From positions 34,775 to 98,774 of the IMG/VR virus record IMGVR_UViG_3300037883_000122: 64,000 nt of DNA. One strand, written 5' to 3'. This stretch comes from a virus. The notes under the pieces are model-generated. The model searched no databases and was not told the DNA's origin. It saw only the letters and a program-made list of their open reading frames with translations. Both the position numbers and the translations under genes were made by a program. Within the stretch, counting starts at the first letter, position 1; each line of letters begins with the position of its first letter. Below are positions 1 to 64,000 of this stretch, piece by piece.

Positions 1-685
1 CATTCGGCCACTGGTTCACTTCCAGATCGCGCGGCGACATCGTGGTGATGTCTTGCGTGTACTGCTTCAGGCCTGCGTATTCCGGTGCCACGAAGCCACG
101 GCCTTGACCGAACACGGTCGGCGAGAGGAACTTCGCGAAGATCGAACCCGTGCCGAAGAAGTGACCGAAGTAGTCGACATCGCTCGGGGCGGCGAGCGGA
201 GCACCAGCAGCCGGAGCCGCACCTTCCACGGTCGGCTTGTTGCGTTGCACACCTGCGTGGATGCCCGAAGCCGACACCGGTGCTTGCGGACGGCTTGCCG
301 AGACGGCGGCCGTGTGCGACTTCATTTCTTCGAGCAACGGCAGCACTGCCGCGCTGGCGGCAGCAGCAGCTTGTTCGATCGGCGAGATCCGCTTTGCGGG
401 CAGATTCGCTTGACCCACGTCAGCCACCTTAGCGATGGTCGGTGCCGTGCGTGCCGGAGCACTCGCGTGCGATGCAGCCTGACGTTCGACAGGCAGATGC
501 GCTTCGATCGCTTCGATGATCGACAGCGAGTACGAGATGTCGGCCATCACGGCCGACACCAGATTCTGCGTGAGGTTCAGCAGGTTGTGCAGGGCCGCTT
601 GTTGCTTGCCCAGACGATGCTTGAGCAGATCCAGCGGATTGAGCGTGGCTTCAGCCGGATCGACTTGTGCGTGTTCGTGACTCAT
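1..685 (-). CDS. Unknown protein, probably virion-associated (C-terminus outside window)
   Basis: This reverse-strand frame is open from an ATG at 685 to the left edge, so only the first 228 residues are visible. An AAGGA-type ribosome site precedes the start. The first 65 residues look helical, and a long Ala/Pro-rich linker follows (about residues 65-165). The visible end contains a short ordered stretch near YFGHFFGTGSIFAKF. It starts 22 nt after the SbcC-like gene on the same strand, so the two are probably co-transcribed. I do not recognise a family. The low-complexity linker and the neighbourhood suggest a structural or internal head protein, which is inference only. Confidence 0.7.
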   Translation of the reverse strand, partial: MSHEHAQVDPAEATLNPLDLLKHRLGKQQAALHNLLNLTQNLVSAVMADISYSLSIIEAIEAHLPVERQAASHASAPARTAPTIAKVADVGQANLPAKRISPIEQAAAAASAAVLPLLEEMKSHTAAVSASRPQAPVSASGIHAGVQRNKPTVEGAAPAAGAPLAAPSDVDYFGHFFGTGSIFAKFLSPTVFGQGRGFVAPEYAGLKQYTQDITTMSPRDLEVNQWPN

Positions 686-707
686 AGTCCTTCTTTCCTT
701 TCAGGCG

Positions 708-3194
708 TTAATGAATGGTAACGTGTTCGTTGTACTTCGCCGGAACAGTGATGTTCTTGGCATCCAGCACGCAAGTCTGCGCATTCGTAAATGAGCCGTA
801 ACCACTTTCGTAGTGCGAGATCATGTACAACTGCGAAAAGCTCTGCGTATCCATCAGGTTCTTGATACAGTTCGATGCCGCGGTGCGGTGCTCCAGGTCA
901 AAGCTCGCGCCAAACTCATCCAGGAGCAATGGTGCTTCACCTAAACCCAGATACTTCATGGCGACGACCTTGAAGGCCAGATCCACCACCTCTTGCATCC
1001 CACTGCTGCCGTTCTTGACGTCATCCACAATGTTCGCACGGGACTGCACCATGAGCGGGAACTTGTAGTCCAGCTCTGCCCCACGGTCCGTTGCAACGCC
1101 ACACGGTTGAATCTCCAGCGGGTACGTCCAGATCTTCTTGATGAGCAGGTTCATCTGCTTGACAAAGCGACGAATGAAACCCAACAAGCCTTCTGCGATC
1201 AGTCCATCGGTCGGTGACATTTCCTTGACCATCAACTTCAAGGTCTGTTCCCGCAATGCATACTGACGGATCGTATTTTCTAGCTCGGCGATGATGCCCT
1301 TCTGAAGCTTCATTTCCTGCAAGGCTTCACTCTTACGAGCGAGGCTCAGCTGCAACGCATTGATGCAGTTCTGGATCGCCTCACGCCGAATCATCTCCAC
1401 CAGTTCTTTGGTACAGTCTTCGGCTTTGTCGATCAGCGCTTCGATCTTCTTACCGGTTTCCTGCACATCCGACATCTGACGTCGATACGCGCTTTTAGAA
1501 TTGAGGTAGGTGTTCAACCGCTGCAACTTAACGGTCAGGTCTTCCACTGTCTTGGTGGTTTCCACCAGCCGCTCGGTCACTTCGTTCAGGTTCGCATCAC
1601 CCAGCTGTTCAGCCTGCTTGATGAGTTCCTTGATCTCCGTGATCTCGCCCTCGTACTTGTGGGCTTCAAGCTCCAGCATCAGGTCTTTCTTCAGCTGGTC
1701 CAGTTTCATCAAAGCGATCCGCGGTGCACGCACCACCATCTCTTCGTCGAGCAGGTAATCCCAGAACGGTTGCAGCGCAGGCCAGTTCTTCACACAGCGA
1801 CTGAAGTCCATGTAGAGGTTCACGTACTGGGTGAAGGTCTCCACTTCGTCTTCGAGCAGCTTGATCGCTTCCTGCACTTTGGTGATCTCATCAGTACGTT
1901 CCGTAATCGCTGTCTCGTACTTCTTGATCACTTCCGGATCGTAACCAATCTTCCACAGGTGGTGACAGTTCGGACACTCGACATTACCGTCGTCCTTGTG
2001 CGATTCCATGTGCTGCTTCTTGCCACTGAAGAAGTTGATCTCCTTTTGCTTCTGGAGGATCACATCCTTCTGCTGCAGGATCTTGGCCTTGGTCTCGTTG
2101 TTCCTCGCCTGACTAAAGCGTCGGTCCTCATTCTGCGGGATGGCGGAGAACGTTGCGAAGAGCAATTCAAAGATCGACTCCAGCGCATTGTTGGCATTGA
2201 CTGGATGAAAGCCTTCCAGACCCAAGGTGCGTTGGCCCAAGACCTGATTGCGTTTCTCCTGAGCCAGATGCAAACGACGCAACAGTGCATCGACACCTTG
2301 CGCACCGGTTTTCTTCAGGAGCTCATGCTTCTCAGTGAGCTTGCCGTGTTCTTCCGCAGACTTGGCCAAGAGCGCCTGCGTGGCCGCAATCTCCTGCTTG
2401 GTCTGATCGATGTCTTCGCTGATCTGTTCGACCGAGTCATAGCCCTTCCAGCCAAAGAAGGCCGAGCGATGACGCAACAGGTTGTTAGAGATCGTGTAGA
2501 GCTCGTCCAGGACCTCTTCTTGCTCGGTCATGAAGGTAGATACCGGACGAGGCAAAGGCGCCCGCTGGCGCTGCAACTGCTCGATCTCTACGTACAGTTG
2601 CTCCACTTCCTTGCCGAGTTTCTTTTCCTCTTCCTCGGTCGTGAGCTTACCCATCTCGGACACCAGCTTATTCTTCGCCAACTTCAAAGCGTGCGTCGAA
2701 CCGCTGGCCGCTTCCTTCAGGCGCATGTAGAGCCCGATCGCGTAGGTGAAGTCCGAGTCCGACAGCATCGTGAGCCACTTGCGACGATCCGTTGGTCCCA
2801 TCGAGTGGAACTTCACCAGATTGCGCAGCAGCTCATGAATGTCGTCAGTAATGCCAAATTCGGTTTGGACCAGCTTGCGCTGAACCGTGATGGTGTGACC
2901 ATCATTGAGTTCGGTACCGTTCTTGATGAAGCTGTGCTTGTTGCCTTCGCTGAACCAGCTTTTCAGAACGTAGGTGCTGCCACGGTGTGTAATCGTTATG
3001 GTTTTCGAGCCATCTTTACTGTATTCTTTCGGCTCAGCAGGAAGAGGCGTCAATTCCTTCATCATCGAGGATTTGCCGCTACCATTCGTGCCGAGGATGA
3101 GTTGGATGCGTTCGGCGGGTCGGATGACAAAGCGCGTATGGCCGTTCAAGGCGATGCGCTTGTACCCAATCAGCTCAAGTGAAGTTATTAGCAT
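708..3194 (-). CDS. SbcC/Rad50-like SMC-type ATPase
   Basis: This is an 828-residue ABC-type ATPase of the SbcC/Rad50/T4 gp46 group, which works with an Mre11/SbcD-type nuclease to process DNA ends. The Walker A motif GTNGSGKSS is at residues 35-43. Long coiled-coil arms flank a zinc-hook CPNC near residue 406. An ABC signature-like segment (SGMQE, near 730) and a Walker B LLLDEF (near 756) lie at the C-terminus. This is the complete layout, slightly shorter than bacterial SbcC (about 1050). No SbcD/gp47 nuclease partner is visible in this window. It is divergent from the spike gene at 3269, with a 74-nt shared promoter region. The likely role is end resection or replication-recombination in the infected cell. 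Confidence 0.9.
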   Translation of the reverse strand: MLITSLELIGYKRIALNGHTRFVIRPAERIQLILGTNGSGKSSMMKELTPLPAEPKEYSKDGSKTITITHRGSTYVLKSWFSEGNKHSFIKNGTELNDGHTITVQRKLVQTEFGITDDIHELLRNLVKFHSMGPTDRRKWLTMLSDSDFTYAIGLYMRLKEAASGSTHALKLAKNKLVSEMGKLTTEEEEKKLGKEVEQLYVEIEQLQRQRAPLPRPVSTFMTEQEEVLDELYTISNNLLRHRSAFFGWKGYDSVEQISEDIDQTKQEIAATQALLAKSAEEHGKLTEKHELLKKTGAQGVDALLRRLHLAQEKRNQVLGQRTLGLEGFHPVNANNALESIFELLFATFSAIPQNEDRRFSQARNNETKAKILQQKDVILQKQKEINFFSGKKQHMESHKDDGNVECPNCHHLWKIGYDPEVIKKYETAITERTDEITKVQEAIKLLEDEVETFTQYVNLYMDFSRCVKNWPALQPFWDYLLDEEMVVRAPRIALMKLDQLKKDLMLELEAHKYEGEITEIKELIKQAEQLGDANLNEVTERLVETTKTVEDLTVKLQRLNTYLNSKSAYRRQMSDVQETGKKIEALIDKAEDCTKELVEMIRREAIQNCINALQLSLARKSEALQEMKLQKGIIAELENTIRQYALREQTLKLMVKEMSPTDGLIAEGLLGFIRRFVKQMNLLIKKIWTYPLEIQPCGVATDRGAELDYKFPLMVQSRANIVDDVKNGSSGMQEVVDLAFKVVAMKYLGLGEAPLLLDEFGASFDLEHRTAASNCIKNLMDTQSFSQLYMISHYESGYGSFTNAQTCVLDAKNITVPAKYNEHVTIH

Positions 3195-3268
3195 TTCTAC
3201 TCGTTTTCCACAGCGTGATTCTGTCGTCAGACGATGGAATGGCTGTGTGATTTTTACCAGGACTGAAA
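3195..3268. promoter_or_regulatory. Divergent intergenic region
   Basis: These 74 nt separate the oppositely directed SbcC-like and spike genes and must carry both start signals. An AGGA ribosome site precedes the start at 3269. I see no clear TATATTAC box or sigma70-like element. Confidence 0.3.
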
Positions 3269-4291
3269 ATGGAAGAACTTGTCAAAGCTCTCCAGGGGCA
3301 TGGCTCGCCTGAAGCGAGCATGAGTAAGCTGCAAGTTTACACGTACGGGACAGCGGCAGAGAACTTGGCGCTTAATTCATACGAGCTGGAAATCACCCCG
3401 CTTGAACACACGCCGATGGCGGACGGGGAACTGACCACCAACGCTCAGACTTCCACGACGCAAGGTATCGATCTCACAGGGGTCCAGTATCAGACCCAGA
3501 TGACGTCCTCAGGTACGATTCGAGCCACTTGGTTACCGTTGGGTCAACCTAACCGCATGACGCCGCCTAACGTGCGTCGGGGTGAAGAAGTGGTGGTGTA
3601 TCGCTTCGGGGATGTGGATAAGTTCTACTGGAATACGGCGCGCAATGACCTGATGTTCCGGCGACTGGAAACCGTGGTGTGGGCAATCAGTGGCGAAGTC
3701 ATCGAAGGCAAGAAGGTCGATCAGACCAACTCGTACTTTGTGGAATTCAGCTCGCACAAGAAAACCATCACGATTTCGACCAGTACGGGTAAAGCCAACG
3801 GTGAGAAGGTCTCGTACCAGGTCCTGCTTGATCCGGGTAATGGGATCTTCTCGATCAAGGACGATCTGGATAACTCGATGTTCTTGGACTCTACTCAGAA
3901 CCAGTGGCATATCCAGAACGGCGATGGGTCGTTTCTCGACATCACCAAGAAAGCCATGTCAGGGATGGCGGCGGATTCGATCAGCTGGAAGACCAAAGCC
4001 TGGTCGATCGATGCGTCCGACACCATCAGCGAGCAGACCACTGCACGCACGATGAAGGCGACCACGGAAACCGTGACGGCCACCACTACCCACAACGGGG
4101 ACACGATCCACGAAGGCAACATCGGCCTGAATGGTGACCTGACCACCGCACCGGGTAATGATGGTTCGGGTAAGATCAGCATCAAGGGTGAAGCCGAACT
4201 GCTGGGCGATCTGGACGTCAAGGGCAATCTCACTGCAGTGACGATTGAGGCCACTGAGTCGATCACGGCGCCGAACCTGCAGTACAACTAA
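3269..4291 (+). CDS. Baseplate central spike-like protein (gpV/gp5-type)
   Basis: This 340-residue protein is likely the membrane-piercing spike or hub at the tail tip. The N-terminal half carries an OB-fold-like segment around residues 100-160 (RRGEEVVVYRFGDVDKFYW), typical of phage baseplate spikes. The second half (about 190-340) is a run of short Asp/Gly/Thr/Ser-rich beta segments ending in glycine-rich repeats, as in trimeric beta-helix spikes. ATG 3269 is preceded by CCAGGACT. The gene is alone on its strand, divergent from the SbcC-like gene and ending at a double-sided hairpin. The general class is fairly clear; the exact orthologue was not tested. Confidence 0.6.
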   Translation: MEELVKALQGHGSPEASMSKLQVYTYGTAAENLALNSYELEITPLEHTPMADGELTTNAQTSTTQGIDLTGVQYQTQMTSSGTIRATWLPLGQPNRMTPPNVRRGEEVVVYRFGDVDKFYWNTARNDLMFRRLETVVWAISGEVIEGKKVDQTNSYFVEFSSHKKTITISTSTGKANGEKVSYQVLLDPGNGIFSIKDDLDNSMFLDSTQNQWHIQNGDGSFLDITKKAMSGMAADSISWKTKAWSIDASDTISEQTTARTMKATTETVTATTTHNGDTIHEGNIGLNGDLTTAPGNDGSGKISIKGEAELLGDLDVKGNLTAVTIEATESITAPNLQYN

Positions 4292-4300
4292 AAAAGTAGG

Positions 4301-4337
4301 GACATAGTGGGGAGGCCTGAGCCTCCCCTTATGCCCT
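4301..4337. terminator. Bidirectional hairpin with TATG boxes on both sides
   Basis: An 8-bp perfect stem GGGGAGGC (4309-4316) / GCCTCCCC (4321-4328) has loop CTGA. TATG lies at 4330-4333 on the + side and CATA at 4303-4306, giving TATG for leftward transcripts. It sits at the convergent junction of the genes ending at 4291 and 4342. On the + side there is no U-tract; on the - side a TACTTTTT run follows. Confidence 0.75.
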
Positions 4338-4341
4338 CGAT

Positions 4342-5622
4342 TTACGAGGCCGTGTTCCACGGATTGAAGCCCGACGGAATAGCATTGACCCACGCGGTAG
4401 CACCAGCGTTGATTGTCAACTCATCGGTGACCGCATCCAGCGAGACGCCCAGATAGACTGCTTGTGCTACGCCTGCAGCGACGGCCAGCAACGACAGCGT
4501 AATGCCGCCTACACCCGTTGCCGGATTCTGGTTGGCTACCACATCCCCGTTCCATTGCTGGGTGACAGGATTGTAGAACCAAGCCAGCTTCGCATTCAGA
4601 TCGATCGCGACCCCAACGGTCTGGCCTGCTGCCGGTGAGACACCCAGGTCCTGTGCAATCGCACCGTTGTAGCGTACCCCCGCATCCGCCCCACTAGGCA
4701 AGGCTTGGATCGAGATGCCATTGGTGTCACCACCCAACTCACTGGAGGTAAGTTGATTGGCGTTGCAGACACCGAAAGCGACCGAACCAACCAGCGTGTT
4801 GATGGTGGCTTCTGCATAGTACTTACCTGAGGTGTGCTCCACCGTACCACGAACCGATTCCCAACCTGCTGCCGTACTGGTGGCCGTGAGGTTAGCGTTC
4901 GACAGCGTGATGCCTGCCGGAACCAAGCTGGCGTCCAGTTGATCCGTCGGATTGGCCGGAGGCGTGGTACCGCTCAGCTTGTCGATATTGTCCTGCACGA
5001 ACTGCTCGAGCGTTGCGTAGGCTTGCTGCACACTTTGCAATTGCTTGGTGAGCGCAATGACCTGTGCTTCGGGTGTCACCGTATTGGTGATATTCGCCTT
5101 ACGGGCCGCCTCAGCAAGATTGTGATCCGACTGAGACACATTCGTCGTCGGGGACACAATCACCGTCGTGATCGCCACTTGCGTGAGACCAACCGTCGTC
5201 TTCACGAGGTTAGCCAGCTGCTGTTTCAGGAACGTGAGGTCCACGTACTCGGGCAACACCCCGATGTCGATCGCCAGCATCAGTGCCTGATACGGGATAC
5301 CGCCTGAAGCCGGAAAGCTGGCAATGAAGGTGGTCGGTACATAGACCACCGCGCCAGAGCTTGACTGCAGCGTGACGATACAGACACCCGCACCCAGGTC
5401 AGCTGTGTACTGATCTTTGAGCGAGCCCGCGTTCTGGCCTTCTTGCGGCACGTAGTACAGGGAGTAAGGATCACCCCCTGCTGCGATAATGCCCTGCAAC
5501 TGACGGACTTCCAAACACTTGTACGACGCGGTCGCGGAGATCAACGCATCGTACGGTGCTGTCAGGCTCCAGACACCGGTGGTACCGACATCTGGAACCA
5601 GGCTAGTTGTAATAACAGCCAT
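4342..5622 (-). CDS. Virion structural protein with C-terminal SPRY-like domain
   Basis: This is a 426-residue protein. The N-terminal part (1-150) resembles phage structural proteins. A helical segment (about 150-215) follows, with alternating Gln/Leu patterns. Residues about 250-425 match the B30.2/SPRY plan: a strand with WESVRGT, then SGKYYAEATI, VAFGVCNA, the AIDLNAKLAWFYNP hairpin, and a C-terminal strand ending in a PSGFNPWN segment. SPRY domains bind proteins or peptides and occur in phage adhesins and tail proteins. ATG 5622 has AGGAGCACC upstream. It follows the 5635-6948 gene by 12 nt and probably shares its transcript. A role in host recognition is inference. Confidence 0.6.
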   Translation of the reverse strand: MAVITTSLVPDVGTTGVWSLTAPYDALISATASYKCLEVRQLQGIIAAGGDPYSLYYVPQEGQNAGSLKDQYTADLGAGVCIVTLQSSSGAVVYVPTTFIASFPASGGIPYQALMLAIDIGVLPEYVDLTFLKQQLANLVKTTVGLTQVAITTVIVSPTTNVSQSDHNLAEAARKANITNTVTPEAQVIALTKQLQSVQQAYATLEQFVQDNIDKLSGTTPPANPTDQLDASLVPAGITLSNANLTATSTAAGWESVRGTVEHTSGKYYAEATINTLVGSVAFGVCNANQLTSSELGGDTNGISIQALPSGADAGVRYNGAIAQDLGVSPAAGQTVGVAIDLNAKLAWFYNPVTQQWNGDVVANQNPATGVGGITLSLLAVAAGVAQAVYLGVSLDAVTDELTINAGATAWVNAIPSGFNPWNTAS

Positions 5623-5634
5623 GAGGTGCTCCTA

Positions 5635-6948
5635 TTACGACCCGAACTGCGTGTTCGACTTGGCAGCGACCAGGTAGTCGATCGTGTTGTAGTTGTAGAC
5701 GATGTACAGGATGCCATTACGCAGGAGCTTGGTGTAGCCCAACGGAATGCTCGAGTACTGTGTCATCGTCTCAGCCACCTGGATCATCACAGCCAGCGCT
5801 TGCAAGAACGTCTGCGTAGCCTGACTCATGCGGGCGAAGTCCGTCGAGGTCGACGACACGGCGATCAAATCCGGGAAGATCTGTTGCAGTTCAAACAGGT
5901 TGTTGCGGTTCTGATCCGAGCAGATCACACCAATTTGCAACGACTTATACGGGTGAGCCATCACCGTGCCGTGAGCATTGATATGAGCAGAAGGATAACT
6001 AGCGAACTGGGGAAGCAGCGCAAGCGTTGCCGACAGGTTCGCAATGGGGCTGTATACCGCCGACGCATCGCTGGAGCCACTAGCCCGGCCCGCAATGGCG
6101 ACGTTCTGCCACAAAGGGACCATCGTGACCTCCGAACGCTTGAAGATGTCCGGGAAGATCGCGACCCACTCATCACGGGTGTGCGAGCTGTTGGCCAGAA
6201 TGTAGGCTTCCAGCGCGTCACTGATCGAGTCGACGTTATCGCCCGCCATCCCGTAGAGGATGATGGTCCAGTTCGTCGGGATCAGATTAGCAGCATTGTT
6301 CGGATCGTTCCAGTCGTACACCATCGTGATGATGTCCGACTCGGGATGACCTGCCTTGGCCGTGTTGACGTTCACCATCAACTGCGGCACCGTCACAGCG
6401 TTGACTTCAGCGAGCACCGACGAAGCAGCCTTAAAGAAATCGTCGAGCGGGGTAATCGGCGGCACGATGACGATCGTGAACTCGTCGTACTGGGACTGGA
6501 AACTGCCATCTGCCAACCAGATGCGGATGAAGGAACCCGGCGTGGCGAGATCCGTCCAGCTCACCCATTCGGGCACCCAGTGTGTCCCGTCAGTCACCAT
6601 GGCGCCCGACTGGAACGTGTTGGCAATCGTCTGGAACTGGGTCAGTGCACCAGCAAGCAACTGATCCGCGTACAGCTGGCCAGCGTTTTGCAGGGTCTGG
6701 TTGTAGAACCAGGCACAGATCTTCAGTACACGAGTCGCTAGATCGGAATCGACCACTTGGGCCGTTCCATCCGTGGCGCTCAAAAATGAGAGCAGCGTCA
6801 GATTCGGCGCGTTGGTTTGGTCAACGTATTCCCCGACGTCCTGGGAGTACGTGCGCGAGATCGTCGAGATTTCACCAATCGCATTGGTGGTGCCCGGCGT
6901 ATTGTTTGCGAACAGGCCATGCGTCGCAAAACCTTTCAGAGTGTACAT
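5635..6948 (-). CDS. Conserved phiKZ-like virion structural protein
   Basis: This 437-residue protein is rich in Ser, Thr, Asn, Ala and aromatic residues with very few Cys, and has no signal peptide or membrane segment. That composition is typical of jumbo-phage tail or baseplate proteins. The start at 6948 is preceded by GGAGAG at a 6-nt spacing. It is the first gene of a two-gene leftward unit with the SPRY-domain protein, which also suggests a baseplate or tail-surface role. I recognise no catalytic motif, so the function is not assigned. Confidence 0.6.
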   Translation of the reverse strand: MYTLKGFATHGLFANNTPGTTNAIGEISTISRTYSQDVGEYVDQTNAPNLTLLSFLSATDGTAQVVDSDLATRVLKICAWFYNQTLQNAGQLYADQLLAGALTQFQTIANTFQSGAMVTDGTHWVPEWVSWTDLATPGSFIRIWLADGSFQSQYDEFTIVIVPPITPLDDFFKAASSVLAEVNAVTVPQLMVNVNTAKAGHPESDIITMVYDWNDPNNAANLIPTNWTIILYGMAGDNVDSISDALEAYILANSSHTRDEWVAIFPDIFKRSEVTMVPLWQNVAIAGRASGSSDASAVYSPIANLSATLALLPQFASYPSAHINAHGTVMAHPYKSLQIGVICSDQNRNNLFELQQIFPDLIAVSSTSTDFARMSQATQTFLQALAVMIQVAETMTQYSSIPLGYTKLLRNGILYIVYNYNTIDYLVAAKSNTQFGS

Positions 6949-6973
6949 CGAGGTCTCTCCAGCAAATCACAGG

Positions 6974-7040
6974 TCGTTGACACAGTGCGTGACAATGTGT
7001 CGGAAATCGATTAGAATAAAACTAAGCATAAAATGAAGCA
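6974..7040 (+). promoter_or_regulatory. Possible sigma70-like promoter and small inverted repeat
   Basis: GTGACA (6989-6994) and TAGAAT (7012-7017) are separated by exactly 17 nt, each one mismatch from the bacterial -35 and -10 consensus. A GACAC/GTGTC inverted repeat overlaps the upstream half. It lies upstream of the membrane-protein gene at 7053. Phages of this type mainly use their own RNA polymerases, so this could be chance. Confidence 0.3.
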
Positions 7041-7052
7041 ATAGGGGTTATC

Positions 7053-7490
7053 ATGCTGGCATGGAAAACTGTTACCCTCTTGTGGCCGTTTCTAAAGGAG
7101 CTTTTTCTGGGGAAGAAGACGCTCCGGGAAGCCCTCAAGACAAACAAAGGGCGAGTCTTTGTGATCCTTGGGATCATTGGCTCGGTGATCTTGAACGTTT
7201 GGCTGGTCCCCAACATTGTCCGCATCTCCGCAGACTACGTAGACCTGAAGCACAGATACGATGACTTGAAGAAGTCTGACGATACTAAGCAGCCTGCGCC
7301 GCCAACGCCTCCGACCAAGGTGAAGACGGACATCGCCGCTGCCAAAGTTACTGACTCACTGCCCGCTGGCTATCGCTCTCCGGCAAGTGCGCCGGAAGTT
7401 CCCACGGCGACGGTGCAGCAGTGGTCCAGTTACGACGACACGCTGTCGCGGTTTAGTGCGATTGCTCAGCGTGAGCGGCATCAACGGTAG
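7053..7490 (+). CDS. Single-pass inner-membrane protein, possible i-spanin
   Basis: This 145-residue protein has one clear membrane segment at about residues 34-56 (VFVILGIIGSVILNVWLVP), after a basic, amphipathic N-terminus. A short helical stretch follows (YVDLKHRYDDLKKSDD), then a Pro/Ala-rich tail. The gene for a lipoprotein follows 10 nt downstream. A membrane-anchored protein paired with a lipoprotein is the arrangement of two-component spanins, which fuse inner and outer membranes at lysis. However, the coiled coil is short and the tail is proline-rich, so this is a suggestion only. Other membrane roles are possible. Confidence 0.6.
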   Translation: MLAWKTVTLLWPFLKELFLGKKTLREALKTNKGRVFVILGIIGSVILNVWLVPNIVRISADYVDLKHRYDDLKKSDDTKQPAPPTPPTKVKTDIAAAKVTDSLPAGYRSPASAPEVPTATVQQWSSYDDTLSRFSAIAQRERHQR

Positions 7491-7500
7491 GTAGAAGAAC

Positions 7501-7956
7501 ATGAGATTTCTCAAATACGCTGTAGTGCTGGCCATCGGCCTTACGGGGTGCAATAGCTTTAACACGTACGATCAGGCCGCTCAACACCAGGGGCAGGTGA
7601 AGAGCACTAAGGATGACAAGGGCTTCTGGAATAAGATCTTCGGCAGCGATGAGGCTGCCAGCGATCCGACCGTGGTCGAAACTGTCAACCCCAACCCCCT
7701 GGTCGCTACACGGGATGAGCGGGGGCAAACGCTGTGTCCGACGGCTAAGCTGGCAGCAGTCCCTGGGCTGCCGCCTTTGCCAGACGATCAGCTGAAGCAA
7801 CTCAGCCCGAAAGACAAGGATGCGATCATCGCACTGCTGACCAATCACATCGACGAGCTGCGTTCTTACGCCAGCAAAATCCGTGATCAGAAGAACGGTG
7901 AACGTGCCCGCTACATGGCTGATTGCCGCCGCTGGATCATGCAGCATCAGCAGTAA
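7501..7956 (+). CDS. Phage lipoprotein, possible o-spanin
   Basis: This 151-residue protein begins with a lipoprotein signal peptide: basic MRFLK, hydrophobic YAVVLAIG and lipobox LTGC with the modified Cys at position 17. The mature part is polar, with a helical C-terminal region containing ELRSYASKIRDQ and a pair of Cys residues overall. It is 10 nt after the membrane protein at 7053. It may be exported to the outer membrane as the partner of that protein (two-component spanin). It is longer than typical o-spanins, so an adsorption or exclusion lipoprotein is an alternative. Confidence 0.65.
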   Translation: MRFLKYAVVLAIGLTGCNSFNTYDQAAQHQGQVKSTKDDKGFWNKIFGSDEAASDPTVVETVNPNPLVATRDERGQTLCPTAKLAAVPGLPPLPDDQLKQLSPKDKDAIIALLTNHIDELRSYASKIRDQKNGERARYMADCRRWIMQHQQ

Positions 7957-7973
7957 AAAAATGCTTTTTTGAC

Positions 7974-8007
7974 GGGGTAGGGTCATGTTCTGCGACAGAC
8001 CCGCCCC
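7974..8007 (+). terminator. GC hairpin between lipoprotein and RNase H fusion
   Basis: GGGG (7974-7977) plus GGGTC (7980-7984) pair with GACCC (7998-8002) plus CCCC (8004-8007), with a small internal mismatch. CTTAAAC follows. There is neither a strong U-tract nor a TATG box. The stem ends 6 nt before ATG 8014, leaving no room for a normal ribosome site there. Confidence 0.45.
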
Positions 8008-8013
8008 TTAAAC

Positions 8014-10158
8014 ATGACGACTTCTACCATTCAAGATTGGCTTCAATCCAATCTATCGCTTTATGTCCATGGGGATTTACGCAAGCGTATTCCTTTGCCG
8101 GGTGTGTATGCGATTTATTTCCCTTTGACTGATGAAGTCTTCTTCGGGCAGACCAAGCACCTGTACCGAGGTCGTCTTAAACACCTACGTGCTTTGAAAC
8201 GGGGTGTAGCCGAAAACAAGGGTTTGCAACGAGCATTTAAGGAAGGTAAGCGAGCCTTTGATTTCTACTACATCAACCTCCCTCAGCAGGTCTCGAAGGA
8301 GGTAGCGCAGGACTACATTGGCCTGCACCACGATCAACCTTACCTACTGAATGAGGCGAGGGCCGAACGGACTCACAAAGTACATTCTACTGCGCTGGCG
8401 GATAGTCTGACGAGTCCGAACAAGTCTGATTCGGTAAGATTAGAAAAGAAAGGATTACAGCGTATGGCTAGTATCGTTACAGCACAACCGGAAGTTATTC
8501 CGGTGATCATCCCCGCGGTCTCAGACGAAGAAGCCCCCACGGCTAAAGTCATCAAACAGACACAGATGCTCACGGATGCGCCGTTGGGTGTCGTGTACCA
8601 CACGGATGGTGGTGCGCGTCCCAATCCGGGTCCTGGAGGCTGGGGCATCCACGGCTATCTGTACCGTGCCGTGAAACCGAAGAAGGGTTCGGGTAATCCG
8701 GACCATGTGTTGACCGTCGACGGGTATCACGCCAAGGCGGATTACAACAAGCAGAAGGAACTCGACTGGGGTCCGGAAGATTTCCAATACTGGCTCGACA
8801 ATCCGTTGGGTCGCAAGAAGTATCTGGAAGTCATGCCGGTCAACTACGTGGATGGTTACGGCTGGTTTGCCGAACCGGTCACGAACAACATCGCGGAACT
8901 GGTCGCTGCGACTGCAGCACTGGAACACGCGGCGCAGTTCGACGTAAAGGTGGTCCAGATTCGAGCGGACAGCCAATACGTCTGCAAGGGCTTGGCTGAG
9001 TATGTCCCGGCTTGGATTCGTAACAACTGGATCAAGGTCGATGGCTTTCCGGTCAAGAACAGCGAGTACTGGAAGAAGCTGGTAAGTGCTCGTGATGTGC
9101 TGGTGAATCGGGGCGTGGTAGTTCGTGTCGACTGGATCAAAGGTCACAATGACCATCTCGGCAACGAGTTGGCCGATCAGGCAGCAACGATCGGTGTGAT
9201 GAAGGCCCAGCAGTTGCTCTTTGGTAAGCCGTGGCAGTTCAATCCCGATGGTCCCGCAGTCGTGGCCTATTCGGATCTCACCACGGACGAAGCCGAGGGC
9301 TATTGGAAGTACGACACGGAGAAACATCCGTTCATTTCCATGCCGCGGATGTATTTCAACACCTGTGAGGAGTATTGTCTTCCGGGTGTGTACTATCTCG
9401 GCAATGGCAAGGAAGAAGAACATCCGGGTAAGCGAATCTCTGACGGTGCATTCGCTGTGATTAAACTCGCGGAACCGGACAGAGTGCTCGAACTGGTTCG
9501 CCGGTATCAGAGCAAACTGGCCGATAACGTTATGGCTCTCGCCCAAGCGCGTCTGGACTTTATCTATCGTCCGGACATCCACAAGAAGCTGATCGATCAT
9601 GGTCCGCTCGTGATGGTTCAAAACGACCCGTCGCGACTGGATACCTACGATCTACACAGCCTCGACAAGGACAAGCAGAAGGAGCCGATCACTCGTGAGT
9701 TGAGACCGCCGCACTTGGCCATGCGCGCGGTAGAGAACGTTGAGCTGCTCACACAGAAGCTCAATCAGTATCTGTCGAAGGACCCGGACGTCGTTGTCAC
9801 GGATCTCACTGACATACTTTATGAGAAGAGTCAAAAAGTCGTCAAGAAAGAGACGGTCGACATCTGCACGCTAAATCCGAAATACAACGTCGGGTTTGCG
9901 GCACTCGAAGTCAATGCCAATTATAAGACGGACGAGGGTATTTCGTCTGCGCCAGTGATCCTGACACTTGGCATTGACCTCATCGATCGGAACGCTCTGA
10001 AGCGGCTCGAGACGTCTCATCCGAAAGTCAGCCTTATCAGCTGGCTGGAGGCCCCGCACATTTTCCGTTACGCTTCGGTCATTGAGATCGACGGTTGTGT
10101 CGGTATCTGGGCGGGACTGTATTCCAACGTGCGAATTGTGACACCGCAATCCCGCTAA
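8014..10158 (+). CDS. GIY-YIG-like domain fused to ribonuclease HI
   Basis: This is a 714-residue multidomain protein. Residues about 28-120 look like a GIY-YIG nuclease domain: GVYAIYF, then VFFGQT in the YIG position, Arg and His downstream, and a Glu in SKEVAQDYI followed by Asn. Residues about 192-400 are RNase HI with all four acidic residues present: TDGGARPNPGPGG (D198), NNIAELVAA, RADSQYV and GNELADQA. The C-terminal 300 residues are unassigned. RNase H degrades RNA in RNA-DNA hybrids such as primers or R-loops. ATG 8014 has no ribosome site, whereas the in-frame ATG at 8464 has AAAGG at a 10-nt spacing, so a shorter RNase H product starting there is likely. Early codons end in A/T more often than later ones. 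Confidence 0.8.
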   Translation: MTTSTIQDWLQSNLSLYVHGDLRKRIPLPGVYAIYFPLTDEVFFGQTKHLYRGRLKHLRALKRGVAENKGLQRAFKEGKRAFDFYYINLPQQVSKEVAQDYIGLHHDQPYLLNEARAERTHKVHSTALADSLTSPNKSDSVRLEKKGLQRMASIVTAQPEVIPVIIPAVSDEEAPTAKVIKQTQMLTDAPLGVVYHTDGGARPNPGPGGWGIHGYLYRAVKPKKGSGNPDHVLTVDGYHAKADYNKQKELDWGPEDFQYWLDNPLGRKKYLEVMPVNYVDGYGWFAEPVTNNIAELVAATAALEHAAQFDVKVVQIRADSQYVCKGLAEYVPAWIRNNWIKVDGFPVKNSEYWKKLVSARDVLVNRGVVVRVDWIKGHNDHLGNELADQAATIGVMKAQQLLFGKPWQFNPDGPAVVAYSDLTTDEAEGYWKYDTEKHPFISMPRMYFNTCEEYCLPGVYYLGNGKEEEHPGKRISDGAFAVIKLAEPDRVLELVRRYQSKLADNVMALAQARLDFIYRPDIHKKLIDHGPLVMVQNDPSRLDTYDLHSLDKDKQKEPITRELRPPHLAMRAVENVELLTQKLNQYLSKDPDVVVTDLTDILYEKSQKVVKKETVDICTLNPKYNVGFAALEVNANYKTDEGISSAPVILTLGIDLIDRNALKRLETSHPKVSLISWLEAPHIFRYASVIEIDGCVGIWAGLYSNVRIVTPQSR
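8449..8466 (+). promoter_or_regulatory. Internal ribosome binding site and in-frame ATG in the RNase H fusion
   Basis: AAAGGA lies 9-10 nt before ATG 8464, which is in frame with the long reading frame (codon 151). Initiation here gives a 564-residue protein starting just before the RNase H domain. The site is better than the one at 8014. Confidence 0.5.
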
Positions 10159-10214
10159 CCTATGAGGGCTGCATCTTTTTACCGTCAAGTGTAGCTCTAT
10201 TGGAGTTCTGCCCT

Positions 10215-10628
10215 ATGCAACGGTTAACTGCACGTCTGAAGTCCGGCGTCGCAAGTCTCCTGGAATCGTCACTGCCTGGTCGTACCAAGCGACTGATCCT
10301 GTTCACGTCGCTCGCGGCGCGGGCCAAGGAGACTCAAGACCTGGACGTCACGACACTTCGCAAGCTCAACAGTCTTATGGATCTGGCGGGCTCGGAGGAT
10401 GCGATGAAGTGGCCAGCATCGCTTTCTCGCGCGATTTGGGACGGCAAGCGCTCGGTCGACGCCATTGAAATGCTTGGCAAGGGGGGTCCGCTCCCTGAAG
10501 CCACGATCAGAGATCTTGTCCAACAGATCAAAGCCTGCATTCCTCGCTGTTTGCGTTACGGCCGAGAAGGTGATCTGGATGCAGATCTCGAGAAGTTCGT
10601 GCATCACAAGTCGGAAGTGCTGGGTTAA
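10215..10628 (+). CDS. Small conserved protein of unknown function
   Basis: This 137-residue basic, helix-rich protein has no recognised motif. ATG 10215 was chosen because GGAG lies 9 nt upstream; an upstream in-frame start at 10095 would overlap the RNase H gene and lacks a ribosome site. It follows the RNase H fusion by 56 nt and is the last gene of the rightward unit, ending at a double-sided hairpin. A role in nucleic-acid metabolism is possible from context and basic charge only. Confidence 0.6.
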   Translation: MQRLTARLKSGVASLLESSLPGRTKRLILFTSLAARAKETQDLDVTTLRKLNSLMDLAGSEDAMKWPASLSRAIWDGKRSVDAIEMLGKGGPLPEATIRDLVQQIKACIPRCLRYGREGDLDADLEKFVHHKSEVLG

Positions 10629-10647
10629 TCCTGGCATCGCGAAGAAG

Positions 10648-10703
10648 GTCATAACCCACTAGCCCGCCCGAACGATTGGGAGAGCTAGTGGGTTTATGCC
10701 GTT
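10648..10703. terminator. Bidirectional hairpin with TATG boxes on both sides
   Basis: An 11-bp perfect stem AACCCACTAGC (10653-10663) / GCTAGTGGGTT (10684-10694) encloses a 20-nt loop. TATGCCGTT follows on the + side (from 10695), and CATA at 10650-10653 gives TATGACCTT leftward. It lies at the convergent junction of 10628 and 10702. Confidence 0.75.
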
Positions 10704-11526
10704 ACTTCAGGATCTCGGTGATCTTGTCGACACTGGCGTTCACTGCCGTAGCGTAGGCGAGTACACGGTAGTAGATGACGGAGAAGAACTCGAGCTCGCT
10801 GGCGATCTGGAACGCACCTTCGGCGAGTTCCTGGGCGACTTCGGGTGCGCTCGATTCCAGCTTGCCATCCTTGAGCAGGCTGATGACCTTGTCCATCAAC
10901 TGACCGGCTTCCTTGACCTTGTGGTTCAGGGCCGTACGGTCAACGGAGTTCATCTGCTTGGACAGTGCGTCGACTTCGCCGAAGACGATTTCCCAGTCCT
11001 TGTTGCGCGAGACGACGTCGCCGTACTTGCGCTTGGTCTCGTGGCTGCCAGGTTTGAAGAGCGCGCCCATTTCCTTCAGGATCTGGTCACGTTCCGTTTG
11101 CATGCCCTGGTACACCTGGACGCTGTTCTTCGTCTCGAAGCGCTGGAACTCATTGGTGATGAGCATGGCCAGATACGTGGTGTACGTATTCAGGAGGTCG
11201 CGCACCTTCAGCGCATGGTCAGCGGCTTGATGCAGCACGTTGCCGAGTACGACGAAGTCAGCGTCGAAGCCTTCGGGCACCACCACGGCGAGCGGGCTGA
11301 TGTCGACGAAGTTGTGTTTCTCGACAAGCTTGATGAAGTTGCGTTGATCGCGCGAGAGCGGGATCGGTTTGTCGTTGGCCGAGAAGCGCGCCACGAAGTT
11401 GCTGAAATGCGATTTGATGTCCGGCATGACCTTCTTGAGCATGCTGGTGACATCGAGAGTCTGGACGCTGAAAGTCTCCAGCGCCACGACGTCACGATGG
11501 TGACGCAGAGTTTGAAGCGAGTCCAT
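10702..11526 (-). CDS. Conserved phage protein, possibly internal virion protein
   Basis: This 274-residue protein is predominantly helical, with several Leu/Ala heptad-like stretches and Lys/Glu-rich segments, no membrane span and almost no Cys. ATG 11526 is preceded by AAGGACACC. It is a single-gene leftward unit between two hairpin- or promoter-type intergenic regions, divergent from the RecA-like gene. Its size and composition resemble small abundant internal or scaffold-type proteins of jumbo phages, but I recognise no family. Confidence 0.6.
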   Translation of the reverse strand: MDSLQTLRHHRDVVALETFSVQTLDVTSMLKKVMPDIKSHFSNFVARFSANDKPIPLSRDQRNFIKLVEKHNFVDISPLAVVVPEGFDADFVVLGNVLHQAADHALKVRDLLNTYTTYLAMLITNEFQRFETKNSVQVYQGMQTERDQILKEMGALFKPGSHETKRKYGDVVSRNKDWEIVFGEVDALSKQMNSVDRTALNHKVKEAGQLMDKVISLLKDGKLESSAPEVAQELAEGAFQIASELEFFSVIYYRVLAYATAVNASVDKITEILK

Positions 11527-11662
11527 AGGTGTCCTTCAGTGTGAAAGAGAACGTGTTTGCCATAACATGCGCGCACGACTTACGCGAGAGTAGTAAATTT
11601 CACCGTCAAACGCCATCATTTGTAAGGCTCTGTTTCCCGTCTCTCTAACAAAAGTCAACGCA
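11527..11662. promoter_or_regulatory. Divergent promoter region
   Basis: These 136 nt lie between the leftward 10702-11526 gene and the rightward RecA-like gene. The centre is AT-richer (GTAGTAAATTTCACC), but no perfect TATATTAC box is present. The start at 11663 has no strong ribosome site nearby. Confidence 0.3.
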
Positions 11663-13093
11663 ATGGAATTTCTCCAACCTAAAATTACTGCTGCGCCGCC
11701 GGTCAAGCTGATGATCAACATCGGGGCGTTGATGGACATCCCGACCGGGACGTATATCGAAGGCCGTCGGGGTGAGCACATCCTGAATGGCGGTCTGGCA
11801 ACGCTCACGGGGGTCGTGGGTATCGGTAACAACTTCAAGTCGACGGTGATGCACTACCAGATGCTCACGGCGATGTCACGCTTCGAACGGGGTTCGGCCA
11901 GCACGTACGACACCGAAGTCAACATTCAGGAATGGCACTTGGCGGAAATGATCCGTCGCGTCGAAGGCCTGCACGAAGAAGACGTGCTGCAAACCGGTCG
12001 CTGGATTATCACCGACAAGACGATGCACACCGGCGATGACTGGTACGCCAAGCAACGCGAGTTCCTGGAAGACAAAGCCAAGAACGCCGCGAAGTGGTCG
12101 GTCGATACGCCGTTCTGGAATCGCGATCGTTCGGGACCACTCAAGATGATCATCCCGACGTTCAACGAGATCGACTCCTTCACGGAATTCGAAACCTCGG
12201 ACGTGATGGACATGCAGGACAAGAACGATCTGGGCGAGTCGGGTGGTAACACCATCCACATGCGTCAAGGTCTGGCCAAGCTGCGCCTGCTGATGGAAGC
12301 ACCGCGCTTGAATGGCCAAGCGAACAACTACTCGCTGATGACGGCGCACATCGGCAAGGAATCGACGATGCAGAATGCGGGCCCAGCAGGCTCGGTTCCG
12401 ATCGTCAAGCTCAAGCACTTGAAGAACGGCGACAAGATCAAGGGCACCACCGACAAGTTCACCTTCATCACGCACAACTGCTGGCATGCGTACAACGCCA
12501 GTCCGTTGATCGCCGCAGACAAGAACGGTCCGGAATACCCGCGTGACTCGGACGACAAGATGAAGCTCGACACGGACTTGAACACGGTCCAGTTGCGCAA
12601 CCTGCGTTCGAAGTCGGGTCCCTCTGGCATGGCGATCACCCTGATCGTCTCGCAGACCGAAGGCGTGTTGCCGTCATTGACCGAATTCCATCACATCCGT
12701 GAACAGGACTACTACGGTCTGGTCGGCAGCAAGATCAACTACGCACTCGCTATCTACCCGGACGTCAAGCTGGGTCGGACCACGGTACGTTCGAAGATCG
12801 ACGAAGATCCGAAGCTGCGTCGTGCGTTGAACATCACATCGGAACTGTGCCAGATGTCGTACATGTGGCATCACCTCGACGACCTGATGTGCACGCCGGA
12901 AGAACTATACAACGACCTGAAGGCGAAGGGTTACGACTGGGACACGCTGCTCAATACGCGCGGCTGGTGGACCACGGATGAAAACCATCCGCTGCCGTTC
13001 CTCTCGACCATGGATCTCTTGCGCATGCGCAAGGGTCTGTACCATCCGTACTGGTACCCGGTCGCCGTAGATGCACTGAAGGCTGCTGCGTAA
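11663..13093 (+). CDS. RecA-like P-loop ATPase (UvsX-type candidate)
   Basis: This 476-residue protein has a RecA-superfamily P-loop at about residues 48-60 (GVVGIGNNFKST, a Walker A with Asn-Asn-Phe before the Lys). A strand LKMIIPTFNEID near 155 could carry the Walker B-type acidic residues, and MAITLIVSQTEG near 320 looks like a sensor strand. The domain sizes fit a RecA/DnaB-like ATPase with an added C-terminal region. phiKZ-type phages encode a RecA-like protein, so a strand-exchange or replication role is likely. It opens a dense operon: its stop overlaps the next start (TAATG). Confidence 0.6.
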   Translation: MEFLQPKITAAPPVKLMINIGALMDIPTGTYIEGRRGEHILNGGLATLTGVVGIGNNFKSTVMHYQMLTAMSRFERGSASTYDTEVNIQEWHLAEMIRRVEGLHEEDVLQTGRWIITDKTMHTGDDWYAKQREFLEDKAKNAAKWSVDTPFWNRDRSGPLKMIIPTFNEIDSFTEFETSDVMDMQDKNDLGESGGNTIHMRQGLAKLRLLMEAPRLNGQANNYSLMTAHIGKESTMQNAGPAGSVPIVKLKHLKNGDKIKGTTDKFTFITHNCWHAYNASPLIAADKNGPEYPRDSDDKMKLDTDLNTVQLRNLRSKSGPSGMAITLIVSQTEGVLPSLTEFHHIREQDYYGLVGSKINYALAIYPDVKLGRTTVRSKIDEDPKLRRALNITSELCQMSYMWHHLDDLMCTPEELYNDLKAKGYDWDTLLNTRGWWTTDENHPLPFLSTMDLLRMRKGLYHPYWYPVAVDALKAAA

Positions 13094-13260
13094 TGGCACG
13101 CCTGACGCGCTGGATCAAAGAAGCGCTTTGCAAGCACTCGAAACGCACGATGGTGAAGACCGATCTGGTTCTCGCTCAGCACGTGTGTGACGAGTGCGGC
13201 AAGCGGATCGTCGAACCTTACAATGGCTTCAAAGCCCTGGGTCAGTATGAGCGAAAATAA
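13093..13260 (+). CDS. Small zinc-binding protein
   Basis: This 55-residue protein starts at the ATG that overlaps the stop of the RecA-like gene. It has a CxH pair (C13, H15) and a CDEC knuckle (C32, C35), a spacing compatible with one structural zinc ion, and a basic N-terminal helix. Such proteins often bind nucleic acids or act as adaptors. Its 3' end overlaps the next gene by 14 nt in another frame. Reality is supported by start-stop coupling and G/C-ending codons. Confidence 0.65.
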   Translation: MARLTRWIKEALCKHSKRTMVKTDLVLAQHVCDECGKRIVEPYNGFKALGQYERK

Positions 13261-13534
13261 GCAAGAAATTCCTGTGGTGTCGCCGGTCAAGTTCATGATC
13301 AATGACGTGGTCGAGCACATCAAGTCTGGCGGCATCTACGTGGTCGCTGGATTGCCGACGGAATACGTGATCGAGGCGACCCGTGAACCGGCCTACGCCT
13401 ACCGCATGAAAGACGGTCGCGTCTGTATTCGCTGTCAGAGCGAGTTCGAAGACGGCCGTTTCGAATATCGTGGCCGGGCCGACGGCTCGACCTATCCCAG
13501 AGAAATCATCCGCGGGATTCATCCCCGCGTGTAG
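13247..13534 (+). CDS. Small DUF1653-like beta-rich protein
   Basis: This 95-residue protein starts at ATG 13247, inside the end of the zinc-binding gene. The pattern VVEHIKSGGIYVVAG, then EPAYAYRMKDGRVCIR and a SEFEDGRFEY segment, resembles the small SH3-like barrel of DUF1653-type proteins: a strand with Gly-Gly-x-Tyr, then a Tyr-x-Tyr and an Arg strand. The biochemical role of that family is not established. The gene belongs to the rightward operon that begins at 11663. Confidence 0.6.
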   Translation: MSENKQEIPVVSPVKFMINDVVEHIKSGGIYVVAGLPTEYVIEATREPAYAYRMKDGRVCIRCQSEFEDGRFEYRGRADGSTYPREIIRGIHPRV

Positions 13535-13544
13535 GAGCACCAAC

Positions 13545-13913
13545 ATGAATACCGGCATTGCCCTGAATCCCGAACAAGCTGCACAAGAAGCACAAGCACC
13601 TGCAGCGCCCACGCTCGAAGCCAACCTGGTCGATTACGTTACCAACCGTCTGAGCGAGAGCGGTCACCCGAATCCGAGCTACTGGCAAGGCGGCCTGCAT
13701 CCCGATGCGTTTACGACGCACGAGTTTGGCATTCACCGCTTTCTCGTGAACCGTCAACTGCGTCTGGTCCTGGGCAACCTCCAAGCCAACACGACCCAGG
13801 AGCGTTTCTGCCTGGTCGACGGCGGTACGGCCGATGACTGGAAGCGCCTCTTCGAGGACAAGATCCTGCCGTGCCTGATCAAAAACGCACCCCAATCGGC
13901 TGCCGCGAACTAA
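13545..13913 (+). CDS. Hypothetical protein in accessory operon
   Basis: This is a 122-residue protein. ATG 13545 is preceded by TAGGAG at good spacing; an upstream in-frame start at 13470 would lie inside the previous gene. An Ala/Gln/Pro-rich N-terminus of about 30 residues precedes a folded region with NPSYWQGG, HEFGIHRFLVNRQLR and a C-terminal helix with KLILPCLIK-like hydrophobics. I recognise no family. The next gene starts inside its last 43 nt. Confidence 0.6.
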   Translation: MNTGIALNPEQAAQEAQAPAAPTLEANLVDYVTNRLSESGHPNPSYWQGGLHPDAFTTHEFGIHRFLVNRQLRLVLGNLQANTTQERFCLVDGGTADDWKRLFEDKILPCLIKNAPQSAAAN

Positions 13914-14422
13914 GGCATCCGCGACTGACGTACGACGGCAGTGCTGGATGGCAGATTAGTCGAGAGTCCTGCACCACTGACATCTACGATGCGATCATCA
14001 TCGTAACCGGCAGCTGGAACTTTAACGATTACGATTTGTTCTGTGATTGTTTAGAGCGACGGCTGCTCCGAGATGATCTCGTCGACCTGCCTCTGATTTG
14101 TTTTGTGTCCTGTAAGGCCAGCAAGGGCGCTGATGATATGATTATCCGCTGGTGCCAAGAGAACGGCTTCCCGTGGGCAGAGTTTCCTGCCGACCGGAAT
14201 CAAGGCCGTAGCGCAGAGTTTGCGTGTAATGCTCAAACGGCACAAGTGGGAACCCATCTCATCGCCTACTGGGACGGAGTGTCACCTGTAACTCGCCATA
14301 TGTTCAAGCTCTGTGAAAGTCAGGGCTTAGCTGTGAGCGTGAACCTGGTGGACCCGGACCTGGACTGGCAAGAAAGGACCACGACATCATGGCAGGCAAC
14401 CGCAAGGCCGCAGAGGCTGTAA
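13871..14422 (+). CDS. SLOG-fold protein (DUF2493/YspA-like)
   Basis: This 183-residue Rossmann-like protein has the strand IIIVTGSWNFNDYDLF, then a strand ICFVSCKASKGADDMIIRWC where SKGAD matches the conserved G-A-D segment of YspA/cpYpsA-type SLOG proteins, then RNQGRSAEF and a final strand HLIAYWDG. SLOG domains bind nucleotide-like ligands. The only plausible start is GTG 13871 with GAGGA 12 nt upstream; no ATG lies before the core. It overlaps the previous gene by 43 nt and the next by 34 nt. A role in nucleotide or ADP-ribose-type metabolism is family-level inference. Confidence 0.6.
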   Translation: MPDQKRTPIGCRELRHPRLTYDGSAGWQISRESCTTDIYDAIIIVTGSWNFNDYDLFCDCLERRLLRDDLVDLPLICFVSCKASKGADDMIIRWCQENGFPWAEFPADRNQGRSAEFACNAQTAQVGTHLIAYWDGVSPVTRHMFKLCESQGLAVSVNLVDPDLDWQERTTTSWQATARPQRL

Positions 14423-15057
14423 TTCTCGAATGGATCGAGAAATTGATCCCGGACTCGGGTAACCGAGATCTGTACGCGAACCTCTTCGCGGGAATGGATG
14501 ACGCAGCGTTTGCTGTGTGGATGGAAAAGCTCGAGCGACAGGAGATTCGGCTGGCAGTGGTTGCGCCGAACCTGGCGAAGTCGTCGCTGGACATCGATCG
14601 GAACCTGAAGCTGGCTGACGAACTGGGCCATAACTTCTTCGAACGGATTCTGATCGACAATGGCAACGATATTCCGCCGTATCTCTCACCGGTTCGCTAC
14701 TTGGTGGTTGATCTCCCCCTGCGCCGTCAAGCGCAGCTCCTGGTCAAGAAGATCTCGATTCCTGAGGACACTAAGTCCGTGGATGACTTTACCGGCCAGC
14801 CGACCGGCAAGTCCAAGGGCTCGAAGATCTCCTATCCAGAGACCCAGATCATGGCTGCACTTAATCTGGATGCCAACCTCACCGAGATGCTTAAGTATCG
14901 CGGCGGCGACGAGAAGGGCTTTGACGCCCTCAACTCCTCCATCAGTAAAACTGGTGGTGTGTCGCTGCAATCGATCGAGAAGCTCGGCACCCAAGTGAAG
15001 TCGACGCAGACTCTGTCCATCATCCTCACTTGCATGCACCTTGAGAACACGTTGTGA
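14389..15057 (+). CDS. Conserved hypothetical protein
   Basis: This 222-residue, mostly helical protein has a central strand pair SPVRYLVVDLPLRRQAQLLVKK and a Gly/Lys-rich linker (about 133-145) before a helical C-terminus. ATG 14389 has AGAAAGGA upstream. It overlaps the SLOG-like gene and its stop overlaps the next start (TGATG), so translation is probably coupled. I see no catalytic motif. The layout resembles small RNA-polymerase- or virion-associated proteins of jumbo phages, but this is not established. Confidence 0.6.
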   Translation: MAGNRKAAEAVILEWIEKLIPDSGNRDLYANLFAGMDDAAFAVWMEKLERQEIRLAVVAPNLAKSSLDIDRNLKLADELGHNFFERILIDNGNDIPPYLSPVRYLVVDLPLRRQAQLLVKKISIPEDTKSVDDFTGQPTGKSKGSKISYPETQIMAALNLDANLTEMLKYRGGDEKGFDALNSSISKTGGVSLQSIEKLGTQVKSTQTLSIILTCMHLENTL

Positions 15058-15173
15058 TGGAAGAAGATCCGAACTCTCCGTGGTATGAGGATTCATGCGA
15101 CCGGGATGATCTGTTTCTCGTCTGTCTGATCCTCGAGGTCATTCTCATCGGGCTACTGAAAGCCTGGTCTTAG
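15057..15173 (+). CDS. 38-residue single-span membrane peptide
   Basis: The start overlaps the previous stop (TGATG). An acidic N-terminus of 18 residues (MEEDPNSPWYEDSCDRDD) precedes one hydrophobic segment LFLVCLILEVILIGLLKAW, with a Glu in the middle. A tiny inhibitor, lysis regulator or superinfection factor would have this form. Function is unknown; coding status rests on coupling and the clean hydrophobic span. Confidence 0.5.
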   Translation: MEEDPNSPWYEDSCDRDDLFLVCLILEVILIGLLKAWS

Positions 15174-15181
15174 GAGCAAAG

Positions 15182-15283
15182 ATGTCCGAAGTTCATAAAC
15201 GCGTGATGGCACAGATCCGTGCATGGAAACTCATGTACGACTCCCAGCCCTGTCGCGTCATCGTTACACCGAAACAGCAATGA
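15182..15283 (+). CDS. 33-residue basic peptide
   Basis: ATG 15182 follows TAGGAGC, a good ribosome site that shares the previous stop codon. The peptide is basic (MSEVHKRVMAQIRAWKLMYD) and ends with an ATGA overlap onto the next gene. It could be a real micro-protein or a leader that couples translation of the GIY-YIG-like gene. Confidence 0.45.
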   Translation: MSEVHKRVMAQIRAWKLMYDSQPCRVIVTPKQQ

Positions 15284-15663
15284 ACATCAATGTCGCGTTT
15301 GTCGACAAATGGATCACGCTCGAACTGGCCGCAGTGCTCTCAGCAGAGCCTGCGCCAGTTCAGCCTCTTGATCCACCCAGGAAGGAAATGGGTTTTTATG
15401 CCCTGCATTTTCCGGAACATGATTACGTGTACTTTGGCGAGGCTGGTGACTTGGCTTTTGCTAAAGCGAATCACCTGTACAAGCTCAGATGCAATAAACA
15501 TGATCAGCCGGAACTACAACAGGCTTATAACGACGATCCGCAGGGCAAGGTCCTCTTCTTCACGATTCCTACGCAAACTCGTGAAACAGGACGGCGGATT
15601 CTCGAGCAATTTCTGAAAGCCTACGAAGGGCAAGAGAAGCTTTTGAATGGGGGTATGAAGTGA
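15280..15663 (+). CDS. Stand-alone GIY-YIG-like domain protein
   Basis: This 127-residue protein has GFYALHF and YVYFGEAGDL in the GIY and YIG positions, a downstream charged helix, and RETGRRILEQFLKAY with the conserved Glu before a final Asn-Gly-Gly. It closely resembles the N-terminal domain of the RNase H fusion at 8014 (GVYAIYF/VFFGQT), so the two are probably paralogues. The usual catalytic Arg after YIG is not obvious, so nuclease activity may be lost. ATG 15280 overlaps the previous stop (ATGA), and the next gene overlaps its stop (GTGA). Confidence 0.55.
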   Translation: MNINVAFVDKWITLELAAVLSAEPAPVQPLDPPRKEMGFYALHFPEHDYVYFGEAGDLAFAKANHLYKLRCNKHDQPELQQAYNDDPQGKVLFFTIPTQTRETGRRILEQFLKAYEGQEKLLNGGMK

Positions 15664-16232
15664 ATGGATTAGCACGTAGTCAACGTGAGCAACCGGTGGA
15701 CCCGACGGTGTTCGTCAATGACGACATGGAAACCGTAGCAGGGGCTTTCCAGGAAGCATTCAAGACAGTACTGGCACAGTACCTGAATGAGGAGCAGCTA
15801 GTCGCTGTCAAGACCTTTGTGACTAAGGTCGTGGTGGAAGAGAAGCCCTGGATGTGGTCTTCTCCGGAAGGCGTAGAACACTTGCTGGACCTGGTGATGG
15901 TCGACGAGCTGATCCGCGACTTTGTGATGACCTTGGCCTTCACGTTTTTCGCACGCTGGGGCGAGGCAAGTGTTAAATTTACTGGGTTGACTGATGCATT
16001 GAGCTGGGGTACGTCAGCAGACAATGACAACGGTGATGATCGACAGCTGGTTCTCATGCCAGACGTCATCAATTCTCGTTTGACCCAGCAAGCTGATGTG
16101 AAAAAATACCTAGCCGCTAATAAGTGGGTAGTGACTCTTCTGTTGATCAAGTTGTTCGTCATACCACCAGGACCGGACGAACCGCCTGCTCGCAAGAAAC
16201 AGCCAACCATAACAGGTTTTCAACAACAGTAA
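15660..16232 (+). CDS. Hypothetical protein
   Basis: This 190-residue protein starts at GTG 15660, overlapping the stop of the GIY-YIG-like gene; an ATG four bases later is out of frame. The fold is mostly helical, with hydrophobic stretches LIRDFVMTLAFTFFARW and WVVTLLLIKLFVI that might be membrane-associated or buried. The C-terminus is Pro/Lys/Gln-rich. No family is recognised. It ends the overlapped run of small genes. Confidence 0.6.
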   Translation: MNGLARSQREQPVDPTVFVNDDMETVAGAFQEAFKTVLAQYLNEEQLVAVKTFVTKVVVEEKPWMWSSPEGVEHLLDLVMVDELIRDFVMTLAFTFFARWGEASVKFTGLTDALSWGTSADNDNGDDRQLVLMPDVINSRLTQQADVKKYLAANKWVVTLLLIKLFVIPPGPDEPPARKKQPTITGFQQQ

Positions 16233-16240
16233 CCGGGGGT

Positions 16241-16264
16241 CCAGCCGAATCCGCTAATGGCTGG
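16241..16264 (+). terminator. Weak hairpin
   Basis: CCAGCC (16241-16246) pairs with GGCTGG (16259-16264) around a 12-nt loop. No U-tract or TATG follows. The next gene starts at 16274, so this may be attenuation, RNA processing or chance. Confidence 0.3.
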
Positions 16265-16273
16265 GCTTGATGA

Positions 16274-17014
16274 ATGAGTCAGAAAGCAGTTGCCGTAGTC
16301 TACGCCGAGCTAGACGCTTTGCTAGACACGCGTGCAGGAACACTGGCTCGCTTGAGCCAGGAAGTAGCAGCTGAAGTCTTACGCGGTAACTACCACAAAC
16401 GTGAATCCGACCAATTCGCGGGTGTGGACATGAAGGCCTACCGGGTCCTTTATGCGAAACGGGATGTCGAAACGCTTAAAGCGTCACGTCCTACCAAGGC
16501 GCTGCTCCTCATGAGCGCACTTGTCCGGTATTTGAAGGAACAGGCGACTGTACGTCCGTACCATGAGACTACGAAAGTCGTCGTCAACACGTTCCCGTAC
16601 AAGCTGGACAGAGATGAAGAAGCTGAGTTGGGCACGGTCATTGCGACCTGGATTTCAGGGCTCGCGCCGGTTGAGCTCGTACATATGCGCCCACATGAGC
16701 TTACTCCTCTGTACATCAAACAGCAGTCGTATTCGAGTATGTTGATGTACGAGTACGATGAATGGATGAGTCTGCATTACGCAGCCGACAATAAGCACGC
16801 AAAGCCTATCCAAGATGTTGCTATATTCGCACCAGCGATATACTTCGCGGAAAAGCCCAGCGATGAAGAAGTTCAGCAAGCGATCGACATTGCAGCCCAT
16901 CCACTGCAAGCTGTTGAAATCTTGGCGAGATCCCTCGTGGGTCTCAACTTGATTGATGTCGAATACTTCAGCATCATTCGACCTTCCGGACCGACACAAG
17001 GCCCCGTACACTAG
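16274..17014 (+). CDS. Conserved hypothetical protein
   Basis: This 246-residue soluble alpha/beta protein has no signal peptide or membrane span. There are Leu-rich helices (ALLDTRAGTLARLSQEVAAE; LLLMSALVRYL) and a central region with HMRPHELTPLYIKQQ. ATG 16274 has only a weak upstream GATGA. Its stop codon lies inside the left arm of a terminator hairpin at the junction with the leftward gene ending at 17072. No function is recognised. Confidence 0.6.
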   Translation: MSQKAVAVVYAELDALLDTRAGTLARLSQEVAAEVLRGNYHKRESDQFAGVDMKAYRVLYAKRDVETLKASRPTKALLLMSALVRYLKEQATVRPYHETTKVVVNTFPYKLDRDEEAELGTVIATWISGLAPVELVHMRPHELTPLYIKQQSYSSMLMYEYDEWMSLHYAADNKHAKPIQDVAIFAPAIYFAEKPSDEEVQQAIDIAAHPLQAVEILARSLVGLNLIDVEYFSIIRPSGPTQGPVH

Positions 17015-17044
17015 ACCCCACTTGTGAGCGGTCTAGTGTATGGA
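17007..17044. terminator. Convergent-junction hairpin with TATG on the + side
   Basis: An 11-bp perfect stem TACACTAGACC (17007-17017) / GGTCTAGTGTA (17030-17040) has a 12-nt loop. TATG (17039-17042) overlaps the end of the right arm. The leftward side reads TACG instead of TATG. It contains the stop codon of the gene ending at 17014. Confidence 0.7.
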
Positions 17045-17071
17045 GCACCGTATAGGTCAACGGATCGGGTT

Positions 17072-17521
17072 TCAGCTGGTTGCGTTCTCTTCGGGAGCGA
17101 ACTGAGCGTGGAACGAATCGAAGTCTTGCTGAGCGGGGTTGGTAGCAACCTCGCCTTCGACGAGTACAGGATCAGGCACATCGCTTCCAAGCGCAGGTAC
17201 CTCCCTCGGGACAGGTACAGGAGCTTGGAAGGTATTGCCGCCAGAGCCCATTTGACGCAGGAGCTCGGCGATGTTCGCCGCCATGCCTTCCTGGTTTTGA
17301 GTCTGTTGTTCTTCCACGCGGATCTTCATCTTGCCCAAGGCCTGACGATCCATGCCGTCGAGCGTTTGGTTCAGCGTGTTGATGACCTTCGGGTCCTGCA
17401 GATTCTCCAGATCCTTTACCAGCGAAGTGACGATCTGTTTACGAATCCCTTGGGTGTAGTCGAGGACGGCTTCGTCAGCATCCTGACGCCCGACCACTTC
17501 GACTTCTGTTTGTTGAGACAT
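17072..17521 (-). CDS. Acidic protein of unknown function
   Basis: This 149-residue protein starts at ATG 17521 with GAGGA upstream; an in-frame ATG at 17560 has no ribosome site and overlaps the promoter. A helical N-terminal two-thirds (LVKDLENLQDPKVINTLNQ; KIRVEEQQTQNQEGMAA) precedes a Pro/Val/Glu-rich, probably disordered tail. Acidic disordered tails of this type occur in single-strand-binding and scaffold proteins, but no OB-fold is evident. It stands alone on its strand. Confidence 0.55.
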   Translation of the reverse strand: MSQQTEVEVVGRQDADEAVLDYTQGIRKQIVTSLVKDLENLQDPKVINTLNQTLDGMDRQALGKMKIRVEEQQTQNQEGMAANIAELLRQMGSGGNTFQAPVPVPREVPALGSDVPDPVLVEGEVATNPAQQDFDSFHAQFAPEENATS

Positions 17522-17544
17522 GATCGAGTCCTCAGAATAAAAAT

Positions 17545-17557
17545 AGACATATATTAC
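17545..17557 (+). promoter_or_regulatory. Early-promoter-like box AGACATATATTAC
   Basis: It contains a perfect TATATTAC (17550-17557), 115 nt upstream of the rightward gene at 17672 and just outside the start of the leftward gene at 17521. The same AGAC-x-TATATtAC context recurs at 39590 and 63037. From memory, phiKZ-like phages use a TATATTAC-type motif at early promoters served by the virion RNA polymerase. Confidence 0.6.
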
Positions 17558-17671
17558 CAACTAAGAAGAATGGTAAATCTGTCCTTATCAGATGCCCCAC
17601 AAAACGGGGGCGGTGTCATAGTATCCGGTAAGAATCCACGCACATACGACGTTTTACAACAAGAGGAAACC

Positions 17672-18217
17672 ATGAAGTTGCTCGATTGGTTGTTGGCGCT
17701 CTTTGAAGAGAAGGGCGTACTTGGTCCAAAAGAACACTACGCTGCACTGCAGCTGAAGTATCAGGACCAATCCGTGTTCAAGCCTAACCGCAAGCAATGC
17801 GCGGAATTGCTAGGGTTGCTTGATCCACAACAGTATCTGAATTACGATCCGCATTACGGGCGTTCGATCACGCTCAGTGCGGAGACCCCTAATCTCGAAG
17901 CCTTCACCAAGAAGCTTCAAGATGCCTCGGCGATGGTGATCCGTGAATACCGGATTCCCAATGACTGGGTGCGCACGGATGAAGTCGTCGTACCGTTTGA
18001 CAAGCTGTTCATCGGCGTGGATGGTTGTTACATCACCGACTTCACACAGGCTGTCGCGAAGTTCAAGACAGCAGCCTCTCGACTGTGTGATTTGATGGAA
18101 GCCTCGGACGATGCAACGCACGGCATCCACGAGCACAACCTGCGCATGCTTTCTCGACTCTTTGTCCAGATGCGCGACTTGACGACCTCGATGTTGGAGG
18201 TCTCTTTACAACAGTAG
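17672..18217 (+). CDS. Probable early protein of unknown function
   Basis: This 181-residue protein has AAGAGGAAAC before ATG 17672; longer upstream frames cross the promoter and the opposite-strand gene. The N-terminus is helical (LLDWLLALFEEKGVLG), the middle has ITLSAETPNLEAFTKKLQD, and the C-terminus is again helical. It lies downstream of the TATATTAC box, with two more rightward genes behind it (18258, 18759), so it probably heads an early operon. No family is recognised. Confidence 0.6.
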   Translation: MKLLDWLLALFEEKGVLGPKEHYAALQLKYQDQSVFKPNRKQCAELLGLLDPQQYLNYDPHYGRSITLSAETPNLEAFTKKLQDASAMVIREYRIPNDWVRTDEVVVPFDKLFIGVDGCYITDFTQAVAKFKTAASRLCDLMEASDDATHGIHEHNLRMLSRLFVQMRDLTTSMLEVSLQQ

Positions 18218-18257
18218 TTTACAACTAGCAGTTACAACAGTTACAAGCGAGGCTACA

Positions 18258-18689
18258 ATGGCTAAAAACCAGATGGCGAATATTCTCGCCAAGACAGACA
18301 AGGACATTGGCAACACGTCCATGGCGAACGGGGTCCTCTCGCGTCTGTTCCGTAAGATGCTGATGACGATGAATGTCAACGAGAATCGTTGGAACCTGCT
18401 GATGCATGCGTTCCTCAACGATGCGCGTAACGGTATTCCTCAGACTCGCAAGGATCAGACTAGCATGCGAGGTAACCTCACCAAGGAGTTTGCGCGGCCG
18501 CAGATGACTTGGAAGGTATTTTGCAAGGCCATGATGTTCATGCAGTTTACGCGATTCGAGGTGTGTATCATTGCCCGCACTGCTTCTGGTAAAGAAGTGG
18601 CGTTCAGCACTGAGGTGAACCTCGGCGACCGGAGCAGCGGCAACCTTCAATCCCTGGCCGAGCCCGAGAAAGGAGACAAGGACGAGTGA
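18258..18689 (+). CDS. Small basic conserved protein
   Basis: This 143-residue protein has GAGG before ATG 18258. It is Met- and Lys-rich, with a central segment FARPQMTWKVFCKAMMFMQF and a beta-rich end (FEVCIIARTASGKEVAFST). The last 20 residues are charged. It is the second gene of the unit that starts at 17672. I do not recognise it. Confidence 0.6.
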   Translation: MAKNQMANILAKTDKDIGNTSMANGVLSRLFRKMLMTMNVNENRWNLLMHAFLNDARNGIPQTRKDQTSMRGNLTKEFARPQMTWKVFCKAMMFMQFTRFEVCIIARTASGKEVAFSTEVNLGDRSSGNLQSLAEPEKGDKDE

Positions 18690-18711
18690 ATACTTGACCG
18701 GCTCCTTATTT

Positions 18712-18731
18712 CCCGAGCTGCTGGACTCGGG
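18712..18731 (+). terminator. Small hairpin, uncertain
   Basis: CCCGAG (18712-18717) pairs with CTCGGG (18726-18731). TGACTAATTTATC follows, without a U-tract or TATG. The next gene starts 28 nt later in the same direction. Confidence 0.3.
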
Positions 18732-18758
18732 TGACTAATTTATCGCGAGGAAAGCGAG

Positions 18759-19478
18759 ATGTTGAATGATCGCGAAAAGAAGTTGCGCACGCGTCGCCGC
18801 ATGGTTAGTGAACAGCACCAGCTGGACATTGAGCACGCCCATCCGCGCGAACGCACGAACACTACAACAAAGTCGGGCGCGAAGCCCGCGGAGAAATCCA
18901 TGAATGCAGTGATTGAGACCAAAGACCAGCTTGTGCATGCCCCGACTCACCCCTTGGTCCTGGAAGACGGTGTCAAGCACATTAACATCGACACCTACGC
19001 CAAGACGGAACTAGGGAAGATGTTGGTCCATAAGTACCCGGCACGTTTTGAGCATCCCAAGTTCGGCCGCTTCCGTTCGGTCGAAGGTTTCTGGGGCTTT
19101 ATTCGTACGGGGGCCCGTGAAGATCGTTGGCGTTATCTGTCCGGCATGCCTGCCAAGCGCGAAACTCGCAACTTGGACAAGCGCTGGATCAAGAATTTTC
19201 ACCAGATCATTATGGAGGCCAACTTCCACAAGGTGAGTCAGAACGAAGAGATCAAGAAGTTGATGTTGGCTTCAGCGCTCCCGTTTGATCACTACTACAT
19301 CTTCCGCAGTGAGCAGATGAAACCGGATGACCCCGGCCTACCGACCCGTCCGCAGATCGCGAGCTGGCTGTGTGAAGGTTTCGAGGAAATCCGTCGCCTG
19401 CTGCGCGAAGGTAAGCAACCCGTAGTCCCTGACTACGAGGATGTGTACCTGGGCGATAACGAAGTCATTAATCGCTAA
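18759..19478 (+). CDS. NADAR/YbiA-like protein
   Basis: This 239-residue protein has a basic, disordered N-terminus of about 50 residues followed by a NADAR-like core. In order: HINIDTYAKTELGKML, GRFRSVEGFWGFI (near 104-116, matching the TSEHYF position of YbiA), MPAKRETRN (near 130, matching its MVAARMGRN), and a helix EANFHKVSQNEEIKKLMLAS matching RRALRAKFEQHPELRALLLAT. NADAR enzymes act on N-glycosidic bonds, and some remove ADP-ribose from DNA. The ribosome site GAGGAAAG precedes ATG 18759. A role in reversing host ADP-ribosylation defences, or in NAD metabolism, is inferred. Confidence 0.6.
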   Translation: MLNDREKKLRTRRRMVSEQHQLDIEHAHPRERTNTTTKSGAKPAEKSMNAVIETKDQLVHAPTHPLVLEDGVKHINIDTYAKTELGKMLVHKYPARFEHPKFGRFRSVEGFWGFIRTGAREDRWRYLSGMPAKRETRNLDKRWIKNFHQIIMEANFHKVSQNEEIKKLMLASALPFDHYYIFRSEQMKPDDPGLPTRPQIASWLCEGFEEIRRLLREGKQPVVPDYEDVYLGDNEVINR

Positions 19479-19494
19479 ACGATGTAGTGCGACG

Positions 19495-19540
19495 CGGGGG
19501 GCCTTCGGGCTCCCCGTATGCTCTCTTCTCTTTTTTTTTG
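19495..19540 (+). terminator. UUCG hairpin with TATG and later U-tract
   Basis: A 9-bp stem CGGGGGGCC (19495-19503) / GGCTCCCCG (19508-19516) has a TTCG loop. TATG follows at 19517-19520, and a run of nine T starts at about 19531. It combines the TATG box with a classical intrinsic-type T run. Confidence 0.8.
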
Positions 19541-19554
19541 CTTTCGAGGTCGAT

Positions 19555-21012
19555 ATGCCGTCAATTACCGATGCTGTACAGAGCGCGACGAACGCAGCGG
19601 CCGCCGCATCCAGCGCGGCGTTGACTGGTGTCAGCGGGTCCGTACAGGCTGCACAAGCCGCTCTCGCACCTAACGTGTGGGTTGGTGCCGCTGATAACAA
19701 ACTGGCCACTGCAGACCCGTATAACCCCCCTAATGCGCCGTCTGTTATCACGGATGTCCAGAACCTATTTCAGAAGTTCGACTTCACGATCACGGACGTG
19801 CTGCGCGGTGGTAAGTACATCGCTGCCCAGGCGATCGGGATTGCGCGTGATGTGAAGATGCTCACCTCGGGTGACATCACTGCACGTATTCTGGGCGCAT
19901 CGCTCTTAACCAAGAGTGCACTCAATGCGCTGGGTGCGGTAGGACTTGGCAATGTGGTGGATTCCGTCAATAGCGGTATCTCGATGGCCGAGGGAGCGAT
20001 TGGCGATGCAGTCGGAACAGTCGCGAGTGAGGTCTACGCTGATCTGAATGGCGTGGTCCAGCAGGTTTCGTCTGCAGCTGCTCAAGGTCTCTCGGCAGTG
20101 GGAGCCTGTATCAATGAGCTCGGCGTGAATGCGTCGTTCTCCATTGCAGACAGTGGAGCGAAGATCGGTCTGTTCGCAGGATTGATTCAGTCGTCGTGTG
20201 GTTACGGCATGCAGGGTTCGTTCGGTAGCCTGATGGCCAGTGTGACAGATCGCAACATTCTGGGTGCCGTGACGATGCGGGTGATTCCGTCGATCGTGCA
20301 AGGCTCCGATGTGAAGAGCCTGCTGCAGATTGGTCTGACGTTGGGTTCGCGACAAGCCTACGCCTATTCACCGAATATCCTGGCGAACTTCAGCTCGCAG
20401 TATTCAACCCCGCTCGGTACCGGTGCCTCGGGTAACGTGGATTACTCGGGTGCGTTCCAGGACACCATGGCTGCATACAGCGCAGTTGATCCGGACTGGG
20501 CCACGTTGAATCGTCAGACGACGATCACGGACGAGAATGGCAATGACCTTACGCAAACCGATGCGGCGTTCAATCTGAATGCTGTTGCGAATGGTTCGCA
20601 AGACTTCCAGACCATGGTTCAGCAAGGTGCCATGGCGTCGACCGATCCGAATGACAAGCTGATGTTGCTGGCGAACCAGGTACAGCAGACCACCGTGGCG
20701 AGCAAGCTGGCCAGTCAGTTCCCGAAGACGGTGTTTGACGGTAATAGCCAGATTACGTCGGACACGCAAGATCCGCAAGTCATCGCACTGGGCACCACGA
20801 CCCCGACTGCACCGTCGGGTTACTCGAAGGTGGCACCGAACAACAACCAGCCGGTGAACTACGATATCCAGGCCGACGGTATCCACGACATCAAGGACGC
20901 CAAGCTGGAGAATGGCATCTATGTGTGGCCGGACGGTTACTTCCAGGTTGGGGCAACTCACCAGGGTTCCGACGGCGGAGGTTACGTCTCGAAGGGCATC
21001 ACGTTCAACTAA
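19555..21012 (+). CDS. Virion structural protein
   Basis: This 485-residue protein is Ala/Ser/Gly/Asn-rich. ATG 19555 has GAGG 5 nt upstream; an upstream in-frame start would read through the terminator. A long central hydrophobic-small-residue region (about 90-230; repeats of AxxVGxGNVVDSVNSG type) is followed by a Gln/Asn/Asp-rich region and a C-terminus ending in short beta segments. Composition and the convergent tail-lysin neighbours suggest a tail or injected internal protein. No enzyme motif is seen. Confidence 0.6.
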   Translation: MPSITDAVQSATNAAAAASSAALTGVSGSVQAAQAALAPNVWVGAADNKLATADPYNPPNAPSVITDVQNLFQKFDFTITDVLRGGKYIAAQAIGIARDVKMLTSGDITARILGASLLTKSALNALGAVGLGNVVDSVNSGISMAEGAIGDAVGTVASEVYADLNGVVQQVSSAAAQGLSAVGACINELGVNASFSIADSGAKIGLFAGLIQSSCGYGMQGSFGSLMASVTDRNILGAVTMRVIPSIVQGSDVKSLLQIGLTLGSRQAYAYSPNILANFSSQYSTPLGTGASGNVDYSGAFQDTMAAYSAVDPDWATLNRQTTITDENGNDLTQTDAAFNLNAVANGSQDFQTMVQQGAMASTDPNDKLMLLANQVQQTTVASKLASQFPKTVFDGNSQITSDTQDPQVIALGTTTPTAPSGYSKVAPNNNQPVNYDIQADGIHDIKDAKLENGIYVWPDGYFQVGATHQGSDGGGYVSKGITFN

Positions 21013-21027
21013 GGTTTCAACTAAGGT

Positions 21028-21064
21028 CATAGACGCCCAGGGTCACCCCTGGGCGCTATGCCGT
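21028..21064. terminator. Bidirectional hairpin with TATG boxes on both sides
   Basis: A 9-bp perfect stem CGCCCAGGG (21034-21042) / CCCTGGGCG (21047-21055) has loop TCAC. TATGCCGTC follows at 21057, and leftward CATA (21028-21031) gives TATGACCTT. It lies at the convergent junction of 21012 and 21067. Confidence 0.8.
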
Positions 21065-21066
21065 CA

Positions 21067-23175
21067 TTACTGACGTACGGTACCGCGGAAGATTGCCGAG
21101 ACCACATGGCCTGGCAACGTATCGCCCATGAAGGAAGCGAAGTGTGATGTGCTATACCACGTCTTCCAGGTCGTCATGGCGCGCGTCAAGTTGAGCTTGA
21201 ACTTGTTCGCAGAGTAGATCTGATCCGTTAGACCCATCCCCGAGAGCACCGCCATGTAATCCGTGAACGTGTTGTCATCATCAAACATCGAACCGATGGT
21301 CGCCGCTGCATTGCTCGCAGCATCGGCTACGGAACCCAGCGCACCACCCACTGCGGCACCAGCAGCGGCACCACCGACTGCCGTCACCGGACCACCGCCT
21401 GCGCCCACTACTGCGCCTGCGATACCACCGATCTCGGAACCGGTCGCTGCACCATTGCTGGTAAAGCCTTGGCTAATCGGCATGGCCAACACGGTCGACA
21501 TATCGGCGAACGAGATGCTCACCTCAATGCCCATTGCGTGACCTTCGCGGTTCCAGCCGGTGTTACCCGTGCCACGCGAGATGGAGATCGACTCCACCAT
21601 GGCGAGACGTGACTGACAACGACCCCGGTCAAAGATTTCGCACAGGAACGGACTGGTGTACGACTGCTTACCGGTTGCAATCGGCAAGGACATCGCCAAC
21701 AGCATCGCGAGTGGCACGTACAGGTTCAACAGCTGCGAGACGCGATTGCCATACGGGCTGATCAGGTTGATCGTGTACGTCATGCGCGGCAACGACGCTA
21801 CTGAGTCCTGCCAGTTCCGCGGGATGTCCACAAAAGCCGAACCCCCCAACGCCGCCAGACCCGAGAGCGACACTGAATCCAGCGCACCCTTGACCAGATC
21901 CCCGACTGCTCCGATTGCAGCGCCCAAGGTCTGACCGGCAACACCGCCCAGGATGTTGCCGTTAGCCAGATCGAATTCAGCCGAGCGAGCCTGCGAGGAG
22001 ATGCCGTTGATCTTCTGCTTGATCTCCGAATCCTGGAACGAATTGGAGAAGCTCTCACCGACCTGACCCGTTGCATTGACCCGGAACGACACGAAGGCCG
22101 AACCGTCATCCATCTCTGCGCCGAGGAAGTCAAAGAAGCCCGCGTCGTACGCCTGACTCGGCTGTGTGGTTCCGTTGGAATCGTTGTTCAGGGATTCCGT
22201 GGTGGAGCTACTACCATCCGAACCAGACGCTTGGGTTTTCGATTGCGAAGAGCCCAGCCACTTTTGCAAGTAGTTGGTCCAGCCACCACCGCCCGTATCC
22301 GTCAGCTGTTGGGTATAAGCCCGTTGAATCGCTTGCGAGAGGTTCAGGTTGTCCGAGTTGTAGACCTGTTCCAGATTCGCATGATGCAGACGATTCAAAC
22401 GCTGAGCCCGGTTGGCCATCGCATAGACGTCGATCGAGCCACCCTGGTTGATGATGTCCGGCAACAGCTGATGCAACTGCGTTTGCGCAGCCGAATCAAA
22501 CTGGTAGCCATTGGTCAGGGTCTGGGCCAAGGACGTACCGCCAATCCGAGGCACCACGCCCATGTTCACCGCAATCTGGTTCACGATGGTTTGCACCGCG
22601 TTCCAATAGAGCGGCATGGCGGGCTTCGAGTAGTAGAACTTGCTCGACGGTTTCTGCAGGAAGAAACGCGCGGCATTACCCAGCAGCGTCACAGCCAGCA
22701 GTTTCCACGAGAGGATCGATACCACAAACCCAGCTGCCCGGCCGAGTTCGTAGAATGCCGACGGTGCCCGACCTGTACGCGCCAGTGTCCCTGCACTCGT
22801 GTTGTAGAAACCCGAGAAGAAGGTGGTCAGCGAATTGAAGGACGGTACACCACAACGAATGTTGATGACCTGGGAGTGAGCCTCGATAGCTTCCCCGTAG
22901 TAGCGGCCAATACCCACGTTCCCGGCGCGGTTCTTACCGCCGGTGTCGACCCCGTACGCACTGCGCGGTTTCAGGTCAGCATAGCGGGTGAATTGCGGAG
23001 GCGGGTTAATACAGAGACTACCGCCTGGTGCGGTATCGGTAAAACTAAAACTCACCGGAGTGAAGGTGCGGTTCTCCTGATCGACCGTTTGCAGGTCTTT
23101 TACTTGAACCAGGAAAGACTGTCGCACCCAACTGGAGTCTTTGTTGAGGTTGTTGACATTATTCTGGGAGCTCAC
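21067..23175 (-). CDS. Large virion structural protein
   Basis: This 702-residue protein starts at GTG 23175 with CAGGAG upstream. The first half is mixed alpha/beta with hydrophobic stretches (GFVVSILSWKLLAVTLLGNA). The second half has LVPLAMLLAMSLPIATG and a Gly/Ala-rich low-complexity region (about 560-620) typical of phage tail proteins and possibly involved in membrane contact. It is 48 nt downstream of the giant tail lysin on the same strand, beyond a terminator. A role in the tail or baseplate is inferred from location. Confidence 0.6.
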   Translation of the reverse strand: MSSQNNVNNLNKDSSWVRQSFLVQVKDLQTVDQENRTFTPVSFSFTDTAPGGSLCINPPPQFTRYADLKPRSAYGVDTGGKNRAGNVGIGRYYGEAIEAHSQVINIRCGVPSFNSLTTFFSGFYNTSAGTLARTGRAPSAFYELGRAAGFVVSILSWKLLAVTLLGNAARFFLQKPSSKFYYSKPAMPLYWNAVQTIVNQIAVNMGVVPRIGGTSLAQTLTNGYQFDSAAQTQLHQLLPDIINQGGSIDVYAMANRAQRLNRLHHANLEQVYNSDNLNLSQAIQRAYTQQLTDTGGGGWTNYLQKWLGSSQSKTQASGSDGSSSTTESLNNDSNGTTQPSQAYDAGFFDFLGAEMDDGSAFVSFRVNATGQVGESFSNSFQDSEIKQKINGISSQARSAEFDLANGNILGGVAGQTLGAAIGAVGDLVKGALDSVSLSGLAALGGSAFVDIPRNWQDSVASLPRMTYTINLISPYGNRVSQLLNLYVPLAMLLAMSLPIATGKQSYTSPFLCEIFDRGRCQSRLAMVESISISRGTGNTGWNREGHAMGIEVSISFADMSTVLAMPISQGFTSNGAATGSEIGGIAGAVVGAGGGPVTAVGGAAAGAAVGGALGSVADAASNAAATIGSMFDDDNTFTDYMAVLSGMGLTDQIYSANKFKLNLTRAMTTWKTWYSTSHFASFMGDTLPGHVVSAIFRGTVRQ

Positions 23176-23190
23176 GTCTACTCCTGTAGC

Positions 23191-23218
23191 GAAATAAGAA
23201 GGGGACCCGAAGGCCCCC
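23191..23218 (-). terminator. Leftward UUCG hairpin terminator
   Basis: Read on the - strand, GGGGGCC pairs with GGTCCCC around a TTCG loop (23201-23218), followed by TTCTTATTTC. It lies just after the tail-lysin gene and before the start of the 702-residue protein. The T-rich tail without TATG is close to a classical intrinsic terminator. Confidence 0.65.
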
Positions 23219-23223
23219 TCCAG

Positions 23224-26200
23224 TTAGACCATTTTGCTCATCGACACCGGAGGCGTCGGCATGGACGTCGGGTTCTTGCGTTGCATAGCATCAGGCGAGG
23301 CACTGCCGCCAGTCGGTGCAGGTGTGTTGCTAGGCTTCTGGCCAGATTGGCCGACGCCCATCTTCACGAGCTGCTGCAAGGCTTGAAGCATGCCCTGCTG
23401 GACTGTCAACGATTGCTTCAGCACATCGGTCACCGGACCCAGCGACTTGGCCAGGCTTTCGGCCTGGTAGTCCCCTTGTGCTGCCAGATCCTTGTTGCGA
23501 GTCTGGAAGCCTGTCACGGAAGCCGTTTGCGAGGCAATCGAATCTGGCTGTGCATTCACTGCAGCCGAGGCATCGCTCGAAGCCGAAGGTGTCGGGGTCG
23601 TGCCCTTGGTGGCCGGAGCCGGTCCAGGGGTTTGATCCGCTACCTTCATCATGCCACCACCGCTCGGCGCAGCACCACCAGCTGACGGAGCAGCACCCGG
23701 TGCACCCGTTGCATCAGCTTGCTGCGCAGCATTCGGATCAGGCTTACCACCCAATGCACCGCTGGCTGCCTGGGACAGGTACGTCTGGAATTTAGCTGCC
23801 CGGTCTTGCAAGCCGTTGTAGCCGCCATTGATGGCCTTCGTGACTGCTGCCACGTCACCATTCTTAGCTGCCGCTGAGCTCACTCGACTCTTCCAGTACG
23901 CAATGGCAATCTTGGCCGCATTGACAGGATCACTTGCGAGGTCCGGGTTATTCACCAGGTCCAAGCCAGTCAGCTTGCCAAACTTGATGTAGTTGTCCTT
24001 ACCGGTCAACTGCACCACACCGCGACCACGATACTTCCAACCATCGCCCGGATCTTTGTTCCCCATGCGACCACCGTAAATCCGGTTAGCGATTGCTTCC
24101 GGACCTTCCGAGGCCACCTGTTGAGCATCCTGAGCACCACTGAAGTGTCCCTTGAAGAGACTCATCAGCACCGATGGTCGATAGTTCAGATTTTCCGAGA
24201 GCGACTTGAAGCCACCGCTCTCATGGTCCATCTGCGCCATGAACATGGCCTGCTCCTTCGGGTCACTGATCCCGGCCGTCTTCATCGCAGTGATGAGGGC
24301 GTTCTTGATCGCACCTGCCGAAGCTGAGATCGTTGCACCGATCCGGCCTGCTGCTCCCTTGGCTGCGTTATAGCCCGACTTCAGGGCATCTCCCGCACCC
24401 GACACGACACTCCCCACGGCACTGCCGACTGCCACCCCGGCGTTGACAATCCCGTTGCCGACTGCCGAAGCTGCCGACTTGGTCGCATCCCAAGCTTTGC
24501 CTGCAAACGCCTTCGTAGCATCCCACGCATTGGACACGCCAGACTTCAGCTTATCCAACCAGCTCGGTTGAGCTGCCGGTTGACCATCCTGACTCGTGTT
24601 CTTCGAGTCGTTGGCTGCAGAGGTCTTCTTTTGGAAGGCCGCCTGCTCAGGCAAAGCCGGGGCTTTCTGCGCTTGCTTCAGGCTCGCCATGTTGCCATCA
24701 GTCGACGCCGACTCCTTATTCAACTCGTAGTTTTCCCACGGTGAAGTCGGAATCTGCCAGACCGACGTTGCCATCCCGTACGCAGTCGTCGATGCACTGA
24801 CGACTTGTTTAGCGGCGTTGAGCAGATCGTCCGGTTTGATAGCCTTCATCGCACTGGTCGGATCTTGCTGGTTCGTCACCGAGCACACAGCAGACACGTA
24901 GGTCAGGTAGGTCGGCAAGAAACGCTTATGGAACCAGGCCATCCAATCGTACGCGCGGTTGCTCCGGTTGCCCGAGAAGCCAAACTGCGGTGCAATCTTG
25001 GCGGTCAGATCCGAGACATCGCCACCCCAGTCGGCTTTACCCTTGGAGACTTTGACGTCCTTTTGTACGAGCGTTTCCAGTTGACGCAAGGAATGGACCT
25101 TATCGGTATCCATGTCCTTAAGACCATACGTCTTGAAACGAATGGCCTCCATCGCGCCCACTTGAGCGTTGTTCATCGCCGTGATGGCAGCGCCTACAGA
25201 CGCACCAGCTGCAGCCAATCCACCGCCCCCAACCTTCGGCATCTGCGGCTGATTCGCCGTGGCTTGCTGGTTAAGCGCAGCAACGGCTGCCCCAGCTGCG
25301 GCACCGGCAGCTACCGCCGTACCTGCACCCAACTTGGGACCCGTCGCATCCGCAGCCTTACTCAGTGCATCGGTCGGCTTCTTGTCCTTGTCGTCCTTGG
25401 CATCCTTATCGATCGACTTCTTTGCGTCATCAATCGCTGCCTTGACGTCATCCGGACCGGCTGAGAGCTTACCGCCCGGCACCGGTGAGACCATCACGTT
25501 GTACGGATCAGACGGCATCTGAATACCGCTCAGGTACTTCTGCTTCTCCTGAGCATTCAGCTTGCTATCTACATCCCCCAACGACACGCCTTGCTTGATC
25601 CCGTTCAGGACCGTGAGGTGTGTGATGAACACCGGTTTGAAGCGCTTCAGATACCACGTCGTAAACGCCGCCACCTGGTCCTGGTCGTGCAGATCCACGC
25701 CAAAGCTTTCGACTGCCTTCTTCAGATCCACCTTCTTGGGGTCGATCTGTGCCATGCCGCCTTGGTAGACGACACCCGGCATCAGCGTGCTTTCCAGACC
25801 AAAGACTTTGCTTACGTAGTCGTTATCGTCCGCCTTCCAGCCGTACTGCGCGTAACGGATCTTCGAGAGATCATCCAGCTTGTTACGCGTCAGAAACTTG
25901 TAGCCACCGTACAGAGCCGCAGCCCCTGCTGCCAGACCCAATGCAGGCAGGAGAACAGGTGAAGCAATGATCGCCCCAAGTCCAGAAAGGAGCGCCCCTC
26001 CTGCAGCCCCTGCAAGGCCCAGTGCTCCACCCTCAATACCGAGTAGACCAGCAGCCCCAGAAGCAACAGACCAGCCAGTTGCAGCGTCACCCGCATAATC
26101 CAGCCCCTTGCCAATCGTCGTGTGGCCCGTCGCGTTCGCAAGTGATCCTGCTGCACCGAGTGCCAAACCCGCACCCAGTCCCTTGCCCCACTTCAGACCG

Positions 26201-29200
26201 CCCAGCAACCGGCTCCCAATGCCTCGCTTTGCAGCGCCAGCCACTGCACCTTCTGCAGCTGCGGCACCCCCCTTGCCAAAGAGACGGCCCAGACCAGGTA
26301 TCTTGCGCAGGTACTTACCGCCCGGAATCTTCCCGAGGATGCGTTCCCCAATCGCCTGACCGACACCCGACTCGATGTCGTCCACGATCCCGCCCTTGCC
26401 ATCACCTTCGTCATCCTTCTTTTTCTTCTTGCCAAAGAGACCCGAAAGCAGGCTGAGAATCCCGCCCCGCTTCTTGTCCCCCTGATCACCATCCTTGCTA
26501 CCCTTACGGGCTTCGTCTTCGGCTTCCTTACGCGCCCGATGTTGATCTTCAATCGAGCCCTTACGGATGTTGTGCGGCTTGGGTAGGCGTTCCTTCAGCA
26601 GGTCACGAATCTCACCCACGGTGTCCATCAGCTTCTTGCCACCACCGAAGAAGATTCCGTGACGACCAAACATGCCGGAGAGTCCCGAGAGGAAACCCTT
26701 GCCCAGACCGAAAGCATTGCCGACGCCTTGGTTGATGCCACCCGCCAACCACTTGAGTGCACCCACACCAGCGCCCGCAATCTTGCCCACACCCGACAGC
26801 AGTCGACTCACGCCCGTCTTCAGGGGGTCCCCGTTCTTGCTGTAGAGCCCCATCTTGAATTCGTCATCCGTGAGGACTTCGACACCCTTGTAATTGACAA
26901 CTGCGCCGTCAATGTCCTTGGGGTTCTTGATAGGGTGATCATTCACAGCCGACTTGTAACCACCTGCGCGCATGGTGCGTGCATCGAGTGCTTTGCGAAG
27001 CTTCTTCGGATTGCTGGCGTCATGCACATACACGTCTTGCGGACCGTTCATGTACGAAGTGGCAGCCTTGAGCACCATCCCGCCGACACCGGAGACCATC
27101 TTCCAGCCACGCGGCAACGCATTGAATATACTGCCTCCAATGCCATTACCGATCTTCGCAGCAGTCTTGACGATCGCGCCCATCCCACGCAGAGCCTTCT
27201 TGCCCAAGCCTTCACGCACATAGGCAGTCGCGGCTTGCTCATCCGTCATGACGATGCCGGACTCATCAGCCACGGCGCCCTGAATGTCCTTCCACGTCTT
27301 GATCGGCTTGCCGGTCTTGACATCGAAGTACTCACCCGCTTTCAGGCGTTGACCGTAGAGCAGCACCTTACGACCGGTCCCTTCCGAGTACACGTCCTTA
27401 AAGCCACGCATCTTGTCAGCGGCTCGACCGAGCTGCCCGCCAATCAGACCGGCACCGAAACGTGCGACACCAAACGACGAACGGATACCACCGCCCACGA
27501 GCCAGTTAGCGAATTGGCCGCTCTTACGAGCTGCGCCCCACATCCCGCCACCGATGCCCTTTGCGGCATCCTTGATCGAACGGTTCCACCACCAGCCCTT
27601 ACTCTTCTTGCCGTTGTCAACTGCGGCCGCCGGGATGTTGCCATCTGCGACATTACCGACCACCATCGTCGGCAGACCCTTTTCCATGCGCTCAGCCATC
27701 TCGTTGAGCTTATCCAGCATCTTCGAGAAAACAGACGGCTTTTGCTCCGGCGAGAACATCATGTCGGAGATATGCATGGTGTTGCGGTCGATGTGCATCG
27801 TATCGACGTGGATCGCACCCAGCATCTTTGCATTCAGGCTGTCGCCCACACCACCCTGACCCGACTTGCCACCCATGAACGGTTGCTTAGACGGACGAGC
27901 AGCGCTACGGCGCGGACCGCGACGCTGACGGGAGCCCTTCAGGCCCATCGGCTGGCCAGTGAAGGTGTGATGACCCGGCGCAGCCGGATTACCACCAGGG
28001 TTGTATTCGCTACCGTAGTAATACTCGAAGAACTTCTCGAGATTGACGCCGTCACCCTTCTCGTTCAGAATGCCCGACTCTTGCAGGAAGTCATTCATCC
28101 CCAGGTTGGAGAAGTCCTGCACCGAATCACGCGAAGCCGATGCGTACTGACCCAGTGAGTTGTACGCATTGGCAAAGCTGTGCTTCTTGGACGAGTCGTG
28201 GTCGTTCCTGAAGTAGTCACGGAAGAGTTGCGAGAACTGACCCGCATGCTGCTGAGCATCCCCGTCGTAACGCTGCGTCTTGCCCAACACTTCCACACCA
28301 CCCAGTCGACCCCGTACGTTATTACGCAGGAGCTGCTGACCCAAGATCCGACGCTGATCCGGTGAGAGGGTCTTCTTGCCATCCACCTCATCGAGCAGCT
28401 TCTCAACCTGATCCTTGGTCCACTCTTTCTGGTCCTTATCGACCAGCGAGCCAAAGGCATTCTTCTTCACGTTCGAATGCGTATCGAAACGATTCTTGGT
28501 GAAGTCGTAATGGACCATCTCCGTCTTGTGGTCACCCGTGCGGATGATCTGCAATTCCTGGAGCATCCGAGCCAGATAGCCCGGAATGATTTCGTTGAGA
28601 GTCTTCGCGCTTTGACGGCTGAAGTACGACGGCTCGTTCATGCCCTGAACCGTGTCCTTCATCACGCCGGTTTGCAACTTGGAAGCGGAGCGAACGTTCG
28701 CCTTCAGGAAACGAATCAGTCCATCACTCATACCGCCCGTTTCGTGCTTGTTCGAGCGGGCCCATTGATCCAGGATCTGCGGCAGATTCTCAGCCCCGTA
28801 CTGAAGCTTGTTGCCCGTTTTCTTGATACCGGGGATCTTGTCCAGATGCGGCTTGAGCTTGCCCGCGAGCCAATCCCCCAGTACTGAGGTACCGAGTGCC
28901 CCGCCAATCACGCCACCCGTATGGTACGGGTCGGTCTTCATGCCCATGGCTTCAGCCAAGTCCATGTCGTCCAGACGTGCATTCACATCTTGCAGCGCAC
29001 CGCGACCAAAGCCGACGGTGCTCTTCACACGACCCACAGCCGTCTTCTTCAAATTCCCCATGAGGGTATTGAGAAAATCGTTGGAGCGACCAAAGATCGT
29101 GTTGCCAATCACCGAGCCGATCTGCTTCTTGGCCATGTCCTTAAACGTGTCCGAAGCACGGAGCTTGACTTGCTCCGGCAGGGCCGTGTTGTGGACGATG

Positions 29201-29943
29201 GCTGCAAGCGCCGCCTTCATTTCTGCATTGGCGCGCTTGGATTCCTCCAGCGCGTCTACAGCAACAAAGTAATGGCGGTACTGGAGCTCGAGCGACTTGC
29301 GATGGTAGTTACTGGTAACGTTGGCTTGGTAATCAGCAAGCTGAATAATACCAAGACGCATTTGGTCAAGCTGCTTAAGCTTGTCCCGATGGCGGACTTG
29401 TTCAAGGCCTTCACGGAGTCGATCCTTTTGATCGTTATCTTCGCTTTGCTTTTGTTGCAGCAAAGCAGTGGCTTTCACCATCCCGGCGAGCTGTGCACTG
29501 ATCTCAGCTTCACGCGGGTCGTAATTGGGCGAACTCGGGTTTGCGTCAGCCGTCGCAGTCCAGTCCTTGACCATCTGCGCGACCTTCTTCGGCATCGCCT
29601 CTTCCACTTTCGGAAGCAGACGAGCCGTGGTGCGCTTCAGGTCATTCATGAACGGCCGGATCTCTCGGGCTGTGTCATCGTATAGACTCTTCAGGTTTGA
29701 CGCAGACTTTTCGGTGATGTCATACACCGAACCGAACCCTTTGGGCAACGCCTTCTTGACCATGTCCCGCGCAAAGTCGTTGCTCAGGGCAACGGCTGAG
29801 AAGCCGGTCTTCAAGCCAGACGCCACCTTCATGATCGGTTTGCGGTTGTCCTTGGGTGGCTTGATGTCGAAATCGAAATCAGGCACATCCAGGTTCTTGT
29901 CGAACGAGAAATCGTCCAACGTAAACTTCTGCTGTTTGGCCAT
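23224..29943 (-). CDS. Giant tail protein with GH19-type lysin domain (phiKZ gp181-like)
   Basis: This 2239-residue virion protein probably degrades peptidoglycan at infection. The first 600 residues are coiled-coil or helical. A Gly/Ala-rich region has hydrophobic segments, including one at about 1310-1360. Two paralogous regions of about 60 residues (DVYSEGTGRKVLLYG near 860; DVYVHDASNPKKLR near 970) and two of about 130 residues (RYAQYGWKADD near 1360; RFKTYGLKDMD near 1605) are internal repeats. Residues about 1890-2055 are a GH19 chitinase-like lysozyme: MDHESGGF (catalytic Glu near 1907), YRGRGVVQLTG and AKINGGYNGL-like segments. Length, neighbours and position beside RNA polymerase genes match phiKZ gp181. 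The C-terminus is Pro/Gly/Gln-rich. Confidence 0.85.
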   Translation of the reverse strand: MAKQQKFTLDDFSFDKNLDVPDFDFDIKPPKDNRKPIMKVASGLKTGFSAVALSNDFARDMVKKALPKGFGSVYDITEKSASNLKSLYDDTAREIRPFMNDLKRTTARLLPKVEEAMPKKVAQMVKDWTATADANPSSPNYDPREAEISAQLAGMVKATALLQQKQSEDNDQKDRLREGLEQVRHRDKLKQLDQMRLGIIQLADYQANVTSNYHRKSLELQYRHYFVAVDALEESKRANAEMKAALAAIVHNTALPEQVKLRASDTFKDMAKKQIGSVIGNTIFGRSNDFLNTLMGNLKKTAVGRVKSTVGFGRGALQDVNARLDDMDLAEAMGMKTDPYHTGGVIGGALGTSVLGDWLAGKLKPHLDKIPGIKKTGNKLQYGAENLPQILDQWARSNKHETGGMSDGLIRFLKANVRSASKLQTGVMKDTVQGMNEPSYFSRQSAKTLNEIIPGYLARMLQELQIIRTGDHKTEMVHYDFTKNRFDTHSNVKKNAFGSLVDKDQKEWTKDQVEKLLDEVDGKKTLSPDQRRILGQQLLRNNVRGRLGGVEVLGKTQRYDGDAQQHAGQFSQLFRDYFRNDHDSSKKHSFANAYNSLGQYASASRDSVQDFSNLGMNDFLQESGILNEKGDGVNLEKFFEYYYGSEYNPGGNPAAPGHHTFTGQPMGLKGSRQRRGPRRSAARPSKQPFMGGKSGQGGVGDSLNAKMLGAIHVDTMHIDRNTMHISDMMFSPEQKPSVFSKMLDKLNEMAERMEKGLPTMVVGNVADGNIPAAAVDNGKKSKGWWWNRSIKDAAKGIGGGMWGAARKSGQFANWLVGGGIRSSFGVARFGAGLIGGQLGRAADKMRGFKDVYSEGTGRKVLLYGQRLKAGEYFDVKTGKPIKTWKDIQGAVADESGIVMTDEQAATAYVREGLGKKALRGMGAIVKTAAKIGNGIGGSIFNALPRGWKMVSGVGGMVLKAATSYMNGPQDVYVHDASNPKKLRKALDARTMRAGGYKSAVNDHPIKNPKDIDGAVVNYKGVEVLTDDEFKMGLYSKNGDPLKTGVSRLLSGVGKIAGAGVGALKWLAGGINQGVGNAFGLGKGFLSGLSGMFGRHGIFFGGGKKLMDTVGEIRDLLKERLPKPHNIRKGSIEDQHRARKEAEDEARKGSKDGDQGDKKRGGILSLLSGLFGKKKKKDDEGDGKGGIVDDIESGVGQAIGERILGKIPGGKYLRKIPGLGRLFGKGGAAAAEGAVAGAAKRGIGSRLLGGLKWGKGLGAGLALGAAGSLANATGHTTIGKGLDYAGDAATGWSVASGAAGLLGIEGGALGLAGAAGGALLSGLGAIIASPVLLPALGLAAGAAALYGGYKFLTRNKLDDLSKIRYAQYGWKADDNDYVSKVFGLESTLMPGVVYQGGMAQIDPKKVDLKKAVESFGVDLHDQDQVAAFTTWYLKRFKPVFITHLTVLNGIKQGVSLGDVDSKLNAQEKQKYLSGIQMPSDPYNVMVSPVPGGKLSAGPDDVKAAIDDAKKSIDKDAKDDKDKKPTDALSKAADATGPKLGAGTAVAAGAAAGAAVAALNQQATANQPQMPKVGGGGLAAAGASVGAAITAMNNAQVGAMEAIRFKTYGLKDMDTDKVHSLRQLETLVQKDVKVSKGKADWGGDVSDLTAKIAPQFGFSGNRSNRAYDWMAWFHKRFLPTYLTYVSAVCSVTNQQDPTSAMKAIKPDDLLNAAKQVVSASTTAYGMATSVWQIPTSPWENYELNKESASTDGNMASLKQAQKAPALPEQAAFQKKTSAANDSKNTSQDGQPAAQPSWLDKLKSGVSNAWDATKAFAGKAWDATKSAASAVGNGIVNAGVAVGSAVGSVVSGAGDALKSGYNAAKGAAGRIGATISASAGAIKNALITAMKTAGISDPKEQAMFMAQMDHESGGFKSLSENLNYRPSVLMSLFKGHFSGAQDAQQVASEGPEAIANRIYGGRMGNKDPGDGWKYRGRGVVQLTGKDNYIKFGKLTGLDLVNNPDLASDPVNAAKIAIAYWKSRVSSAAAKNGDVAAVTKAINGGYNGLQDRAAKFQTYLSQAASGALGGKPDPNAAQQADATGAPGAAPSAGGAAPSGGGMMKVADQTPGPAPATKGTTPTPSASSDASAAVNAQPDSIASQTASVTGFQTRNKDLAAQGDYQAESLAKSLGPVTDVLKQSLTVQQGMLQALQQLVKMGVGQSGQKPSNTPAPTGGSASPDAMQRKNPTSMPTPPVSMSKMV

Positions 29944-30017
29944 AAATCACAGGCTCCAGTTATTCGGGCGTCTTGTACTCCCTCATAATTTCAGTCTAAA
30001 AATCCGCAGGATAAGAT

Positions 30018-31646
30018 ATGCCTCAAAAATCCGACGTGCCATTTAACGTAAGCATCTTACAGCTTACGGAGAAAAAGCTCGTAGGGGTGAAGCCTGTTAC
30101 CAAGCAGGACATCTTCGATGGCGCGACGCGCAACTTCGATGAGAGCGGTCTTTTCTCTGTTTCCATCTTCGGCAAAGTCGGGGATGAGAAACGTTCCCGA
30201 CGCTTTTCTTTCATCGACATCAAGGCCCCGATCTTTCACCCAGTGATCTATCGCGCACTGGTGGCCATGAAGCGCCTTTATGCCGGTATCATGGCGGGTA
30301 GCGAATACGCCATCTGGAATCCGGAAATCAAGGACTTCGAACGTTCCAACGCTGTGGTCGGACGCACGGGCTTTGCGTTCTTCCTCGAGTACTGGAAGTT
30401 CATCGAGTACGGTGAGACCAAATCGGTCACCCGCGACCAGAACCAGCAACTGATTAAGAAGTTCGCTGACGTGGCGATCACCAGCAAAGTGATCGTGATG
30501 CCTGCCGGGATGCGTGACGTGGAACTCGACGGTGGTCGGGTGCAGATGGACGAGATCAATGGCTTCTATCGGAAGCTGCTCGCCATTGCCAACACCATTC
30601 CCGAGAGCGCGGTGAAGTCCTCGCCGGAAGTGATCAATACAGCACGCTTTAATCTGCAGCTCTCCTTCAATCAGCTCTACGAGCTGTTGGAGAACATGGT
30701 GCAGGGTAAGAAGAAGCTGCTGCTTGGTAAGTGGGCCTCGCGTCGGATTCAGGACGGTACGCGAAACGTGATTACGGCGATGGATACGTCCAACCCGTAT
30801 CTCGGCGCACCGGATGCCGTGGGCTTTAACAACACCGTGATCGGTTTGTACCAGCTGCTCAAAGCCGCGCGACCGATTGCGATGTACCACATCCGCAATG
30901 GCTTTCTCTCGAAGGTGTTCTTCGAAGTGGGTCGACCGGTCAAGCTCATCGACAAGAAGACGCTGCGCCCGGTGGAAGTGACGCTTAAGCCCCAGTCGTA
31001 CGATCGCTGGATGACCAACGAAGGGATTGAAAAGGTCATCACCAGCTTTAGCGACGAGAACATGCGCCACAAGCCGCTGGAGATCGAAGGCTACTATCTG
31101 GGTCTGATGTATAAGGGCCCGGACGGTACGTACAAGATCTTCCAGGACATCGGCGATGTGCCCATTGATCGCAGTCGCAAGGACGTCACACCGCTCACCT
31201 TCGTCGAGCTGCTCTATTTGTCTACGTTCCCCTACATCAACAACCTGCCGCTCTTTGTGACGCGGTACCCGGTGACCGGTGTGGGCTCGATCTATCCGTC
31301 GATGTCGTATGTGAAGACGACCATCATTGCGGAAGTGCGTAAGGAACTCAATGATAACTGGCAGCTCGGTTCCGAGTCTAAGATTGCGTACCAGTTCCCG
31401 ATTGCGGGAGGTGCGTTCATCAACTCGCTCGTGCCCCACTCGGCCAAGCTCGGTAAGCTCGGCGCTGACTTCGATGGCGACACGGCCTCGGCTAACGTGA
31501 CGTATTCGGACGAGTCGATTCAAGAGGTGAAGACTCACCTTACGAAGAAACGCGCCTACGTCGGTACCGACGGTTCGTTCATCTCCAGTATCGATGTCGC
31601 GACCGTGGCACTGGTCATGCACAATCTGACAGGTTACGATTCATGA
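30018..31646 (+). CDS. RNA polymerase beta-prime-like subunit, catalytic fragment (phiKZ gp180-like)
   Basis: This 542-residue protein carries the universal Mg-binding motif of the beta-prime subunit, DFDGD at residues 484-488 (LGADFDGDTAS). It ends soon after, so it is the N-terminal to catalytic part of a split beta-prime; the C-terminal half must be encoded elsewhere. It is divergent from the tail-lysin gene, and its stop overlaps the next start (ATGA). The ribosome site AGGA is 6 nt before ATG 30018. Proximity to the gp181-like lysin and prohead protease matches the virion-packaged polymerase of phiKZ, which transcribes early genes. The distinction from the non-virion enzyme rests on gene order. 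Confidence 0.85.
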   Translation: MPQKSDVPFNVSILQLTEKKLVGVKPVTKQDIFDGATRNFDESGLFSVSIFGKVGDEKRSRRFSFIDIKAPIFHPVIYRALVAMKRLYAGIMAGSEYAIWNPEIKDFERSNAVVGRTGFAFFLEYWKFIEYGETKSVTRDQNQQLIKKFADVAITSKVIVMPAGMRDVELDGGRVQMDEINGFYRKLLAIANTIPESAVKSSPEVINTARFNLQLSFNQLYELLENMVQGKKKLLLGKWASRRIQDGTRNVITAMDTSNPYLGAPDAVGFNNTVIGLYQLLKAARPIAMYHIRNGFLSKVFFEVGRPVKLIDKKTLRPVEVTLKPQSYDRWMTNEGIEKVITSFSDENMRHKPLEIEGYYLGLMYKGPDGTYKIFQDIGDVPIDRSRKDVTPLTFVELLYLSTFPYINNLPLFVTRYPVTGVGSIYPSMSYVKTTIIAEVRKELNDNWQLGSESKIAYQFPIAGGAFINSLVPHSAKLGKLGADFDGDTASANVTYSDESIQEVKTHLTKKRAYVGTDGSFISSIDVATVALVMHNLTGYDS

Positions 31647-34600
31647 TTTTCTTTAACAACTTCTTTCGGAGTTTTGGTGTCCGCACGGCGGGACAGCTGA
31701 CCAATCCCCCGATGCCGAAAGTTGACAAGCTGGAACTCCCACGTAACTCGATGTACCACTACGTGAGCGAATCCGCGGTTGACATCGGTCCTCGGTCGGA
31801 TGAGTTTCTGTTCCGTCATGTGGCACGCCCGATTCCGATGTCGCACGTGATCGAGTTGCTCTCCGACAAAGGCATGCCCCGTCGAGTCGCGCATCCGATC
31901 GAAACCGAGATCCGGAAGTACCATCAGCATCACCGCCGTTATCGGCGTCAGCTGAATCTGCAAGCAGGCCTGCGGGACCAGAATGTTCCGTTCGTGATGA
32001 ACTACGGCTTTCTCACTGGCCTGTACCGATATCAGCGCTCGATGTTCACCGAGTACAACCGCTGGTACAACATCGCCTCGACGGTGTGGCAGAACATCGG
32101 TAAGCTCGCGGCACAAACGGATCGTCATCAGTTCATTCAGATCCGCTTGCCGCGGGTGTTGCCGGGTCTGACGGATCTGCGCATTGCCTCGGAATCGCTG
32201 GTGGACGGTGAAGTCCTGAACTACGCGACCGAAGGCATGAAGCTCGCTATCGAGTCAGCGGATGCAGGCTGGCTGCAGTCGATGGACGTCTATCCGAACA
32301 TGGTAGATAACGTCGCGATGGAAGCGATGAATCAGCGTACGCTGCGCGTGTTCCACACGCCGGAAACGCTGATGATGCTTGAGCTGTGGAAGTGGGCTGG
32401 TCCGAACCGTCACGCATCGGTGATCTCTCACGTCGATGACAAGTACCTGGATCGTATCAACCTGCTCTTCGTAGAGTCGGGTCGGTGGTTCGTGGTGAAC
32501 CTGGGTGTGATCAACCGTTGGCGCATCGCAACGGAAGAAGAACTCGCCGCGAACCCGCAAGCGAACACCAAGGGTCTCGAGCCGGTGCAGCTGCAACGTC
32601 GCTTGCTGCGTATGTCGATGTCGCTCTTCCAGGTGCGTACCGACGTGGGTCCGGAAGTCCAGCTGGCAACCAATGCTGAAGAGCCGGTGCAAAATGCCGA
32701 TCAACAGGTGGAGCAAAGCGAGCAGGAAGAAGGCCACCCGAATACGCCGGATTCTATTTACGAGGAAGGTGATCCGGGCGAGCAGTTTGACGCTCAGAAG
32801 GGCGATGAGGAAGAGGAGCACAACGGCGTCGTCATGCTGCCTGCGACGAATCCGAAGGTCGATCCCAAAACGGGTGAGACGCTGCTCAAGCCTGATACCA
32901 TCAAGTCGTACGACGAAACGTTCGACGATGGCAAGGCGTTGGTGGAAACGGAACTCGCCGAAGACTTCAAGTTCGACCCGAACGAAGACGCACAGATTGA
33001 AAAGGATCTGGCGGAACTCGATCGCCTGTCGCGCCATGTGCACGATCAGCAGGAGAAGGTCGAGACGACGGACATCAACGACATTGCACAGCCCGAAGAC
33101 GGCGTGATTGCGATGCTCAACCGCCTGGCTGATGAAGGCATGGTGTCCGCGGCGGAATACCGGCGTCTGTCGCAACTGGCGCAAGCCCCGAAGTCGATCA
33201 CGTCACCGGACAACAAGACTAACCTGGCGGACTTCGTGGTCATCCAGCCGCACCAAACGGTGATCACTGAATCGAAGTCGATCAAGGACATCCCGACGGT
33301 GCTGGATAAGACGATGCTGAAGTCATCGCTCCTGGAGTTCGATCAGCGTTACATCGAAGAGCTGCTGGAGAAGGACGTAGCAGCGATGGTGCTGGCGTTG
33401 CAAAACGCTGGGATCTGCGTGACGGCTTATGACCGGGAAGAAGTACACGACGTGATGGGTTCGTACGTTATGTACCACATCCGTGTCGTACCTGTCCAGG
33501 GCACTGCGTCGACGCTGCACTTTAAGTTGCCGCTGCTGTCCGAGGATGGCACCTACATGGCTAACGGTACGCGTTATCGCATCCGTAAGCAAAAGGGTGA
33601 CATGCCGATCCGCAAGATCGCACCGGACCGTGTGGCACTGACCTCTTACTACGGTAAGCTCTTTGTGAGCCGCAGTGAGAAGCGGGTGAACGACAAGGCA
33701 GCGTGGTTGCGTAATGCGATCATGGCCATGGGGCTCGATAACGAGAACACCACGGTCGTGAATCTGCATCCGGGCGACATGTTCGATAACCTCTTCGAAT
33801 GCCCGCGATTGTATTCGACGATGGCGATGGGCTTCCGGGGTTTCACGATTGACTCGGCTCACTTCCCGAAGAAGCTGAACTTCCTCTTCGATCACTCGAA
33901 GCGTGAAGCGCTTTACGGGGATGCCGTCATCAAGCGCCTGGAGCACAACGGTAGCATCATCTGCGGTCAGGCCGAAGGTGGTGAGTACATCGTGATGGAC
34001 AAGAACGGCACGATGGCACTCGTGACGCCGCGTGACGACGGTCAGGTCAACAATGGCGACATTGTGCCGGACTTCGAGAAGCTGCTCGATCTGGAGATGA
34101 AGAAAGCCCCGGTCGAGTTCTGTGAGCTGAAGGTGCTGGGTCGGACCATTCCGCTGGGGGTGATCCTCGGGTACCAACTGGGCTTGGAAAAGCTCATGAA
34201 GGCCCTGAAGGTGACCGCTCGTCGGGTGCATGCTGGTCAGCGCCTGAATCTGGAAGACTTCGAGTACGCGATTCAGTTCGCGGACGAAACGCTGATCTTC
34301 GATCGTCGGGACACGTTCGCCTCGATGATCCTCGCAGGCTTCAATGAGTATCACCGCGGCATCCGGAACTACAGCGTCTACGAGTTTGACCGTCGGGGTG
34401 TGTATCTGAACATCCTCGAAGCAGGTGGTCGCAGTGAGCGGTACCTGCGTGAGATCGACTTGATGTACCAGATGTTTGTCGATCCGATCACGAAGGAACT
34501 CTTGCTGTCGATGCACGAGCCGGTCAAGTTCCAAGGTCTGCTGTTGCGCTCGGTGCAGATGCTGCTCTCGGATCACCATCCGGATGAACTCGATTCGAAG

Positions 34601-36187
34601 TACATGCGGATCAAGGGCTACGAGCGGATGGCAGGTGCCGTGTACGCTGAACTGATTCGCTCGATCCGGATTCACAACGGTCGTCCGGGGAAGAACAAGC
34701 ATCCGATCGATCTGAACCCGTACGCAGTCTGGACGGCGATTCAGACCGACCCGGCCAAGAACCAGGTGTCAGACATCAACCCGGTGGAAAACCTGAAAGA
34801 CGTGGAAGCTGTCACGTTCTCGGGCACTGGGGGTCGGGGTTCACGCTCGATGACCAAACGGACGCGTGTGTACCATCGCAACGACATGGGGACGATCTCC
34901 GAGTCGACGAAGGACAGCTCGGACGTGGCCATCAATACGTATCTGTCGGCTGACCCGCAATTCGATTCACTGCGCGGGACCAGTAAGGGCTATGTGGTAG
35001 GGGAAACGGGGGCGACGGCACTTCTGTCTACTGCGGCACTTCTGTCACCGGCCTCGGACAAGGACGATGCAAAGCGGGTGAACTTCGTGGGGATTCAGCA
35101 CTCGCACGGGATTGCGTGTGAAGGCTACACCCAGGCACCGGTACGCACAGGCTACGAGCAGATTCTGGCTCACCGTACGTCAGATCTCTACGCCTTCACG
35201 GCGAAGAAGGACGGCAAGGTGATCAGCGTCACGGACACGGGCATGGTCGTGGAATACGCGGATGGTACGCGTAAGGGGATTGACCTGGGTCGTCGCTACG
35301 GTAACGCAGCAGGACTCACGGTTGCTCACATGGTCGTGGCGGATGTTACGGAAGGGCAAGAGTTCAAGGCAGGAGATTTGCTCTGCCACAACACTGGGTT
35401 CTTCGAGCGGGATACGTTGAATCCGAATGGCGTGGTGTGGAAAGCAGGGGCGATCGTTAAGACCGTTCTGATGGAGTCAACTGACACACTGGAAGACTCC
35501 TCGGCGATTAGCAAGCGGGTCTCGGGGCTGCTCATGACGAAGACCACCAAGGTTCGCAAGATCGTGGTGAACTTCGAGCAGTCGGTTCGGCGGCTGGTAA
35601 AGCTGGGCCAAACCGTGGCAAGCGAGGACATCTTATGCATAATCGAGGACGCGGTCACCGCGAACAACAACCTCTTCGATGAAGAGTCGCTGGACACTCT
35701 GCGTTTGTTGTCTGCGCAGGCTCCGCAATCAAAGTCGAAGGGTGTGGTTGAGCGCATCGAAGTCTTCTATCATGGCGACAAAGAAGACATGTCGGAATCG
35801 CTTCGACAACTGGCAAATACGTCGGATCGTGAATTGGCTAAACGTCACCGTTCTGCGGGACGCAAGAGCTTTACGGGGAGCACCGATGAGGGCTTCCGGG
35901 TAGATGGGGAACCCTTGGCGTTGGATACCATGGCCATCCAGATCTACATCACGACGGACGTCGGAGCCGGTGTGGGCGATAAGGGCGTGTTTGCCAACCA
36001 GCTGAAGACGGTGTTCGGCAAGGTGATGGAGCGTGAACTGAAGACGGAGTCCGGTGTGACCATCGACTGTATCTTCGGTTACAAGAGTGTCTACGATCGC
36101 ATTGTGAATAGCCCTGTGATCATCGGCACCACCACCACCCTGCTGGATGTGATTGCGAAGCGAGCAGTCGCTGCCTACAAGAGCTAA
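31643..36187 (+). CDS. RNA polymerase beta-like subunit (phiKZ gp178-like)
   Basis: This 1514-residue protein overlaps the beta-prime gene by 4 nt. Residues about 620-680 match the beta N-terminal core (STLHFKLPLLSEDGTYMANG, equivalent to the conserved PLMTxxGTFxxNG). The region near 1040-1100 corresponds to the fork/active-site side of beta, and GDKG (1445-1448) to the conserved GDKxxxRHGNKG segment, here without RHG. An acidic insert of about 150 residues (near 330-480, Glu/Asp/Gln-rich) is unusual. It seems to hold most of beta in one chain. With 30018-31646 it would form the virion polymerase core. Confidence 0.85.
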   Translation: MIFFNNFFRSFGVRTAGQLTNPPMPKVDKLELPRNSMYHYVSESAVDIGPRSDEFLFRHVARPIPMSHVIELLSDKGMPRRVAHPIETEIRKYHQHHRRYRRQLNLQAGLRDQNVPFVMNYGFLTGLYRYQRSMFTEYNRWYNIASTVWQNIGKLAAQTDRHQFIQIRLPRVLPGLTDLRIASESLVDGEVLNYATEGMKLAIESADAGWLQSMDVYPNMVDNVAMEAMNQRTLRVFHTPETLMMLELWKWAGPNRHASVISHVDDKYLDRINLLFVESGRWFVVNLGVINRWRIATEEELAANPQANTKGLEPVQLQRRLLRMSMSLFQVRTDVGPEVQLATNAEEPVQNADQQVEQSEQEEGHPNTPDSIYEEGDPGEQFDAQKGDEEEEHNGVVMLPATNPKVDPKTGETLLKPDTIKSYDETFDDGKALVETELAEDFKFDPNEDAQIEKDLAELDRLSRHVHDQQEKVETTDINDIAQPEDGVIAMLNRLADEGMVSAAEYRRLSQLAQAPKSITSPDNKTNLADFVVIQPHQTVITESKSIKDIPTVLDKTMLKSSLLEFDQRYIEELLEKDVAAMVLALQNAGICVTAYDREEVHDVMGSYVMYHIRVVPVQGTASTLHFKLPLLSEDGTYMANGTRYRIRKQKGDMPIRKIAPDRVALTSYYGKLFVSRSEKRVNDKAAWLRNAIMAMGLDNENTTVVNLHPGDMFDNLFECPRLYSTMAMGFRGFTIDSAHFPKKLNFLFDHSKREALYGDAVIKRLEHNGSIICGQAEGGEYIVMDKNGTMALVTPRDDGQVNNGDIVPDFEKLLDLEMKKAPVEFCELKVLGRTIPLGVILGYQLGLEKLMKALKVTARRVHAGQRLNLEDFEYAIQFADETLIFDRRDTFASMILAGFNEYHRGIRNYSVYEFDRRGVYLNILEAGGRSERYLREIDLMYQMFVDPITKELLLSMHEPVKFQGLLLRSVQMLLSDHHPDELDSKYMRIKGYERMAGAVYAELIRSIRIHNGRPGKNKHPIDLNPYAVWTAIQTDPAKNQVSDINPVENLKDVEAVTFSGTGGRGSRSMTKRTRVYHRNDMGTISESTKDSSDVAINTYLSADPQFDSLRGTSKGYVVGETGATALLSTAALLSPASDKDDAKRVNFVGIQHSHGIACEGYTQAPVRTGYEQILAHRTSDLYAFTAKKDGKVISVTDTGMVVEYADGTRKGIDLGRRYGNAAGLTVAHMVVADVTEGQEFKAGDLLCHNTGFFERDTLNPNGVVWKAGAIVKTVLMESTDTLEDSSAISKRVSGLLMTKTTKVRKIVVNFEQSVRRLVKLGQTVASEDILCIIEDAVTANNNLFDEESLDTLRLLSAQAPQSKSKGVVERIEVFYHGDKEDMSESLRQLANTSDRELAKRHRSAGRKSFTGSTDEGFRVDGEPLALDTMAIQIYITTDVGAGVGDKGVFANQLKTVFGKVMERELKTESGVTIDCIFGYKSVYDRIVNSPVIIGTTTTLLDVIAKRAVAAYKS

Positions 36188-36199
36188 CGAAAGCGGGCT

Positions 36200-36219
36200 G
36201 CTGGGGTGAATGCCCCAGC
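36200..36219 (+). terminator. Hairpin after beta subunit gene, variant without TATG
   Basis: GCTGGGG (36200-36206) pairs with CCCCAGC (36213-36219) around TGAATG. CGGTCTACTTTGCC follows, in which TCTACTTTGCC loosely resembles the usual TCTATGCC. Confidence 0.5.
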
Positions 36220-36276
36220 GGTCTACTTTGCCTTTATTCACGTCCTTTCAATTCCGTCCACTAGATAGGAAAAATC

Positions 36277-36474
36277 ATGCAATTGCAAGATTCGCATCGG
36301 ACTGTCTGCACCTTCGGCAACGGTGCCGAACTGGTAGCGGCCATTGTCCTGGGAGTCGTCGGCAACGACGTAGCGGACACCATCAACGGCTCGCCTCTCA
36401 CGCGCAGCACCATTTACAATCTCGCGCAGCTGAAGTTCCAGGAAGCTGCGGGCAAGTACCTCGGGGGCGAATAA
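36277..36474 (+). CDS. Small conserved protein
   Basis: This 65-residue protein has ATAGGAAAA before ATG 36277. The hydrophobic middle (ELVAAIVLGVVGNDVADTING) could be a short helix-strand fold rather than a membrane span. The next gene starts 1 nt after its stop, so they are co-translated. No family is recognised. Confidence 0.6.
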   Translation: MQLQDSHRTVCTFGNGAELVAAIVLGVVGNDVADTINGSPLTRSTIYNLAQLKFQEAAGKYLGGE

Positions 36475-36475
36475 C

Positions 36476-37963
36476 ATGTTGACGATCGAAGCACTCCAAA
36501 GCGCACTGCCGCTGGCCGAGCGTCTGGACCAGCGCGGCTTCGTCGCACTGCCCCGTCCGGATACCCCGCTCGAAATGCTGTGCGCTCGTACGCGTAGCGG
36601 CGAAGAAGTCGTGTCGGCCACCGATGGCGTGACTATCAAGGTCGACGTGCAGCAAATGGCACTGTCCGCAGCCGCCAAGGACCCCGTGTTCGGTGAGAGC
36701 CAGCACGACCAGGCACTGGACGACATCGCTGGGGTTTGCATTCCGGCGGTGCAAGGCCACATCAAGCACGCACGTGAAGTCGTGGCCCCTGCGGTCGACG
36801 AACTCGTCACTCGCACCACGGAACTGCTCTCGCACCAGACCACGGCCAAGCTGCTCGGCATGGAAGTCACGGTCGAGGAAGTCCCGGCGCCGCTGACCAA
36901 TTCGTCGTTCGACACGATGGTCCGCAAGTACGAAGAGACGCCGCTCAATAGCCCGGCTCTCACGTTCGACCTGCCGGATCAAACCGGCGCGGAAATCGTC
37001 GAACTGATGAAGACTGGCTCGGGTTCGCTCGATAGCGAAATCGAACAGTTTGCCTCGACCTTGGGTGATGGTTGCCTGATGGGTATCTGGCGTGATCTGT
37101 TCCAGCAATCGCAAGCCGACATCGTCGACACGCGCGCCAAGCGCTTCATCGACTATCTGCAAGATTCGGAATGCGGTCTGGACAACGCGCTGGTGATCTT
37201 CCTGCTCGCGCGCAAGCTCGTGGACAACCCGCTCGACGGGATCACGATGAGCCTGCAGTCGTACGAAACGCTGATGGCCGACTTCCGTGACCAGGCAGCA
37301 GCACATCTGTGCCGCGAACTGGATGCGATCGACCAGGCTGAGCGTAACGGCGCGCTGGTGGTCAAGTTCACGAACAACAACATCGTCGTGAACGATGCGC
37401 TGTATCGCAAGTGGCTGGAAGACGGCGGCGATAACGACGTGCTGTTCGGCAACCTGCTGCAAAGCAATCCGTACGTGATGCTCGCGGACATCGAAGAGAA
37501 CGCTCAGCAGCTCAAGCGTGCCTGGGCGAATCATTCGGCGCTGGTCGGTACGGTCGAGCAGAACAAGCGCTTTGCCCGGACCAAGGAAGCCCTCGCGTCG
37601 GTGTTCCGTACGCAGATGCGCGACATGGCTGACGATGAGCGCGCCAACATCGACGTCGAGAAAGCGATCAACCGTTTCGACGTGTTGCTCGACGACGTGG
37701 TGGAGTCGGAACTGGACTGCCTGTACACGATCGCGTTGCGTCTGGTGTGCCGTTCACGTTTCATTCGCACCGAAGCCGAACGTATCCTCGGCGGCATCGA
37801 CCGGATCAAGAAGAAGAATCCGGAACTCGACATCCGTGAAGCAGCTGAAATCTCGGTGATCGAGTACGTGGCCTGGTGGGTGGCCACGCAGGTGTACGTC
37901 GTCGACGCGAAGACCATGAAAATGAAGGAGCAGCAAAGCGCTCCTGTAGTGGTCGCTGGCTAA
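36476..37963 (+). CDS. Conserved phiKZ-like protein (gp177 position)
   Basis: This 495-residue, mostly helical acidic protein has no membrane segment. There are repeated long helices, including EQFASTLGDGCLMGIWRDLF and DERANIDVEKAINRFDVLLD. It starts 1 nt after the 65-residue gene. By order, beta subunit - this gene - 37978 - protease parallels phiKZ gp178 to gp175, so a head or DNA-packaging structural role is plausible. Nothing in the sequence proves it. Confidence 0.6.
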   Translation: MLTIEALQSALPLAERLDQRGFVALPRPDTPLEMLCARTRSGEEVVSATDGVTIKVDVQQMALSAAAKDPVFGESQHDQALDDIAGVCIPAVQGHIKHAREVVAPAVDELVTRTTELLSHQTTAKLLGMEVTVEEVPAPLTNSSFDTMVRKYEETPLNSPALTFDLPDQTGAEIVELMKTGSGSLDSEIEQFASTLGDGCLMGIWRDLFQQSQADIVDTRAKRFIDYLQDSECGLDNALVIFLLARKLVDNPLDGITMSLQSYETLMADFRDQAAAHLCRELDAIDQAERNGALVVKFTNNNIVVNDALYRKWLEDGGDNDVLFGNLLQSNPYVMLADIEENAQQLKRAWANHSALVGTVEQNKRFARTKEALASVFRTQMRDMADDERANIDVEKAINRFDVLLDDVVESELDCLYTIALRLVCRSRFIRTEAERILGGIDRIKKKNPELDIREAAEISVIEYVAWWVATQVYVVDAKTMKMKEQQSAPVVVAG

Positions 37964-37977
37964 GCCGGAGGTAAGTC

Positions 37978-38703
37978 ATGGACGTCAGTAAACTGATTCG
38001 CGATCCCAAGCGTGTCCAGGCTTACCTCGAAGAACTTCCCGATGGGAGCCTCGTTTGTAAGAAGCCGGTGAAGATTTATATCCCCGCCCGCTTTGAAGAA
38101 CGAGCGCTCGCGCAGATTGGCATCGACACCTACATTGTGGGTGTTTATGCCATCGTCGTAGAGGACACGTATTATGGCGTTTCGCTGGTGAACGCCATGT
38201 TGCCGATCGAACCGACTTCGACCCTGAAGATTCAGATTGAAGGCGACGATTACTACGAGTTCAGTTTTGATGCCGGTAGCGTGGTTTGTCCCAGTGTGGA
38301 TCTGGTGAAGAACGACGTGCTGGTGTACAAAATCTACGACGAGATCATCTCGAAGGGCCGAGTGCCTTGGTACCTTGGTTACCTCGAACTCGCGAAAATC
38401 TTCGACACGGCCAAGTACCACGCCGGTGCGAATATCGGTGCGAACCAGGAAGTCACGGAGCTGATCATTTCGATGATCGCGCGAGATGAGAAGGATCGGA
38501 ATAAGAACTACCGAACGACGATCACGGCCCTGGATCAACTCCAGACCAATCGTCCGGCCTTTATCCCGCTGCGCTCCGTCCAGTTTGCAGCGACCAATAC
38601 GACCAACAAGCTCGCCGGGTCGTACTTCAGTGATGCGTTGGTCAGTGCGCTGGTGAACCCAAGTGATCGGGTCGAGCGGATTGAATCACTGTTGAGAGCG
38701 TGA
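37978..38703 (+). CDS. Conserved phiKZ-like protein (gp176 position)
   Basis: This 241-residue protein has a strong GGAGGT site before ATG 37978. The N-terminal half is beta-rich (VKIYIPARFEERALAQIG; TYIVGVYAIVVEDTYYG), with a Tyr/Asp-rich middle and a helical C-terminus. It lies between the 495-residue gene and the prohead protease and probably shares their transcript. Function unknown. Confidence 0.6.
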   Translation: MDVSKLIRDPKRVQAYLEELPDGSLVCKKPVKIYIPARFEERALAQIGIDTYIVGVYAIVVEDTYYGVSLVNAMLPIEPTSTLKIQIEGDDYYEFSFDAGSVVCPSVDLVKNDVLVYKIYDEIISKGRVPWYLGYLELAKIFDTAKYHAGANIGANQEVTELIISMIARDEKDRNKNYRTTITALDQLQTNRPAFIPLRSVQFAATNTTNKLAGSYFSDALVSALVNPSDRVERIESLLRA

Positions 38704-38728
38704 GCAGGACCAACGAACGAGAACCAGT

Positions 38729-39517
38729 ATGAGCAATCAAATTCGATTCGCGTGTACGTCGCTCGCTGCATCGAACAAAGCAGGAGTCTTGAAGAAGGAC
38801 GACGCTGGCTACTACGAAATGGTGGTCGGGGCGTTGAACATCTTCAACTCGGTCGGCCAGTACTATGTGTACGAGCAGGCCCGCGATCTGTTCGAGAGCT
38901 CGAGCACTTTCATGCGACGTGTGAAGCGCGGCGTGCTGCGCGGTGAGTTGGGTCACCCCAAGCCACTGCCTGGCATGAGCGAGGAGCAGTTCGCCCAGCG
39001 CGTGATGTCGATCTACGAAGACAACGTGTGCTGCCACCACAAGGAAGTCTACCTGGACTTCGATCGAGTGAAGGATGAACACGGCCAGCCCGTGATCGCC
39101 ATCATCTCGAAGGTGTACCCGTCGGGTCCCCATGGTGAGCAGCTCAAGCGTTCGTTGGAGAATCCGAATGAGAACGTCTGTTTCTCGATTCGGGCCTTCA
39201 CCGATGACTTCATGGATCGTGGAACGTGCAAGCGGATTCTGCGCACGATCGTGACGTGGGATCAGGTGCTGGAACCCGGTCTGGCGGTGGCTGAGAAGTT
39301 CAAGGCCCCGGCACTGGAAAGCAATCCGATCATGGCTCCGGTAGGCGATTACGATCACCTCTTTAGCCGTGGCACGCTGGAGCGCTCCATGCGTCAGAGT
39401 TCGCGCTTTGCGATGGAGTCTGCGGCCGTGCTCACCGGTCAAGAACTGTTCCAGTCGATGGGCTGGGATCTGTCCGAGACCAAGGGCATGAAGAAGCCTG
39501 CCTTCCTCGAGTGGTAA
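38729..39517 (+). CDS. Prohead maturation protease (T4 gp21/phiKZ gp175-like)
   Basis: This 262-residue serine protease of the herpesvirus-protease-like fold is used by T4 and phiKZ-type phages to trim capsid and internal head proteins during maturation. The diagnostic GELGHP is at residues 72-77, with His76 as the catalytic His. The Ser is probably in VCFSIRAF near residue 153, and the spacing between the two is normal. The C-terminus (after about 200) is likely a self-cleaved inhibitory tail. The start has a weak GAGAAC site. It closes the RNA polymerase/head-gene unit, before a TATG-type terminator. Confidence 0.75.
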   Translation: MSNQIRFACTSLAASNKAGVLKKDDAGYYEMVVGALNIFNSVGQYYVYEQARDLFESSSTFMRRVKRGVLRGELGHPKPLPGMSEEQFAQRVMSIYEDNVCCHHKEVYLDFDRVKDEHGQPVIAIISKVYPSGPHGEQLKRSLENPNENVCFSIRAFTDDFMDRGTCKRILRTIVTWDQVLEPGLAVAEKFKAPALESNPIMAPVGDYDHLFSRGTLERSMRQSSRFAMESAAVLTGQELFQSMGWDLSETKGMKKPAFLEW

Positions 39518-39530
39518 ACCACTTGCGTAG

Positions 39531-39562
39531 CCCCAGGGGGAAACCTCTGGGGTCTATGCCCG
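39531..39562 (+). terminator. Rightward hairpin with TATG box
   Basis: A 9-bp stem CCCCAGGGG (39531-39539) / CCTCTGGGG (39544-39552), with one G-U pair, has loop GAAA. TATGCCC follows at 39555. The left side has no CATA; both flanking genes run rightward. Confidence 0.75.
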
Positions 39563-39588
39563 AAATTCGCACGATTCAAAGATTTGAT

Positions 39589-39601
39589 AGACATATATCA
39601 C
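39589..39601 (+). promoter_or_regulatory. Early-promoter-like box AGACATATATCAC
   Basis: This is a one-base variant (TATATCAC, 39594-39601) of the 17550 and 63042 boxes, with the same AGACA upstream context. It lies 112 nt upstream of the gene at 39713. A second, weaker AT box (GCTATATCGC) sits around 39673. Confidence 0.55.
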
Positions 39602-39712
39602 TAACCAGAGCTGAATACAAAACCGGGTCAAACACGTAAAATAATTACGTGCGTACCTACTGCTATGCGATAGCTATATCGCGCTTTTAAACGAGGAAAC
39701 TTTCGAGGCAAC

Positions 39713-40225
39713 ATGGAAAACATCATCCTGACATTCAAGGATCAGCAGTACCCGCTCGCTAAGGTGGCAGCCAAAGGCAAGTCGGGTCCTCCCGTGGAAG
39801 TCAAGTTGTCGGAGCTTAAAGACTTCAACGATGCGCTGTTTGACCTGGTCAAGTTGTCCAAGGATTCGCCGGAGTACGACAACGGCGCGATCATCTTCTT
39901 CAAGCACGAAGGCAAGTACATTCTCTTTGGTGGTAAAGAGAATGCGCTGAGCCAACTCGCCAAGGGCAAGGTCGTGCTCAAGGGTCACCTGCTCACCAGC
40001 TTTGCGCTCAAGAGCGTGCGGATCGAAAAGCCGATTGCGGAATCGGTGAAGGTCCAGGCAGTCGAGCAGTTGGCCAACAAGTTTAACTCGTCGCCGCGCC
40101 CGGCTCCCCGGACGTACGACAACAAGACGCCGCGGACTTACGGAAGCAATGACCGTAGTGCTCCGCGACAAGCTTCGGGAAACACGCTGCATGCCCGAAG
40201 TGGTGGTAACCGCAGCGGTTCTTGA
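39713..40225 (+). CDS. Probable early protein with basic Arg/Gly/Ser tail
   Basis: This 170-residue protein has a compact N-terminal domain (about 1-125; KYILFGGKENALSQLAKGKV) followed by a disordered basic tail rich in Arg, Gly, Ser and Pro, a feature of nucleic-acid-binding proteins. GAGGCAAC precedes ATG 39713. It lies behind an early-type promoter and heads a rightward unit with the 153-residue gene. A role in RNA or DNA binding, or in assembling a phage compartment, is possible but not shown. Confidence 0.6.
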   Translation: MENIILTFKDQQYPLAKVAAKGKSGPPVEVKLSELKDFNDALFDLVKLSKDSPEYDNGAIIFFKHEGKYILFGGKENALSQLAKGKVVLKGHLLTSFALKSVRIEKPIAESVKVQAVEQLANKFNSSPRPAPRTYDNKTPRTYGSNDRSAPRQASGNTLHARSGGNRSGS

Positions 40226-40295
40226 GCTCAAGGACTTTTGTAGCAAACCTCACGCAGTACAAGCCATTCTCTAAACTGATAAACAAGGAAGCATC

Positions 40296-40757
40296 ATGAG
40301 CGACATCAAGCAAGCAACGACCGACCTGGCAGCCAAGATCAAGAAAGAAATCAAGATCGACGCGAAGACCGGCCAGGCAACCGTGCCCGACGAACTGTAC
40401 GTGACCCTGCTGCCGGAAGGCGTGACGAAGGAAGTCGTGCAAGCCATCGACGATCACAACACGCTGTTCGGCGCGGCGGCCTTCCTGGCCCTGGGCGAAG
40501 CAGCCCTGCCGCAGATCAAGAAGCACAAAGATCTGAACGAAGTCAACATCTCGATCCCGACAGTCGGCAAGTCGGCGTTCAAGGGCGTGTTCGAACGCTC
40601 GTCGCAAGTGCGCGCACCGGGTGCGACCGAATCGACCACGAAGTACGGCACGGGCGCGATGAAGCTGGACTTCTACGGCGGCGCTCAGCACCGCGGCGAA
40701 TTCAAGAAGGTGCGCGATCACCTGACCGACCAAGCTGCATCGCTGCTGGCTGACTAA
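40296..40757 (+). CDS. Small conserved protein, probably abundant
   Basis: This 153-residue protein has very strong G/C-ending codon bias (almost every codon) and an AAGGAAGC site before ATG 40296, suggesting high expression. The N-terminal helix is Lys-rich (DLAAKIKKEIKID), the middle has ALGEAALPQIKKHKDLNEVN and the C-terminal part is beta-rich. It ends at a strong intrinsic terminator. No family is recognised; the bias and position suggest an abundant nucleic-acid or structural factor. Confidence 0.6.
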   Translation: MSDIKQATTDLAAKIKKEIKIDAKTGQATVPDELYVTLLPEGVTKEVVQAIDDHNTLFGAAAFLALGEAALPQIKKHKDLNEVNISIPTVGKSAFKGVFERSSQVRAPGATESTTKYGTGAMKLDFYGGAQHRGEFKKVRDHLTDQAASLLAD

Positions 40758-40790
40758 ACGTTCGGCCGCTGGCTGAAGGCAGTTGAAGCA

Positions 40791-40832
40791 CTCCTGGGGC
40801 CTTCGGGTCCCAGGAGGTTATATTCCTTTTTT
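40791..40832 (+). terminator. Strong UUCG intrinsic terminator
   Basis: An 11-bp stem (40791-40801 / 40806-40816) with one G-U wobble has a TTCG loop. GTTATATTCC and seven T residues follow. The TATATTCC may also serve as a promoter element for the gene at 40855. Confidence 0.8.
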
Positions 40833-40854
40833 TCCGTCGTTACAGAGAACAGCC

Positions 40855-41631
40855 GTGGAAACTCGTAAAGAAAACGTACAGTTGATCGTCACTTTGAATC
40901 AGAAGGGCCAGCCGGTTTACGTAAATGGTGCTCCGGCGCTTTTAGAGGCCTCTCTACGCCGTTTGCGGAACATCCTGAAGGGTCAGGTGCTCCATTGCGA
41001 GGACGAGGCGTATAGCCTCTGTAAATCGTTCCATGCTGCGCCGCACCTGCTCGACATGAATGGCAGCCACATCGACGACATCTCGAAGCTCTATCGTGAA
41101 GACAACTGGAGCTACATGCACGACGAAGGTGGTCTGGAGATCGGGCACTTCATGGTCGACTACGCAGGCAGCATCATCAACCTGTACGGCATGAAGTCGA
41201 TGTTCATCGCCCGTGGTTTCGTGAGCCGGATTCACATCGCTCAGTACCATGACGAGAAGGCACCGCCGACACAAGCCGAACTGTCGGAACATACGCCGCC
41301 TGACAGCGTGCCGCTCACCCCGGTGTTCCTGGAACATAACGGCTACAAGCTCGAATCATCCGACTGGGAAACCTTGCCTCATCGTGCTGGAGGACCGACC
41401 TGTGCAAAAATCCGACACACTGTCTGGCGACACAAATCCGCCGGAACGCCCGTTCCACTTTTTCTTGTGGACAATACAACTTGGCCAGTGGCGTCTGCTA
41501 AACGCGACATCGCTCGACGCGGACAAGAACTCAACATCCCCCAACCCAAACCCGCCGCTGAACCCAAGCGAGGCAGCAGCACAGAACAGCTCGACGAAAT
41601 CACCGGCTACCGCCGACCCGTCTGGGGCTGA
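40855..41631 (+). CDS. Conserved hypothetical protein overlapping the DUF488-like gene
   Basis: This 258-residue protein starts at GTG 40855 with AGAGAA upstream; an in-frame start at 40783 would lie in the terminator. The N-terminal 180 residues look like a folded domain (VNGAPALLEASLRRLRNIL; GSIINLYGMKSMFIARGFVS). The last 76 residues are Pro/Lys/Arg-rich and share DNA with the next gene in another frame. Codons in the overlap still end mostly in G/C, so this end is probably translated. No family is recognised. Confidence 0.65.
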   Translation: METRKENVQLIVTLNQKGQPVYVNGAPALLEASLRRLRNILKGQVLHCEDEAYSLCKSFHAAPHLLDMNGSHIDDISKLYREDNWSYMHDEGGLEIGHFMVDYAGSIINLYGMKSMFIARGFVSRIHIAQYHDEKAPPTQAELSEHTPPDSVPLTPVFLEHNGYKLESSDWETLPHRAGGPTCAKIRHTVWRHKSAGTPVPLFLVDNTTWPVASAKRDIARRGQELNIPQPKPAAEPKRGSSTEQLDEITGYRRPVWG

Positions 41632-41989
41632 TCGTCTGGCAGGTCGGGACGTCGATCACATCAAGCTGATCGATACCACGGCAAAGTCTGGGGTGGCTGC
41701 GTTTGCACCGGACTGGGAGAACGTGAAGGCGTACAAGGAAGGACGGCTCAATGAGCAGTCTTATACCGAACTGTACGAAGACAAGATGGTGGAGTCACGT
41801 GACATGCATCGCGCAGTGTGGGATCGGCTCTCGATCTATCCCTACTCGGCGTATGCGTGTTACTGTGCTGCGGGTGTCTTTTGCCACCGACATCTTTTCG
41901 TGCAGCATGCCAAGACGCATCTGGAATCCATGGGCTGGCGGGTCCGACTCATGGGTGAGATCACCAAAGACCACTTCGAAAAACCTTAG
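41402..41989 (+). CDS. DUF488-like protein
   Basis: This 195-residue protein has a C-terminal domain that fits DUF488: a strand HIKLIDTTAKSG, then FAPDWENVKAYKEGRLNEQS, and the characteristic CYCAAGVFCHR near residues 155-165. The biochemical activity of DUF488 proteins is not firmly known. GTG 41402 is the best start: GGAGGA lies 7 nt upstream, and the only later in-frame alternatives remove the first strand. The first 76 codons overlap the previous gene by 230 nt in a different frame and encode a Ser/Pro/Asn-rich leader. The next gene starts 9 nt after its stop. Confidence 0.6.
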   Translation: MQKSDTLSGDTNPPERPFHFFLWTIQLGQWRLLNATSLDADKNSTSPNPNPPLNPSEAAAQNSSTKSPATADPSGADRLAGRDVDHIKLIDTTAKSGVAAFAPDWENVKAYKEGRLNEQSYTELYEDKMVESRDMHRAVWDRLSIYPYSAYACYCAAGVFCHRHLFVQHAKTHLESMGWRVRLMGEITKDHFEKP

Positions 41990-41998
41990 AGAAAAACA

Positions 41999-43396
41999 AT
42001 GCCGTTCGTAAAAGAAGAAACGCGGGCACTGGCCCGGATCGTGACCATCGACGAAATCAAGCCGATCAAGAAAGCCGACCGCCTCGAGATTGCTGTCGTG
42101 GGTGGTTGGGAATGTGTGGTCGCCAAAGACTTGTACAGGGTTGGTGATCTCGCTGTCTACTTCGAGATCGATGCAGCTGTTCCGCTTGATAGTCCGGTCT
42201 GGGGTGACTTCGATAAGAAGTACCTGCTGGTGAAGAAGGACATGGAAAACGGCGAGAAGGAATACGCCGTGATCAAGACACTCAAGCTGCGCTCAACGCT
42301 CTCGCAGGGTCTGCTTATGCAGATCAAGAACCTGGACTACCTGGGTAGCAAGATGGCGGCGCTTTCGCCCGACATGGATATCACGCGCGATCTCGACGTC
42401 ATGAAGTACGTGAATCCGGTCGAGTACAAGCAATACCTGCGTCGACTCGCTGAAGAGTCGGGTGCCAACGGTGGTCGCAACACCAACAGCTGGTGGTGGA
42501 AGCTGCGCATGCGTTTGATCAAGGGTATCCTGGTCGACGGTCTGCAAGACTTCCCGCGCGGTCACGTGAAGTCCGATGAAGAGCGTGTGCAGAACCTGAA
42601 CAAGGAATACGCACGGCTGGTGGAAGAAGGTGACGACTGGGAAGGTTCGGTCAAGCTCGATGGCGAGTCGGCGATGGCCTATCAGGATCTGGACAACGGC
42701 TCCATCGGTCTGGCTCAGCGCAACTTCTCGCTGCGTACGGAATCCGTGCCTTACACGCGCAAGGAATCGTTCCGCGTCTACCTGTCAGACTGGATGCGTT
42801 TCGTACCGCGTCGTCTGCGTGGTGGTGCCTGTCCGGTGCCGACCTGGAAGACCGAGTACGATCCGAAGTGTGTGCCGCTCGTGCGCTGGATGATCAACAA
42901 CGACATCCCCATCAAGCTGAAGGCGCTCAACAAAGCGCTGATGATGGACGTGTCGGTTGCCAAGGGTATCGGGTTGGAATTCGCCCATGGCAAGATCGTC
43001 GCAATCCAAGGCGAAATGGTTGGTCCGAGCTTTAACGGTGACGCAGAGGGTTTTCCGGTCAATCAGTTCTTTGTGTACCGCGCCTACGGCAATGGTACCT
43101 ACCGGTTCACGCCGGATGAAACCAAAGCGATTGCCAAGTACCTGGAGCTAACCTACATCCCGGTTGATCCGAAGCTCGAACGCGTGAAGTTGCCTGCGGA
43201 GATGAAGGAACTGCTGAAGTGGGCGGATGGTCCGACAGCACTCTGGGCGAACCCTGCCAAGGATGCGCCGGGCAAACTGCGCGAGGGTCTGGTGATGAAG
43301 AACCACGTCACCGGTCAGTCGTTTAAGGTCATCTCCAATAAGTGGCTGGAAAACCAGCCGCTGGAAGAAGACGAAGCCGAAGTCGAAACAACCTAA
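41999..43396 (+). CDS. RNA ligase (DRB0094/Rnl5-like)
   Basis: This 465-residue nucleotidyltransferase has an N-terminal OB-like domain (about 1-110; RLEIAVVGGWECVVAKDLY). Its ligase core has motif I KLDGESAMAY with adenylated Lys at 219, a motif III/IV-type strand IQGEMVGPS near 340, REGLVMK near 430 and motif V SFKVISNKWL near 443. This order matches the DRB0094-type RNA ligases with an N-terminal OB module. It would seal nicked or cleaved RNA, for example tRNAs cut by host anticodon nucleases, but no polynucleotide kinase is in the window. It starts 9 nt after the DUF488-like gene, so the two are co-transcribed. Confidence 0.75.
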   Translation: MPFVKEETRALARIVTIDEIKPIKKADRLEIAVVGGWECVVAKDLYRVGDLAVYFEIDAAVPLDSPVWGDFDKKYLLVKKDMENGEKEYAVIKTLKLRSTLSQGLLMQIKNLDYLGSKMAALSPDMDITRDLDVMKYVNPVEYKQYLRRLAEESGANGGRNTNSWWWKLRMRLIKGILVDGLQDFPRGHVKSDEERVQNLNKEYARLVEEGDDWEGSVKLDGESAMAYQDLDNGSIGLAQRNFSLRTESVPYTRKESFRVYLSDWMRFVPRRLRGGACPVPTWKTEYDPKCVPLVRWMINNDIPIKLKALNKALMMDVSVAKGIGLEFAHGKIVAIQGEMVGPSFNGDAEGFPVNQFFVYRAYGNGTYRFTPDETKAIAKYLELTYIPVDPKLERVKLPAEMKELLKWADGPTALWANPAKDAPGKLREGLVMKNHVTGQSFKVISNKWLENQPLEEDEAEVETT

Positions 43397-43413
43397 TACA
43401 ACTGGAGTCAATG

Positions 43414-43590
43414 ATGCGATTGAGCGTAGTGAGCGATGTAGTCAAGCTGTATCCCGGTTTGGCTGATACCAACGGAAGTAAGCGTTGGCTGGTGTTTCAC
43501 ATTGAGCTGCACAAGAAGTACCGGCTCGGCTGGGCCACCTTGACTGACATGCGCTTCATGGCTGAATGCATAATTGGCGCTGGGATGTAG
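43414..43590 (+). CDS. Small hypothetical protein
   Basis: This 58-residue basic protein (WLVFHIELHKKYRLGWATL) has no cysteine motif. ATG 43414 gives a 6-nt spacing to GGAG; the adjacent ATG 43411 is possible. It is the last gene of the ligase unit, ending before a double-sided TATG hairpin. Function unknown. Confidence 0.55.
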   Translation: MRLSVVSDVVKLYPGLADTNGSKRWLVFHIELHKKYRLGWATLTDMRFMAECIIGAGM

Positions 43591-43603
43591 TCGTTGAATC
43601 GAC

Positions 43604-43650
43604 GGCATAAGACGGGGACCTTCGGGTCCCCGTCTATGACGTTCTTTCTT
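43604..43650. terminator. Bidirectional UUCG hairpin with TATG boxes on both sides
   Basis: A 10-bp perfect stem GACGGGGACC (43611-43620) / GGTCCCCGTC (43625-43634) has a TTCG loop. TATGACGTTC plus a T-rich run follows, and leftward CATA (43606-43609) gives TATGCCGTC. It lies at the convergent junction of 43590 and 43669. It is one of the clearest examples. Confidence 0.85.
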
Positions 43651-43668
43651 TTTTGGCCTAAATCAGGC

Positions 43669-44586
43669 TTAGAACGTAACGGTCGCGGTGAGCGTGTCCG
43701 AACCGGTCAGACCGGAACGAACCAGATCAGCACCAGCAGCCGTGTCCAGCACGTTCTGGTTGTAGCTTGCGCCAGCAGCCTGAACGTCAGCCGCGATCTG
43801 GTCAACGAACGGAGCACGTTCGTACGGATTCGCGCCCGTGATGTTGATGCCGTTGAGCAGCATCTGGCAGAATGCGTCGACACCCAGACCGAACTGGGCG
43901 ATACCGGCGAATTCCACGTCGTAGGCCACGATTTCGCCACCGGCGTTCAGGTCGCGCTGACCCGTCACTTCGCCCGAGCTCTTCGGGAACATGTTCGTCA
44001 CCAACCAGGACTTGTTGATCTTGGTGTGGGTCGGATCGGGTTCCAGGAACGCGACGGTCATCGTGTAACGGTCCGGCAGCATGTCCGTCACGTTGTTGCC
44101 CGCGATCGTGTTGATCGAGGCGACCTTCGAGTTCGGGTCCATGATACAGTACTGAATCCAACCGCGCAGGAAGCGGTTGATCGGCATACCGTACTTTTCG
44201 TTCCAGCGGAACTGCGGCTGGGAACGGCTTTCCTTCACGTCCGTGAATTCTTCCTGGACTTGACCACCACCGCCGACGGGGTTGCCGTCGACCGTGTCCA
44301 CCGTGAGGGTGGATTGCAGGCCGGTGATCGAGAGCGGGTGCAGCTCGACCAAGGCGCGCAGCGTACCGACCCAGTAATCCGGGTTCGGCAGATCCGAGAA
44401 AGCGGTCGGTGCTTCGACCAGCAGCGCGATCAGGTTGCGGCGAACGTACGCTTGGTTACCGACCCATTCGGTCAGGTCCGGTGCGTAACCCATCTGACCC
44501 GAGAACTGCAAGTCAGCGATGGGAATGTTCACGCCTTGCCCGAACGCATAGCCATCGGGCATCAGCGTTTGTGCGATACGGCTCAT
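43669..44586 (-). CDS. Tail tube protein (phiKZ gp30-like)
   Basis: This 305-residue protein follows the sheath gene on the same strand, the phiKZ gp29-gp30 order. Beta-rich segments such as YTMTVAFLEPDPTHTK and GGEIVAYDVEFAGIAQFG suit a tube monomer that stacks in hexamers inside the contractile sheath. ATG 44586 has CAGGAG upstream. There are very few Cys residues and no signal peptide. The assignment rests on order, length (about 300) and beta character, not on alignment. Confidence 0.7.
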   Translation of the reverse strand: MSRIAQTLMPDGYAFGQGVNIPIADLQFSGQMGYAPDLTEWVGNQAYVRRNLIALLVEAPTAFSDLPNPDYWVGTLRALVELHPLSITGLQSTLTVDTVDGNPVGGGGQVQEEFTDVKESRSQPQFRWNEKYGMPINRFLRGWIQYCIMDPNSKVASINTIAGNNVTDMLPDRYTMTVAFLEPDPTHTKINKSWLVTNMFPKSSGEVTGQRDLNAGGEIVAYDVEFAGIAQFGLGVDAFCQMLLNGINITGANPYERAPFVDQIAADVQAAGASYNQNVLDTAAGADLVRSGLTGSDTLTATVTF

Positions 44587-44632
44587 GTAAAACTCCTGTT
44601 CTTAAAGGCTAACAGCTGAATGGATTGTGACT

Positions 44633-44666
44633 GCGCAGGAGGTGTGAGCCCCCTGCGCCTTATGCC
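44633..44666. terminator. Hairpin between sheath and tube genes, TATG on the unexpected side
   Basis: GCGCAGG (44633-44639) pairs with CCTGCGC (44652-44658), with an extended GG/CC beyond one mismatch. TATGCCGTT lies on the + side (44661), although both flanking genes run leftward; the leftward 3' side has no TATG. It is the one clear exception to the directional rule. Confidence 0.65.
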
Positions 44667-44667
44667 G

Positions 44668-46806
44668 TTAGGCCGCCACTTGCTGACCCGGCGTGGTGGT
44701 GAGATCCGTCGCGCGGTTAGCCTGGATGATGAGCGTCTGCACCGTCGGCATGTTGTTCGCGTAGATCTGCAGCATCAGCGTCCAGCTGTAGCCACGGGCC
44801 TGGTCCGCATCCGTGTAGTACGTCTTCGGGATGATGGTGAACCGGCTGTCGAAACGCTGGTTGGTCTGGTTAATCGCTTCCTTGTTCACGCGGTCGACCA
44901 GCTGGCTCTGGGTGAGCTTGCTGTTACCCGAGAACTTCTTGCGGATGCGTTCGCCGACCTTTTCCAACTCCACACAACCCATGGCTGTGAAGAAGCTGGT
45001 GAGCACCGACGTGTCGTTGTTGTACACCGTCTTGAACGCCGGGAAGTAGTACGAACGACGACCGTACGCTTCCACCCAGACGAGGCCGTTGTCCCAGTCC
45101 TGGTTGCGAACCGTAGCAGGCGTGAACACAACGTTGATGTCGGTCATCAGCGTCACTTGGTTCAGCGGGTCTTGGTCGAACGAATTCGCCGACTTCCACA
45201 CACCGTCACCCGAACCCATGTAAGCCGCGGCCTTCGCTGCGAACTCGATGGTCATCGGCAGACGCTGGTTGTACGTGCTCGAGATGAGCGTACCCGAACG
45301 ACCGATGATCATGCCGCGCATCGTAGCCGTACCGAAGTAGTCCGACTCCGGATACATCTGCAAGCGCGTACGCAGTGCGATCGCCAGTGCCGACTCTTGT
45401 GCTGCCGTGAGCGGCGTGATGGCGTTGGCCACCGTATCGTGCGTGGCGAGCACGACGAACGTGTCCTTGCGCACCGAGATGAACTGGCACAGATCGTACT
45501 TCGTCTGCAACGGGAAGCCCGTGTCGTACATGATCGACTCGGGATACGTCGCCATGTCCTGCAGATACGAGTTCGGATCGGCGTAGCCAGCCACTGCAGC
45601 CGACACCAGCGTCGCGAACGACAGGTCGCTCATCGTACCGTCGCCACCGCCCGATGCGTACACCGTGGTGTTCTCGGTGAAGCGCGTTGCGTTACCAGCG
45701 GACGTGATCACCTGGAAGGTGTGGTACGGCACGTTCTGCGAGCTCACGCCCGACAGGAAGTTGAACAGCCACTGTTCGTTGGCAGCGCCCGTGAAGTCAC
45801 TGAACGAATCTGCGTGCGGGAATTCCGCCGCGTAGAACTGTTGCAACAGCGTGGCGATGTTCGCGTCGTAGACACGCAGCACACCAAACGGACCCCAGGT
45901 CGGCGGGTTGCCGCCTTGTGGGTTCAGGTTCTGGTAAGCCTGGATCAGACGGTCGCCGATGTACAGCTGTTGCGTCGTGTTCTTGTCGATGGTCTTCGGC
46001 TTGAACGTCAGGTCGTAGTACTGCGAACCGTCGTTGCCTGCGACCACTGCTGCCGTGCCGCTGTCCGAAGGCTTCTGCGCGAACGCGAAGCGGAACGGAT
46101 AGACACCTTCGTCCGTGATGTACGAGTCGTTGATCGGCGTGCTCGAAGCCGACGTCGGAGCCCACATACGGAAGCCGTTCCAGTTGCCTGCTGCGCCGAC
46201 GTGCGACACTTGCAGGTCCATGATCGGGTAACGCGTCGATTGGCCACCTTGCCCGTCGGTGAGATCACCCACGACTTGCGTACCAGCGCCGACCAACGAG
46301 TTGCCGTCTTCATCCGGCTGGATGTACTGCGTGACCCACTTGACTTGGAAGCCAGCGAGGGTTGCACCCTGGCCAGTTACCGGCACGGGGTCGCCGTTCG
46401 TGTCGAGCTTGATCGAGCCGTCGGCATTACGAACGTAGTCCGTAACTTGCGTGCCCAGCACGTCCAGATACACGCGCAGGTTTGCACGCGGCGCGGCATC
46501 CGCCGGGATCACGCGCTCCACCATGTACTGGTTCGCGGCCGGGTTCAGCGCGTTGACCACCAGAGCCGTCTGGTGGTTGAAGTACGGCTTGAGCGGATCG
46601 AACGTGTCAGCGCCGAACATTTGCGTCGCCGAATCACCTACGACCAGTTGCGGCTGGTTCGGGCCAGGGCCAGTCTGTGCGTACAGATAGACCTTCGCCA
46701 GGTGAGTCGGAAGGGATTCCGGAGTCGGAACCAACGCTCGGGTGCTGTTATCTTGCACACCGAGGAAGTTCGTCATCGGAGCGGCGTTGATAATTGCATT
46801 CGCCAT
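44668..46806 (-). CDS. Contractile tail sheath protein (phiKZ gp29-like)
   Basis: This 712-residue protein is close to the roughly 700 residues of phiKZ gp29. It forms the contractile sheath around the tail tube. The sequence is beta-rich with scattered sheath-like segments, including VYLDVLGTQVTDYVRN, LAKVYLYAQTGPG and the C-terminal TYYTDADQARGYSWTLMLQIY. AAGGAATC precedes ATG 46806. Tail tube follows and terminase lies nearby, the phiKZ gp25-gp30 block. Identification is by order, size and composition. Confidence 0.75.
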   Translation of the reverse strand: MANAIINAAPMTNFLGVQDNSTRALVPTPESLPTHLAKVYLYAQTGPGPNQPQLVVGDSATQMFGADTFDPLKPYFNHQTALVVNALNPAANQYMVERVIPADAAPRANLRVYLDVLGTQVTDYVRNADGSIKLDTNGDPVPVTGQGATLAGFQVKWVTQYIQPDEDGNSLVGAGTQVVGDLTDGQGGQSTRYPIMDLQVSHVGAAGNWNGFRMWAPTSASSTPINDSYITDEGVYPFRFAFAQKPSDSGTAAVVAGNDGSQYYDLTFKPKTIDKNTTQQLYIGDRLIQAYQNLNPQGGNPPTWGPFGVLRVYDANIATLLQQFYAAEFPHADSFSDFTGAANEQWLFNFLSGVSSQNVPYHTFQVITSAGNATRFTENTTVYASGGGDGTMSDLSFATLVSAAVAGYADPNSYLQDMATYPESIMYDTGFPLQTKYDLCQFISVRKDTFVVLATHDTVANAITPLTAAQESALAIALRTRLQMYPESDYFGTATMRGMIIGRSGTLISSTYNQRLPMTIEFAAKAAAYMGSGDGVWKSANSFDQDPLNQVTLMTDINVVFTPATVRNQDWDNGLVWVEAYGRRSYYFPAFKTVYNNDTSVLTSFFTAMGCVELEKVGERIRKKFSGNSKLTQSQLVDRVNKEAINQTNQRFDSRFTIIPKTYYTDADQARGYSWTLMLQIYANNMPTVQTLIIQANRATDLTTTPGQQVAA

Positions 46807-47102
46807 TTCGCGATTCCTTAGTTGAATGGTATGGTTTCGAAGACGATGCTAAACATCCTGGCGTCCTCTGGTGAGGCTGACCCTATCCCTCCATTCAGTT
46901 GGTCAAAACACCAGCCTGCAGGAAAATGTCAGTCATAAGTATTTAAAATTTATTGCGCCGAGGGTTGCTACGCGAGGTCAACAAGAGCGCTGAGAAACAG
47001 CATGTAGCTGCTCGAGTAAAAATCGCCATAGGATGGCGGTAAGTTTTCACACGAATCACACACAATCTTCCGGTCTTAGGACCCAACTACCTGGGATGAA
47101 CC
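46807..47102. promoter_or_regulatory. Divergent promoter region of the tail cluster
   Basis: This 296-nt gene-free region lies between the leftward sheath unit and the rightward structural unit. It contains an AT-rich stretch (GTCATAAGTATTTAAAATTTATT, around 46925-46950) and a perfect CGCCAT/ATGGCG palindrome near 47022-47036. No TATATTAC box is present, consistent with late rather than early expression. Confidence 0.35.
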
Positions 47103-48035
47103 ATGAGTATTTTCCGTTCGGCCTACGATACCAAGGCCTGCGAGGGCTTTGCAGTCGACAAGCTTCTCAGTGAAATCAAGAAGTCGATGACCTTGGGCTG
47201 GCTGAGCCCGGTGCCGGATACGTCGATTTTGCGCATCGACGGCAGCGATACGCTCTCTTCGAGCATCCCGTCGTTCATGCATCCGATCGTGATCGAGACC
47301 CAGTACGAAGGCGGTCAATCATCCTTCATACAGCTCGCGATCGACGCACGTCCCTACGGTAAGTGGGACCAACACCAACGTCAGTTCGCAGTGCGTAATG
47401 GCATCGAGTACGACCTGCTGGTGTTCCGGGCGAAGCTCAATTCGATCTGGATCAGTCATCCGGCTCAGATCCTGCGTGATGTTTCGCCGCTGCCGATGAG
47501 CGTGTTCTGCTCGTGGATCAGCGAGAACGTAGCACGTCGGTTTGCGCTCGATCCGGCTGAACAGATGAAGCTGGCGATCCTGTCGGGCTTGCTGTATCAG
47601 TCGAACTTCACCGACATGCAGGACCTGGTCGAGCGCGACAAGCTGCGCATGGTCCAGTCGATCGTGAAGGCAACGCGTGCCAATGCACAAGACGTGCTCG
47701 ATGTGCTGGATCAGTTCACGGCACCGTTGTCCGGCATCAAGGAGTTCTGCACACGCGCTCAGGAAGTCACGGGCTCAGTGCGTTTGAATGACCTGAACGT
47801 CGGCGTGCTGATCGGCATTCTCGGCAAGACGTGGTACAGCGCCAGCGCGGCTGAGCTGCTCTTCGTGGCGCTGGAACATCCGCCGACCTGGCTCGCGATC
47901 ATGATGGCAGCTGCCCAGGAGCGGACTTTCAAGAACTCGCAAATCACGAAGATCGCTGAGCGTCAATCCACGGCTGCCAACAAGCAATTCGCGACGGCCC
48001 TGGTGAACCTGGTCAATGTGACGTCGGGCAAGTAA
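47103..48035 (+). CDS. Conserved structural protein (phiKZ gp28 position)
   Basis: This 310-residue, mostly helical protein has no membrane span. ATG 47103 follows GGGATGA. There are several regular helices (DVLDVLDQFTAPLSGIKEFC; NVGVLIGILGKTWYSASAAE). It is first in the rightward trio that precedes the terminase gene in reverse orientation, as in phiKZ gp28-gp26. It is probably a head, neck or tail assembly factor. No motif is recognised. Confidence 0.6.
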   Translation: MSIFRSAYDTKACEGFAVDKLLSEIKKSMTLGWLSPVPDTSILRIDGSDTLSSSIPSFMHPIVIETQYEGGQSSFIQLAIDARPYGKWDQHQRQFAVRNGIEYDLLVFRAKLNSIWISHPAQILRDVSPLPMSVFCSWISENVARRFALDPAEQMKLAILSGLLYQSNFTDMQDLVERDKLRMVQSIVKATRANAQDVLDVLDQFTAPLSGIKEFCTRAQEVTGSVRLNDLNVGVLIGILGKTWYSASAAELLFVALEHPPTWLAIMMAAAQERTFKNSQITKIAERQSTAANKQFATALVNLVNVTSGK

Positions 48036-48042
48036 GAACTAT

Positions 48043-48058
48043 CGCCCCACACGGGGCG
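48043..48058 (+). terminator. Short GC hairpin between structural genes
   Basis: CGCCCC (48043-48048) pairs with GGGGCG (48053-48058) around ACAC. It has no U-tract or TATG, and the next gene starts 18 nt later, so processing or partial attenuation is more likely than full termination. Confidence 0.35.
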
Positions 48059-48075
48059 AGCCACCTGAGGCAGAT

Positions 48076-50646
48076 ATGGCTTACGATTTTCTCGAAGCTT
48101 ATGCCCTGTCAAACATCTGGTGCGCTCCCTACCAAGACCGACAAGCGATCCTAGAACTGGCTCGCATGACGCCTGCGGGGGGAGCGTTCAACTACTTCAA
48201 GGTTCAAAACAACACGGTCAATCTGCCGCTGACGAAGACACGCATGCATGTGTATTCGATCGGTCAGGTTGATCCGCTGCTGTTGGGGATCGTACCGAAG
48301 TGGACCTGGAACACGTTTGCAGACGCATGCAACAAGAAGAACTTCATTTGTGACCTGTATGCGAATAGCGGCTTGCAAATGCCGCGCACGCAAAGCTGGT
48401 ACATGGTCACGGAGAATCACAACCTGATCGTGGCAGTGCCGCAGTTGTCACGGATCAACATCAACCTCGACACCGATCCGCTGTTCTTGCGGGTGTACAG
48501 CAATGCGTACTACCGCTCGGAAGCAGCGACGACCAATAGTTCGATCGTGTACGTCGAGGGTCGCACGCCGCTGAACTCGGACCAGATCATCGCCTTGCAG
48601 CAGGACCTGATTAACTACCAGGCCAAGCCGGGCGTAGCCTACGCTTTTGTGAATGGCTACAAGGTGAGCCAGATCGATCCCTACACGGTCAACGTGGGGG
48701 ACGTGGTCGAGTTCGTCTACGATGCGTCAATCTACAAGGTCGTCGACTTCAAGATGACGGACCTGCGTTCGTTCACCTCGATCCTGGACACCAAGGCGAA
48801 GTACCTGCTGCACTATGCGGGTAATGTGAACGAGATCGATTACGAGGATGACATCGATGTCTTCGTGATGAATCCGACGGGTACGGGTCGCTGGACGGGC
48901 GTGTACTATCACCGCAATGCGGGCGACAGTCTGCGCAATGTGACGCACAAGGACTACTCGGTGGTTCCGGCGTACATCAATGCGTTCTGCCAGGATCAAG
49001 GCTGGGACCCGATGGCGTGCTCGTTGCGCCTGCACATCCGCAATGGTGGCTGGGAGCGCAGTCTGGTGTTCGAGAACAATCGGATTCACGAGCTGTACAA
49101 GCTCTCGGATGCGAACATTCTCGGTGCGATGCTGGGAGTGAATTCGAACCTGTCGAACTTCCGGGCCGACACGCTCGAGAACGCAGCCTACACGGCGATC
49201 ATGGGTGCGCAAGTGCCGGTGCTCGATAAGGCCACGGTAGAAAGCGCGCTGGGTTACAACGCGATCAGCAAGGTGTTGGGCGATACGCCTGCGCCGACGT
49301 TCATGTCGTCGAACCAGCTGGTGGCCAATACCCCGTACGGGCTGCAAGCAAAGTCCACCGGTTACGAGTACGATGCCAATGGCTATCTGCTCGGCTACGC
49401 GTCGCACCAGGTTGGCTCAACCTACGTCTGCTCCCAAACCGGTGCGACGATGGTGGAGATGATCTCGGGCATTGCGAACAACACGCTCGATGAAGTGTAC
49501 GGCGCGAAGGTGACGACGCTGGACCCGGCAGTAGATTACCGCATGTACGTCTGCCCGATCGTGAATGGTCAACCCACGAACGTCTGGTCGGATGTGACGG
49601 GGAGCGCTCAGTACGCGGTACAGAACAACGTACTGACGTGGCTGATCGATCGCACCCAGTTCTACACGTTAGTGCGCGGTGACCGTTACTTCCTGGGCTA
49701 TTCCCTGGATTTGACGACCACTGATGGGTTGCTGGAGTTCAGTCTCTCGCATCTGCAAACGCGCAATGGCGTGACGTCGAACTGGATCATGCAAGTCCCG
49801 ATGGGCGAGCTCGATCTGTGGCTGAACAACAAGTCGCTGGTGGAAGGGGTCGATTACTTCGTCAACTTCCCGCAGGTGATGATCGTCAACAAGGCGTTCC
49901 TGAACGCGGGCTCACCGACGCAACACGTGGTGATTCGCTTCACGGGGTTCTGCAACAGTGACCTCAGCCGGACACCGCAGGATGACAAGGGTTTCGTGCA
50001 GTGGGGGACTCTTTCGAACAATAACCGGTTCGACATCCGGGACGACAAGGTGCTGCGTATTCAGGTGAATGGTAAAACCCTTCCCCGAAGCGCCCTAACG
50101 TTCCAGGAAGGCACGGCGGGAGTGAGTGTACCCAATGCCCTGAACGGCACGCCCTACCTCGTACGCGACATCGTAGTGCCTTTGCGAGGCCTTACTGCGA
50201 CTGACACGTACACGTTGCGCGCAGCGTCGATCGTAATCGACAATGCCGTAGCGGCGTACATGACGCAGTACTTCGACATGCCAGGCAATGACGGGGATGA
50301 TCAGATCGAGCAGTTGTATCAGATCTTCAGTCCGTTTTGCTGCAAGATGATCTACGACTTGAATGCTGGGACGTTGGACGATCCGCGGATGTATCAGCAG
50401 TACAACGACACGGTCGTGCGTTCGCTGTGTGCGCCGTACGAGTACTTGCTGAAGGTGGACCCGTCGCAACCTGCGTGTGCTGTCGACCCGAACTTCGTCG
50501 TCATCCAGCCGCATAACCTGAACACGGTGATCCCGATGTCGATCTACCATTACCGGTTCTTGCAGCGTGCGGTCAACCTTTATTTGAACGGCCTGGTGAA
50601 TCTCTCCGGAGCCGTGTCGATTGAAACTTACACGGGTGGAACCTGA
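48076..50646 (+). CDS. Large virion structural protein (phiKZ gp27 position)
   Basis: This 856-residue protein is rich in Asn, Thr, Tyr and Val, typical of beta-rich tail or neck proteins. GAGG lies before ATG 48076. It has no enzyme motif, signal peptide or membrane span. The next gene starts inside its stop codon (TGATG), implying coupled translation and perhaps a stoichiometric complex. Position between gp28- and gp26-like genes supports a virion role. Confidence 0.65.
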   Translation: MAYDFLEAYALSNIWCAPYQDRQAILELARMTPAGGAFNYFKVQNNTVNLPLTKTRMHVYSIGQVDPLLLGIVPKWTWNTFADACNKKNFICDLYANSGLQMPRTQSWYMVTENHNLIVAVPQLSRININLDTDPLFLRVYSNAYYRSEAATTNSSIVYVEGRTPLNSDQIIALQQDLINYQAKPGVAYAFVNGYKVSQIDPYTVNVGDVVEFVYDASIYKVVDFKMTDLRSFTSILDTKAKYLLHYAGNVNEIDYEDDIDVFVMNPTGTGRWTGVYYHRNAGDSLRNVTHKDYSVVPAYINAFCQDQGWDPMACSLRLHIRNGGWERSLVFENNRIHELYKLSDANILGAMLGVNSNLSNFRADTLENAAYTAIMGAQVPVLDKATVESALGYNAISKVLGDTPAPTFMSSNQLVANTPYGLQAKSTGYEYDANGYLLGYASHQVGSTYVCSQTGATMVEMISGIANNTLDEVYGAKVTTLDPAVDYRMYVCPIVNGQPTNVWSDVTGSAQYAVQNNVLTWLIDRTQFYTLVRGDRYFLGYSLDLTTTDGLLEFSLSHLQTRNGVTSNWIMQVPMGELDLWLNNKSLVEGVDYFVNFPQVMIVNKAFLNAGSPTQHVVIRFTGFCNSDLSRTPQDDKGFVQWGTLSNNNRFDIRDDKVLRIQVNGKTLPRSALTFQEGTAGVSVPNALNGTPYLVRDIVVPLRGLTATDTYTLRAASIVIDNAVAAYMTQYFDMPGNDGDDQIEQLYQIFSPFCCKMIYDLNAGTLDDPRMYQQYNDTVVRSLCAPYEYLLKVDPSQPACAVDPNFVVIQPHNLNTVIPMSIYHYRFLQRAVNLYLNGLVNLSGAVSIETYTGGT

Positions 50647-52337
50647 TGTCAACAGCACAAGTAACGGGGACCGATGGCGTCGTGCCGATTTACAATCCGG
50701 ACGGTCGGTTCCAGATCTACGCATTGCCGGAGATCTTCACAGGGGGTCCGGGTACGAACATGTACGTGCCCAACCCGAACGACTACGTGGTCAATCCTGC
50801 CACGAACGAGTGGTATCGTGTCGCATCGGTCGATCAGACCACCCTGCTCAGCACGCTCGTCCCGCTGGCCACCACGGCGGTCGGTGCGTTTAACCCGTCC
50901 GATCTCCTGATGGGTGTCGGTCCGGGCACGCAGTCCGATACCTACCGTGCTTATCTGGACCAAAGCGTCATGCCGTATCGCATGGCGGTGGACGTCCGTC
51001 TGCAAGTCGCGGGTACCATGGCTTCGTACGCCAAGGTGTTCCGTGGCGCGATCCTGGGCACTACCGGTCAGGTGATCTCGGCGTTCTACGATCAGTCGGG
51101 CAATCTGCTGGGCGAGAACGTGCCGCTGGAGCTGGTCGCGACCGATAACGTGACGAACGTCTCGATCAAGGTCGTGAAGCCGTTCTACACCAAGGTGGCG
51201 ATGGTTGACGGTGAGATCATCACCGTGGTCATTTACGCAGCGGACGGGACGGTGCTCTCCAAGCGTCAGTTGCTGGTCGAGAACACCGCGTTCATTCGCA
51301 CGACCGATGCGTCCGAGAAGTACATCACGGGCATCTCGATGACTTCGCCGTTCCTGTCCTCGAGCGATCCGAGCACGCTTCTGTATCCGATCAACGTACC
51401 GAAGAGCGGCCTGAACCTGATGGGTCTGGTCGAGTACAGCGACGGTACCACGGCACAGATGCCGGTGGATGGCACGAAGTTCAGTCTCATGGGGCTGGAC
51501 AACTACGTGGCCACGATCGTCGGTCAGAAGTTCCCGCTGGTGCTCAAGTACAGTCTCTCGCCGAACGAGATTGTCTACGGCGCGTCGGCGAATACCGATG
51601 GCTCGGGTGGTGCAGCCTTCATCACCGAATCGTACAAGGGTACGACCGATAACATGGATGGCGCGTACACGGTGAAGCTCTTCTGTGTGCCGGTGTTCAT
51701 CGACTCGGTCAACGGCTGGCGTCTGGATTGGTACCTCTTCAATCTGGATCGCAACACCGCTCAACTGGTCACGCCGTACGTGAAGTTCGCAAACAACTCT
51801 CCGGCGTTCCTGCCGAAGGGTTACGGGGTGAACCAGCAGATCCAGGTGCAGATCACGCTCTCGGACGTCAACCCGTCCTTCAAGAATGTGCAGTTCACCG
51901 AAACGCTCGGCATCATTCTGTATCGTGACGGCACGGACCACACGGGAACCAACTGGACGGTATCCTACGATCCGGGTCAAACGCCTGCCTACGGTTTGAA
52001 CACGCACGCCTCGACGACGTTCGTGAATCAGAACCTGATGCAAGTGAAGATCGATCAGGGTCTGACGGATCAGGAAGCCTGGCTGGATCAGGTGTACTAC
52101 CCGGCTAAGCCGCTCACCGATCCGACTCAGGAAACGGTGCCGCCGGTGCCGAACATGTTTGCGTTCGTATTGCCTTCGGGTGACGTTGAGTTCCCGATCT
52201 CGCAATGGAATAGCCAACTGGCGCTGTCCACAGTCGTGCCGAACGGCGGGACGCTGCTCGTGAAGTTCTTCTTCCGCACCTCGGAGAATGACCTCGAGTT
52301 GGCGCTCTGCCCGATGACGGTCTGGCAAACCAACTAA
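50646..52337 (+). CDS. Virion structural protein (phiKZ gp26 position)
   Basis: This 563-residue beta-rich protein is translationally coupled to the preceding gene. Repeating immunoglobulin-like beta patterns (GEIITVVIYAADGTVLSKRQ; KFSLMGLDNYVATIVGQKF) suggest several Ig-like modules. It ends at a double-sided TATG hairpin before the convergent terminase gene. No catalytic motif is present; a tail or neck surface role is inferred. Confidence 0.65.
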   Translation: MSTAQVTGTDGVVPIYNPDGRFQIYALPEIFTGGPGTNMYVPNPNDYVVNPATNEWYRVASVDQTTLLSTLVPLATTAVGAFNPSDLLMGVGPGTQSDTYRAYLDQSVMPYRMAVDVRLQVAGTMASYAKVFRGAILGTTGQVISAFYDQSGNLLGENVPLELVATDNVTNVSIKVVKPFYTKVAMVDGEIITVVIYAADGTVLSKRQLLVENTAFIRTTDASEKYITGISMTSPFLSSSDPSTLLYPINVPKSGLNLMGLVEYSDGTTAQMPVDGTKFSLMGLDNYVATIVGQKFPLVLKYSLSPNEIVYGASANTDGSGGAAFITESYKGTTDNMDGAYTVKLFCVPVFIDSVNGWRLDWYLFNLDRNTAQLVTPYVKFANNSPAFLPKGYGVNQQIQVQITLSDVNPSFKNVQFTETLGIILYRDGTDHTGTNWTVSYDPGQTPAYGLNTHASTTFVNQNLMQVKIDQGLTDQEAWLDQVYYPAKPLTDPTQETVPPVPNMFAFVLPSGDVEFPISQWNSQLALSTVVPNGGTLLVKFFFRTSENDLELALCPMTVWQTN

Positions 52338-52346
52338 CGCTTTGGC

Positions 52347-52386
52347 GTCATAGAGCCGCAGGGTTTCCCCTGCGGCTCCTATGCCG
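52347..52386. terminator. Bidirectional hairpin with TATG boxes on both sides
   Basis: An 11-bp perfect stem GAGCCGCAGGG (52353-52363) / CCCTGCGGCTC (52368-52378) has loop TTTC. TATGCCGTT begins at 52380, and leftward CATA (52349-52352) gives TATGACGCC. It lies at the convergent junction of 52337 and 52389. Confidence 0.85.
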
Positions 52387-52388
52387 TT

Positions 52389-54659
52389 TTATCGCCAGGG
52401 GCGATTAGCAGCGGTCGCGTACACACCGTAACCACTCGGTGCGCCAAACACGTCACGGTGCGTAACTGGCACATCACTCGTCGTGAGCATGCCGGTGTTA
52501 TGCCCCAGGAACGTGTTGTTCTGCTGCTGTTGATACAGATTCGAATGACGAACCTTATTCTTCTTGGTTTCCCGCGCTGAGCGAATCAGTTCGTCCACCG
52601 AGTAGATCTCGTCCTGTTCCAGAATAATCTTCCGGTCCAGCAAACGCAGCTCTTGTTCCAAACGTTGGGAGACAAAGTCATCATGTTCTCCCGTGAGCTC
52701 GTTGTAGATCTCTTCGATGCGACTACGGAAGGCTTGCTGCTCCATCCGGCGGTAGAAGTCACTAGCCGACTCCTGCTGCGGCGTCTTGACCGCACACATG
52801 ACCTGGCGCGGATCGATGCCGTAGTGTTGCAGGTTCTTGCCGTGCATGAGGAACCAGTGGCACAGCAGCCAGCCGATCACCAAGTCGTCGTGTTCGCCGT
52901 CTTCGTGGTCGATGCGACCATTCTTGTACACGAGACCGAGGATCTGACCTGCCAACATCTTGTCGTGCACCTTCATGCCAGCGCGTTGTGCGGCAGCTTG
53001 CAGCACCTGACCATACAACGCATTGCGGCTGTTGGCACCCGAACCCGAAGTCGCATAACCGAAGGTCGTCTTGTAGCGCACGAAGATGTCGGTCGGACGA
53101 CGACCCATCGGCACCTTGATTTCCTTGTAGCGATCCGGATACTCGTCGTAATCCTGCACCACCTTGTTGAAGATACGCTTGAACGGATCTTCCCCGTAGT
53201 TCGGCATCATCAGCAACAGGTAATCCAGCAGCATCGCCCCAGTGGAACGACGCTCAATCACGGCGGTGATATTCTGGTAACGCACCAGCGTATCGCAGAC
53301 CCACTTCGAGAACGTAATCAGGTTCGTCTCATTGTAGGAACCCGCTGCCACCACATCGAGTGTTTCCACATCCATCAAGACAAGTGAGATGTCATCGCCG
53401 CCTCCTGCTTCGGAGGTGTCCATGCCCAGTACAAACTTGCCTGTGGCCATGCGCTCTTCGATCTCTTCCTGCGGAATGTACCAACGCGTGATGTAGCCAT
53501 CCGGATCGCTGATCGAGGTGTACATCTCGTCCAGACGGGAGGCTGCAATCATCTCGGCAGTACCGGTCGAGAGCGGGGAGCTTTCCGTACCCGAAGTCCA
53601 CAGGTTGAAGTAATCTCGATTCGCATCGTCGCCCGTTTGCAGCGATTCTTCGATCTTCTGGCGCAGCCATTCGTCGCTCTTGCCCAACTGACGGTGGCTG
53701 AACGTACCGTTGATACGGAACTTGCCCGCACGGTTGTTCTGACGCACCATCTTGTCGAGCTCGGCCCAGTTGCGGCAGTCGAAGAACTTCTCGGTCCAGG
53801 TCGAGGACTCTTCGATGAGCTTGTAGATGAAACGCCCGTCCTTGTCGTCCTTCTTGCCTGCAGTCGTCGTCAGGATGGTACCGTACGGGGCGCCTGCGGC
53901 CTTCGCACGCTCCACTGCAGCACCAGTAGCAGCCAGGGCTGCCGGAAGCGCAATGGCGATGTTCGGCTGGAACGGCGGCTCGTCGATGTGGAAGATCGCG
54001 GTCGTCAAACCCCGACCCATGTTGTACGCACGCTTCGGGCTCGATTGCGGCACGTGCGTGTTGTACGAATTACCCAGCGCCTTCACGGTCACTTCTTCAC
54101 CGTTCTGCGCATCGTCCTTCGTACGTTGACTCAGGTACGGCGGGAGTTCCGCCATGATTTCCTTGATCCGCTCGATGTTCTTGCGGCGCAGGTTATCGTC
54201 CTTCGTCAACAGGTTGATAGACGTGTCGGTACAGACCAGGTTCATCAGGTAATTCATCAGCGTATCGGTCGAGAACGATTTACCGGTCTGACGAGGCTGA
54301 ATCAACGTGAAGAACACGTGGTTAAAGAACGACCAGAACAACGCGATGTTGGCCCGGTTGGCTTCCAGTGGTACGGCATCACTACCGGAGTTGCCAGGTG
54401 CTCGGGCAATCTCTCGGAAGAAGTACCACGGGTTCACCTTACACTCGGCGGCGATCATGTACATCTGGTCAGCCGTCAAATGCTTACTGAATGGGTCGAC
54501 TCCCTGCAGCTTCGGATTAACGAGCGCAAGGAGGAAAGCGTGATTCTTGATACCCATGCTGCGATACACCGCGGCCAGACGAATCCAGGACTTATTAGTC
54601 GTCTGCGTGTCGATGATTGCAGTGGGATATCGAAACCAATCTTCCTCAAACAGGATCAT
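52389..54659 (-). CDS. terL: Terminase large subunit (TerL, phiKZ gp25-like)
   Basis: This 756-residue DNA-packaging motor has a Walker A QPRQTGKS at residues 121-128 and a Walker B-like IFHIDEPP near 220-226. The C-terminal RNase H-fold nuclease has LGMDTSEAGGGDD near 410 and a final acidic HDDLV near 589. It hydrolyses ATP to thread DNA into the prohead and cuts concatemers. A helical C-terminal extension follows the nuclease. GGGGATAA precedes ATG 54659. It is convergent with the gp26-like gene. No small terminase is recognised here. Confidence 0.9.
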   Translation of the reverse strand: MILFEEDWFRYPTAIIDTQTTNKSWIRLAAVYRSMGIKNHAFLLALVNPKLQGVDPFSKHLTADQMYMIAAECKVNPWYFFREIARAPGNSGSDAVPLEANRANIALFWSFFNHVFFTLIQPRQTGKSFSTDTLMNYLMNLVCTDTSINLLTKDDNLRRKNIERIKEIMAELPPYLSQRTKDDAQNGEEVTVKALGNSYNTHVPQSSPKRAYNMGRGLTTAIFHIDEPPFQPNIAIALPAALAATGAAVERAKAAGAPYGTILTTTAGKKDDKDGRFIYKLIEESSTWTEKFFDCRNWAELDKMVRQNNRAGKFRINGTFSHRQLGKSDEWLRQKIEESLQTGDDANRDYFNLWTSGTESSPLSTGTAEMIAASRLDEMYTSISDPDGYITRWYIPQEEIEERMATGKFVLGMDTSEAGGGDDISLVLMDVETLDVVAAGSYNETNLITFSKWVCDTLVRYQNITAVIERRSTGAMLLDYLLLMMPNYGEDPFKRIFNKVVQDYDEYPDRYKEIKVPMGRRPTDIFVRYKTTFGYATSGSGANSRNALYGQVLQAAAQRAGMKVHDKMLAGQILGLVYKNGRIDHEDGEHDDLVIGWLLCHWFLMHGKNLQHYGIDPRQVMCAVKTPQQESASDFYRRMEQQAFRSRIEEIYNELTGEHDDFVSQRLEQELRLLDRKIILEQDEIYSVDELIRSARETKKNKVRHSNLYQQQQNNTFLGHNTGMLTTSDVPVTHRDVFGAPSGYGVYATAANRPWR

Positions 54660-54756
54660 GGTTTATCCCCTACGTGTGGTTGGACAATGGTCTAAGATCA
54701 TAAAACCGGAAGTGACTCCGTACTTAAACCGCATTATACGTGTCATAACAAGTAGG

Positions 54757-54799
54757 GCATAAACCCCCAGCAATCCCGTGGAATCGCTGGGGGTATGCA
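54757..54799 (-). terminator. Leftward hairpin with TATG boxes
   Basis: A 9-bp perfect stem ACCCCCAGC (54763-54771) / GCTGGGGGT (54786-54794) has a 14-nt loop. CATA at 54758-54761 reads leftward as TATGCCCTA, downstream of the leftward gene ending at 54809. A TATG also lies on the right (54794-54797). Confidence 0.7.
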
Positions 54800-54808
54800 G
54801 TAGGAGCT

Positions 54809-55216
54809 TTACACCAGTTCCTCTTTGAGCACCAGTAATTTGTCCGTGAGCAGGTCCACGTACGCGTCAATAGCGGCTCGTTTATGGATCTCTTCGTCGG
54901 CGAACTCAGGGATCAAAGGCGGGAAAGTCACTTCCAGTCGACATGCCTGCTTCATGAGTTCAGGGGCGTCGAAGGTGGCACGTGAGAAGACGTAGTAGAC
55001 CGTGTAGGTCCGCGTCGGCATGCCCTTCCACTCGTACTCCTTCAGGAACTCTTTGCGCTGGCAGTAGATGGTGATGTCGTAACCAGATTGGTGAATCACG
55101 CGTAACATATTCGCACGCTCGGTCTGGATCACGACAGCCTGGCTGACCTTCTTGGGGCCTTTAACGCGCTCGATCCACAAGTACCCTCGAGTGAGTAAAC
55201 GCTTTAAGACAGACAT
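54809..55216 (-). CDS. Hypothetical protein
   Basis: This 135-residue basic protein starts at ATG 55216, with CAGG upstream. It has a Lys/Arg-rich N-terminal region, then the beta segments ANMLRVIHQSGYDITIYCQ and TRTYTVYYVFSRATF, and a helical acidic end. It lies 27 nt downstream of the 419-residue gene and probably shares its transcript. No family is recognised. Confidence 0.6.
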   Translation of the reverse strand: MSVLKRLLTRGYLWIERVKGPKKVSQAVVIQTERANMLRVIHQSGYDITIYCQRKEFLKEYEWKGMPTRTYTVYYVFSRATFDAPELMKQACRLEVTFPPLIPEFADEEIHKRAAIDAYVDLLTDKLLVLKEELV

Positions 55217-55243
55217 CGCTGAACCTGGTCGTAGTGACCAAGC

Positions 55244-56503
55244 CTATGCCGCGAGTTTCGTCGGGTATCCTACGGCACTCTGAGCGTAGTAGCGCATGGA
55301 GTACGCACGTGCAATCAGGTACAACAGAATCCCAGTCCGAACCGCAGCAATCACACTGGTGTTCTTATTGTTCGTCGCGAGCTTCACGATCTTTTCTGCT
55401 TTCTCACGCAGCGAGAAGAGCGCGGGATCGGTAGAACGCGAGCTCATGTAAACGCCACGCAGTCGTGTGAGTAGGCTGGCCAAATCCGTGGAATTCCTCA
55501 CCAAGCTCCGATTCTCTGCCAGATAGTCGAAACTGTGGATAAGGGTCTCGTTCAACAACTCTTCAATCATCGAGGCCCCTGACTGACGATAATTGTCCGA
55601 CATCCATTCCAGGGAACGACGGAATAGAATCGGCGGCATCGTCTTCATTTGCTTTTCGATGACGGTCACGAGCTCCTCGCGAATGAACGAGTTGCGGTCC
55701 GTGATAATCGAGTTGATGTAACGCGTGTATGCCAAGAGGTTCTTGGACTTGTCCTTCAAGATCTCGACGCCGTCGTGCTCGACCATGCTGCTGGTCGAAC
55801 TGATCTTGATGCCCTGACGATGCACCTGCAAGAAGACGTCGTAAATGTTCTTCAACATGTCACGAATCCGGCCCTGCGTGTCATTGAGCAGATAGACGAC
55901 CGAGCTATCGGGGTTCATCGTCTCAATGGCGAGGTGGTGTAGGCCTGTGGGAGAGATGATCTCCTCAGCACGCGCGTTGAGCACCCCGGCCCAACTACCG
56001 TACTGTTTGATGGCATACTTGTACGTCAGCTGCGCGTAGGTGGCTTCTGCCGTTGCACGATCCGCCGGATATTTGAAATGCCGATACAGGCGGGATGTGA
56101 GAAACTTGTACTGCAGTACCAGAGCCACATCCATCATGGCTTCGTGGCGTTGGTGGTCGCTCAGCTTCTTGGAGATGAGCAATGCGTGCATGAGCCAGGC
56201 GCACGAGAGGTTCATCGTGTCCGACGAGACGTTGAAGTCTGCGTTCACGGTCGGCAGTGCCAACAGCCGCTCTTCGAGTGCACCTTCGTCAGCGTGGAGA
56301 ATCTCGTGAAACCATTGGTCCCGATCAGCATCGGTAAAACGCACCACCTGCACACCGGTCAGGTTCCCGCCAAAGAACTCGATGTGGTCCTGGTTTTTGT
56401 GGGCGAAACCAACGGTATACAAATGGAGGCGTTTGGCCAGTTGCGCATCGATGGCGAGATCGGCACACTCGTCCTCAAATACGCCCTTGATAGAAACGTC
56501 CAT
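55244..56503 (-). CDS. Conserved phage protein of unknown function
   Basis: This 419-residue helical protein has no membrane span. GAGGA precedes ATG 56503. Features include EATYAQLTYKYAIKQYGSWA and a long helix-rich C-terminal half. It is the first of two leftward genes upstream of terminase and downstream of another terminator. A head or DNA-packaging role is plausible from location only. Confidence 0.6.
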   Translation of the reverse strand: MDVSIKGVFEDECADLAIDAQLAKRLHLYTVGFAHKNQDHIEFFGGNLTGVQVVRFTDADRDQWFHEILHADEGALEERLLALPTVNADFNVSSDTMNLSCAWLMHALLISKKLSDHQRHEAMMDVALVLQYKFLTSRLYRHFKYPADRATAEATYAQLTYKYAIKQYGSWAGVLNARAEEIISPTGLHHLAIETMNPDSSVVYLLNDTQGRIRDMLKNIYDVFLQVHRQGIKISSTSSMVEHDGVEILKDKSKNLLAYTRYINSIITDRNSFIREELVTVIEKQMKTMPPILFRRSLEWMSDNYRQSGASMIEELLNETLIHSFDYLAENRSLVRNSTDLASLLTRLRGVYMSSRSTDPALFSLREKAEKIVKLATNNKNTSVIAAVRTGILLYLIARAYSMRYYAQSAVGYPTKLAA

Positions 56504-56545
56504 TTAGGGTCCTCTGTGGGCTACGGATACACAGAATGTGGCAAC

Positions 56546-56576
56546 GGCATAGAGGCGGAGCCGCAGCCCCGCCTCC
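56546..56576 (-). terminator. Leftward hairpin with TATGCCGTT box
   Basis: GAGGCGG (56552-56558) pairs with CCGCCTC (56569-56575). Read leftward it is followed by TATGCCGTT (CATA at 56548-56551). Both flanking genes run leftward, and the right side has no TATG, so the box sits only on the 3' side of the transcript. Confidence 0.75.
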
Positions 56577-56609
56577 GTACCGAACGACTAATCCGTTCCT
56601 GGATTGGTC

Positions 56610-57788
56610 TTACTTGTGGATACGCACACGTTGACGCGGCGCAATGGTCACCACGCGAACGCGGTAGCTTTCCATTGCAGCGTCACTGTTAGCGATCGGA
56701 GCAGTCGGGTCACCGCCGGTGGAATCCGCCGGGTTGATCTGACCGTCCTTCTTCGGCAGCGGAACCTTGTCGTCCCCTGCACCGATGGCCGCCTGTGCTT
56801 CAGGGCTCATCGCACCCGGATCGTTGGGCAGTGCCTGGACAGGCTGAACGACCGGTTGACCCGTGTCGCTATTGCCTTCTTGGTCTTCCGTTGCCACACC
56901 CGGACGAACCGGCTTAGGCAACGGACCACGCGTCGAACCGCCTTCCAGTGCCGGAGCCACGCCAGTGTTGTCACCATCCGGTGCTTGGCCGTCGGTCGCA
57001 GCACCTGCATCGACCGGCGTTGCCGCTTCTTCACGGGCGATCTTCGCGATGTTCACGACAGCAGCCGTGATCGACGGATCTTTCGGGCAGGGCTCGGTTG
57101 CCGGGTCACCCTTCGAACCTTCACCGCCTTGTTGATCCTTCACATCGCCGAGCGTACCGACGCCGTCAGCACCCGGATTGCCGCCGTTGCCCAGATCGGT
57201 TTCCGGATTCACGCGAGCTTCGACGAATTCTTCGAACGAACGATAGAACTTGCCACCCAGACGCTTGGTCAGGGCTTCCATCGCTTCGGACAGATATTCG
57301 ACTTCTTCTTGCGGAGCCGAACCAGCACCGTTGGCACCCGGCAGGGTCGAATCAACGACCACCACGAATTCCTTCGGCTTGGTTTCTTCGTCTTCGTTCA
57401 TCAGCGCGTCAGCGACATCGACGACATCCGAATCCTGGATGTCTTGCTTGGCTACGCCATAGACTTGCAGGTCAGCACCGGAGCCAGGGAACGAAGCACC
57501 CATCTCGGCACCACCTTCGACCGTGCTCGACGTAATCGGTTGGGCGGTTTGTTCTGCGTTGTTGTTGATGGACTCGACGATCTTCTGCATGATCGTGACG
57601 TCCTGCGCTTGGGATTCGGTAGCGACCACGCGTTCGCCTTCGGACGGGGCCTTAGCATACGCGACGTCCAGGGCCTTGGTGAAGATCTCGGACAGCGGAC
57701 CACTCATGACAATGGTCGGCTCGTTCGGACGACGGCTCGTCTCGATCTGCTCGCCCTCCAAGGCCATACGGAACATGCTCTTGCTCAT
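56610..57788 (-). CDS. Acidic Gly/Pro/Asp-rich protein, probably internal or scaffold-like
   Basis: This 392-residue protein starts at ATG 57788 with AGAGGAAGAA upstream; an in-frame start at 57860 has no ribosome site. Residues 1-60 look ordered (MSKSMFRMALEGEQ; IFTKALDVAYAKAPSEG). The rest is acidic and low in hydrophobics, with many Gly, Pro, Asp, Gln and Ala, and is probably disordered. Such proteins act as scaffolds or are cut by the prohead protease. A short YRVRVVTI end is basic. It is the rightmost leftward gene before the 0.7-kb gene-free island. Confidence 0.6.
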   Translation of the reverse strand: MSKSMFRMALEGEQIETSRRPNEPTIVMSGPLSEIFTKALDVAYAKAPSEGERVVATESQAQDVTIMQKIVESINNNAEQTAQPITSSTVEGGAEMGASFPGSGADLQVYGVAKQDIQDSDVVDVADALMNEDEETKPKEFVVVVDSTLPGANGAGSAPQEEVEYLSEAMEALTKRLGGKFYRSFEEFVEARVNPETDLGNGGNPGADGVGTLGDVKDQQGGEGSKGDPATEPCPKDPSITAAVVNIAKIAREEAATPVDAGAATDGQAPDGDNTGVAPALEGGSTRGPLPKPVRPGVATEDQEGNSDTGQPVVQPVQALPNDPGAMSPEAQAAIGAGDDKVPLPKKDGQINPADSTGGDPTAPIANSDAAMESYRVRVVTIAPRQRVRIHK

Positions 57789-58087
57789 GGGTTCTTCCTC
57801 TAGGGTGTAGGAACGGAAAAAGGTGCTCACAATATTTGAGCCTACAGGATAAAAGATCACCAGCGTAGGCGGGTCCTAACAGGATAGAAGAGCACGATAA
57901 ATTCCCGCCGCCCGCCGCGCCCCCAAGAAAGGTTTGCAACGCTGGACGGGTTTTCGGCCATGCGGTGTCATTCATGTACTATCTAAACTAATGCCTGTCC
58001 AAACAATCTCTGTCGCTATCGCTCTGGTCTTTTCCTTCCCCTCGCGCCAGCGCTCGATCTTCCTTTGCGACAGCCCTGCCAAACTTT

Positions 58088-58120
58088 TTAAAAAAGGGGG
58101 AGGGGGACAAGCCCTCCCCC
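58088..58120 (-). terminator. Strong leftward intrinsic terminator
   Basis: A perfect 9-bp stem GGGGGAGGG (58096-58104) / CCCTCCCCC (58112-58120) is followed leftward by a TTTTTTAAAAAG run. No gene runs leftward into it from the right, so it implies an unannotated leftward transcript. Confidence 0.65.
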
Positions 58121-58262
58121 GGCTAGTGACAGACAAGTTTGCTAAGTACTTGATTACAAAGACTATTTCTCTATTCTAGTAAAAAAATACTGCATAGCTT
58201 ATCACTTATGTGTCAAGGAGCAGAGCGACGCGGAGCGAAGCGGAGTAGGGAATAATAGCGTA

Positions 58263-58290
58263 GAGGGGGCGGGAGCCCCCTCTTTATTAT
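58263..58290 (+). terminator. Rightward intrinsic-type terminator
   Basis: An 8-bp perfect stem GAGGGGGC (58263-58270) / GCCCCCTC (58275-58282) has a GGGA loop, followed by TTTATTATA. No protein gene precedes it on this strand, so it suggests a small rightward RNA. Confidence 0.55.
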
Positions 58291-58373
58291 ACTCCCAGAG
58301 AGGATAGCGCTTGGAATCATAATCTGTAAGAATAAGATATTTTCTTACCAGAAGTAGAACTCGTGAAAATCGG

Positions 58374-58402
58374 GCCGGGCACACGCCTGGCTCTTATGAC
58401 GT
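58374..58402 (+). terminator. Rightward hairpin with TATGACGTC box in the gene-free island
   Basis: GCCGGGC (58374-58380) pairs with GCCTGGC (58385-58391), with one G-U pair, around ACAC. TCTTATGACGTC follows (TATG 58395-58398). It would end a rightward transcript that has no coding region. Confidence 0.6.
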
Positions 58403-58424
58403 CAAAGCTTGATCCTAGAATATT

Positions 58425-58441
58425 TCAAACCTATATTCTAC
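58425..58441 (+). promoter_or_regulatory. Early-promoter-like box CAAACCTATATTCTAC
   Basis: It is close to the 63037 box (CAGACCTATATTAC): same CA-AC-CTATATT core, with a two-base insertion before the final AC. It lies about 70 nt upstream of the gene at 58511. Confidence 0.5.
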
Positions 58442-58510
58442 GGGTGAGCTAGAGCAAGTAGAAAGTTCTAAGCTTGGTTAATTCCTTCCTCTCAAGCAAT
58501 TGGAGAACAC

Positions 58511-58900
58511 ATGAACACCATCGCCACGCAACGTAAGCCCATCCGTATCAGCTTTGTCGAACGCATGGTTCGCTACTATCCGAACTACGTGCACGCGCAG
58601 TCTTACCTGAAGGTGTTCCTGCGGGACAATCCGAATCAGGAAGGCATGGTGACGACCGTCGGTGATGACTGGACGGACGTGTCGCGCTGGATGGATAATA
58701 ACCCGAACCATCCGGAAGTGGATGAAGTCCGGGTGTTGGTGTTGCGCTGGAAACCGTTTCAACAAGACGTCACGGTGATCAAGAATAATACCGTGATCAC
58801 GTTGGATAGCCTGATGGTGACGCATGACCATCAGTCGAATGAATGGCAAGCCCATGAGTTCCGTGATCAATACGCTGATCGCTATCCGCAGCACTGCTAA
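58511..58900 (+). CDS. Small probable early protein
   Basis: This 129-residue protein has GGAG before ATG 58511. It is Asn/Asp/His-rich with aromatic residues (FVERMVRYYPNYVHAQSYL; DDWTDVSRWMDNNPNH) and an all-helix plus strand pattern. It follows an early-type promoter box and precedes a hairpin with a TATG box. I do not recognise it. Unknown early functions such as host takeover are possible but unsupported. Confidence 0.6.
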   Translation: MNTIATQRKPIRISFVERMVRYYPNYVHAQSYLKVFLRDNPNQEGMVTTVGDDWTDVSRWMDNNPNHPEVDEVRVLVLRWKPFQQDVTVIKNNTVITLDSLMVTHDHQSNEWQAHEFRDQYADRYPQHC

Positions 58901-58909
58901 GTAATTCTG

Positions 58910-58946
58910 GGCTGGGGAATTTTCCCCAGCCTTCTTTCGTCTATGA
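58910..58946 (+). terminator. Rightward hairpin with delayed TATG
   Basis: A 10-bp perfect stem GGCTGGGGAA (58910-58919) / TTCCCCAGCC (58922-58931) is followed by TTCTTTCGTC, then TATG at 58942. It combines a T-rich stretch with a box displaced by 10 nt. Confidence 0.7.
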
Positions 58947-58984
58947 GCATCACCCTTTACATTACCCAATACTAGGAGAGTACC

Positions 58985-59473
58985 ATGTTTGACAATTTCG
59001 AATTCAGCATCGGCGGTCAACGCGAAACCGTTTCGGCACGTGTGGAACGTGAACGCCGTGAACGCGCGCAATCGCGCTCGGAAGACTTGCTGCGCACGCT
59101 CTTTGGTGGCATGCCCAAGCAAGTGCCGGTGACGATCCGCACCACGGTCGAAGAGGACGGCGTGTTCGGTAAGGAAACACAAGAGCGTACCCGCACGGCA
59201 ACCATCGCCCTGACGCCGGGCTTGAAGCTTGCCAAGTCGGAAATCGAACCGACGGTGTTTGGTACGAAGGTGACGACGGTGGTGATTGAGAACCTGGATC
59301 ACCTCGATCTGGCTGTCACCACCAAGACCGTCGAGCGGGACACGGTGTTCGGCAAGCATGTGATCACGGAAGTGTTCATCGCGACCGAAGCCGAGCAACA
59401 AGCTACCATCAAGCCGACGATTCGCGAGCGCGTCACTGTCAAGGTGAGCAGCGCACGTCGTCCGCGCTGGTAA
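58985..59473 (+). CDS. Small protein with repeated VFG motifs
   Basis: This 162-residue, mainly beta protein after a basic helical N-terminus (VERERRERAQSRSEDLLRTL) has GGAGAG before ATG 58985. The motifs EDGVFGKE, EPTVFGTK and RDTVFGKH recur, each next to Thr/Val-rich strands, so the body is a degenerate internal repeat. No family is recognised. It lies in the rightward series of probable early genes. Confidence 0.6.
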   Translation: MFDNFEFSIGGQRETVSARVERERRERAQSRSEDLLRTLFGGMPKQVPVTIRTTVEEDGVFGKETQERTRTATIALTPGLKLAKSEIEPTVFGTKVTTVVIENLDHLDLAVTTKTVERDTVFGKHVITEVFIATEAEQQATIKPTIRERVTVKVSSARRPRW

Positions 59474-59487
59474 TTCGACGACCTAGC

Positions 59488-59518
59488 GGCTAGGGGGCAA
59501 CCCTTAGCCAGTATGCCG
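59488..59518 (+). terminator. Rightward hairpin with TATGCCGTC box
   Basis: A 9-bp stem GGCTAGGGG (59488-59496) / CCCTTAGCC (59501-59509), with one G-U pair, has loop GCAA. TATGCCGTC follows at 59512, then T-rich TTTTCC. No CATA lies on the left; both flanking genes run rightward. Confidence 0.8.
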
Positions 59519-59560
59519 TCTTTTCCATTCTTTCCAATTCTGATTCCGGAGCCTAACATC

Positions 59561-59731
59561 ATGAACGACTTTGCTACCAAGAACTACCACTCGGGTAAAT
59601 CCTCGCTGATGACTAAACTGAAAGCACTCGGCTTCGTCCTGCTTTGTTTTGGTGTGCTCGCTGGCCTCACTGCTACGGCAGCAGAAGTCGGCCATGCCAT
59701 GCAAGTGGAGCGCATCGCCGCTGGTGATTGA
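59561..59731 (+). CDS. Small membrane-anchored peptide
   Basis: This is a 56-residue protein; ATG 59561 has GGAG 9 nt upstream. After a basic N-terminus (KNYHSGKSSLMTKLK) comes one hydrophobic segment ALGFVLLCFGVLAGLTATAA, followed by a short polar tail. The segment may be a membrane anchor or a signal peptide cut after TATAA. An upstream in-frame start at 59513 would begin inside the terminator box. Function unknown. Confidence 0.55.
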   Translation: MNDFATKNYHSGKSSLMTKLKALGFVLLCFGVLAGLTATAAEVGHAMQVERIAAGD

Positions 59732-59777
59732 CACGCAGTAGAATGAGCTGTAGAATCCGTTTCATGCAGTAGCCGCC

Positions 59778-59794
59778 GTCTGTCGGATACAGAC
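59778..59794 (+). repeat. Small inverted repeat upstream of the 59821 gene
   Basis: GTCTGT (59778-59783) and ACAGAC (59789-59794) are perfect inverted repeats 5 nt apart, 26 nt before ATG 59821. This could be an operator or a weak RNA hairpin in the leader. Confidence 0.3.
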
Positions 59795-59820
59795 TACAAC
59801 TTTGCAATAAGGAGCCAATA

Positions 59821-60342
59821 ATGGCCACGCAACAAAACACCGCCCCCGTCGAGAACGCTGCTGAGAAGAAGACGCTCAGCCCTTTCGAACTCGACCGTGA
59901 GATCGGCAAGAAGTTCAAGTTCTTCATCGGTACGGCGATGAACCTGGATAAGACGATCTGGCCGGGTGCGGTGCGCGATGCACTCCAGGCAGTTGTGGAC
60001 CTGGTGTCGCTCTCGAAGAAAGCAGGCATCAAGCCCGCTGAACTGCGTCGCATGAAGATCTACATGATCGCGACGGATCGCCTACGTAGTCTGTTCGAGG
60101 AGACGATCATGCTGCGCCTGGGTGAGGAGTTTGACTTCGCCTTTGCGCTGGAGCGTGGGTTCGAGGACCTGTTGCAGCGTGAGTGCAACATCATCCACGA
60201 GCGCGGTGAAGCACGCTGCAAGATCCGCTTCGTGAAAGCGAAGATCGAGACGGGCGACTACGCAGTGTACGAACGCGTATGCATTCGCTTCGATGGTCAG
60301 TACGACATCCAGTTCATCGATCGTTCGCGCTACGGTCTCTGA
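59821..60342 (+). CDS. Conserved hypothetical protein
   Basis: This 173-residue helical protein with a beta C-terminus has AAGGAG before ATG 59821. The middle has DALQAVVDLVSLSKKAGIKP and RLGEEFDFAFALERGFEDLL. The end (RVCIRFDGQYDIQF) is a strand pair. It is 9 nt before the 66-residue gene and co-transcribed. No motif known to me. Confidence 0.6.
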   Translation: MATQQNTAPVENAAEKKTLSPFELDREIGKKFKFFIGTAMNLDKTIWPGAVRDALQAVVDLVSLSKKAGIKPAELRRMKIYMIATDRLRSLFEETIMLRLGEEFDFAFALERGFEDLLQRECNIIHERGEARCKIRFVKAKIETGDYAVYERVCIRFDGQYDIQFIDRSRYGL

Positions 60343-60351
60343 GGAGGGATC

Positions 60352-60552
60352 ATGGCTCGTAACAAAAAGATGCTCATGAAGGAGATCACGAGCGGACTGG
60401 AACAAGCGCAGCATATCCTCGGCACGTTGGACGCAAATCCGACGTATCAGGAAATCATGACTGCCGCCAGTTCCGCAAGTCAAGCAGCTAATCAGTTGTA
60501 TCGACTGGCTGGCATGCTTGACGTCGAAGCCGATCTGCCTCAGCAAAACTAA
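60352..60552 (+). CDS. Small helical protein
   Basis: This 66-residue protein has a strong GAGGAGGG site before ATG 60352. It has amphipathic helices (MKEITSGLEQAQHILGTLD; ASSASQAANQLYRLAGML) with a Lys-rich start. It probably forms a coiled-coil dimer and may partner the preceding gene. Function unknown. Confidence 0.55.
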   Translation: MARNKKMLMKEITSGLEQAQHILGTLDANPTYQEIMTAASSASQAANQLYRLAGMLDVEADLPQQN

Positions 60553-60562
60553 AACTCCCTTG

Positions 60563-60615
60563 CCCCTCTCCCGAGGGGTGAGTTCAAGAGGGCCTTCGGG
60601 TCCTCTTTTTTTTTG
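60563..60615 (+). terminator. Tandem hairpins, second a strong intrinsic terminator
   Basis: The first stem is CCCCTC (60563-60568) / GAGGGG (60573-60578). The second is GAGGGCC (60588-60594) / GGTCCTC (60599-60605) with a TTCG loop, followed by nine T. The classical U-tract is present and TATG is absent. Confidence 0.8.
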
Positions 60616-60632
60616 TCTATTTGGAGCCCCTT

Positions 60633-60842
60633 GTGGCCAAAGAAAAGTTGATTCCCCTGGTCCACCTCCCGCACGGGGAAGTGGGTGCGTTCTTTAGCCC
60701 GAACTGCTTCTACAATCTGAGCGCCATCAACCCGGCGATGCCCAAGATGGACGCTCAGGGTCCGCAAGATCCGGTGGCTTGGCCAGGCATGCAGCTGTCG
60801 TATAAGGCGAATGTTATCGCTGGCGCTAATCGAATGTCCTGA
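60633..60842 (+). CDS. Small hypothetical protein
   Basis: This 69-residue protein starts at GTG 60633 with GGAG at a 6-nt spacing. The upstream in-frame TTG at 60621 lacks a site. It has the regular beta pattern LIPLVHLPHGEVGAFFSP and Pro/Gly-rich ends. Possibly a single small beta domain. It lies directly after the terminator of the preceding unit, so its own promoter must be near 60606-60632. Confidence 0.45.
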   Translation: MAKEKLIPLVHLPHGEVGAFFSPNCFYNLSAINPAMPKMDAQGPQDPVAWPGMQLSYKANVIAGANRMS

Positions 60843-60855
60843 TACCAAATTACAT

Positions 60856-60887
60856 GAGAGGGGAGCGAGACCTCTCTTATTTCCGTT
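60856..60887 (+). terminator. Weak hairpin with degenerate box
   Basis: GAGAGG (60856-60861) pairs with CCTCTC (60871-60876). TTATTTCCGTTAAC follows, which resembles the TTATGCCGTTA box with GC replaced by TT. A degraded member of the TATG family. Confidence 0.45.
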
Positions 60888-60910
60888 AACTTACCCGCGT
60901 GAGAACTAGC

Positions 60911-61195
60911 ATGCCGACCGCGCGCTTTACCGAAGAACAGCTTCAGGACATCCTGTCAAAGCTGAAAGTCACCCTGTTTGGAAAGATCCAGGAGTGTAAG
61001 CACCAGACCTCGAACGTGGGTCAGCGTATTGTGCTTGCAGGCATGGAGAAGGCCTTGAAGTATCCCGATACCGTCGTCGGTGGCGATACCGTGCATAAGC
61101 TCAACACGTACCAAGGGATGTTGAACGAAGTGAATGGTTATTTGACGGCACTCGAAGAGGCACAACTGACAGGAAGATCCAGAATGGCAGCTTAG
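60911..61195 (+). CDS. Small helical protein
   Basis: This 94-residue protein begins at ATG 60911; GTG 60899 in frame is an alternative and neither has a good ribosome site. Helices such as TEEQLQDILSKLKVTLFGKI and TVVGGDTVHKLNTYQGMLNE give a mostly alpha fold. The stop is 10 nt before the next start. No family is recognised. Confidence 0.5.
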   Translation: MPTARFTEEQLQDILSKLKVTLFGKIQECKHQTSNVGQRIVLAGMEKALKYPDTVVGGDTVHKLNTYQGMLNEVNGYLTALEEAQLTGRSRMAA

Positions 61196-61205
61196 GAGTA
61201 CTATC

Positions 61206-61466
61206 ATGCATTCGATCGCACTGACTCGTTACAATCTGTCGCGCTTTCAAAAGGCAGATCGTCAACGGTGTCAGGATACCTACGTGCTCGTTAAACGCGA
61301 GCAGGAGCGTCTCGAGACCCGTGGCAAGGGTTTGATGGTGAGTAACGATGTGCTGCGCTTAGCAGCCACGCACTTTCGGGCTGGGATCATCTTGCAGAAG
61401 TACAACCTGTTCGGCATTGCTGCAGACCAATTCGATCGCGCACTACAGCTACTTGCTTTGTTCTAA
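61206..61466 (+). CDS. Small basic protein
   Basis: This 86-residue protein has TTAGGAG before ATG 61206. It is Arg/Lys/Gln-rich (NLSRFQKADRQRCQDTYVLV; REQERLETRGKGL), with an Arg-rich surface and a C-terminal hydrophobic helix. A nucleic-acid-binding role is possible from charge. Co-transcribed with the preceding gene. Confidence 0.55.
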   Translation: MHSIALTRYNLSRFQKADRQRCQDTYVLVKREQERLETRGKGLMVSNDVLRLAATHFRAGIILQKYNLFGIAADQFDRALQLLALF

Positions 61467-61514
61467 CAAAGGGTGACTGCGAATCACCTTGCAATTCAGA
61501 CCACTGAGTCTTAC

Positions 61515-62129
61515 ATGAACCAGAAACCGCTTTCTTTCTTCTTCTCCAATTACGACTTCAAGAACTTCGAGGCAGTGAACGCCGACCAGGGCTTTGTCGA
61601 GAACCACATCAACACCCAGTACGAGGCCGACGAACGCCCCATCTTGCGACTGGTGCGGCGCTTTGTGCGCGAGCTCTCGGGTCATCCGACCGTGCATACG
61701 GACTTCTTCTTTGATGCCGGTGCGCACGAAGGCATGTGGCGCCGCAAGGAAGCCTATCGTGTCAACGTCGACGGCCTGGCGGTGTTGAAGATCAACATCG
61801 AGATGGGAGAAGATGCAGGGACCTACGACATGGCTCCGGCTACGTACGCGCGCCTCGCCTCCGTGTCGGAAAACTTCCACGGCAAGCACTTCGGTGATAC
61901 TAAGGAAGCAGGTCTGGACTACATGTACTGCTTTAGCCAGATCCGCAATCTGGTGAGCCAGCTGTCGAACAACTGCGTGTACAAGGTCGACGAAGACCAC
62001 TCGGGCTTTGCGCTGACGATCATGCCGTTGACCGAGGGTCTGGCCAAGTACCAGGCTGAGGCAGCAGCTGGTAAGGAACCGGAATCCACCGGCACCTTCA
62101 TCAAGATCCAGTTGCGCAATCCGCTGTAA
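61515..62129 (+). CDS. Conserved hypothetical protein
   Basis: This 204-residue protein starts at ATG 61515; the in-frame GTG 61473 is worse, because AAAGG touches it. It has aromatic and beta-rich segments (NQKPLSFFFSNYDFKNFEAV; HTDFFFDAGAHEGMWRRKEA) and a helical C-terminal third. It ends at a double-sided TATG hairpin. No family is recognised. Confidence 0.55.
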   Translation: MNQKPLSFFFSNYDFKNFEAVNADQGFVENHINTQYEADERPILRLVRRFVRELSGHPTVHTDFFFDAGAHEGMWRRKEAYRVNVDGLAVLKINIEMGEDAGTYDMAPATYARLASVSENFHGKHFGDTKEAGLDYMYCFSQIRNLVSQLSNNCVYKVDEDHSGFALTIMPLTEGLAKYQAEAAAGKEPESTGTFIKIQLRNPL

Positions 62130-62138
62130 GCCCACAAG

Positions 62139-62177
62139 GGCATAAGAGGCGAGCCTCGGGCTCGCCTCTATGACGTT
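62139..62177. terminator. Bidirectional hairpin with TATG boxes on both sides
   Basis: A stem of at least 10 bp AGAGGCGAGC (62145-62154) / GCTCGCCTCT (62160-62169) extends one further C-G pair to a TCG loop. TATGACGTTAG starts at 62169, and leftward CATA (62141-62144) gives TATGCCCTT. It lies at the convergent junction of 62129 and 62176. Confidence 0.8.
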
Positions 62178-62979
62178 AGCGGTATCCGCCAACCATCGAA
62201 CGAATGAAGCGCGTAAACGTTTCGTTGTCGTTCATGTAGGCTACCTTCTGCCAGGTGTTCATCAGAAACTCCTGGTACTGCGTCTCGGACTCTGCGTAGC
62301 TGTCGACGATTTCCTTGAACTTACCGATCTCCTGACCACCGGTGATCTTACCGATGTCCAGCTCAACGATCTGGTCGTTGTAGATGTACGACTTGACCGC
62401 CAGTTCAACCAGGGTGCAGAAAGCCTGATAGCTTCGCATCTGGATGTGCGACATGTTCTCGTCGTTAGCGAGGATACAACGCAGGTACACGTCCGGAGGC
62501 AACACGATGGTATCGCGCACCATGATCGTATTTTCACCGATCAATTGCACGCGGTGCGTCGAGGTCACTGGCAGCGCACCATAGGCGTCCATCACGGCTT
62601 GGCCTGCTTGGAGTAGCGTAGTGTTTTGAGCACCAGCAGCCACACCATAGCTCGATACCTTGGTCGGATCGGCAAAGGTGATGTTCAACACCGACAGGAT
62701 AGAGCGACCCTGGGTCTTGGTCTTGGGAATCCGGTAGACCGACGTGTAGTCGTTCATGCGCTCGTAGGGGATGTCGTCCAGGTAGATGAACGCTTCTGTA
62801 CCACCTACCAGGTTACAGTCCACGAGCACACGAGGACGCACGACTTGTTCGAGGATGCATTCGTCGATCGATTTAGGGGCTTGACGCCACCGGGCCGAAC
62901 GCTCTACGAATACCTCTTCGAGGATGCGCCGGGGGATGCGGAACTTGATCATGTCCACAGCGCGAGTGATGGCGTTCAC
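62176..62979 (-). CDS. Conserved phage protein, possibly structural
   Basis: This 267-residue protein starts at GTG 62979 with CAGGAGG upstream. It is mixed alpha/beta (ARWRQAPKSIDECILEQVV; YERMNDYTSVYRIPKTKTQG), with no membrane span or enzyme motif. It is a lone leftward gene among rightward early genes. A virion or head-completion role is possible but unsupported. Confidence 0.55.
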   Translation of the reverse strand: MNAITRAVDMIKFRIPRRILEEVFVERSARWRQAPKSIDECILEQVVRPRVLVDCNLVGGTEAFIYLDDIPYERMNDYTSVYRIPKTKTQGRSILSVLNITFADPTKVSSYGVAAGAQNTTLLQAGQAVMDAYGALPVTSTHRVQLIGENTIMVRDTIVLPPDVYLRCILANDENMSHIQMRSYQAFCTLVELAVKSYIYNDQIVELDIGKITGGQEIGKFKEIVDSYAESETQYQEFLMNTWQKVAYMNDNETFTRFIRSMVGGYR

Positions 62980-63109
62980 TATGGTCCTCCTGTTAAAATA
63001 AGATTCTACATAGGATCGTCGATTCTATTTACTTTCAGACCTATATTACGTACTTGAACTGAAGCAGAAAGCTTCTACCTTTATCCCTAGAACACTCCAA
63101 GGAGTTATC
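62980..63109. promoter_or_regulatory. Divergent region with early-type promoter box
   Basis: These 130 AT-rich nt separate the leftward gene at 62979 and the rightward gene at 63110. The perfect box CAGACCTATATTAC (TATATTAC at 63042-63049) lies 60 nt before ATG 63110. It probably drives the 130-residue gene and perhaps the tubulin-like gene. Confidence 0.6.
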
Positions 63110-63502
63110 ATGAAGAACGTCGCAAACATCAAGGCCTTCGCTGCTAACCTCTCGGCAGTGGTCTATGTGAACAAGCATCACAACCCGCTGGTCCGTCGTG
63201 ACGGTGCCGCGATTCTGTATCGTGTGCACTCGCTCGAAAACGGCGATTTCGCTGTCGAAGGCTTCCGTGCTTCGATGGCTGATGGCGAGTACAAGACGTA
63301 TGAAGGCGAACTCGCTCAAGGCAATCTGTGGGTTGGTGCCAAGAGCGTCGTGTTCGATTACGTGAAGTCGGATGACAGCGCGCTCACCCCGCTCGTGATG
63401 CCGTTCATGGATTCGAAGTACGAAGAGTTCTTTATCGCCGAAGCCAAGCCGGTCCTCACGTTCATCGTGAAGGCAGCTGAGCTCGAAGCAGTTGCAGCAT
63501 AA
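63110..63502 (+). CDS. Small probable early protein
   Basis: This 130-residue protein has AAGGAG before ATG 63110. It is beta-rich (LSAVVYVNKHHNPLVRRDGA; GNLWVGAKSVVFDYVKSDD), with a C-terminal Ala/Glu helix. It lies behind a TATATTAC box and in front of an intrinsic terminator, upstream of the tubulin-like gene. High G/C-ending codon bias suggests strong expression. No family is recognised. Confidence 0.6.
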   Translation: MKNVANIKAFAANLSAVVYVNKHHNPLVRRDGAAILYRVHSLENGDFAVEGFRASMADGEYKTYEGELAQGNLWVGAKSVVFDYVKSDDSALTPLVMPFMDSKYEEFFIAEAKPVLTFIVKAAELEAVAA

Positions 63503-63503
63503 G

Positions 63504-63530
63504 TGCCCGGCTCACGCTGGGCATTTTTTA
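63504..63530 (+). terminator. Intrinsic terminator
   Basis: TGCCCGGC (63504-63511) pairs with GCTGGGCA (63516-63523), with one G-T wobble, around TCAC. Six T follow. No TATG is present. Confidence 0.75.
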
Positions 63531-63587
63531 CCCGAGCATAGCCTACTATGTAGGAGTGATGCTCCGTTCAAAAACAAGGAAAGAAAC

Positions 63588-64000
63588 ATGTCCGCAAACA
63601 TCGAGAAAGTGAAAGGCTCGTTGCAAGTGTACGCAGCGGGCGGCGGTGGTATCAACATCGCCAGCCGTCTCGAGCAGTTCCGCAGTCGTCGTGATCCCGG
63701 TTACGCGCTGGTGTCGGTGTCGTACATCGATTCGTCGAAGTCGAACCTGCACAAGGAACTGCCCGCCGATTCGATCTACCTGATCGAAGGCAAGGATGGC
63801 GCAGGCCAAGTTCGTCGCGAGATCGCGCCGGAAGTCAAGCCGCGTCTGCCGGAAATCCTGCATGCGCACAAGCCGGGCAACCTCAGCGTCGTGATTCACA
63901 CGGCCGGTGGTGGTTCGGGTTCGGCCATCGGCCCGTTGCTGGTGGAAGAACTGATCCTGCGCGACACGCCGGTGATCGCCATCGTGGTCGGCGATGCTTC
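63588..64000 (+). CDS. phuZ: Tubulin/FtsZ-like GTPase, N-terminal part (PhuZ-like)
   Basis: The first 137 residues are visible; the rest lies beyond the window. The phosphate-binding loop AGGGGINIASR (about 17-27) and the tubulin signature TAGGGSGSA (residues 105-113, equivalent to GGGTGSG) are both intact. Between them lie the expected strands and helices (GYALVSVSYIDSS; LSVVIHTAGG). AAGGAAAG precedes ATG 63588. In phiKZ-type phages, PhuZ forms dynamic filaments that centre the phage nucleus and move capsids. The class is clear. Assignment to PhuZ over other phage tubulins is from context, since the C-terminus is not seen. Confidence 0.85.
   Translation, partial: MSANIEKVKGSLQVYAAGGGGINIASRLEQFRSRRDPGYALVSVSYIDSSKSNLHKELPADSIYLIEGKDGAGQVRREIAPEVKPRLPEILHAHKPGNLSVVIHTAGGGSGSAIGPLLVEELILRDTPVIAIVVGDA

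Follow-up and report, generated by a model that had tools for sequence, protein, structure and literature searches.

A GIY-YIG-type domain fused in frame to the RNase H of FLC9-like jumbo phages, with a conserved internal start probably used for the plain enzyme

The DNA analyzed here (the window, 64,000 nucleotides) is part of a 98.8-kb virus record. Its nearest annotated relative is the Burkholderia glumae jumbo phage FLC9, with 88.6% DNA identity over positions 7000-13100. The genomes of FLC9 and its near relatives contain genes for a nuclear shell protein of the phiKZ type (E-values 1e-28 to 1e-33), an RNA polymerase beta-type subunit and tubulin-like proteins, so that these phages form a nucleus-forming jumbo phage group; a tubulin match is also present in the window's own virus record, at the record end. 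A single open reading frame at 8014-10158 (plus strand, as are the other parts of the gene described below; 714 codons) encodes a GIY-YIG-type domain that is joined through 37 linker residues to a jumbo-phage RNase H. The frame contains an in-frame ATG at 8464, 450 nt 3' of the ATG at 8014. Both the frame and its internal ATG had been proposed in a first-pass annotation of the sequence, and both proved real (714 aa).

The fusion was found in frame and free of stops in four lineages: the window, FLC9 (702 aa), and two IMG/VR groups, one made up of L008, L009 and L012 (695-696 aa) and the other represented by L015 (692 aa). It is known from these four lineages only, of which FLC9 is an isolate and three are metagenomic (L014 and L015 are two samples). 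No GIY-YIG domain was detected upstream of RNase H in the distant outgroup loci inspected (e.g. L059, L037 and FLC6), in which the RNase H genes start close to the equivalent of ATG 8464 (the L059 RNase H is 48% identical). In the RNase H tree, the fused forms all fall on one side of a 100/100 branch. No earlier report of a GIY-YIG/RNase H fusion was found in the literature (open-licence papers only).

The RNase H portion (8464-10158, 564 aa) consists of an RNase HI fold and a C-terminal domain conserved in jumbo phages. It matched Pfam RNase_H (2.7e-24) and PHROG 3265, ribonuclease (3.8e-110), and a Foldseek comparison with E. coli RNase HI gave an E-value of 8e-10. The catalytic residues Asp198, Glu295, Asp319 and Asp388 are invariant, together with His378; membership in PHROG 3265, the RNase HI fold and the catalytic acidic residues, the marks of a jumbo-phage RNase H, were thus all found. 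The N-terminal tail of the enzyme directly after ATG 8464 (8467-8570) is highly variable and, unlike the region upstream, has several in-frame indels, including a 17-residue stretch that is present in the window and missing from FLC9.

The internal start is preceded by a Shine-Dalgarno sequence, AAAGGA, at 8449-8454. Its calculated strength (-5.4 kcal/mol) is close to the median of FLC9 genes (-5.8 kcal/mol), and the motif, its spacing and ATG 8464 are identical in all four lineages, in agreement with the good ribosome site reported earlier for this position. The encoded residues around the site vary (e.g. GLQRM to GSEVM); the synonymous pattern at the motif is suggestive and below significance. 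These observations support ATG 8464 as the ancestral RNase H start, retained and conserved inside the fusion. Because the RNase H start signal has been kept inside the fused gene, this one gene probably makes both the fusion and the plain RNase H.

The upstream start (ATG, 8014-8016) is conserved in all lineages and is the only start conserved in its region. As the first-pass annotation had stated, it has no ribosome site: the energy of its duplex with the anti-Shine-Dalgarno sequence was +0.4 kcal/mol, and only 1 to 2 of 41 FLC9 genes were equally weak. The annotated TTG start of FLC9_gp60, equivalent to 8077, was rejected as the conserved start, as the window reads TTA there; the deposited start of gp60 (L003:4073) looks wrong, since it uses this non-conserved TTG instead of the ATG at L003:4010. 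The start of FLC9_gp61 (L003:3522) looks wrong as well: a GTG is annotated, though there is an upstream ATG behind AGAAGAAC that is common to FLC9 and the window.

The leader contains a conserved RNA hairpin (7968-8012, plus strand) whose core stem, 7974-8007, ends 6 nt before ATG 8014, just where the annotation had placed it. In its 60-nt context the minimum free energy was -22.2 kcal/mol (z -3.3) in the window and -20.6 to -22.6 kcal/mol (z -2.9 to -4.9) in the relatives, so that the structure is stable in all four lineages, and its stability exceeds that of the same stretch before every one of the 41 annotated FLC9 genes. The outer stem pair changes on both sides between lineages (GC/AU/UA), and covariation is slight overall (one pair), too little to stand alone. 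No such hairpin precedes the FLC6 RNase H, and an Rfam scan of 7900-8600 returned nothing at E<=5. Other identities for the hairpin were rejected: an ordinary intrinsic terminator (there is no U-tract after the stem, and the terminator scan did not list it), a repeated element (its pattern has a single occurrence in the window), and a conserved switch in which the hairpin loop pairs with the start codon instead (by eye, not kept in L015).

Other sequences with structural potential were observed in these and other jumbo phages. The stretch CTGACGAGTCCGAAC at 8406-8420 of the window is similar to the core of a hammerhead ribozyme; it lacks GAAA and has no Rfam match, and the likeness was taken as chance. 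Strong hairpins of unrelated sequence (e.g. CGCTAGTATT...AATACTAGCG) lie just 5' of RNase H in the other jumbo phages L042 and L043, at about 2350-2460. Strong hairpins without a U-tract and with TATG directly after the stem, many of them on both strands where two genes converge, were seen at 4308-4329, 21033-21056, 43609-43634, 52352-52379 and 62144-62168 of the window and at L113:20805-20846 and 37264-37312. Of all tetramers in the window, TATG is the one that most often has a stem of at least 8 pairs before it (18 of 145, 12.4%; mean 0.6%; TTTT 5.9%). The hairpin-TATG arrangement has the appearance of a phage-specific terminator, and the late-promoter motif of phiKZ is likewise TATG.

Residues 1-113 have evolved under purifying selection in every comparison (dN/dS about 0.11, range 0.11-0.13), and the first 30 codons are conserved too, with low pN. 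Because of this conservation ATG 8014 must be used, and because no stop intervenes before RNase H, its product is the fusion. It has been pointed out that fusions of mobile GIY-YIG domains need not be functional (PMC1564403); here the low dN/dS argues for function of the fused domain. The linker (residues 114-150, 8353-8463) shows near-neutral amino-acid change (dN/dS 0.5-0.9), and yet it contains stops in the other frames, none in the coding frame and no indels in any lineage. In simulations run without selection, all linker copies stayed open in 1-6% of runs (P 0.01-0.06).

The open frame, and above all a linker that would be unlikely to stay open without selection, would also fit a gene that makes the full fusion alone, with ATG 8464 as a plain internal methionine and AAAGGA as a remnant of the site that RNase H had ancestrally. 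We consider this unlikely: the strength of the motif is that of an ordinary gene, and motif, spacing and ATG have stayed constant in all lineages while nearby residues changed. Moreover, with a poor, hairpin-blocked upstream start as the sole source, the phage would be starved of a conserved enzyme.

The core of the upstream domain, residues 30-113 (8101-8352), is a GIY-YIG homologue, a conclusion that is firm at the level of sequence profiles. A single-sequence Pfam search gave a GIY-YIG match under the cut-off (E 0.14). A profile built on six fused copies retrieved canonical GIY-YIG genes from the same and other jumbo phages, some of which exceed the Pfam cut-off, and hhalign comparison of the fused domain with seven canonical jumbo-phage GIY-YIG proteins gave a probability of 99 (E 6.6e-18, 92 columns). 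When the profile was run against all PDB sequences, the sole matches were entries of the I-TevI catalytic domain (1ln0 and 1mk0, E 0.05 and 0.12). The AlphaFold (AF2) model of the domain alone, from a shallow alignment, had a pLDDT of 43; the strand and helix order in the full-length model, b-b-a-a-b-a, fits the GIY-YIG fold, at a pLDDT below 50. The proposal of a GIY-YIG-type domain joined to RNase H was thus supported, by the profile-profile match and by a frame kept in four lineages.

The active site of the fused domain is eroded, a feature that had escaped the first-pass annotation. In the canonical set the Tyr of GIY, the Tyr of YIG, Arg, His, Glu and Asn are all invariant. The fused copies retain Tyr32, His57 (Tyr in L015) and Asn113. 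The YIG Tyr is replaced by Phe (Phe43) in all of them, and the catalytic Arg column holds Gly or Thr (in the window Gly53, flanked on both sides by Arg). The Glu column holds Ala in the window (Ala98), FLC9 and L015, and Glu in L008, L009 and L012. The fused domain therefore lacks the full set of six residues of an active GIY-YIG nuclease. Nor was a DNA-binding tail of the NUMOD/HTH type, as expected of a homing endonuclease, detected by Pfam in residues 1-150; the free-standing GIY-YIG relatives gave weak tail matches. On these grounds the fused domain is a GIY-YIG homologue that does not qualify as a standard active homing nuclease. The window type is probably non-cutting, and cutting may survive in the L008 group, where Glu remains. 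It has been shown that some GIY-YIG enzymes tolerate odd residues, such as the Lys at the position of the YIG Tyr in R.Hpy188I (PMC2630997).

A second, free-standing and diverged GIY-YIG-like protein, also missed in the first pass, is encoded at 15283-15663 (plus strand, 126 aa; the orthologue of FLC9_gp51). The hhalign probability was 98.4 against canonical GIY-YIG proteins and 95.7 against the fused domain. It is a single domain with a conserved place downstream of UvsX, and equivalents were found in FLC9 (gp51), G001, G002 and G003. The Arg column is lost, Glu and Asn are retained, and the N-terminal helix is like that of the fused domain, of which this protein is possibly a paralogue.

The fused domain differs from the rest of the gene in its third-position composition, which looks foreign. 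Third-position GC is 0.50 in 8014-8463 vs 0.66 downstream, and the more A/T-ended codon choice noted for the first 450 nt was thus upheld. In FLC9 the same segment has a value of 0.51, while 80 other 150-codon segments have a mean of 0.718 (sd 0.061; 1 of 80 is as low). Values for the cassette (0.50-0.58) lie between those of the free-standing canonical GIY-YIG genes in these phages (0.32-0.45) and of ordinary genes (0.72). The accompanying suggestion that the domain was added recently was wrong for the fusion, which is older than the split of lineages whose cassettes differ by a dS of about 1.1 to 1.4; the value of about 1.1 between the window and L015 shows that the fusion is not recent. The more recent event, by these comparisons, is the passing of the cassette from one phage to another.

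Evidence for exchange comes from distances. Measured from the window, RNase H is nearer to L015 than to L012 and the cassette shows the opposite, at both synonymous and amino-acid-changing sites (2000/2000 bootstraps, 0/2000 against); the RNase H tree joins L015 to the window and FLC9 at 94/95. L008, L009 and L012 differ from one another at synonymous sites by 0.02-0.05 in the cassette and by 0.20-0.29 in RNase H. Because its relatedness pattern differs from that of RNase H, the cassette has been transferred as one piece from phage to phage. Identity drops at both edges, at the end of the upstream gene and directly after ATG 8464, so the exchanged unit, a putative mobile cassette, spans approximately 7952 to 8466 (plus strand) and includes the hairpin, the GIY-YIG domain, the linker and the RNase H ribosome site. 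Exceptional identity of the cassette was true within L008, L009 and L012 (top 1-2% of windows) and was rejected for the window vs FLC9 (17% as high); since the latter identity is unexceptional, transfer is argued from the incongruent distances. The incongruence shows exchange, not homing. No relative was found in bacterial genomes. No close relative lacking the cassette was found, so the insertion site was deduced from distant relatives.

A transfer signal across the whole cassette, the Glu, His and Asn kept in L008, L009 and L012, and the canonical homing-type GIY-YIG genes elsewhere in the same phages could all be explained if the cassette were still an active homing endonuclease, incidentally translated into RNase H and spreading by cutting cassette-free relatives. 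This appears less likely still than production of the fusion alone, given the loss of the YIG Tyr and the catalytic Arg in all fused copies, the Ala in place of Glu in the window, FLC9 and L015, the missing tail that the free-standing genes possess, and the failure to find a close cassette-free relative. It is very improbable that plain RNase H alone is made and that what lies upstream is only the untranslated remains of a homing-endonuclease gene, as the absent ribosome site at 8014, the strong hairpin and the eroded active site might suggest, because residues 1-113 keep a dN/dS of 0.11 in all comparisons, with no stops or frameshifts in four lineages.

We regard as the probable explanation that a domesticated and probably non-cutting homing-nuclease domain was added to RNase H, and that the old start was kept for the plain enzyme. 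A free-standing GIY-YIG cassette of the homing-endonuclease type would have entered the gap before RNase H in the ancestor of the FLC9-like phages; having no stop of its own, it reads into RNase H. The RNase H ribosome site within the cassette would anchor it, as deletion would damage an important gene. The domain would now be domesticated, purifying selection keeping it while the active site has eroded, and the head is most likely a nucleic-acid binder, not a cutter, that would place RNase H on phage DNA or R-loops. The hairpin and the missing ribosome site would hold the fusion scarce or timed, and plain RNase H from 8464 would be the main product. The cassette presumably still travels among related phages, by a homing-like process or by ordinary recombination.

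More tentatively, it is possible that the non-cutting head serves regulated targeting or localization of RNase H, with tethered and untethered forms in a ratio set by the leader hairpin. If so, the two forms might split their work between the phage nucleus and the cytoplasm, or between replication intermediates. Under the domestication reading, the locus would show a selfish nuclease cassette caught midway in its conversion to part of a host enzyme. The cassette is fused and under selection, and its active site is decaying; phages still exchange it, and the RNase H start signal that it carries would anchor it. It offers a testable case of how homing genes become indispensable and of how a single gene could yield two forms of an enzyme in nucleus-building phages.

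PhiKZ-type jumbo phages possess this RNase H too, C-terminal domain included (PHROG 3265; e.g. FLC6_gp56), in the same neighborhood with UvsX nearby; outside the FLC9 clade it has no N-terminal GIY-YIG domain in the loci inspected. In T4, segG (beside gene 32), segA and segE are likewise nuclease cassettes adjoining the 5' side of a replication or recombination gene and carrying its expression signals, and promoters of the downstream genes inside them favor their retention (PMC2988022); retention through a carried RNase H start signal would parallel this arrangement. Each free-standing GIY-YIG gene of T4 is a separate unit that ends in its own stop and encodes a DNA-binding tail and an intact active site (PMC2988022), in contrast to the fused frame, missing tail and eroded active site described here. 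Hairpins control translation of the T4 endonucleases I-TevI, SegB and MobE (PMC2988022). In seg43(25) of Aeromonas phage 25, as here, a very stable hairpin lies immediately 5' of the endonuclease start and has no ribosome site sequestered within it; in seg43(25) a ribosome site follows the hairpin (PMC2988022), whereas none does here. Odn (Gp88) of phage ICP1 demonstrates that chimeras can arise by recruitment of homing-type GIY-YIG domains: it too joins such a domain (T5orf172) to another domain, and domestication has been proposed (PMC8263062). The nuclease of Odn is active, and a RepA_N domain directs it to its target (PMC8263062); in the present fusion an enzyme takes the place of that partner, and the GIY-YIG domain is probably inactive.
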